Below, piece after piece: positions 1 to 23,737 of a DNA stretch of 23,737 nt. The DNA lies in the IMG/VR virus record IMGVR_UViG_3300024999_000400, positions 1-23,737 of that record. One strand, given 5' to 3'. This DNA is from a virus. The first letter of the stretch is position 1. Each line of letters opens with the position of its first letter. The notes beneath the pieces are model-generated. The model saw nothing but the letters and a program-made list of their open reading frames with translations. It ran no database searches and was not told the origin of the DNA. The position numbers were made by a program, and so were the translations under genes.

Positions 1-209
1 CTCTTAGATTGAAGATAGTCAAAACCTGGAAGTTCAACTCCATCAATATATTTTGGAAAATCAAATTCTATTTCACTTTGAGCATTAAATCTTAGTATTG
101 GTTTAACGTTATAAGCAGATTCCAAAGAATAAAGTTGTTCCTCATCTGGATTACATAAAACAATTGATGGACGTTCAGACTGATTATAAATATCAAATAA
201 TACCTGCAT
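1..209 (-). CDS. Tail tip / baseplate protein, N-terminal part only
   Basis: The gene begins at the ATG complementary to 207-209 and is open to the left edge, so only about 69 residues are visible. An AGGAGG ribosome binding site lies five bases upstream and overlaps the end of the preceding distal tail gene, so the two are translated as a unit. The visible part reads MQVLFDIYNQSERPSIV and continues with a short beta-rich stretch (RFNAQSEIEFDFPKYIDG). That pattern is common at the start of siphovirus tail-tip or Tal-like proteins encoded just after Dit. The assignment rests mainly on position (tape measure, Dit, then this gene) and on the N-terminal style. The catalytic or receptor-binding part, if any, is outside the window. 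Confidence 0.6.
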   Translation of the reverse strand, partial: MQVLFDIYNQSERPSIVLCNPDEEQLYSLESAYNVKPILRFNAQSEIEFDFPKYIDGVELPGFDYLQSK

Positions 210-210
210 A

Positions 211-1002
211 CTATCCTCCTAAACGTCTGATAAATTGATATGTAATGTTTAATTGTGTTATATCACCTGTAAGTTCAAGATTGTTCACCCCATCTTTCAA
301 TCTCATAAAATTTTTATTAAAATTAGACAGTCTTCGATATCCTAAATTTGATTCAATAATTCCTAAGTCAGAATTTACAGTTATTACTTCATATGGAGAT
401 AAACTTGTAAATTCAAATTCTCTATCAGAATCGCTCGAATTAACAATAGAAATATCGCCACCAGAAGCATTTATTGTAAAAGAAATGTTAGGCTTATTGT
501 ATCCCTCATAATGTGAATTATTATAAAAAACAATAGAACTCCCCGAAGGAGCACTTGTATAATTATATGTTAGTGTTCTAGGATATGTTCTAACCCATTG
601 AGAATCACAAATACATGTTCCAGAAAATCCTCTTATTAAATTTCCAGATTTTATAATCTGTGGATTTGTAAAAATTGCTCTAAAATAAATTCCTTCCATA
701 TCTGGTTGAGCTATTGCTAAATCTTTATAGTTCAATGCCCCAAATAACCATTTTTGAATATAACTTGCATCTAAAGCAGTTATTTCATCTGGAGAAAAAA
801 AAGTTACAGGAAAAGATAAACTGGAACTATATTTTACGCCATAAAAATATGGAACAGGTTTTCTAAAAATAAAATCTTGAATTATTTCTACAGTTCCACT
901 TCCGTTTGAACTTATTGTTCCAACGTCACTTGATGCAATCTGAAGATTGTAAGATTCACTTACTTCTCCACCATACACAAAATTTTTTGCATAAAAACCC
1001 AT
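211..1002 (-). CDS. Distal tail protein (Dit-like)
   Basis: This 263-residue protein is encoded immediately after the tape measure gene, which is the standard place for Dit. Dit forms the hexameric ring at the tail end that links the tail tube to the tip complex. In the sequence, an N-terminal beta domain opens with MGFYAKNFVYGG. A central segment, W85LFGALNYKDLAIAQPDMEG, resembles the 'WL.....YKDL' signature of SPP1 gp19.1-like proteins. It is followed by 'YFRAIFTNPQIIKSG' and then 'FSGTCICDSQW'. A galectin-like C-terminal half is plausible but cannot be proven by eye. The start follows AAAGGAGGAAAACGAGT. The stop TAG overlaps the ribosome binding site of the next gene. I am fairly confident of the family and less so of the exact fold boundaries. 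Confidence 0.8.
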   Translation of the reverse strand: MGFYAKNFVYGGEVSESYNLQIASSDVGTISSNGSGTVEIIQDFIFRKPVPYFYGVKYSSSLSFPVTFFSPDEITALDASYIQKWLFGALNYKDLAIAQPDMEGIYFRAIFTNPQIIKSGNLIRGFSGTCICDSQWVRTYPRTLTYNYTSAPSGSSIVFYNNSHYEGYNKPNISFTINASGGDISIVNSSDSDREFEFTSLSPYEVITVNSDLGIIESNLGYRRLSNFNKNFMRLKDGVNNLELTGDITQLNITYQFIRRLGG

Positions 1003-1028
1003 ACTCGTTTTCCTCCTTTCTTAATTAT

Positions 1029-1051
1029 TAGGGGAGATTTTCTCTCCCCTA
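1029..1051 (-). other. Perfect intergenic hairpin between tape measure and distal tail genes
   Basis: A nine-base perfect inverted repeat, TAGGGGAGA (1029-1037) and TCTCCCCTA (1043-1051), has a five-base loop. On the coding (minus) strand it is preceded by an A-run and followed by AATAATTAAG, so there is no U-tract and it is not a standard terminator for these genes. On the plus strand a run of six T follows, so it could stop antisense transcription. It may act as an RNA stability or processing element. Confidence 0.6.
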
Positions 1052-1063
1052 TTTTTTAAACCA

Positions 1064-4000
1064 TTAACCATAAATTGATGCGACATCTCTCACGCTTCCT
1101 TGTCTAACAAGAGTAGAATTGATTTCTTTTATAACATCTCTAGCAATGTCTTTTATTTTTGGAATTGTTTTTTCAATTACATCACCTTGAATCGTAATTA
1201 AACTTTCAATATTTAAACCTCCAGAACCTTGAGCTTTATTAATAATGTTGGCAACACGAGGAATCATTTTTAAGGTTTTCAATATATCATTGTTGTTCAT
1301 TACCTCTTCACCAACAAGAAGTTTAGAAAGAATCTCACCTGGTAATGTTCTAACTCCACCTACTGCACCAGAAGATAAACCACTATGGTGAGTAGGAAGT
1401 GTTTCTGTAGATACAACTGGTGAAACTCCACCATATAATGCATCTGCTAAATTTCCGTATTTTAATAATGCATCATACGCTTCATTCCATGCTTCGACAA
1501 CATCTGTTACAATTCCAGATCCATATTCAGAATTCCAATCTATTAATGATTGATATAAATCAGGAGCTTGTTCCCCAATTCTATCTAACGCATCTTGAGC
1601 AATCTGACCAGTTTTATCCAAGTATTCATCAATAGCAGAAACAGCCTCTTCAATTATTGCAATTTGAGAATCGATATTTTCTTTATATAGCTCATATTCT
1701 TGATCTAGTGCTTCTTCCTGCAAATCATAAGATCTATCTCGTTGAGTTTGTTCTAAATCTTTTTTAGCATCTGCTAATTCTTCAGCGAGTTCTAACTGTC
1801 TTGCTTTAGACTCAGCCGAAGTATCAAGTGCCAAAATTGCCATTTCAGATTGAATCTGAGCAATGGTTTTAGTTTTATCTTCAAGTTCTTCTTGATATTC
1901 TACAGATTCTTGTTCTGCTCTTAAGATTTCTTTTTTGGCATCTATAATTTCTTCATAAGCGTCAAGTTGTGCTTCTAATCCGTCTATTTGATCTTTTAAA
2001 GCATCTTTTCTTGCGTTTTGCTCCGCTTTAATTAAACTAATGACTAGATTATGAAGATCTTTAAGTGTTTTTATTTCTTCTTTTGCGACAGCAGAAGATC
2101 CACCGCCGCCACCGCCGCCTCCAGCACCACCGCCTGAATATCCAGGAAAAGCAGATCGAGTTGGAACATTTGTAGGAGGTGGATTGAAAGGCAAATTTGA
2201 AGGTGCGTTATTTTGCAATCCCCACAATGGATCATCTTCATCCAAAATTCCAGGAGATACAACATTTCCCGTAATGGTATTAACCCAAAAATTTATATAA
2301 TAATCACCACTAATAGCACTTGCAGCATTTCCAATATTCGTAATATTGGCAATAGCAATTTGAGCAGATTCATATGATCCATTTGCTAAATCAATCATGG
2401 CTTGATCCATTGAACCCAATACTCTTACAGTTTCAGATCCCATGAATCCCCAAGCTGTCATCATATCGGCAGCCATAGTATAGGCTACATTTTTAGCTTC
2501 ATTGCCTAAAGTAGATAATTGTACTCTTTGAATAAATGTGCTAATAATAGACGCTTTAAGAGATGTTTCATAAGCTTGAGCGGTTTTTAAAATATCTTGT
2601 TCAACATTATATAATTCATATTGTAAATCGCCCAATTGAGTTAATTGTTCGTCTGATAATGTTGGTTGTTCTGAAAGTAATCGTATTTCTTCTCTTAATT
2701 CTGCCGCTTGAATTCCTGCTTTTTCTTGTTTTTCGTGATAAGAATCAAATGCTTTTCCAAATGAATCATCTAGTATAAATTGCAGATCATCAAATGCTTG
2801 AGATAATTCTTCTGTGCTATCAAAGATTTGACCATGAGCACGTCTCCAAGCTGTTACCCAAGTATCTAATTCTGCTTTTGTAGCATTAAATAAACCGAGT
2901 TCAGCATCAGTAAGAACACCAAAATCATCCGCTGTTTTTATAATCGCTTGTTGAGTCAATCCCATACTTTTAATGAATCTTCCATTTTCATCAATTGTAT
3001 ATCCAGCTAATTTAGCTGCTTTTTCTACTGCCTCAGTATAATCATTATAGTTAGAAGTAGTATCTTTTAAGGTTACAATTACTTCTTTCAATCCCTGATC
3101 AAGTATCTTTTGTTTATCTACAAAAAGGGCGGCAATCCATCCTCCTCTTTCATGAGCTTCATTGACAGAATCAACCATCTTTTTGTATTCGTTCATTACT
3201 TGTTCGGTGGTCTTAATTTCTTCTCCCAAATTCTTAAAAGCATTAGACCAGGCATTAGTTGTATTTTCTAATCCCAAATCTTGATTTTTTTTAACTGTTT
3301 GTTGATATGTTATAATTACAGCAGTTAAAGCGATAATGGTTAATTGAACAGCCATAAGGGGAGTTAAGGTGCTTGCAACCGAAGTTTTAAAACTTGACCA
3401 AGCTAATTTAAGACCAATTACAGAAAAAGAAACATTTCCTATTGCAGTTACCAGGCTTCCCATTGTGGTTACTAGGCTTCCCATAGAAGTTATAAGATTA
3501 AGAATGATTTTAGATCCTAAAACTCCAATTAAACCAATAAGAGATTCTATAATGGGAATTAATCCACCCATTTTGTCAATAGCTTCAGCGGCAGAAATTC
3601 CTAAGTCTAAAAAGAATTTAATGACATCATCATCGATTGCTTTTTGCCATAGATTTTCCATTGATGCTTTTAATGTATTTGCTTTTCCCTCTATGGAATC
3701 CATGTAAATTTTATATCGTTCTGTAGCCAATCCAACAGAATGAAGTTGAATAGCCTGAGCATCTAAAACGTCATTGTAGTTTTCCATCAATACTAAGAAA
3801 TTTTCACGTTGCCTTACACCAGCAATAGCATTTGCAACTGCGCTTTGTTCTATTTCATTCATGATTGACCATTTTTCAGCAATTTCATCCATTACATCGC
3901 CCATAGGACGAAATGAAGTAGCAGTATCTCTTAGTTTAATATTAACTAAACTTAATGCTTTTTCAACATCGTTGATATTTGTTGTATCATCTTCAAACAT

Positions 4001-4177
4001 TTTTCCAAGTTTGATGTTTTCGAGTCTGGCGAACATTGTCTTAAGACTTTGTCCTATACTTTCCGCACTTCTACGGGTCACACTCGATATCGTAGTTATA
4101 TAGCTTGTTAGTTCATCAAAACTAACTCCTGCCTGTTGAGCAGAAGCAGCAGAATATTGTAGTGCTGTGGCAATTTC
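1064..4177 (-). CDS. Tape measure protein, exon 2 (residues 276-1312 of the spliced product)
   Basis: This is the larger part of the tail tape measure protein, which sets tail length, fills the tail lumen and takes part in DNA ejection. The exon opens EIATALQYSAASAQQAG, the continuation of the conserved TP901-type tape measure N-terminal domain broken off in exon 1. A strongly hydrophobic block follows at about exon residues 200-300, with IPIIESLIGLIGVLG and LTIIALTAVIITY. An alanine/glutamate-rich middle comes next, then a poly-glycine hinge at about 680-694, and then a long charged coiled coil to about 850. The C-terminus ends SVRDVASIYG. The TTG at 4180 that could serve as a start has no ribosome binding site and straddles the splice site, so this is an exon and not a separate gene. 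The Dit gene follows 61 bases downstream. Confidence 0.9.
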   Translation of the reverse strand, partial: EIATALQYSAASAQQAGVSFDELTSYITTISSVTRRSAESIGQSLKTMFARLENIKLGKMFEDDTTNINDVEKALSLVNIKLRDTATSFRPMGDVMDEIAEKWSIMNEIEQSAVANAIAGVRQRENFLVLMENYNDVLDAQAIQLHSVGLATERYKIYMDSIEGKANTLKASMENLWQKAIDDDVIKFFLDLGISAAEAIDKMGGLIPIIESLIGLIGVLGSKIILNLITSMGSLVTTMGSLVTAIGNVSFSVIGLKLAWSSFKTSVASTLTPLMAVQLTIIALTAVIITYQQTVKKNQDLGLENTTNAWSNAFKNLGEEIKTTEQVMNEYKKMVDSVNEAHERGGWIAALFVDKQKILDQGLKEVIVTLKDTTSNYNDYTEAVEKAAKLAGYTIDENGRFIKSMGLTQQAIIKTADDFGVLTDAELGLFNATKAELDTWVTAWRRAHGQIFDSTEELSQAFDDLQFILDDSFGKAFDSYHEKQEKAGIQAAELREEIRLLSEQPTLSDEQLTQLGDLQYELYNVEQDILKTAQAYETSLKASIISTFIQRVQLSTLGNEAKNVAYTMAADMMTAWGFMGSETVRVLGSMDQAMIDLANGSYESAQIAIANITNIGNAASAISGDYYINFWVNTITGNVVSPGILDEDDPLWGLQNNAPSNLPFNPPPTNVPTRSAFPGYSGGGAGGGGGGGGSSAVAKEEIKTLKDLHNLVISLIKAEQNARKDALKDQIDGLEAQLDAYEEIIDAKKEILRAEQESVEYQEELEDKTKTIAQIQSEMAILALDTSAESKARQLELAEELADAKKDLEQTQRDRSYDLQEEALDQEYELYKENIDSQIAIIEEAVSAIDEYLDKTGQIAQDALDRIGEQAPDLYQSLIDWNSEYGSGIVTDVVEAWNEAYDALLKYGNLADALYGGVSPVVSTETLPTHHSGLSSGAVGGVRTLPGEILSKLLVGEEVMNNNDILKTLKMIPRVANIINKAQGSGGLNIESLITIQGDVIEKTIPKIKDIARDVIKEINSTLVRQGSVRDVASIYG

Positions 4178-4361
4178 CAATCTGTTACTAAGGCAACCAC
4201 TTACCTTTGTGACTATTTAATAAATAAATAGCGATCAGGAATTTCTTCCTAATTCTGCAATTTTATTTTTTCGCATTATTTTTGCAGTTCAGACTATATA
4301 TTCATCCTAAAAATAGGAGGATAACTTCAGTATCTATATTACTATAAATACCCTGTAGTCG

Positions 4362-5522
4362 TTACGGATTCTTATTTATTTTTAAAAATTTTTTGGACAA
4401 AATTTTTAAATCTTTTGGGAATATTGAAATCATTTCAACATTATCATTTTTACATATTTTTATTTTTTCTTTTGTTTTTTTATTGTATTTCTCATCATTT
4501 ATCATTCCAAAATATTCAACAACAATATTTTCATTTACTAACCAATCCATAACATATCTAACCGATTTATTTTTTATTATTTTTGAATAAGGACATTCTT
4601 TTATATATCGAATATTATTATCTATAAAATAATCTGTTATAATTTGTTCTTGAATAGAATAGCAAAAATCATGATTTTTAGAGTAACACTGTGTCCCATA
4701 TCTTCCGATGTTAGGAATTAATCCTGCTTTTTCACAAGCATTTGTAAAACTTCCAAATCTGTCGAAGTATATATCAACAGCAGGAAGACTTATATTATTA
4801 GAAATTTCATTAATGTTAGGACATCTCCCAAGTTCTTTTGACATTTCTATAAGTTCATTTAATAATTTTTTATTAGAAAAATTATTGGGATCTTTTCTGC
4901 TTTTTATAAAACTCAAATTATTTCTTTTACAAAAAAGAATAATGTCAACAGATTTTCTTCCTAAATTTCTTGCTATTTCAACTGTTGTTAGTTTGTCATA
5001 ATTTTTTAAAATATATAACGATTCTTTTTCATTTATTATAGATGGATTTTTACGAAACTCACCAGAATTATTTATTCTTTGTAAGCCCATCAATCTTGCT
5101 TTTTTGGTAATTGTTTTCCTACCCCTATTTAATTTATTTTCCAATTCTTTTGTAGAAAAATTGTTATAATTATTAATTAAAAACAATTCTTCGTCTTCTG
5201 TCCACCAAAAATCATTTTTTACAGGAGAAATTTTATTTCTTTTCAATACATTTGATATTGTGCTTTCATCTCTGTTATATTTTTTAGATAGATCAACAAC
5301 AGATATGATTTTAGAATCAAATATTATTCTTTCAATTTCTTCTTTGGTAAAAGCAATACTTCCATTTTTTATAATTTTTTTTATTTTTAATTGATATGCT
5401 TTCTGAATCAAAGATTGTTTACTTCTTTTAAATTTTATTATCAGTTCAATCATTGGAGTTTCAGGATATAGTTCTATAAAATTTTCTGTTTCTTCTTTTG
5501 TCCAAAATTTTCTTTTTCCCAT
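4362..5522 (-). CDS. Intron-encoded homing endonuclease
   Basis: This 386-residue protein lies inside the intron, in the same direction as the host gene. Its stop codon overlaps the R segment of the ribozyme core. Four tandem helix-turn-helix/SANT-like repeats of about 50 residues start near residues 5 (FWTKEETENF), 58 (FTKEEIERI), 104 (WWTEDEELFL) and 162 (INEKESLYIL). A stretch at about 225-270 (ELGRCPN...FGSFTNACEKAGL) matches the homing-endonuclease-associated repeat style. The C-terminal domain has E292, D326 in YVMDW and E336 in VVEYFGM, followed by lysines and IFPKDL. It resembles a PD-(D/E)XK or Vsr/EDxHD-type nuclease, although the H of EDxHD is not evident. No LAGLIDADG, GIY-YIG or canonical HNH motif is visible. 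The start follows GAGGAAAG. It probably cuts intronless tape measure alleles at the insertion site. Confidence 0.85.
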   Translation of the reverse strand: MGKRKFWTKEETENFIELYPETPMIELIIKFKRSKQSLIQKAYQLKIKKIIKNGSIAFTKEEIERIIFDSKIISVVDLSKKYNRDESTISNVLKRNKISPVKNDFWWTEDEELFLINNYNNFSTKELENKLNRGRKTITKKARLMGLQRINNSGEFRKNPSIINEKESLYILKNYDKLTTVEIARNLGRKSVDIILFCKRNNLSFIKSRKDPNNFSNKKLLNELIEMSKELGRCPNINEISNNISLPAVDIYFDRFGSFTNACEKAGLIPNIGRYGTQCYSKNHDFCYSIQEQIITDYFIDNNIRYIKECPYSKIIKNKSVRYVMDWLVNENIVVEYFGMINDEKYNKKTKEKIKICKNDNVEMISIFPKDLKILSKKFLKINKNP

Positions 5523-5570
5523 TATAAATAAGTCTTTCCTCGGTCTTAACTTTGCGATAAGTCTTTAACC

Positions 5571-5621
5571 GATATAGTTATCTTCTAATAATTATACCAT
5601 AAAATACATGATATAGTTATC
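5571..5621 (-). repeat. 12-bp direct repeat in the 5' part of the intron
   Basis: The 12-mer GATAACTATATC (minus strand) occurs at 5610-5621 and again at 5571-5582, 39 bases apart, between the splice site and the homing endonuclease start. It may contribute to alternative pairings in the P2-P4 region or be a relic of a duplication. No function can be assigned. Confidence 0.5.
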
Positions 5622-5655
5622 CATATATTACTATATGTTCTGGCAATTTTTCTCT

Positions 5656-6480
5656 ACCAGCAGACGTAGCATATTGGTTGTCTAAATCGATTATTTTATC
5701 AACAACCAGGCTTGCATCTTCAGCCTCTAATTTAAAACCATTCAAAGTAGATGTTAATTTTTCAGTTGCATCAGCAGCCTCTAAATTACCAAGTTTACTT
5801 AACATTAAAGTTGATCTCATTAGTTCAGAAGTTTCTTCAATTGTCTTACCTTGCCTGAACCACTCCAAGCTTCCCTGTGCCACCTGAATTGTGGTTGCAC
5901 CCATTTCTTTTGCAAGCCTATTATATTCAACCGCTAATCTGTCAACTTCATCAGCCGTCATTCCCGTAACAATTTGAACATTTGTTAACTCTTTGTTCAA
6001 ATCTTTAATATATTGTATTCCTTCTTCTATTTTTCGAAGACTTCCATAAATAGCTTGTGTTGCAAGAAACCATATTGCAACTTTTTTAATAGCGACTTCA
6101 AGCATGGATGTAAATCCATAACCATCTTTAGTCGTATTTTTCATAGAAGCACCGACTTTAGTAACAGAAGTTCTTAAGTCATCAAAACTTCCCCTTACGT
6201 CTTGAACAGAAGCGCCACCCCTTTGAGAAAAACTAGAAATGTTATCTTGAAGAACCTTTAATGACGCTTGAACTTCTGCGTTATTAAAAATATCTGGAGA
6301 TTTGAATTGCATTCTTGCAATTTGATTATTCCACTGTTTAACATAGGAATCAATATCCTTTTGCCCCATGTTAATGCTCGTTGTTATTTTAATATTCTTA
6401 GTTTTCCTATCTAATTTTTGTTGAAGACCTGTAACATCAGGTTCAATGCCAACTATAATATTATAACCACCATTAGCCAT
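5656..6480 (-). CDS. Tape measure protein, exon 1 (residues 1-275)
   Basis: This exon carries the N-terminal domain of the tape measure protein. I place the start at the ATG at 6480 (MANGGYNIIVG) because GAAAGGAGGG lies just upstream. An upstream in-frame ATG at 6498 would have to encode that binding site as protein. The exon holds a short beta-like opening (IIVGIEPDVTGLQQKL), a helical linker, a hydrophobic AIWFLATQAIYGSL segment and the family signature 'DLNKELTNVQIVTGMTADEV'. It ends in LDNQYATSAG at the splice site. Joined to exon 2 it reads ATSAG-EIATALQ, which restores the conserved motif, and gives 1312 residues in all. Using the usual rule of about 0.15 nm per residue, the tail would be near 0.2 micrometre; this is inference. 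The gene follows the tyrosine recombinase with a 38-base gap that includes a small CCTCT/AGAGG hairpin. Confidence 0.9.
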
Positions 6481-6518
6481 TAATAACCCTCCTTTCAACC
6501 TCTAGAAAAGAGGCAATT

Positions 6519-7514
6519 TCATAAACCAAACATTTTATCTATAATTTCGTCTGTATGATCTTTTGAATAATCTAAAGTAGTTTTTGGATCGGAATGATGA
6601 AGATAGACTTGAACTTGTTCCAAACTAAATTTTTTAGGAATTCCATCTTTATCTAAAATTCTTTTATCTTCTCCTTGTAATAGACATTCGCATCTGGAAT
6701 GTCTATAACTATGGGGAAAAATATTCATTTGCTTTCCTTCAATTTCACTCAAAATTTCTCTTATTTTTAAAACCCAATCATAAATCATTTCATAAGAGGC
6801 TTCTCTTTTTTTATCACCACTACCAACAATCCATAAAGATTCAACATTATCTTCTCCACGTTTATCCAACCAAAGTCTTATTAATTCTTTGGTATCGTCT
6901 AGGTAAATTAATGGAAATATTTTTCCTCTTTTTCCTATGACTATATTAGTCTTATTACTATTCAAAAGATTGTATTTTTTTATTTGAGCAATTTCATTTC
7001 TTCTTGCTCCACTATCAAACATCATCATATGAAGTAAGGCAAGTTGAATTTCCCCCATTTCCAATAACTTTTCTTTTACCCTTATGATTTGATCAAAAGT
7101 CATAAAAAAAGAATCTTCATCTGTTCTAACAGGCTCTTTAGGTAATCCTTTTATTTTCTGAGCCTGGTTAATATCATATTCATATTCATCAGAATCCTCA
7201 ATATAAGAAAGCATACTTCTACAACAACTCATTACTCTATTTACTCTAGCATTTGACATTTTTAAATCATCACTTAACCAAATACTAAGTTTTCTAAAAT
7301 CTCTTTTTCCCAGTTCTAATAAATTTCTATTTCCGCAAAATCTTTTTACAAAAATATTGATTATTCTGAGATCATTTTCATATTGTTTTATGGTACTTGC
7401 TTTCATTTTTCGTTGCTGATATTCTTCTAAAAAATCTTGAACAATATCTTTGTTTTCTATATTTATGTGGGAATATTCTTCATCTGTGTATATTCTATTA
7501 TATACTCTACTCAC
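6519..7514 (-). CDS. Tyrosine recombinase (phage integrase / XerC-D family)
   Basis: This 331-residue DNA strand-exchange enzyme has an N-terminal SAM-like core-binding domain (about residues 20-108) and a C-terminal catalytic domain. The full active site is visible: R171 in GARRNEI, K198 in the beta-hairpin GKRGKIF, H268-x-x-R271 in PHSYR, H307 in YLHHSDPKTT and the nucleophile Y316 in LDYS. The usual GH of box II is HH here. The start is a GTG at 7514, preceded by AAGGAGGGAAT; the overlapping ATG there runs straight into TGA. It starts nine bases after the RuvC-like gene and ends 38 bases before the tape measure start, so it is embedded in the late tail operon. It could be an integrase, a dimer resolvase or a recombinase acting before packaging. 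No adjacent attachment site or excisionase gene is visible. Confidence 0.93.
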   Translation of the reverse strand: MSRVYNRIYTDEEYSHINIENKDIVQDFLEEYQQRKMKASTIKQYENDLRIINIFVKRFCGNRNLLELGKRDFRKLSIWLSDDLKMSNARVNRVMSCCRSMLSYIEDSDEYEYDINQAQKIKGLPKEPVRTDEDSFFMTFDQIIRVKEKLLEMGEIQLALLHMMMFDSGARRNEIAQIKKYNLLNSNKTNIVIGKRGKIFPLIYLDDTKELIRLWLDKRGEDNVESLWIVGSGDKKREASYEMIYDWVLKIREILSEIEGKQMNIFPHSYRHSRCECLLQGEDKRILDKDGIPKKFSLEQVQVYLHHSDPKTTLDYSKDHTDEIIDKMFGL

Positions 7515-7523
7515 ATTCCCTCC

Positions 7524-7979
7524 TTATAAAATTCCTTGCTGTTTAAAATAGGTTAATCCAACAGCCAAAGAATCAGATTCATCATCATTATTAATTACTA
7601 TATCTTTCCATTGCTTTAAAACTGATTTTCTTACCTGATCTTTATCAGCTTTTCCACTTCCTGTAACTGTTTTCTTTACCGTAGTTGCAGGAATATAAAC
7701 TTGTTCAGACCTCCACAATAAACAATTTATAACACCAGTTGCTCTATAAATTTGTTGTGTAACTGAATTAAATTTTGTAAAACCACGTTCTAATACTACT
7801 AATTCAAATTCATATCTTTTTTTTAAAGCAATGAAAAAATCTGCTATTTTCTTTAATCTAACCTGCGTAGAATCTTTGGCAGAAGTGGGAACACTAAACA
7901 CTTCAATTACATTTCCTTCTCTGTCAAATACAGATCCACCAGTATTCACCAATGATACATCTAATGCCAAAATATACAT
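7524..7979 (-). CDS. RuvC-like Holliday junction resolvase
   Basis: This 151-residue RNase H-fold nuclease is predicted to cut four-way DNA junctions. The acidic catalytic residues are visible at family positions: D7 in MYILALDVSLVNTG, E64 in LVVLERGF, and D133 with D136 in NDDESDSLAVG. The loop VKKTVTGSGKADKDQV (residues 101-116) is the typical RuvC 'K..vtG.G.A.K..V' segment. The length fits compact phage RuvC proteins. It is the first gene after the terminator at 8078-8110 and is followed at once by the tyrosine recombinase. The likely role is resolving branched replicative DNA before packaging. The start at 7979 follows GGGAGTATAAAAA. Confidence 0.9.
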   Translation of the reverse strand: MYILALDVSLVNTGGSVFDREGNVIEVFSVPTSAKDSTQVRLKKIADFFIALKKRYEFELVVLERGFTKFNSVTQQIYRATGVINCLLWRSEQVYIPATTVKKTVTGSGKADKDQVRKSVLKQWKDIVINNDDESDSLAVGLTYFKQQGIL

Positions 7980-8015
7980 TTTTTATACTCCCATATATGC
8001 CGATATATATCACAC

Positions 8016-8037
8016 ATACCCCCATATATAGGGGTAT
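8016..8037. promoter_or_regulatory. Inverted repeat upstream of the RuvC-like gene
   Basis: ATACCCC (8016-8022) and GGGGTAT (8031-8037) form a perfect seven-base inverted repeat around an eight-base AT spacer. It sits in the 98-base space between the terminator and the RuvC start. Nearby CCATATAT-like copies occur at about 7991 and 8023. On the minus strand a TGATATATA stretch just downstream could be an extended -10. The layout suggests an operator/promoter region that restarts transcription for the resolvase, recombinase and tape measure genes. I could not find a convincing -35. Confidence 0.4.
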
Positions 8038-8077
8038 AAAATCCAATAAAATGTGAATTTTATTATTTCTAAAAAAA

Positions 8078-8110
8078 TAGAACACGCTCGGAGATCCGAA
8101 ACGTGTTCTA
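8078..8110 (-). terminator. Intrinsic terminator after the holin-like gene
   Basis: TAGAACACG (8078-8086) pairs perfectly with CGTGTTCTA (8102-8110), and an inner TCGG/CCGA stem lies at 8088-8091 and 8096-8099. On the minus strand the hairpin is followed directly by seven T, so this is a standard intrinsic terminator for the genes to the right. It is the only hairpin in the window with a proper U-tract on the coding strand. Confidence 0.88.
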
Positions 8111-8129
8111 TATCCAATGTTTTTGCCTG

Positions 8130-8438
8130 TTATGCGTTATTGTTTTTATCAACAATATGAAAGGCTTTAGTTCCTAAAACATAAGTAATCACAGTTACAA
8201 TAACCATAAAATATGGAGAAGCCTGTGAAATAATCTCTTGAGGAACAAAAGTTGTAATTGCTAAAGCTCCAATACCCAATAAAGAAGGAATGACAATCAT
8301 TAAAAATTGTTTTACTTTAGCTGTTTGTACTTGAAACCAATCCCATCTTTCAGCTAAAAATGAAACCAATAAAGCTCCACCGCCACCAGTCAACCAAATT
8401 AAAAACCCACCTAAATCTTGAAATTTTTCTTCAGCCAT
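8130..8438 (-). CDS. Holin-like small membrane protein
   Basis: The 102-residue protein has three hydrophobic segments at about residues 9-26 (GGFLIWLTGGGGALLVSF), 44-65 (LMIVIPSLLGIGALAITTFV) and 75-90 (YFMVIVTVITYVLG). It has a short charged N-terminus and the tail HIVDKNNNA. Size and topology fit phage holins, which open the membrane for lysis, but no endolysin gene is in the window. A structural or membrane role in DNA entry is also possible. The ribosome binding site AGGAG overlaps the stop of the preceding gene, and the terminator at 8078-8110 follows closely. It is the last gene of its transcription unit. Confidence 0.6.
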   Translation of the reverse strand: MAEEKFQDLGGFLIWLTGGGGALLVSFLAERWDWFQVQTAKVKQFLMIVIPSLLGIGALAITTFVPQEIISQASPYFMVIVTVITYVLGTKAFHIVDKNNNA

Positions 8439-8451
8439 TTTTATATTTCTC

Positions 8452-8946
8452 CTAAAATATTCTAATAAATTTTATTTTATGTTTTCTAAAAGCCTTTTCA
8501 ATTATTTGATTTATTTTACCATCATCTAATTCATCTATTAAAGGATGCCAAAAATCTCTAGGCTTTCTCCATTCTCCATCACCAAAAAGATCACCACTTT
8601 TTCCTTCAATGACAATATACGCAAGCATGTCTCTTATATCGTTTTGATACCAAAATCTACTTCCGTGTTGAAATTCGTCTTCATTAAGAATCAATCTTTC
8701 TGGTTTTTCTTTTACTTCACCAATAACTTTTCCATTTACAATTTTCGCTCTTTCTTCTTCCCACAAATCTCTAAGACCACCATTATCCCCTAATCTTTCA
8801 TAAGTGGTAGGAGAAAAAGAATTATAAACCTTTTTATCAATGTTTTTTTTTAATAATTCTAAAATTTCATCGACAACCATATCCATGACAGATTTCATTT
8901 GACTTAATATTATAAGTTTTAATTGGGTTTCATTTTGAATTTTCAT
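8452..8946 (-). CDS. Conserved phage protein, possibly gp10-like tail component
   Basis: This 164-residue protein is not identified with certainty. The N-terminal half is helical (SVMDMVVDEILELLKKNI). It is followed by KVYNSFSPTTYERLGDNGGL, close to the 'VY....P..Y.RtgdL' pattern of HK97 gp10-like tail components. The C-terminal half (FWYQNDIRDMLAYIVIEG, then WRKPRDFWHPLIDEL) is rich in aromatic residues and ends in a basic helix, RKHKIKFIRIF. It follows the zinc-ribbon gene by 22 bases and precedes the holin-like gene with the stop inside the next binding site. If it is gp10-like, its place after the tail tube gene is unusual. Confidence 0.4.
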   Translation of the reverse strand: MKIQNETQLKLIILSQMKSVMDMVVDEILELLKKNIDKKVYNSFSPTTYERLGDNGGLRDLWEEERAKIVNGKVIGEVKEKPERLILNEDEFQHGSRFWYQNDIRDMLAYIVIEGKSGDLFGDGEWRKPRDFWHPLIDELDDGKINQIIEKAFRKHKIKFIRIF

Positions 8947-8968
8947 ATATCACCATCCTTATATTAAA

Positions 8969-9178
8969 TCATTGAAAATCTTCTTGATATCGCTCCTTAT
9001 GTTTTTTATCTCTAAATATTTCTAAACATTCACATGAAGAACAATAAATATATTTTTCTGGATATATAATTCCATCGATTTCTTTATTTTTTAAAATTAA
9101 ATACGTTTCTTTTGATTCACAATCCGAACAAGGTTTCCCCAATCGCTTCAACGTTTTATTTTTACCATGTTTAGTCAT
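8969..9178 (-). CDS. Small zinc-ribbon protein
   Basis: This 69-residue basic protein carries two cysteine knuckles, C17-S-D-C20 and C46-S-S-C49, with an extra C51. They are separated by a beta-hairpin-like stretch, which is the layout of a zinc ribbon. It may bind nucleic acid or a protein partner; nothing fixes the role. The ribosome binding site is weak. The start lies in the same frame as the preceding gene, only one codon after its TAG stop. Expression may therefore depend on coupling, or occasionally on readthrough. Confidence 0.6.
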   Translation of the reverse strand: MTKHGKNKTLKRLGKPCSDCESKETYLILKNKEIDGIIYPEKYIYCSSCECLEIFRDKKHKERYQEDFQ

Positions 9179-9181
9179 ATT

Positions 9182-9805
9182 CTACTCTGATTTTTTAGGT
9201 CTGCCTGGTTTTTTCTTTAGTTCTTCAGATCTTTTTTCTAGCAATCCAGGAACTCTATTATTTAATTCCACTAAAGAATCATTGAATCCATTTATCACAT
9301 TTTTTAAATCTTCAACATCCAAATCTTTAAAATGATCAATTAATTTTACAAAAGAATTTCTAATAATATTAACGCTATCATTTATGTTTTTAGATAATTC
9401 GTTGAATCCATTCATTGCTTCGTTTAAAGTTTCTTCAATGGCAGATAATGATAATTGACCTTTTTGAATAAGAGAAATAACTTCTTCTAAATGCATTCTA
9501 AAAGTATCATAATTATCTATTCTGTTTCTTATGTCTCTCCAAATATATTTTTCAACAAGATTAGAATCAAAATCCTCTCCTATTTCTATGTTTGTCATAT
9601 CTTCAACAATATGAGACATTAAAACTTTTTCTGCTACAATAAAGCCATCGGCAAAATGAGCATATTTATTTAAATTTTCAACATATTCTTTGATATATTT
9701 TATTTCTTTTTCATAATCTATAAAATCTTCAACAATTATTGTTTGCTTAAAAAAAGAAAATTCTTTTGTTTCTGGTTCAGGAAAATTTATTTTTACCTTA
9801 TTCAT
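9182..9805 (-). CDS. Unidentified 207-residue protein with C-terminal AT-hook-like motif, possible tail chaperone
   Basis: The N-terminus, MNKVKINFPEPETKEFSFF, is followed by a helical domain (IDYEKEIKYIKEYVENL, then AEKVLMSHIVEDMTNI). After that comes an amphipathic repeat region, NELSKNINDSVNIIRNSF, with coiled-coil character. The C-terminus is basic, KKKPGRPKKSE, with a GRP core like an AT-hook. It lies between tail tube and tape measure genes, where siphoviruses usually keep the tail assembly chaperone, and the helical N-terminal domain is compatible with that. I see no productive programmed frameshift: slipping at its 3' A-runs reaches a stop within five codons. The start follows AAGGATTTACATA. 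Confidence 0.5.
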   Translation of the reverse strand: MNKVKINFPEPETKEFSFFKQTIIVEDFIDYEKEIKYIKEYVENLNKYAHFADGFIVAEKVLMSHIVEDMTNIEIGEDFDSNLVEKYIWRDIRNRIDNYDTFRMHLEEVISLIQKGQLSLSAIEETLNEAMNGFNELSKNINDSVNIIRNSFVKLIDHFKDLDVEDLKNVINGFNDSLVELNNRVPGLLEKRSEELKKKPGRPKKSE

Positions 9806-9924
9806 TATGTAAATCCTTATTTTATATTATTTTAAAAAGCAAGTAGAGTTATCTACGGGACTTATAGCCCTAAAACCAAAACTTACATGTTTTACACATG
9901 TTTATATTATATTGATGGTATGTG

Positions 9925-10458
9925 TTAGCTCTGAAACAAAGCTTTTACCTCTTTTAGCGTAGCTAGTAACTTCACATCAGTAATTTCACAATTTTCTCGT
10001 GATTGTGGGTCATTGTCATATTTAGACCTCATTGCTAAAAACGATTCTATGGCTTTGATTAAAAGAATTCCTGCTTCTGTTTTGGCTCGCTCACGCTTCA
10101 GACTGGCTTCTAATTCCATAACAAGAATATTATATTCTGACTTCATCTTTTCCCGCTCATCTTTAGCAGTTTGTTTGATCTCATCCATTTCCTCTTGCAT
10201 ACAAGTAAACTTCTTTTCAAAATCATCAGTCATTCGTACATACAAAGCTTGTAATCTATTAGTGAGTTCTGCCTGTTCTTTATCTTCTTTCAAGTCGAAT
10301 TCCTTCTCTGCTAACTTTTGCTCTTTAGATTCTTTAAGAATTTTAGCATCTGTTTCACGTAGAGTTTTTCGAGCGGTAACAATAGCGGCTAAAATAGCTG
10401 TAGCAGAACCTCCTAAAACAATAATGAAATTTACTATTTTCTCAGGATCTATTTCCAT
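9925..10458 (-). CDS. Membrane-anchored coiled-coil protein
   Basis: The 177-residue protein has one N-terminal membrane segment (about residues 9-28, NFIIVLGGSATAILAAIVTA). A long, very charged coiled coil from about 30 to 140 follows, with EKEFDLKEDKEQAELTNRL and then DEIKQTAKDEREKMKSEY. A short C-terminal globular stretch has ITDVKLLATLKEVKALF. The ribosome binding site GGGAGGTCGAAAT is excellent, and the start overlaps the end of the preceding membrane gene by 17 bases. The shape resembles spanin-like or holin-partner proteins, but such a role is only inferred. It may instead be a membrane anchor used in assembly or entry. Confidence 0.6.
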   Translation of the reverse strand: MEIDPEKIVNFIIVLGGSATAILAAIVTARKTLRETDAKILKESKEQKLAEKEFDLKEDKEQAELTNRLQALYVRMTDDFEKKFTCMQEEMDEIKQTAKDEREKMKSEYNILVMELEASLKRERAKTEAGILLIKAIESFLAMRSKYDNDPQSRENCEITDVKLLATLKEVKALFQS

Positions 10459-10717
10459 ATTTCGACCTCCCTAATAATGCACTAATAAGCAGCAGTATTA
10501 ATAGTAGTGTTGTGTTTAATCGCACTATTAAGGGATCAAATATAACATCCATAATAATCAACCCATATAATATCGCCACAATTCCTATATTTAGAGCAAA
10601 CGCAAATTTCAATGTTTTCCACATCGATTTACAACGAATAGCGTTCCTAAGATAAAATGACATTCCAAGCAATGCTAAAATAAAATTTAAAAAAGCTGTT
10701 AATTCTAAGTAAGTCAT
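10442..10717 (-). CDS. Small polytopic membrane protein
   Basis: I take the ATG at 10717 (MTYLELTAF) as start because TTGAGGTTAAA lies directly upstream; a TTG at 10789 in the same frame lacks a binding site. The 91-residue product has three hydrophobic stretches: LTAFLNFILALLGMSFYL, FALNIGIVAILYGLIIM and TLLLILLLISALLG. A short positive loop (RNAIRCKSMWK) separates the first two, and the C-terminus is basic. It sits between a tiny membrane peptide gene and the coiled-coil membrane protein gene, overlapping the latter. A holin-type role is possible but unproven. Confidence 0.6.
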   Translation of the reverse strand: MTYLELTAFLNFILALLGMSFYLRNAIRCKSMWKTLKFAFALNIGIVAILYGLIIMDVIFDPLIVRLNTTLLLILLLISALLGRSKYGNRS

Positions 10718-10724
10718 TTTAACC

Positions 10725-10814
10725 TCAAATTTCCATTCTTTCAATCGGAACTGAAAACGTCTTCGATATAAAACACAGTAAAGCCACAATAACGAGTACC
10801 AATTTAATTCCCAT
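10725..10814 (-). CDS. Tiny membrane peptide (29 residues, or 38 from an upstream start)
   Basis: The short frame runs MGIKLVLVIVALLCFISKTF and ends SVPIERMEI. AAGGAAG lies about nine bases before the ATG at 10814. An in-frame ATG at 10841 would add MKKKKRKRK, giving a polybasic start before a hydrophobic core, like a signal anchor. Its TGA stop lies inside the TTGAGG binding site of the next membrane gene, a typical operon junction. The base composition is not simple repeat, and the frame neatly fills the space between tail tube and membrane genes. I think it is real but cannot prove translation. Confidence 0.5.
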   Translation of the reverse strand: MGIKLVLVIVALLCFISKTFSVPIERMEI

Positions 10815-10894
10815 TTTTCTCTTCCTTTTCTTTTTTTTCATTTTTCGACTCGGAATTTGTGCTAAGAAAAACCCCTAGTGGATATTGAATCCGA

Positions 10895-10928
10895 TATTCT
10901 GAGAGAGATTTGTTTCTCTCTCAGAATA
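10895..10928. other. Perfect 14-bp hairpin after the tail tube gene
   Basis: TATTCTGAGAGAGA (10895-10908) and TCTCTCTCAGAATA (10915-10928) form a perfect 14-base stem with a six-base loop, 17 bases past the tail tube stop. On the coding strand no U-run follows. A T-run lies about eight bases past it on the plus strand only. It may stabilise the 3' end of the tail tube message or partly attenuate transcription into the membrane genes. Confidence 0.65.
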
Positions 10929-10944
10929 CACTAATTGTTTTTAA

Positions 10945-11970
10945 TTATGCTGTACCAACAGCGCTAAATGTATCTGTCAATGATCCACTTGTAGCATCAT
11001 AATAGGTTGCAGTAAATAAAGCGGCATCTCCAACTCCAACAGTAGCACAAGCAGAAACTATGCCAGTTGCAAGACCAATATTAAATGTAGTACATCCACT
11101 TGTTCTCACCCAAGATGCAGAAGTTGTAATATTAGCATTCGCATAAGTTCCACCACGAATGCCTAAAAGGTTTGCTTGTTTAGATTTTGGTAAATCAGCG
11201 GTATCGAAAGTCAATACCGTTGGAGTAATCGCAATACTAGAAACAGCAATGGTAGAAGTAGAAACAGGAATCCACGCTACACGATAATAGTAGTTTGGAT
11301 CAGTCGTGGTAGAAGTAACTTCTAGGGCTTTACCATCAAGAGTTTCAGTAGAAACACCATTAGCGGTCATAGCCAAACTATAATTACCGGAAATTTGAAA
11401 TCGTGGAACATGAATTTGAAGTCTTTCAACAAGACCGGTATTATCTTTAACTTCCGCAATCAAAATTAAATCTACGATATCTGGAGCTTCAGTTGTAGAA
11501 CCAACAACATAATCAACGGTATCAGTGTAAGTATAGATTGCGGTAACTTTTTGAGTTCCACCACCAGAAACTGTAATAGTCGTAGTAACCGGAGTTACAG
11601 TTTGAATTGTTCCATTTGGAAGTACCACACTAACATTTCCAAGAGGAGTTTCAGTTAAAGTTCCATCATCGGCAGCTAAAACTATATCTTCTTGTTTCAC
11701 ACAAGTCAATGCACCATTCTCTACTGATCCTCCTGCATTTAAAGCCAAAATAGACTTTGAAAAAATAGCAGATTCAATTGAAAGTTCAACCATACGATCA
11801 TGATAGAAACTATAAAGTAATGGATTTCCAATTCCTCCACGAACATCTGTGTTCTGCATAGTAATATTGAAAGCAGAATTAATGTTTGCTTTACCTATCG
11901 CTAAGGTTTCAAGAGTAGTCGGATTTCTCAATATTGCATCTGCAACACTAACTAAGAAATTATTTGCCAT
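10945..11970 (-). CDS. Major tail tube protein with C-terminal Ig-like domain
   Basis: This 341-residue protein forms the stacked rings of the tail tube. The N-terminal part (about 1-245) is beta-rich, beginning MANNFLVSVADAILRNPTT and including DIVDLILIAEVKDNTGLVER and FQISGNYSLAMTANG. The last 95 residues look like a BIG2-type Ig domain: ITPTVLTFDTADLPKSKQ, then SWVRTSGCTTFNIG, GIVSACATVGVG and ATYYDATSGSLTDTF. Such domains decorate the outer tail surface in many siphophages. The start has a strong AAGGAGATAATA. High serine/threonine content and the perfect hairpin after the stop fit a highly expressed structural gene. The position upstream of the tape measure supports the call. Confidence 0.8.
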   Translation of the reverse strand: MANNFLVSVADAILRNPTTLETLAIGKANINSAFNITMQNTDVRGGIGNPLLYSFYHDRMVELSIESAIFSKSILALNAGGSVENGALTCVKQEDIVLAADDGTLTETPLGNVSVVLPNGTIQTVTPVTTTITVSGGGTQKVTAIYTYTDTVDYVVGSTTEAPDIVDLILIAEVKDNTGLVERLQIHVPRFQISGNYSLAMTANGVSTETLDGKALEVTSTTTDPNYYYRVAWIPVSTSTIAVSSIAITPTVLTFDTADLPKSKQANLLGIRGGTYANANITTSASWVRTSGCTTFNIGLATGIVSACATVGVGDAALFTATYYDATSGSLTDTFSAVGTA

Positions 11971-11985
11971 ATTATTATCTCCTTT

Positions 11986-12795
11986 TTATTTATTGTTTTT
12001 TAAATTATTTTCTTTCATAAGTGGATGATTGTTCATAAAGTCATCTTTACTTATTAAGATTGAATCATACCTTCCCTCTTGTCCAATATGAGACATATAA
12101 TGTTTGACAATTTCATTCTTTGTCTTTGACTTTATTTGTCCCGAAATCTCTAATGGGAATAAATTCTCATAATCAAGAAGTAACGCCAATCTTTGAAAAC
12201 TTTTTTTAAATTGATAAATAGTTATATTCTTAATAGAATCATCACAAATAGGAATTTTAGATAATGCACAAAATGTTACCAATTGGTCTTCAAATGTTAC
12301 ACCATCTGTCTTCCTGTTGAACCAATTTAATTTTTCTTCCAACGTTGGATCAAAATCTTCTATATATCTTACAGAACTTCCATTTTGTCTCAATATCATT
12401 TCTCTCAAGATATCAAAATCTTCTTCATTAAATGAAATGCCATTTATTTTTATGCTTAAAAGTATGGAATCAATTTCATTTTTAATAAAGTCCAATTTTT
12501 GTATCTCTAAAGAAACCTTATCGGTTTTACAAATTTTTTTAAAAAAATTTTCTAAATTTTTTTGGACTAAAGAAGAATCTTCTTTTGTTGCTAATGGAAC
12601 ATAATATAAAATATATTTTAAATAACTTAATTTAATTATTTCTTTTTCTTTTATATACTCTTTTGGATAACCAAAAATTCTATAAAAAAGTTTTTCTGTT
12701 AAAAAATCACTCAATTTTATTGGATGAAATTCAATTCCCTTATATGTTTGAGGAAAACCCCAAACATCGTTTTCCTCATTATACACATATTCCAT
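11986..12795 (-). CDS. Unidentified phage morphogenesis protein
   Basis: The 269-residue protein begins MEYVYNEENDVWGFPQTYK and continues GIEFHPIKLSDFLTEKLFY. The 'G.ef.PIkl.df' pattern recalls proteins encoded beside tail genes in Bacillota phages. The rest is mostly helical and charged, with FEDQLVTFCALSKIPICDDS and YQFKKSFQRLALLLDYENL. No membrane segment or catalytic motif is visible. It lies 15 bases before the tail tube gene and 15 bases after the tail completion candidate. An assembly factor or chaperone role is a guess from position. Confidence 0.45.
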   Translation of the reverse strand: MEYVYNEENDVWGFPQTYKGIEFHPIKLSDFLTEKLFYRIFGYPKEYIKEKEIIKLSYLKYILYYVPLATKEDSSLVQKNLENFFKKICKTDKVSLEIQKLDFIKNEIDSILLSIKINGISFNEEDFDILREMILRQNGSSVRYIEDFDPTLEEKLNWFNRKTDGVTFEDQLVTFCALSKIPICDDSIKNITIYQFKKSFQRLALLLDYENLFPLEISGQIKSKTKNEIVKHYMSHIGQEGRYDSILISKDDFMNNHPLMKENNLKNNK

Positions 12796-12810
12796 AATAA
12801 AATCCTGATT

Positions 12811-13359
12811 TTATTCTAATACATAATTGCACATTGTCAATCCCTTACCTTTATACGGAGGAATTCCAATGTTAATAAATTTAGATTGTCCACCTTGACG
12901 ATAATCGAAAAATAATGTTCCGACACCATCAATTTCTTTACCATTTAAAGTTTCTATTATTTCTTGTAAAATAACCATATCTCTTGTTGTATAATTTGAT
13001 AATGTATTTACTTTATAATGAGAATAAATTTCAAATCCAATTGTTATGTAACCAAAAACATGATTAGTAGGAATTCCTTTAACTATAGAAACTCTTAATT
13101 GAGTTGATTCAATTTGCCAAGAATCATCGTTGCCCGTGTCCATAAAAATCCTACAATCTGTTTGTATTTTTATTCCATCAAATATTAAAGATCCTTTTTG
13201 AACTTTTGTTAAATTTGGATGATTTGAATCTGATCTCCACGCATTGGAATCATTATAATAAAGCAATTTAAATATAGTCTCATTATTTTCAATTAAATAA
13301 GAAATAACATTATAAGAAATCAATGGAATAGATGAATAAGTATTATAGGAATCCGTCAT
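12811..13359 (-). CDS. Probable tail completion / head-tail joining protein
   Basis: This 182-residue protein starts MTDSYNTYSSIPLISYNVIS and continues YLIENNETIFKLLYYND. That opening is typical of a conserved phage family found between neck and tail tube genes. Later segments LRVSIVKGIPTNHVFGYITI and IGFEIYSHYKVNTLSNYTTR, then LQEIIETLNGKEIDGVGTLF, fit a mixed alpha/beta protein of tail terminator size. Tail completion proteins cap the tail for docking to the head. The assignment relies on order and general pattern, not on a diagnostic motif. The start follows AAAGGGAAAAAT. Confidence 0.5.
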   Translation of the reverse strand: MTDSYNTYSSIPLISYNVISYLIENNETIFKLLYYNDSNAWRSDSNHPNLTKVQKGSLIFDGIKIQTDCRIFMDTGNDDSWQIESTQLRVSIVKGIPTNHVFGYITIGFEIYSHYKVNTLSNYTTRDMVILQEIIETLNGKEIDGVGTLFFDYRQGGQSKFINIGIPPYKGKGLTMCNYVLE

Positions 13360-13371
13360 ATTTTTCCCTTT

Positions 13372-15381
13372 CTAAATCCAATATCCCCAAATTTCAATTA
13401 TCACACCCATTGTACTTGCTCCGGTTGCTGCAATTTGGTAATAAATATCTCCATTTGAATCACAGGGAACGATTCCTGTATTTTCTTCATACGTACTGTT
13501 TGCTCTACCCGCAGGACTAGAAAATAGTGCGCCAGAATTTGCTGTGTCATTTGGAGAGAGGCGAATCTTACATGTTGTTGATGCTGCACTCGCACTATCT
13601 AATGCAGCAAGTCGTATAAGTGCTGCTTTTATTCCAGCAGGTGCACCAAACACTGCTGATAGGTCAATCTTTGTTTTGGCGGTTGTGCTGAATGAGTCAC
13701 CGTCCCATGATGTAGAGGTAAGAGCAGTAGTAAGGGGAATAAAGATATAGCCTGTATATGATGTAGAATTTTTTTGTGAAACCAAAACCCCATCATAATA
13801 AATATTATCTGATGCAGGATCAACGCCTGTTTGACCTACATACAAACCACCGCCAATACGAGTATCACCATCAACAATTAAATTATCAACACCAGGATCG
13901 GTTATACCTCCTACATGCAATCCGCCATATGTCAATACTTGAGTAATTGAAGAATTTCCCAAAACAATTTGATTGTCCGCAGTGGTATAACTCCCTGCGC
14001 CAATAGCAATAGAATTTGCTGCATCTACTTTTTGGGATACGCTATAACCACTGTTTAGTCCAACAAAAACATTATTAAGACCAGTTGTTAAACTGTTTCC
14101 GGAATATGCCCCCAATGCAGTATTATTGTGCGATGTACTCCATCCAAGTGCTCCAAACCCAAGTGCAACATTATATGCTCCCTCTAAACTTCTTTGTAAA
14201 GCAATATACCCAATAGCAACATTATAATATCCTATTGTCATAAGTTGACAGGAAGATACTCCAATAGCAATATTGCCATAACCAGTAGTTAATGCTGCAA
14301 CGGAAGCATATCCAATGCCGAGATTAGTAGAGCCGTGAATATTGTTTGTCGCCGTACTTCCGAGTGTAAAATTTCCAGATTTAACTCCTAAAAATAGATT
14401 GTATCCAAGTGGCTTGACTGTATCACCAGTTGGATGACTGAAATCATGAATAAATGAAAAATAATTTCCTGTGTCCTGATCCTCTTTATAGATTATACCT
14501 ACATCAGTTGCATCTGTGTGGTCTAATTTTATCCCTGTATAGTCAATAATCGTACTTTCTAAGCTACCAGCAAGAATTCGTAGCCCATTTATGGGATCAA
14601 AAGTTATTGTTCCCTTTCCTAAAGAATAATCACCAATTGCCATTCCCCATATTTCTGAAGAATAGCCCCAATTTCCATTTAAATCACCAATGCGTATAAT
14701 TTCTGTCTGTGCATTGTAGGTCGCCCCCTGTTGAATTAATTGAATTCTTGGAGTATCATAAGCATTTAATTCAATTCTTCCATCTCCAGATTCACCCAAT
14801 ACAAGAAAAACACTACCCTCAACCCAATCATTAGCTCCACTTCCATCTAAATCTCGAACCACATTATAAACAGTGCTTCCAGAAGACAAAGAACCAGTTC
14901 CAATATATTCGACTTGTAAAGAGGATCTCAAAACAACAGATCCTCCCACGATCATGGTTTTACCAAAATCTATAGTAGTATCAGCAGAATCTACAAAAGA
15001 AGGAATTGAACCCTGATTCTTACCAATAATTAACCATCCTCCAACTAAAGAAGCAGTATTTTCAGCAAAAATAATCGTATCTAATTCACTAAGCCAACCC
15101 TTTCTCCATAAATTAATAGAAGATCCCAAATCATAGGTATCCGTACTTTCGGGTAAAACATTTCTTAATGTGCTATTTCCTTGAACATTTAAAGAACCAA
15201 GTGTAATTCCTCCAGAAGCCGTACTTTTCAATACTGTTTCAGCACCACTTCCACTAGAAACATTATAACTAGCAACAACTCCCATCTTAATGTCTGGATA
15301 AACCCCTTGTTCCGTTAAATGACTTCCAGATAAATCAACTAAACTTAATTGTCTTGGAGTAATAGGATAAGGATTTGCCAT
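13372..15381 (-). CDS. Fibre protein with YadA-like beta-roll repeats
   Basis: The 669-residue protein starts MANPYPITPRQLSLVDLSG and has a tail-fibre-style motif, YDLGSSINLWRKGWLSEL, near residue 95. Residues of about 353-475 carry roughly seven 16-19 residue repeats with an N-x-A-[IL]-G core: NLGIGYAS, NIAIGVSS, NVAIGYIA, NVALGFGA, NTALGAYS, NVFVGLNS and NSIAIGAG. This is the left-handed beta-roll pattern of YadA-type trimeric adhesin heads. The C-terminal 125 residues look like a beta-sandwich (IFIPLTTALTSTSWDGDSF to MGVIIEIWGYWI). It probably forms a trimeric fibre or whisker that binds a surface ligand. The gene lies among neck genes rather than after the tape measure, suggesting attachment at the head or neck. 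Confidence 0.75.
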   Translation of the reverse strand: MANPYPITPRQLSLVDLSGSHLTEQGVYPDIKMGVVASYNVSSGSGAETVLKSTASGGITLGSLNVQGNSTLRNVLPESTDTYDLGSSINLWRKGWLSELDTIIFAENTASLVGGWLIIGKNQGSIPSFVDSADTTIDFGKTMIVGGSVVLRSSLQVEYIGTGSLSSGSTVYNVVRDLDGSGANDWVEGSVFLVLGESGDGRIELNAYDTPRIQLIQQGATYNAQTEIIRIGDLNGNWGYSSEIWGMAIGDYSLGKGTITFDPINGLRILAGSLESTIIDYTGIKLDHTDATDVGIIYKEDQDTGNYFSFIHDFSHPTGDTVKPLGYNLFLGVKSGNFTLGSTATNNIHGSTNLGIGYASVAALTTGYGNIAIGVSSCQLMTIGYYNVAIGYIALQRSLEGAYNVALGFGALGWSTSHNNTALGAYSGNSLTTGLNNVFVGLNSGYSVSQKVDAANSIAIGAGSYTTADNQIVLGNSSITQVLTYGGLHVGGITDPGVDNLIVDGDTRIGGGLYVGQTGVDPASDNIYYDGVLVSQKNSTSYTGYIFIPLTTALTSTSWDGDSFSTTAKTKIDLSAVFGAPAGIKAALIRLAALDSASAASTTCKIRLSPNDTANSGALFSSPAGRANSTYEENTGIVPCDSNGDIYYQIAATGASTMGVIIEIWGYWI

Positions 15382-15385
15382 ATTA

Positions 15386-16657
15386 TCACCATGCTCCCTT
15401 CAGTTCAATACTTAAATTCTTAGAAACAGATCCGCTAGAAGTAAGAGTTAATATTAAAGGATAATCTAAAAACATTTCATTATTTTTTATAGAAAAATTA
15501 TTTCCATCTGTTTGAGTAAGCGTATATTTTGAATCAGGAACATTTTTATCATATAGAGAAATAGAAAAAGTATCTGCTTGCAAAACATCATTTTGATATA
15601 AAGTAACAGTATAATCTTCTGTGTCACCTTCTAACACATATCTATCACTAGGAGTTATTCTAATATCACTTTCAATGATAGCACTAGACGAAATAATAGA
15701 AACAGTATCATACACACTTGAGTTATCCTCTAAATAAGATGTAATTGTACAAGAACCAGTAGATAAAATATTTACAACACCGCTTCCTGAAACACTTGCA
15801 ACACTGGACGAACTTGTAGAATATAGAATATCTTTACTAATTATCAATTCGTTTAATGTAACCACACTTTCTAATTTAAAACTATCTCCAATTCCACCAT
15901 AAATAGCCGAAGGAGAAGTAACCAATGAAAAGACAATTTTATTGGCATCTGCAATTCCATTTACCAAATCATCTGTATCATTATTAACGGAATTTTTTCC
16001 TAAAACAAGTTCCATAACCGTTGATGTATCATTATCGATTGACGAATTATTTAAATAATTTTTTACTCCACCTCCATAAACCCGATAGCACATCCAATTA
16101 TTTGAATTTCCGAATAAAAATCTCTGATTTTCTTTTATTTTATTTGTTTTAGAGTTTTGTTGAGCAAATATATGTATTGTACCTTCTGGAGTAATTGGAT
16201 CGGTTGTATTATTATTAGGAGAAGCAATTTTATAATCAATTACGCATGGTTCTTCATAAATGATTCCATTTTGATCAGTCCATCGTAAAACATTATTACA
16301 TCTTCTCGCTAACGCTGTTATAGTAATTGATTTTATTACATTTACATTTGTTACAATCCAATAATTGCTATCAAAATAATATTTATAACCAAGTCCAACA
16401 GTATGATCAGACTTAAACAATAATTGTTTAAAATCATCACTTAATTTCATTCCGGTATCATTTGATATTGCAGTTGTAACTCTCGCATCTACACTAACTA
16501 AAGATCCAGACGAAAAAACAGTTTCTTCTTGAATGGTATAAACATTTGGAGAGTTATAAAAATCAGCATCTAAAAAAGAATTAAAATTATTTCTCCACCC
16601 CGTATTTGGAGGATATGCGTCTATTGGAGATCCAGATAAAAAATATTTATATGTCAT
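15386..16657 (-). CDS. Virion protein with Ig-like (BIG2-type) domain
   Basis: The start is placed at the ATG at 16657 (MTYKYFLSGSPIDAYPPN) because AGGAG lies seven bases upstream. That binding site overlaps the stop of the previous gene. The 423-residue product has an N-terminal virion-like domain with RRCNNVLRWTDQNGIIYEEP and WMCYRVYGGGVKNYLNNSS. An Ig-like domain at about residues 260-330 follows (SSSSVASVSGSGVVNILSTG, then SCTITSYLEDNSS). A second beta domain holds ITPSDRYVLEGDTEDYTVTL. No enzymatic motif is seen. Together with the fibre gene downstream it probably makes a surface-exposed neck or collar structure; this is inference from order. Confidence 0.55.
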   Translation of the reverse strand: MTYKYFLSGSPIDAYPPNTGWRNNFNSFLDADFYNSPNVYTIQEETVFSSGSLVSVDARVTTAISNDTGMKLSDDFKQLLFKSDHTVGLGYKYYFDSNYWIVTNVNVIKSITITALARRCNNVLRWTDQNGIIYEEPCVIDYKIASPNNNTTDPITPEGTIHIFAQQNSKTNKIKENQRFLFGNSNNWMCYRVYGGGVKNYLNNSSIDNDTSTVMELVLGKNSVNNDTDDLVNGIADANKIVFSLVTSPSAIYGGIGDSFKLESVVTLNELIISKDILYSTSSSSVASVSGSGVVNILSTGSCTITSYLEDNSSVYDTVSIISSSAIIESDIRITPSDRYVLEGDTEDYTVTLYQNDVLQADTFSISLYDKNVPDSKYTLTQTDGNNFSIKNNEMFLDYPLILTLTSSGSVSKNLSIELKGAW

Positions 16658-16667
16658 AATCATTCTC

Positions 16668-17129
16668 CTAATATGCTGAAAAATCCTGGTCAAACCAAGC
16701 ATTCCACATATCCGCATCTTTTAATTTATAATTCATTAATTTTTGACTAATTTCAGATCTCTTATTATTGTACAACTGTTGTTTTTCCCTTAAGTTTTGT
16801 GCATTGGAATGAATTTTAAAATCTCTATCTTGTATAAAATTATTCATTTGCAAAACATCTTGAACAGTTTTTTGTAGCCAAAACAATATCATTATCTCAG
16901 CTAACATATTTTTATTTTTTTGAAGTAAATCTACTGTAAAACTTTGGGTAGTTGTAGAATATTCTAAAGACTGATCGCAAACATCAAACATATCTATTGA
17001 AAAGAGTAGCCAAGGCTCTAAATAAGTATTTAAGGCTGAACTTCCAGAAGAATTATAAACCGCTGTTAATCTATAATCTTCATTTAAACTTAAAAACAAA
17101 TCAAAAACATCTTCAGCAGAAGTTCCCAT
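16668..17129 (-). CDS. Probable head-tail connector / neck protein
   Basis: The ATG at 17129 (MGTSAEDVFDLFLSLNEDYR) follows AAAGGAGGTTTT and is preferred over a start at 17183 that would translate the binding site. The 153-residue product is largely helical: EPWLLFSIDMFDVCDQSLEY, then LLQKNKNMLAEIMILFWLQK and REKQQLYNNKRSEISQKLM. It lies two genes after the major capsid gene, where connector proteins sit, and a helical protein of this size fits that role. No diagnostic motif is visible. A candidate promoter lies just upstream. Confidence 0.5.
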   Translation of the reverse strand: MGTSAEDVFDLFLSLNEDYRLTAVYNSSGSSALNTYLEPWLLFSIDMFDVCDQSLEYSTTTQSFTVDLLQKNKNMLAEIMILFWLQKTVQDVLQMNNFIQDRDFKIHSNAQNLREKQQLYNNKRSEISQKLMNYKLKDADMWNAWFDQDFSAY

Positions 17130-17154
17130 AAAACCTCCTTTCAAAAATTTTATT

Positions 17155-17183
17155 TTTAAATTGAAAATGACAATTTTTGTCAA
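17155..17183 (-). promoter_or_regulatory. Candidate sigma-70-type promoter before the neck genes
   Basis: On the minus strand a perfect TTGACA (17178-17183) is followed by 17 bases and then TTTAAA (17155-17160), four of six bases from the TATAAT consensus. The TTGACA is also one arm of a TGACAA/TTGTCA inverted repeat (17168-17173 and 17177-17182), which could be an operator or chance. The next start codon is 26 bases downstream. Confidence 0.35.
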
Positions 17184-17204
17184 TTCAATGTATTTTCTAA
17201 GTAA

Positions 17205-17227
17205 ATAGCCTCTAATAAAGAGGCTAT
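17205..17227. other. Perfect 9-bp intergenic hairpin
   Basis: ATAGCCTCT (17205-17213) and AGAGGCTAT (17219-17227) pair perfectly around a five-base loop, 23 bases past the stop of the AT-hook protein gene. No U-tract follows on the coding strand. It belongs to the series of hairpins between late genes in this window. Confidence 0.55.
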
Positions 17228-17250
17228 ATATAAAAATTTAATATTTATTA

Positions 17251-18006
17251 CTACACTTTGTTCTTTGTGATTTCTAAAAATGCAACAGAATCTTCATATT
17301 TTTGGTTCAAATCCATATTCATTATTCTGGCTAATTTATCAAATAAATTTAAATCTATTGTTTCACCATTAATTCGTTTATCAATAATCATGGTTGCTAA
17401 AATTTTTTGTTGTTCTTTTGGTGCTGATTTTGCAAAAGTCAAAATATCATTTTCTTTTACTTCACCACCTTGAAAACCCAAAAGTATCATGTCCATCTTT
17501 TCTTTGTTCATAACATTTTTATAAACATCATCTAGACCATGTTTTCTAACAACCCTTCTGTCTAAAATAACGAAAAATCCTCTTTCAAGAAAATGTCTGT
17601 TTTCTTCAATTATTTTTTCTAATTCTTGATAAATAATTCTTTTTGTTTTACCGTATCCCCTAAAAGTAAATATCCTTCCTTTTCCGTGTCTTTCTGTGCT
17701 TATATTTAATTCATATGGAATTAAAGACATTACTTTTATATAAGAATTCAAAGGAACTTCTTCCTCTTCTTCGTAAACATAATTTTCTTCTACATCATCA
17801 TCTTCAGCATCTTTTTTAGTTACCAACTTAGAATTATTTTTTATATTACTTTGAAGATCATTGATCATTTTATAAATATTTTCTAATTCTGTTTTTTTAA
17901 TAATTACGGTTTCTTCCTCTGAAGGTTTTGACTGAGAATTTTCAACTAAATTTTTATTTTCCGCATTTTGCGATTTATCTTTTGGAGGTCTTCCTCTTGT
18001 TGCCAT
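17251..18006 (-). CDS. Conserved phage protein with N-terminal AT-hook-like motif
   Basis: The 251-residue protein starts MATRGRPPKDKSQ, an AT-hook-like RGRP motif. A low-complexity acidic linker follows at about residues 65-85 (AEDDDVEENYVYEEEEEVP). The globular part from about 86 on has SYIKVMSLIPYELNISTERH, GRIFTFRGYGKTKRIIYQEL and RHFLERGFFVILDRRVVRKH. Proteins of this type are found beside capsid genes in several Bacillota phages; the function is not known to me. The order (major capsid, this gene, neck genes) suggests a head-associated DNA-contacting or neck role. The start follows AAAGGAAAATTTGCA. A perfect hairpin follows the stop. Confidence 0.5.
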   Translation of the reverse strand: MATRGRPPKDKSQNAENKNLVENSQSKPSEEETVIIKKTELENIYKMINDLQSNIKNNSKLVTKKDAEDDDVEENYVYEEEEEVPLNSYIKVMSLIPYELNISTERHGKGRIFTFRGYGKTKRIIYQELEKIIEENRHFLERGFFVILDRRVVRKHGLDDVYKNVMNKEKMDMILLGFQGGEVKENDILTFAKSAPKEQQKILATMIIDKRINGETIDLNLFDKLARIMNMDLNQKYEDSVAFLEITKNKV

Positions 18007-18057
18007 TGCAAATTTTCCTTTTTTATATTATATAATTAATTTTTTATTTTTTTTATT

Positions 18058-18085
18058 AAGGAGGAGTCTTTTACAACTCCTCCTT
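18058..18085. other. Perfect 10-bp hairpin carrying an SD-like arm
   Basis: AAGGAGGAGT (18058-18067) and ACTCCTCCTT (18076-18085) form a perfect ten-base stem with an eight-base loop between the capsid gene and the AT-hook gene. On the minus strand the 5' arm is also AAGGAGGAGT, a strong ribosome-binding sequence with no start codon that opens a useful frame. An A-run and not a U-run follows. Its role may be RNA stability, processing or attenuation. Confidence 0.6.
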
Positions 18086-18088
18086 GTT

Positions 18089-18133
18089 CGCTATTATAAA
18101 TATAATTTATATAAAATATATTTATAATAGGCG
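18089..18133. other. Large AT-rich inverted repeat after the major capsid gene
   Basis: TATTATAAATATA (18092-18104) and TATATTTATAATA (18117-18129) are perfect complements, extended by CGC/GCG outside with one bulged G. The whole 45-base palindrome starts ten bases past the capsid stop and directly precedes the SD-like hairpin. No U-tract follows on the coding strand. Confidence 0.6.
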
Positions 18134-18143
18134 TAAAAACTTG

Positions 18144-19259
18144 CTATAATGTTAGTACCCCAGCGACTGCATTGCTCGCAATACCCACTCCCCAAGCCTT
18201 ATGCATAGTTGCACGTTGGATTAGGTTGTTATTCTCATAAACAGAATCGGTAATAGAAAGAGTTGAACCTTCCAATACTAATTTAACAAATTTCTGAGAA
18301 GCAGGAGATAAAATCCATAAACGATCTGTATCAATTTTCAAAGCCCATTCGGTAGCGAAATTAGCAACTTGGGGAAGTTCCATCACATCATAACCAAAAG
18401 CGGTTCGAACATGACCAAGAGTCATATAAGGATCATCTAAAGTATAACGATAATTAGCATCATTTGGTAAAACATTTACTAAAGCACGTGCAGTACCAAC
18501 AATCATTGCTTTATTACCGTTGTTCCAAGCGGTAACTTGTTCACATAAACGCATCAATGAATCTTGTGAATATCCTGCTACCTGTAAACCAGTTGTAGCG
18601 GTAGTCGGAAGAGCAGCAGCCATACCAGCAAAAGAATCGTACACGTCATTCCGCATAGCGGTTTCCATAGAACGAATAACTTTTGTAACCAATTTGGCAA
18701 GCGATTCTTTTCCAGCTAACACACGATATAAATCAGCGTAAACAGTTAATGCATGATTTACTGGAAGTACAGTTTTTGTTCCCATATATTGTTTATAGGA
18801 AAAAGAATTTCTTTGACCACGACCAATCTGAGAAACAGAAAAAAGATCATTAGATTCAACATCAAATTGAGCACTATCACCAAATCCAATAGTACGAACA
18901 TCGGAATATAAGCTAATAGAATCAATTAAAGTCTGTGGAATAATCATATCAACAATGCTTGCTACAACAGCAAAAATTTCATTACGCAAACCCTGATGAT
19001 TAAAGATTTGATCAGCCGAAGCTTCAGCGAGATAAGGAACGTTAGTTCGTTTCATTGCCTCTTTAATAATTGCATCAGTAATTTGTTTTTCTTTTTCCTC
19101 AAAAGTAATCAATTCGCCTTTATCATTAACTTTAGCGAATTCATAATTTCGGGTTTTGTCTTGTGAAGACTTATAGTGATTCCACCAGTCAGGGATCATT
19201 TTATTATATAATGTGGGATTCCCAACAGCGAAATGAACAATATTATTCGGAATTTGCAT
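18144..19259 (-). CDS. Major capsid protein (HK97 fold)
   Basis: This 371-residue protein builds the icosahedral head. It lies directly after the decoration and protease genes, the canonical order. The N-terminal arm (MQIPNNIVHFAVGNPTLYNK) is followed by a helical, charged delta-like segment (FEEKEKQITDAIIKEAMKR). A capsid core follows, with IVDMIIPQTLIDSISLYSDV, NHALTVYADLYRVLAGKESL and a spine-helix-like KLVTKVIRSMETAMRNDVYD. The C-terminus, HKAWGVGIASNAVAGVLTL, is hydrophobic. The start has a strong AAGGAGGAAATGAT. Tandem hairpins follow the stop. I do not see a self-crosslinking signature. I am confident of the role, with the fold inferred from size, order and pattern. Confidence 0.88.
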   Translation of the reverse strand: MQIPNNIVHFAVGNPTLYNKMIPDWWNHYKSSQDKTRNYEFAKVNDKGELITFEEKEKQITDAIIKEAMKRTNVPYLAEASADQIFNHQGLRNEIFAVVASIVDMIIPQTLIDSISLYSDVRTIGFGDSAQFDVESNDLFSVSQIGRGQRNSFSYKQYMGTKTVLPVNHALTVYADLYRVLAGKESLAKLVTKVIRSMETAMRNDVYDSFAGMAAALPTTATTGLQVAGYSQDSLMRLCEQVTAWNNGNKAMIVGTARALVNVLPNDANYRYTLDDPYMTLGHVRTAFGYDVMELPQVANFATEWALKIDTDRLWILSPASQKFVKLVLEGSTLSITDSVYENNNLIQRATMHKAWGVGIASNAVAGVLTL

Positions 19260-19312
19260 ATCATTTCCTCCTTATTTTTTTTTATTTACTAGATAATGTG
19301 GAAAATCCAACA

Positions 19313-19855
19313 TTAGTTAGCAAGACAGACCATTCGATAAGCTGTAACTCTACCGCTTGCAACCGCAGGATTACCAATAGAGATCCATTTTGTCGCTAAA
19401 TACTTAAATGATAAAGCACTAACATCCTGAGAAGCGCCCCAAACCAATTGCCACAATCCAGTTGTAGCATTAGCATAAGTGTTGGTAGATTTTGCAGCAG
19501 TGAAACAATCTTCGCTTAAAGTTACAATGTCTCCAACCTGTGGTTTAAAAGAACTAAACACACGACTTGCAGGAATAACGAAATTACGAGGATCTTCCGA
19601 ACCCACATTAAAAATTTCACCATCTGCTGAACTCACGTAAGGAATAACCGCTGCATTAGCCATCCATACATCAACTAAACTACCTGTTGCTACTTGGGTT
19701 GCGGCAAAGACTTCACTCTGTCCAGAACCACTCGAAAGAGAGTCCAAACGGAAAAGAGAAGCCTGTTCCAAAATACTACCACTTACCGCTGATCGATTAT
19801 AAATTCCTACGTCAGTGGCGGCAACCTGATTTAACTCAATAACTGCATATGCCAT
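19313..19855 (-). CDS. Probable capsid decoration / head stabilisation protein
   Basis: This 180-residue beta-rich protein starts MAYAVIELNQVAATDVGIYN and includes LFRLDSLSSGSGQSEVFAAT, FSSFKPQVGDIVTLSEDCF and WISIGNPAVASGRVTAYRMV. Small Ala/Ser/Gly/Val-rich proteins between protease and major capsid genes are usually decoration proteins that clamp the expanded head. The start has AGGAGGTAAAT. An imperfect hairpin (19294-19315) begins at its stop codon and lies before the capsid start. There are no catalytic motifs. The assignment rests on order and composition. Confidence 0.6.
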   Translation of the reverse strand: MAYAVIELNQVAATDVGIYNRSAVSGSILEQASLFRLDSLSSGSGQSEVFAATQVATGSLVDVWMANAAVIPYVSSADGEIFNVGSEDPRNFVIPASRVFSSFKPQVGDIVTLSEDCFTAAKSTNTYANATTGLWQLVWGASQDVSALSFKYLATKWISIGNPAVASGRVTAYRMVCLAN

Positions 19856-19867
19856 ATTTACCTCCTA

Positions 19868-21682
19868 TTATTTCCAGAAACTTGCGGTAACTGGTTGATT
19901 TTTATTTACCGAATCCCAACCATAACGAGGCTCTTCGTCCTCTTTTTTTGAATCCTTTTTAATTGCAAAATCTAAAGCTCTAGCTTTCGCCAAATTTTCC
20001 CAAACGGAAATATTTTCTAAACTAAACTCTTTAGATTTTTCTTTTAAAGAACTCAACTCATCTTTTGGAATCTCAGTTTTTTCTTCAATTTTCTTTAAAA
20101 TAGAATCAACAGAAAAATTAAATTGTTCATCTTCTTTTTCTTTCTTATATTTCTTTAAATCTTCATTTTCAGCCATATAAGAACTTGCTTCGGATTCTTT
20201 ATTCTTTAGTTGTTCTGCCATTTTTTTTATCTTTTCAAACATATAATAAGTCATTTTTGAAAAATTCTTAACTTCTTTTTCGTCTGAAAATTCGGCAGCC
20301 AAAGATTTATAGTCTTCTGTTTCTTCCTGAAGAAAAGCTAAAATAGCTTTAACATCTAAATTAGCGTCCAAAGACATATCTTCTTTTTCAGATTTCTCTT
20401 CCTCTTCGGGTTTTTCATCTTCGGATTCTTCATTTTCTTTTTCATCAGACATGTTTTCTTCCTTTGGCTTTTCAGCCATTTTTTCTTTGTCTTCTTCTTC
20501 GGTTTCTTGTTCAAAATCCTTTTTTTCTTCTTCCATATTTTTCGACTTCTCCTTTCTCACCCATTTTCCATTCTCAACTTTATGAGTTTTTTTAAAATTC
20601 GAAATAGCAATAGCCCAACCATTTTTTTCTTTATCTGAACCAATGGAATCAGCCTGTCTTGCTATTGTATTTGCTTGAGAAACAGAAATAGGAGGATTTA
20701 TTCCCTTTAAAGCAGGATTCATTTCCGATTTATCTTTATACGGAAAAGTAACTTTTTCAAAATTTTCAATATCAGAAAAATAAGTCATTTCTCTTTTATC
20801 TATTTCATTCATCTTTTCGACAATACTCGATGACCAATTTTTTCCTTCATTGCCACCTCTGTTTAACCAAGATATCCATTCATTAGATGTTTTATTAGTA
20901 AGATTGTCTTTTGCATGTCTGAAAAAATATTTTTCTATACTTCTTATTTTTTCTGGAGTTACAGATTGATTTTTTATTATATATCTTGCAATTGCTAGTC
21001 CAACAGAAGTTCCACCGCCATATTTTTTATAAAGTTCAATACTTTTTTTAGCATTATTCTTTATTTCTTCTGGAATAGAAAAATCAATTTCATCATACAT
21101 TCTTGAAAATTCTAAATGTAATGCTTTTTCATATTCTTTTTTTGCAAAACTAAGAACCTCTAAATGAGCACCAGGACTAGCTTCAGTGATAAGATCTCCC
21201 AATACACAAACGGCAGAATATTCAAAATCAAGCATTTCTTCTCCGTTTTCCATTTCGGAATAATCTTTTAACTCCATTTCAACAGAAACTTTTTTTTCAT
21301 GATTTTCTGATTCTTTTAATAGTTGCATAAATTGAGGAGCATACATTTTCCATATTTTCGCTAAAACAGATAAAGATGTTCTTCCATCTTCAAGTTCAAT
21401 AAATTCAGCAGAATCACGAACAATAAATCCAGCAATAAAAGATTTTTCTGGATCGGTATGAGAATCAAAATCACGAAATAATTTAGAAAAAGAATAAATA
21501 ACTGGCTTATCATAAATTGATGACGCTGTATTTTTCAATGTATCTAATGAACAATACATGTCATGTCTATTCCAACCACTATTAAACGCAAAAATTTTTA
21601 CTGTTGCAAATTGAGAAGATTGGTTATCTTCTATAATCTCTCCGCTTTCAATATCAAATAATAAATGCTTATTAACACTCAC
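19868..21682 (-). CDS. Capsid maturation protease fused to scaffold
   Basis: The 604-residue protein starts with GTG at 21682 after AAAGGAGGAAAAAT. Residues 1-180 fit a phage prohead protease, with a likely catalytic H75 (FDSHTD) and S133 (KKVSVEME), in the order used by HK97-type proteases. A middle part includes KYGGGTSVGLAIARYIIKNQ and ALKGINPPISVSQANTIARQ, then WAIAISNFKKTHKVENGKW, a segment I associate with Bacillota phage proteases. The last 220 residues are extremely charged and helical (many EEE/KEE tracts, then coiled coil), as expected of a scaffold. The fusion means scaffold is probably released by cleavage or made from an internal start at 20536. It is placed just before the decoration and capsid genes. 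Confidence 0.8.
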   Translation of the reverse strand: MSVNKHLLFDIESGEIIEDNQSSQFATVKIFAFNSGWNRHDMYCSLDTLKNTASSIYDKPVIYSFSKLFRDFDSHTDPEKSFIAGFIVRDSAEFIELEDGRTSLSVLAKIWKMYAPQFMQLLKESENHEKKVSVEMELKDYSEMENGEEMLDFEYSAVCVLGDLITEASPGAHLEVLSFAKKEYEKALHLEFSRMYDEIDFSIPEEIKNNAKKSIELYKKYGGGTSVGLAIARYIIKNQSVTPEKIRSIEKYFFRHAKDNLTNKTSNEWISWLNRGGNEGKNWSSSIVEKMNEIDKREMTYFSDIENFEKVTFPYKDKSEMNPALKGINPPISVSQANTIARQADSIGSDKEKNGWAIAISNFKKTHKVENGKWVRKEKSKNMEEEKKDFEQETEEEDKEKMAEKPKEENMSDEKENEESEDEKPEEEEKSEKEDMSLDANLDVKAILAFLQEETEDYKSLAAEFSDEKEVKNFSKMTYYMFEKIKKMAEQLKNKESEASSYMAENEDLKKYKKEKEDEQFNFSVDSILKKIEEKTEIPKDELSSLKEKSKEFSLENISVWENLAKARALDFAIKKDSKKEDEEPRYGWDSVNKNQPVTASFWK

Positions 21683-21728
21683 ATTTTTCCTCCTTTCCAG
21701 AAGGATTAATAAAATCTCTTCTCAATTT

Positions 21729-21929
21729 CTATAATTTATTCAATAGTTTTATATAAATAGGAACTTTTTTTAATTTTTCTTTAAAAGAAACTGTATTTAC
21801 AAAATAGTCCTTATTTTTTTTTCTATGAATTGCCATAGCGCCTAACTCTTGAATTAAATATTCCCCCATTCTTTTATTACAAGAAAACCACGAATCTAAT
21901 TGCTCTTGAGTAGGATTAATAAGATACAT
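21729..21929 (-). CDS. Small hypothetical protein coupled to the ferritin gene
   Basis: The 66-residue basic protein starts at the ATG at 21929 (MYLINPTQEQLDSWFSCNKR), whose A is the last base of the ferritin stop (TAATG). It also has AGGAG seven bases upstream inside the ferritin gene, so translation is coupled. It contains ELGAMAIHRKKNKDYFVNTV and ends in a lysine-rich helix. I recognise no family. The tight coupling suggests a role with the ferritin or in head assembly; this is inference only. Confidence 0.6.
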   Translation of the reverse strand: MYLINPTQEQLDSWFSCNKRMGEYLIQELGAMAIHRKKNKDYFVNTVSFKEKLKKVPIYIKLLNKL

Positions 21930-22420
21930 TATTTCTCTCCTAAATCCCAAAGGAATACGTTGAACCAATTATTTCCAGTCAATTCAGCTTTATCCATAAA
22001 ATCAGTTGCTTCTTCGTATTCATGTCTTTGCATTTCTATCATTTTTCTCATAAATTCTTCTACAACTGGATTTGACTCATCAATTGATATTTTTTTAATT
22101 TCATCAAGACTCGCAGTTGTTTCATATTCCCTTAACAAATACTTATCGGCAATATCTATAATAGAAGTAATTGGAATATTAATTTCATCAATTTCTGGAA
22201 GCATCACATTTGCATTTATATCAGTCAATAAACTTATGATCATTTCAGAATGTTCATTCTCTTCCTTGTATTGATTGTAAAATTTATTCCCCAAATGATT
22301 TAATCCTTTATTTTTTAAGAAAGAAGATATGTATAAATATAAATGTGCGTTATACTTTTCATGCGCCCATTGCGCCAATAAAGAATCGATTAAATTTTCA
22401 CTAATTAATTTCATCCCCAT
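21929..22420 (-). CDS. Ferritin (non-haem, ferroxidase centre intact)
   Basis: This 163-residue four-helix ferritin-like protein would oxidise Fe(II) and may store iron in a cage. All ferroxidase ligands expected from E. coli FtnA are present at a constant offset of four: E21 (E17), E54 (E50), H57 (H53), E98 (E94), Q131 (Q127) and E134 (E130), with Y28 matching Y24 (FtnA numbering from memory). Motifs visible are AHEKYNAHLYLYISSFLKNK, YKEENEHSEM and IEMQRHEYEEA. The length is that of classical bacterial ferritins, longer than many Dps fragments. It has the strong binding site AAGGAGGTAAACTAGA. It lies in the head operon between a decoration-type gene and the protease, in an operonic context with no other iron genes. 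A catalytic role is expected from the ligands; a virion role is open. Confidence 0.88.
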   Translation of the reverse strand: MGMKLISENLIDSLLAQWAHEKYNAHLYLYISSFLKNKGLNHLGNKFYNQYKEENEHSEMIISLLTDINANVMLPEIDEINIPITSIIDIADKYLLREYETTASLDEIKKISIDESNPVVEEFMRKMIEMQRHEYEEATDFMDKAELTGNNWFNVFLWDLGEK

Positions 22421-22464
22421 TCTAGTTTACCTCCTTTCCAAAAAAATCAAATAAAACATATCTT

Positions 22465-22794
22465 TTATTGGAAAGAAATCAATCGAATTACATCACTTGT
22501 TTGAATTACACCAGCAGCAGGACTTGAAATTGTAACTGTACCAGCAGCGTTAGTAGTATAAAGTTGTGAACCACTTGGACTTGGAACTAAAGAACCTGAG
22601 CGATATTGCTGGAATATAAATCCAGTAACAGAAGTTAATCCTGTAGCAATTGCTACACTTGAAGCACTCGCTTGAGCAGCAGAAACAGTAGTAACAGATG
22701 CGCCCTGAAATCCTTGAATTAAAGTTCCTAGTGAAACATCCTGAGAAGCACGATTCATTTTATTTAATTTAGTTTTTTGTGTTGCAGTAATCAT
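22465..22794 (-). CDS. Small capsid-associated protein
   Basis: The 109-residue protein has a short helical start (MITATQKTKLNKMNRASQDV). The rest is Ser/Thr/Ala/Gly-rich and probably all-beta: SLGTLIQGFQGASVTTVSAA, TGFIFQQYRSGSLVPSPSGS, then NAAGTVTISSPAAGVIQTS. The 'KLNKMNRA.QDVSLGTLIQ' opening is a pattern I associate with small virion proteins encoded near portal or protease genes. It may be a head decoration or fibre subunit. The start follows GGAGG at a rather long distance of 12 bases. Function is inferred from composition and place. Confidence 0.5.
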   Translation of the reverse strand: MITATQKTKLNKMNRASQDVSLGTLIQGFQGASVTTVSAAQASASSVAIATGLTSVTGFIFQQYRSGSLVPSPSGSQLYTTNAAGTVTISSPAAGVIQTSDVIRLISFQ

Positions 22795-22878
22795 AATAAT
22801 TTATTTCCTCCATTTATTGTCTATATATTGAAAATACGGAAGCCAAATATTTTGTTCAAAAAAATATTCGTTATATTT

Positions 22879-23737
22879 TCATTTTAATTTTTTAGCATCA
22901 TTTGAGCCTGTTTCTCTTGTTTGAGCACCAGCCTCTCCCAATTCGCTATCCGATGATTTCGGTCTACCGCCTTTATCACTATCTTTTCCACTCATTTGAA
23001 AACCAGAAATAATTGGAGTAAGTTTATCAACAAAGCCACTTCCTCTAGCTTCTTGAAGCATTCTTTCCAACTCTTGTGGCAACAAACCTATGGCACTAGA
23101 AATCAATTGTGGAAGAACTATTCCCTTATCCGCCATTCCCATAGCTCTTTCATATCTTTGAGTTCTATTTAAATAGTAATCATTACCTTCTAATCTAAAT
23201 CTATATTTATATTTATTTGTTCTTAAATTTGCCCAATAATTAAGGAATGCAGCAAATTGAGGATATAATTGTTGTTCCATTATCTTAGAATCAGATTCAA
23301 AGGATAATTGAGAATCTACTAAATTTGCCTTTGTTTGCATTGAATAAATCAAAGCAGTATCCATTCCAGACATAGACATAGAAGTTTGAATCCATTTACT
23401 CAAAACATCAGTATCGCCTTCAAAAGAAAATGCTTGCATATTCTCTAATGGAGCAGCAGAAACTTTAACGGCTTCTCCAACCGCAGATTTAGCCAAAGCC
23501 ATAAACTGTCCTAATTGAACAGGATTTAATGCCGCCATATCTGCAACCGAAGCACCTTTATCGTCTTTTCTCATGGGAACTTCACCAAACAATATTTTTG
23601 CAGCAGAAGCCATATTAATGTTTTTCTGTAAAGCAATCATAGTTTGATCATTAATAAGCAAAGGCAACATAGCAGAAAAATACGGAATAGCAGTCATTAA
23701 AGATGTATCTAGCTTAAATACCCAACCCTCAGATGGG
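22879..23737 (-). CDS. Portal protein, C-terminal part (5' end outside the window)
   Basis: The frame is open to the right edge: 13 sense codons (PSEGWVFKLDTSL) precede the first in-window ATG at 23697, so the true start is outside. The visible 285 or so residues are typical of the clip/wing/stem end of a phage portal, the dodecameric DNA gate at the head vertex. These include PYFSAMLPLLINDQTMIALQ, MSGMDTALIYSMQTKANLVD, RYERAMGMADKGIVLPQLIS and ELERMLQEARGSGFVDKLTP. The C-terminus is a charged, flexible tail with GGRPKSSDSE. Its place upstream of protease and capsid genes fits. The terminase genes should lie to the right. Confidence 0.8.
   Translation of the reverse strand, partial: PSEGWVFKLDTSLMTAIPYFSAMLPLLINDQTMIALQKNINMASAAKILFGEVPMRKDDKGASVADMAALNPVQLGQFMALAKSAVGEAVKVSAAPLENMQAFSFEGDTDVLSKWIQTSMSMSGMDTALIYSMQTKANLVDSQLSFESDSKIMEQQLYPQFAAFLNYWANLRTNKYKYRFRLEGNDYYLNRTQRYERAMGMADKGIVLPQLISSAIGLLPQELERMLQEARGSGFVDKLTPIISGFQMSGKDSDKGGRPKSSDSELGEAGAQTRETGSNDAKKLK

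Follow-up and report, generated by a model that had tools for sequence, protein, structure and literature searches.

Dps proteins and Mn-catalases of gut phages ('Gratiaviridae') and of Lactobacillus plantarum phages have been proposed to lower oxidative stress (PMC8008677, PMC6669764), and in the L. plantarum phage the Dps gene lies near the replication genes, outside the head module (PMC6669764). These proteins belong to the ferritin superfamily, as does the one described here, but to other subfamilies. A ferritin fold was predicted with Phyre2 for gp217 of the Vi01-like phage Sajous1, a phage of a family unrelated to ours; the protein was detected by mass spectrometry in phage preparations, its gene was placed together with that of a tail completion protein in a proposed tail-linked operon, and the iron-uptake route that its authors proposed was not needed in the single host tested (PMC10892097). 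Giant viruses of the NCLDV also encode ferritin, which has been treated as a metabolic gene (PMC7136201), but these are viruses of eukaryotes and the head-operon context is lacking. In the paper on the Enterocloster phage PMBT24, 'ferritin' appears only in a list, its site and location passing uncommented (PMC11035940). Phage Dps and gene-level 'ferritin' labels are already known, whereas a conserved head-module ferritin with predicted ferroxidase competence is apparently undescribed: in the open-access literature, to which this search was confined, no ligand-complete ferritin conserved among head-module genes is described.

The DNA analysed here (the window) is a whole IMG/VR virus record of 23,737 bases. 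In the first-pass annotation, a ferritin of 163 residues with six ferroxidase ligands and a tyrosine had been read at 21929..22420; the frame is real, it lies on the minus strand (22420 to 21929), and each of the residues is found where it had been placed, E21, E54, H57, E98, Q131, E134 and Y28 corresponding to E17, E50, H53, E94, Q127, E130 and Y24 of FtnA. The two checks which it had proposed for this identity, by profile and by fold, came out in its favour. The match to the Pfam Ferritin profile (PF00210) is strong, with E=1.5e-16 and 61.1 bits against a cut-off of 24.5, and a sequence search of the PDB returned ferritins at E values of 1e-7 to 1e-4, headed by the C. jejuni ferritin 1krq. 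AlphaFold, given the window ferritin and six relatives, reached a pLDDT of 90.8 in the top of five models, the other four remaining at 44-51. The predicted helices (8-37, 41-67, 87-114 and 118-147, then a short one at 152-161) form the four-helix bundle with a short C-terminal fifth helix typical of the FtnA class, and Foldseek aligned the model with PDB ferritins at TM scores of 0.88-0.90, the A. fulgidus ferritin being nearest. Prokaryotic non-heme ferritins (A. fulgidus, C. jejuni, T. maritima, V. cholerae) share with the window protein the bundle and fifth helix as well as the six di-iron ligands and the conserved tyrosine, at about 16-25% identity in the fold alignments; unlike them, the phage ferritins are encoded in a head operon, have a shorter and variable tail and are parted by one tree branch from the 31 cellular ferritins sampled. 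Since the NCBIfam FtnA equivalog models gave 17 bits where 178 are needed, the window protein should be called a ferritin, but not FtnA itself.

Three other subfamilies were considered and rejected. Dps has its ferroxidase site between subunits and is devoid of the intrasubunit di-iron ligand set; the window protein has this set in full, and the top structural matches shown are ferritins. Bacterioferritin has a heme-ligand methionine and a second-site pair E127/H130; the window protein has N55 where the heme ligand would stand, and Q131/E134 at the site of that pair. The rubrerythrin profile scored 17.1 bits, below its cut-off of 22.8, and the protein ends at residue 163 with no Cys and no rubredoxin domain. 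Judged from sequence and predicted structure together, the gene product is a genuine non-heme ferritin with a complete predicted ferroxidase site, for which, by analogy, a 24-mer cage is likely.

The surrounding genes, all on the minus strand, make up a head operon. At the window edge, which cuts off its 5' end, lies the portal gene (22879..23736; C-terminal 285 residues, phrog_2739, E=1.3e-13). It is followed by a 109-aa protein of unassigned function (22465..22794; weak match to phrog_18880), and a Shine-Dalgarno motif read from the sequence (AAGGAGG, 22430..22436) stands 9 nt before the ferritin ATG. The ferritin stop codon TAA (21931-21929) shares a base with the ATG (21929-21927) of a 66-codon reading frame ending at 21729 (21729..21929). 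The small protein encoded there has no Pfam match, while the gene of phage TR-TP1 in a similar position is annotated as DUF5659; this partner gene adjoins nearly all phage ferritins and also occurs in the slot of some ferritin-less relatives. Next comes a 604-aa probable prohead protease/scaffold protein (19868..21682), which matches phrog_3313, an entry without function, and nothing in Pfam, its homologue in Bacillus phage PJN02 being annotated as 'putative prohead protease'. A 180-aa protein (19313..19855; phrog_4147) precedes the major capsid protein of 371 aa (18144..19259; phrog_4088), homologues of which carry the annotation 'major capsid protein' in PMBT24 and PJN02. Homologues of the 180-aa protein occupy the same place in every relative whose contig covers it, and from this position it is a probable head decoration protein. 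The strong ribosome binding site and the TAATG-coupled 66-residue gene of the first-pass annotation are both seen in the sequence, and so is its placing of the ferritin between a small gene and the protease/scaffold gene; its description of that small gene as capsid-associated was not confirmed. The 109-aa gene lies between portal and ferritin in the subgroup of the window only, and its homologue is found several kb downstream of the capsid gene in L013, L014, L016, L021, L024, L026 and L029. Two further peculiarities were seen in relatives: the 180-aa gene is duplicated in tandem in seven contigs (L017, L032, L034, L045, L047, L061, L079), and the major capsid gene of L034 is present as three separate reading frames (L034:9998-11634), through insertion, intron or error.

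Beyond the head genes, the tail tape measure gene (1064-6498, minus strand) apparently consists of two parts, 5617-6498 and 1064-4180, separated by a 386-aa reading frame (4362-5522) that by eye resembles a homing endonuclease; Rfam gave no intron above threshold at this place. A tyrosine recombinase gene (6519-7514, minus strand; Pfam Phage_integrase, 4e-9) adjoins the tape measure gene. A XerC/D-type recombinase is found in a comparable position in Sundance, PJN02 and PhiSepi-HH3, all of them SPbeta-like, so the recombinase of the window may be a component of the tail cluster and not a sign of lysogeny. Rfam and tRNA scans of the whole window gave no matches, and promoter and terminator scans nothing above chance level.

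Relatives were collected from IMG/VR scans with ferritin and capsid alignments and from one scan of GTDB genomes. A ferritin adjoins the head genes in 44 distinct contigs, the window included, several of them near-copies, and wherever a contig covers the neighbours the order is portal, (small gene), ferritin, a gene of 60-80 aa, protease, the 180-aa gene and capsid, interrupted in a few places by inserted reading frames. The ferritin start lies -4 to +4 nt from the portal stop in 16 contigs, and such abutting or overlapping suggests that both genes are translationally coupled in these relatives. The proposal that the ferritin is made with the head proteins draws support from this and from the fixed position, and hardly any close relative that has this head module was without the gene, the comparison by which the first-pass annotation had wanted a chance insertion to be judged. 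Six large phage contigs searched as a whole contained one Ferritin match above the Pfam cut-off each. Homologues of the window capsid protein occur in phages of Enterocloster, Thomasclavelia, Brevibacillus (Sundance), Bacillus (PJN02) and Staphylococcus (PhiSepi-HH3), and with terminase, portal, protease and major capsid protein homologous and in matching order, the window phage clade has the head module of the SPbeta-related siphophages. Among 50,697 phage records, a search with the window ferritin matched bacterial-looking faecal contigs only, and one with the divergent phage ferritin of L034 matched three unannotated records only, over part of the length. Two faecal 'Bacteriophage sp.' records (MT836766, L008; MT838721, L009) look like bacterial chromosome with cellular ferritins and were not counted as phage. 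A 93-kb contig of a Candidatus Woesearchaeota MAG (BPGB01000006.1, L080) carries the phage head module with ferritin; it is phage-like in the parts read and probably misbinned, and gives no clue to the host.

Could a host ferritin have been picked up by chance in recent times, without serving the phage at all? The cellular origin of the ferritin family is the sole point in favour of this reading, which we consider extremely improbable and have rejected. The ferritin is under purifying selection and spread over 44 contigs at roughly 30-92% identity, and its best cellular matches, in a sample of about 500 Bacillota and Bacteroidota genomes, are only 26-36% identical. When 34 phage ferritins were placed in a tree with 31 cellular ones, from Bacillota and Bacteroidota, a single branch (support 100/99) parted both sets; the rooting is uncertain, as is the position of the long-branched L080. 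By sequence comparison, the ferritin is a long-resident head-operon gene of one SPbeta-related phage clade.

Constraint on the protein was examined in an alignment of the 44 copies, of which 35 are distinct, with pairwise identities from roughly 30 to 92%. Only 16 of the 163 columns are invariant, and E21, Y28, E54, H57, E98, Q131 and E134, identical in every copy covering them (43-44), are among these. Pairwise dN/dS is 0.06-0.15 for the ferritin, 0.05-0.11 for the portal and 0.06-0.09 for the capsid protein, and in most pairs it is lower for the ferritin than for the neighbouring small genes. Invariant ligands together with low dN/dS indicate that the iron site itself is under selection: as the remainder of the ferritin diverged, the predicted iron-oxidation site stayed the same.

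The site has also been kept across the exchange of the gene. L021 and L023 have major capsid proteins which are 96% identical and head-module DNA about 80% alike, and in the capsid tree L021 stands with L023 and L049 (support 100/99). Their homology ends at the portal stop codon and returns in the last bases of the ferritin; the ferritins in between share 33% identity over 147 residues, both with the full ligand set, and in the ferritin tree L021 stands with L034, L074 and L079. From these alignments, a single gene has been exchanged for a distant ferritin at the same spot. On a smaller scale, the DNA of L018 and L020 agrees at 97-98% of positions for most of the region that they share, but the 3' ends of their ferritin genes (L018:6925-7416, L020:6931-7416) encode different last ~20 residues, which reads as an exchange of tails. 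W152 is common to the main phage ferritin group, the C-terminal tail otherwise being short and variable.

The ferritin can also be absent. L017 and L081 are without it but have kept the small partner gene, and in the SPbeta-like phages Sundance, PJN02 and PhiSepi-HH3 the protease gene follows the portal gene directly; because all these phages lack it, the ferritin is not essential to head architecture. In the related phages L037, L091 and L092, the slot holds an 86-87-aa protein (LALSKEVI..ALNS..) instead. In Enterocloster and Thomasclavelia phages, faecal MT838494 and IMG/VR L084, it holds a protein of 166-171 aa which, in a joint alignment, has other letters at E21, Y28, E54, E98, Q131 and E134, only a histidine lining up near H57 in a gapped stretch. 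PMBT24 (ORF39, 'Ferritin'), CB457P1/CB473P1 and TR-TP1 ('Ferritin domain' protein) have the order portal, gene, small gene, protease, small protein and capsid, as in the window clade, and their slot proteins show a distant, full-length profile similarity to ferritin but no ferroxidase ligands. Comparison by hhalign of a five-sequence profile of the ligand-free proteins with the combined ferritin profile gave 88% probability over the full length (E 3.4e-7 for one comparison), reversed controls reaching 0.1-0.3% and column-shuffled ones scores of at most 9.7 against 38.5 for the real pair. The value depends on the profiles used, with 29% against cellular, 68% against phage and 88% against all ferritins, and on the number of ligand-free sequences, three giving 2.7% (not significant) and four 43%; a run with separate settings gave 80%. 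AlphaFold of the single L084 sequence reached a pLDDT of only 52, and it is therefore the profile comparison which carries the assignment of fold. As queries in two viral-contig scans the ligand-free protein returned no matches, the family having been reached through the capsid gene. With moderate confidence, we consider these slot proteins of gut phages to be descendants of ferritin that have lost the iron site.

Such a relative (hhalign 80-88%) could indicate a structural minor head protein with a ferritin fold, for which iron chemistry is incidental, and in other tailed phages virion proteins are indeed often encoded between portal and protease/scaffold. This reading is, however, hard to reconcile with ligands that are invariant in 35 distinct sequences down to about 30% identity and survive replacement by a distant ferritin, or with the tolerated loss of the gene in L017 and L081, and we hold it to be quite unlikely. 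A stronger competitor is a soluble ferritin made late, without contact to the head, which would relieve the infected cell of free iron and oxidative stress, the head operon being suited to strong late expression. The complete and invariant predicted ferroxidase centre agrees with such a role, the one proposed for Dps and Mn-catalase in gut and Lactobacillus phages (PMC8008677, PMC6669764), as does the fact that the phage tolerates a swap for a distant ferritin whose C-terminal tail is unlike the original one. Against it stand the constant gene position in 44 contigs, where the phage Dps gene lies near replication genes (PMC6669764), the overlap with the portal stop in many relatives and the slot kept by a ligand-free relative in gut phages. 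We regard it as a serious possibility, if a somewhat improbable one.

The account which we prefer, and to which we would give about an even chance, is that of an iron-oxidising ferritin made late and acting with the assembling head. To judge from gene position and coupling, it would be translated late, together with portal and scaffold; its subunits would fold and assemble into a cage, act where and when heads are assembled and, by established ferritin chemistry, oxidise Fe2+ with O2 or H2O2 and store the ferric mineral, so that the packaged DNA, and possibly the finished particle too, would be spared Fenton damage. A conserved, syntenic location in the head operon, as expected of a head protein, was found in 44 contigs, and the retention of a ligand-free relative in the same slot speaks for a further, head-related role of the protein. 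The fixed place would most probably be due to binding to the procapsid or enclosure within it, and association with the virion is plausible. The first-pass annotation had further proposed that the ferritin might provide the particle with iron or withdraw iron from the host late in infection, both of which are conjectural. On the other hand, the fixed position could reflect only the need for late, strong expression, and none of the known signals for binding capsid or scaffold was identified; the C-terminal tail differs between phages that are otherwise almost the same. More specifically, the ferritin or its subunits might sit in or on the HK97-fold procapsid, giving the head its own iron-oxidising, DNA-protecting part, with the iron site lost and the structural role kept in the gut phages; this version we put forward as tentative and rather unlikely. 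Iron-storing encapsulins combine an HK97-fold shell with a ferritin-like iron oxidase, and a procapsid-bound ferritin, if true, would be their viral counterpart; the parallel is conceptual only, and no cargo-docking peptide was seen in the phage ferritin.

Ferritin-superfamily genes of phages have so far been read as metabolic cargo, and here an intact predicted iron site is found at a fixed place of the head operon. A link between iron chemistry and head assembly can now be tested directly, in part in cultured Enterocloster and Thomasclavelia phages, and the natural series of active, replaced, iron-site-lost and absent ferritins allows one to ask of what use a ferritin is to a phage particle. 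The conservation described suggests that the handling of iron is part of how this clade assembles, protects its DNA or treats its host late in infection.
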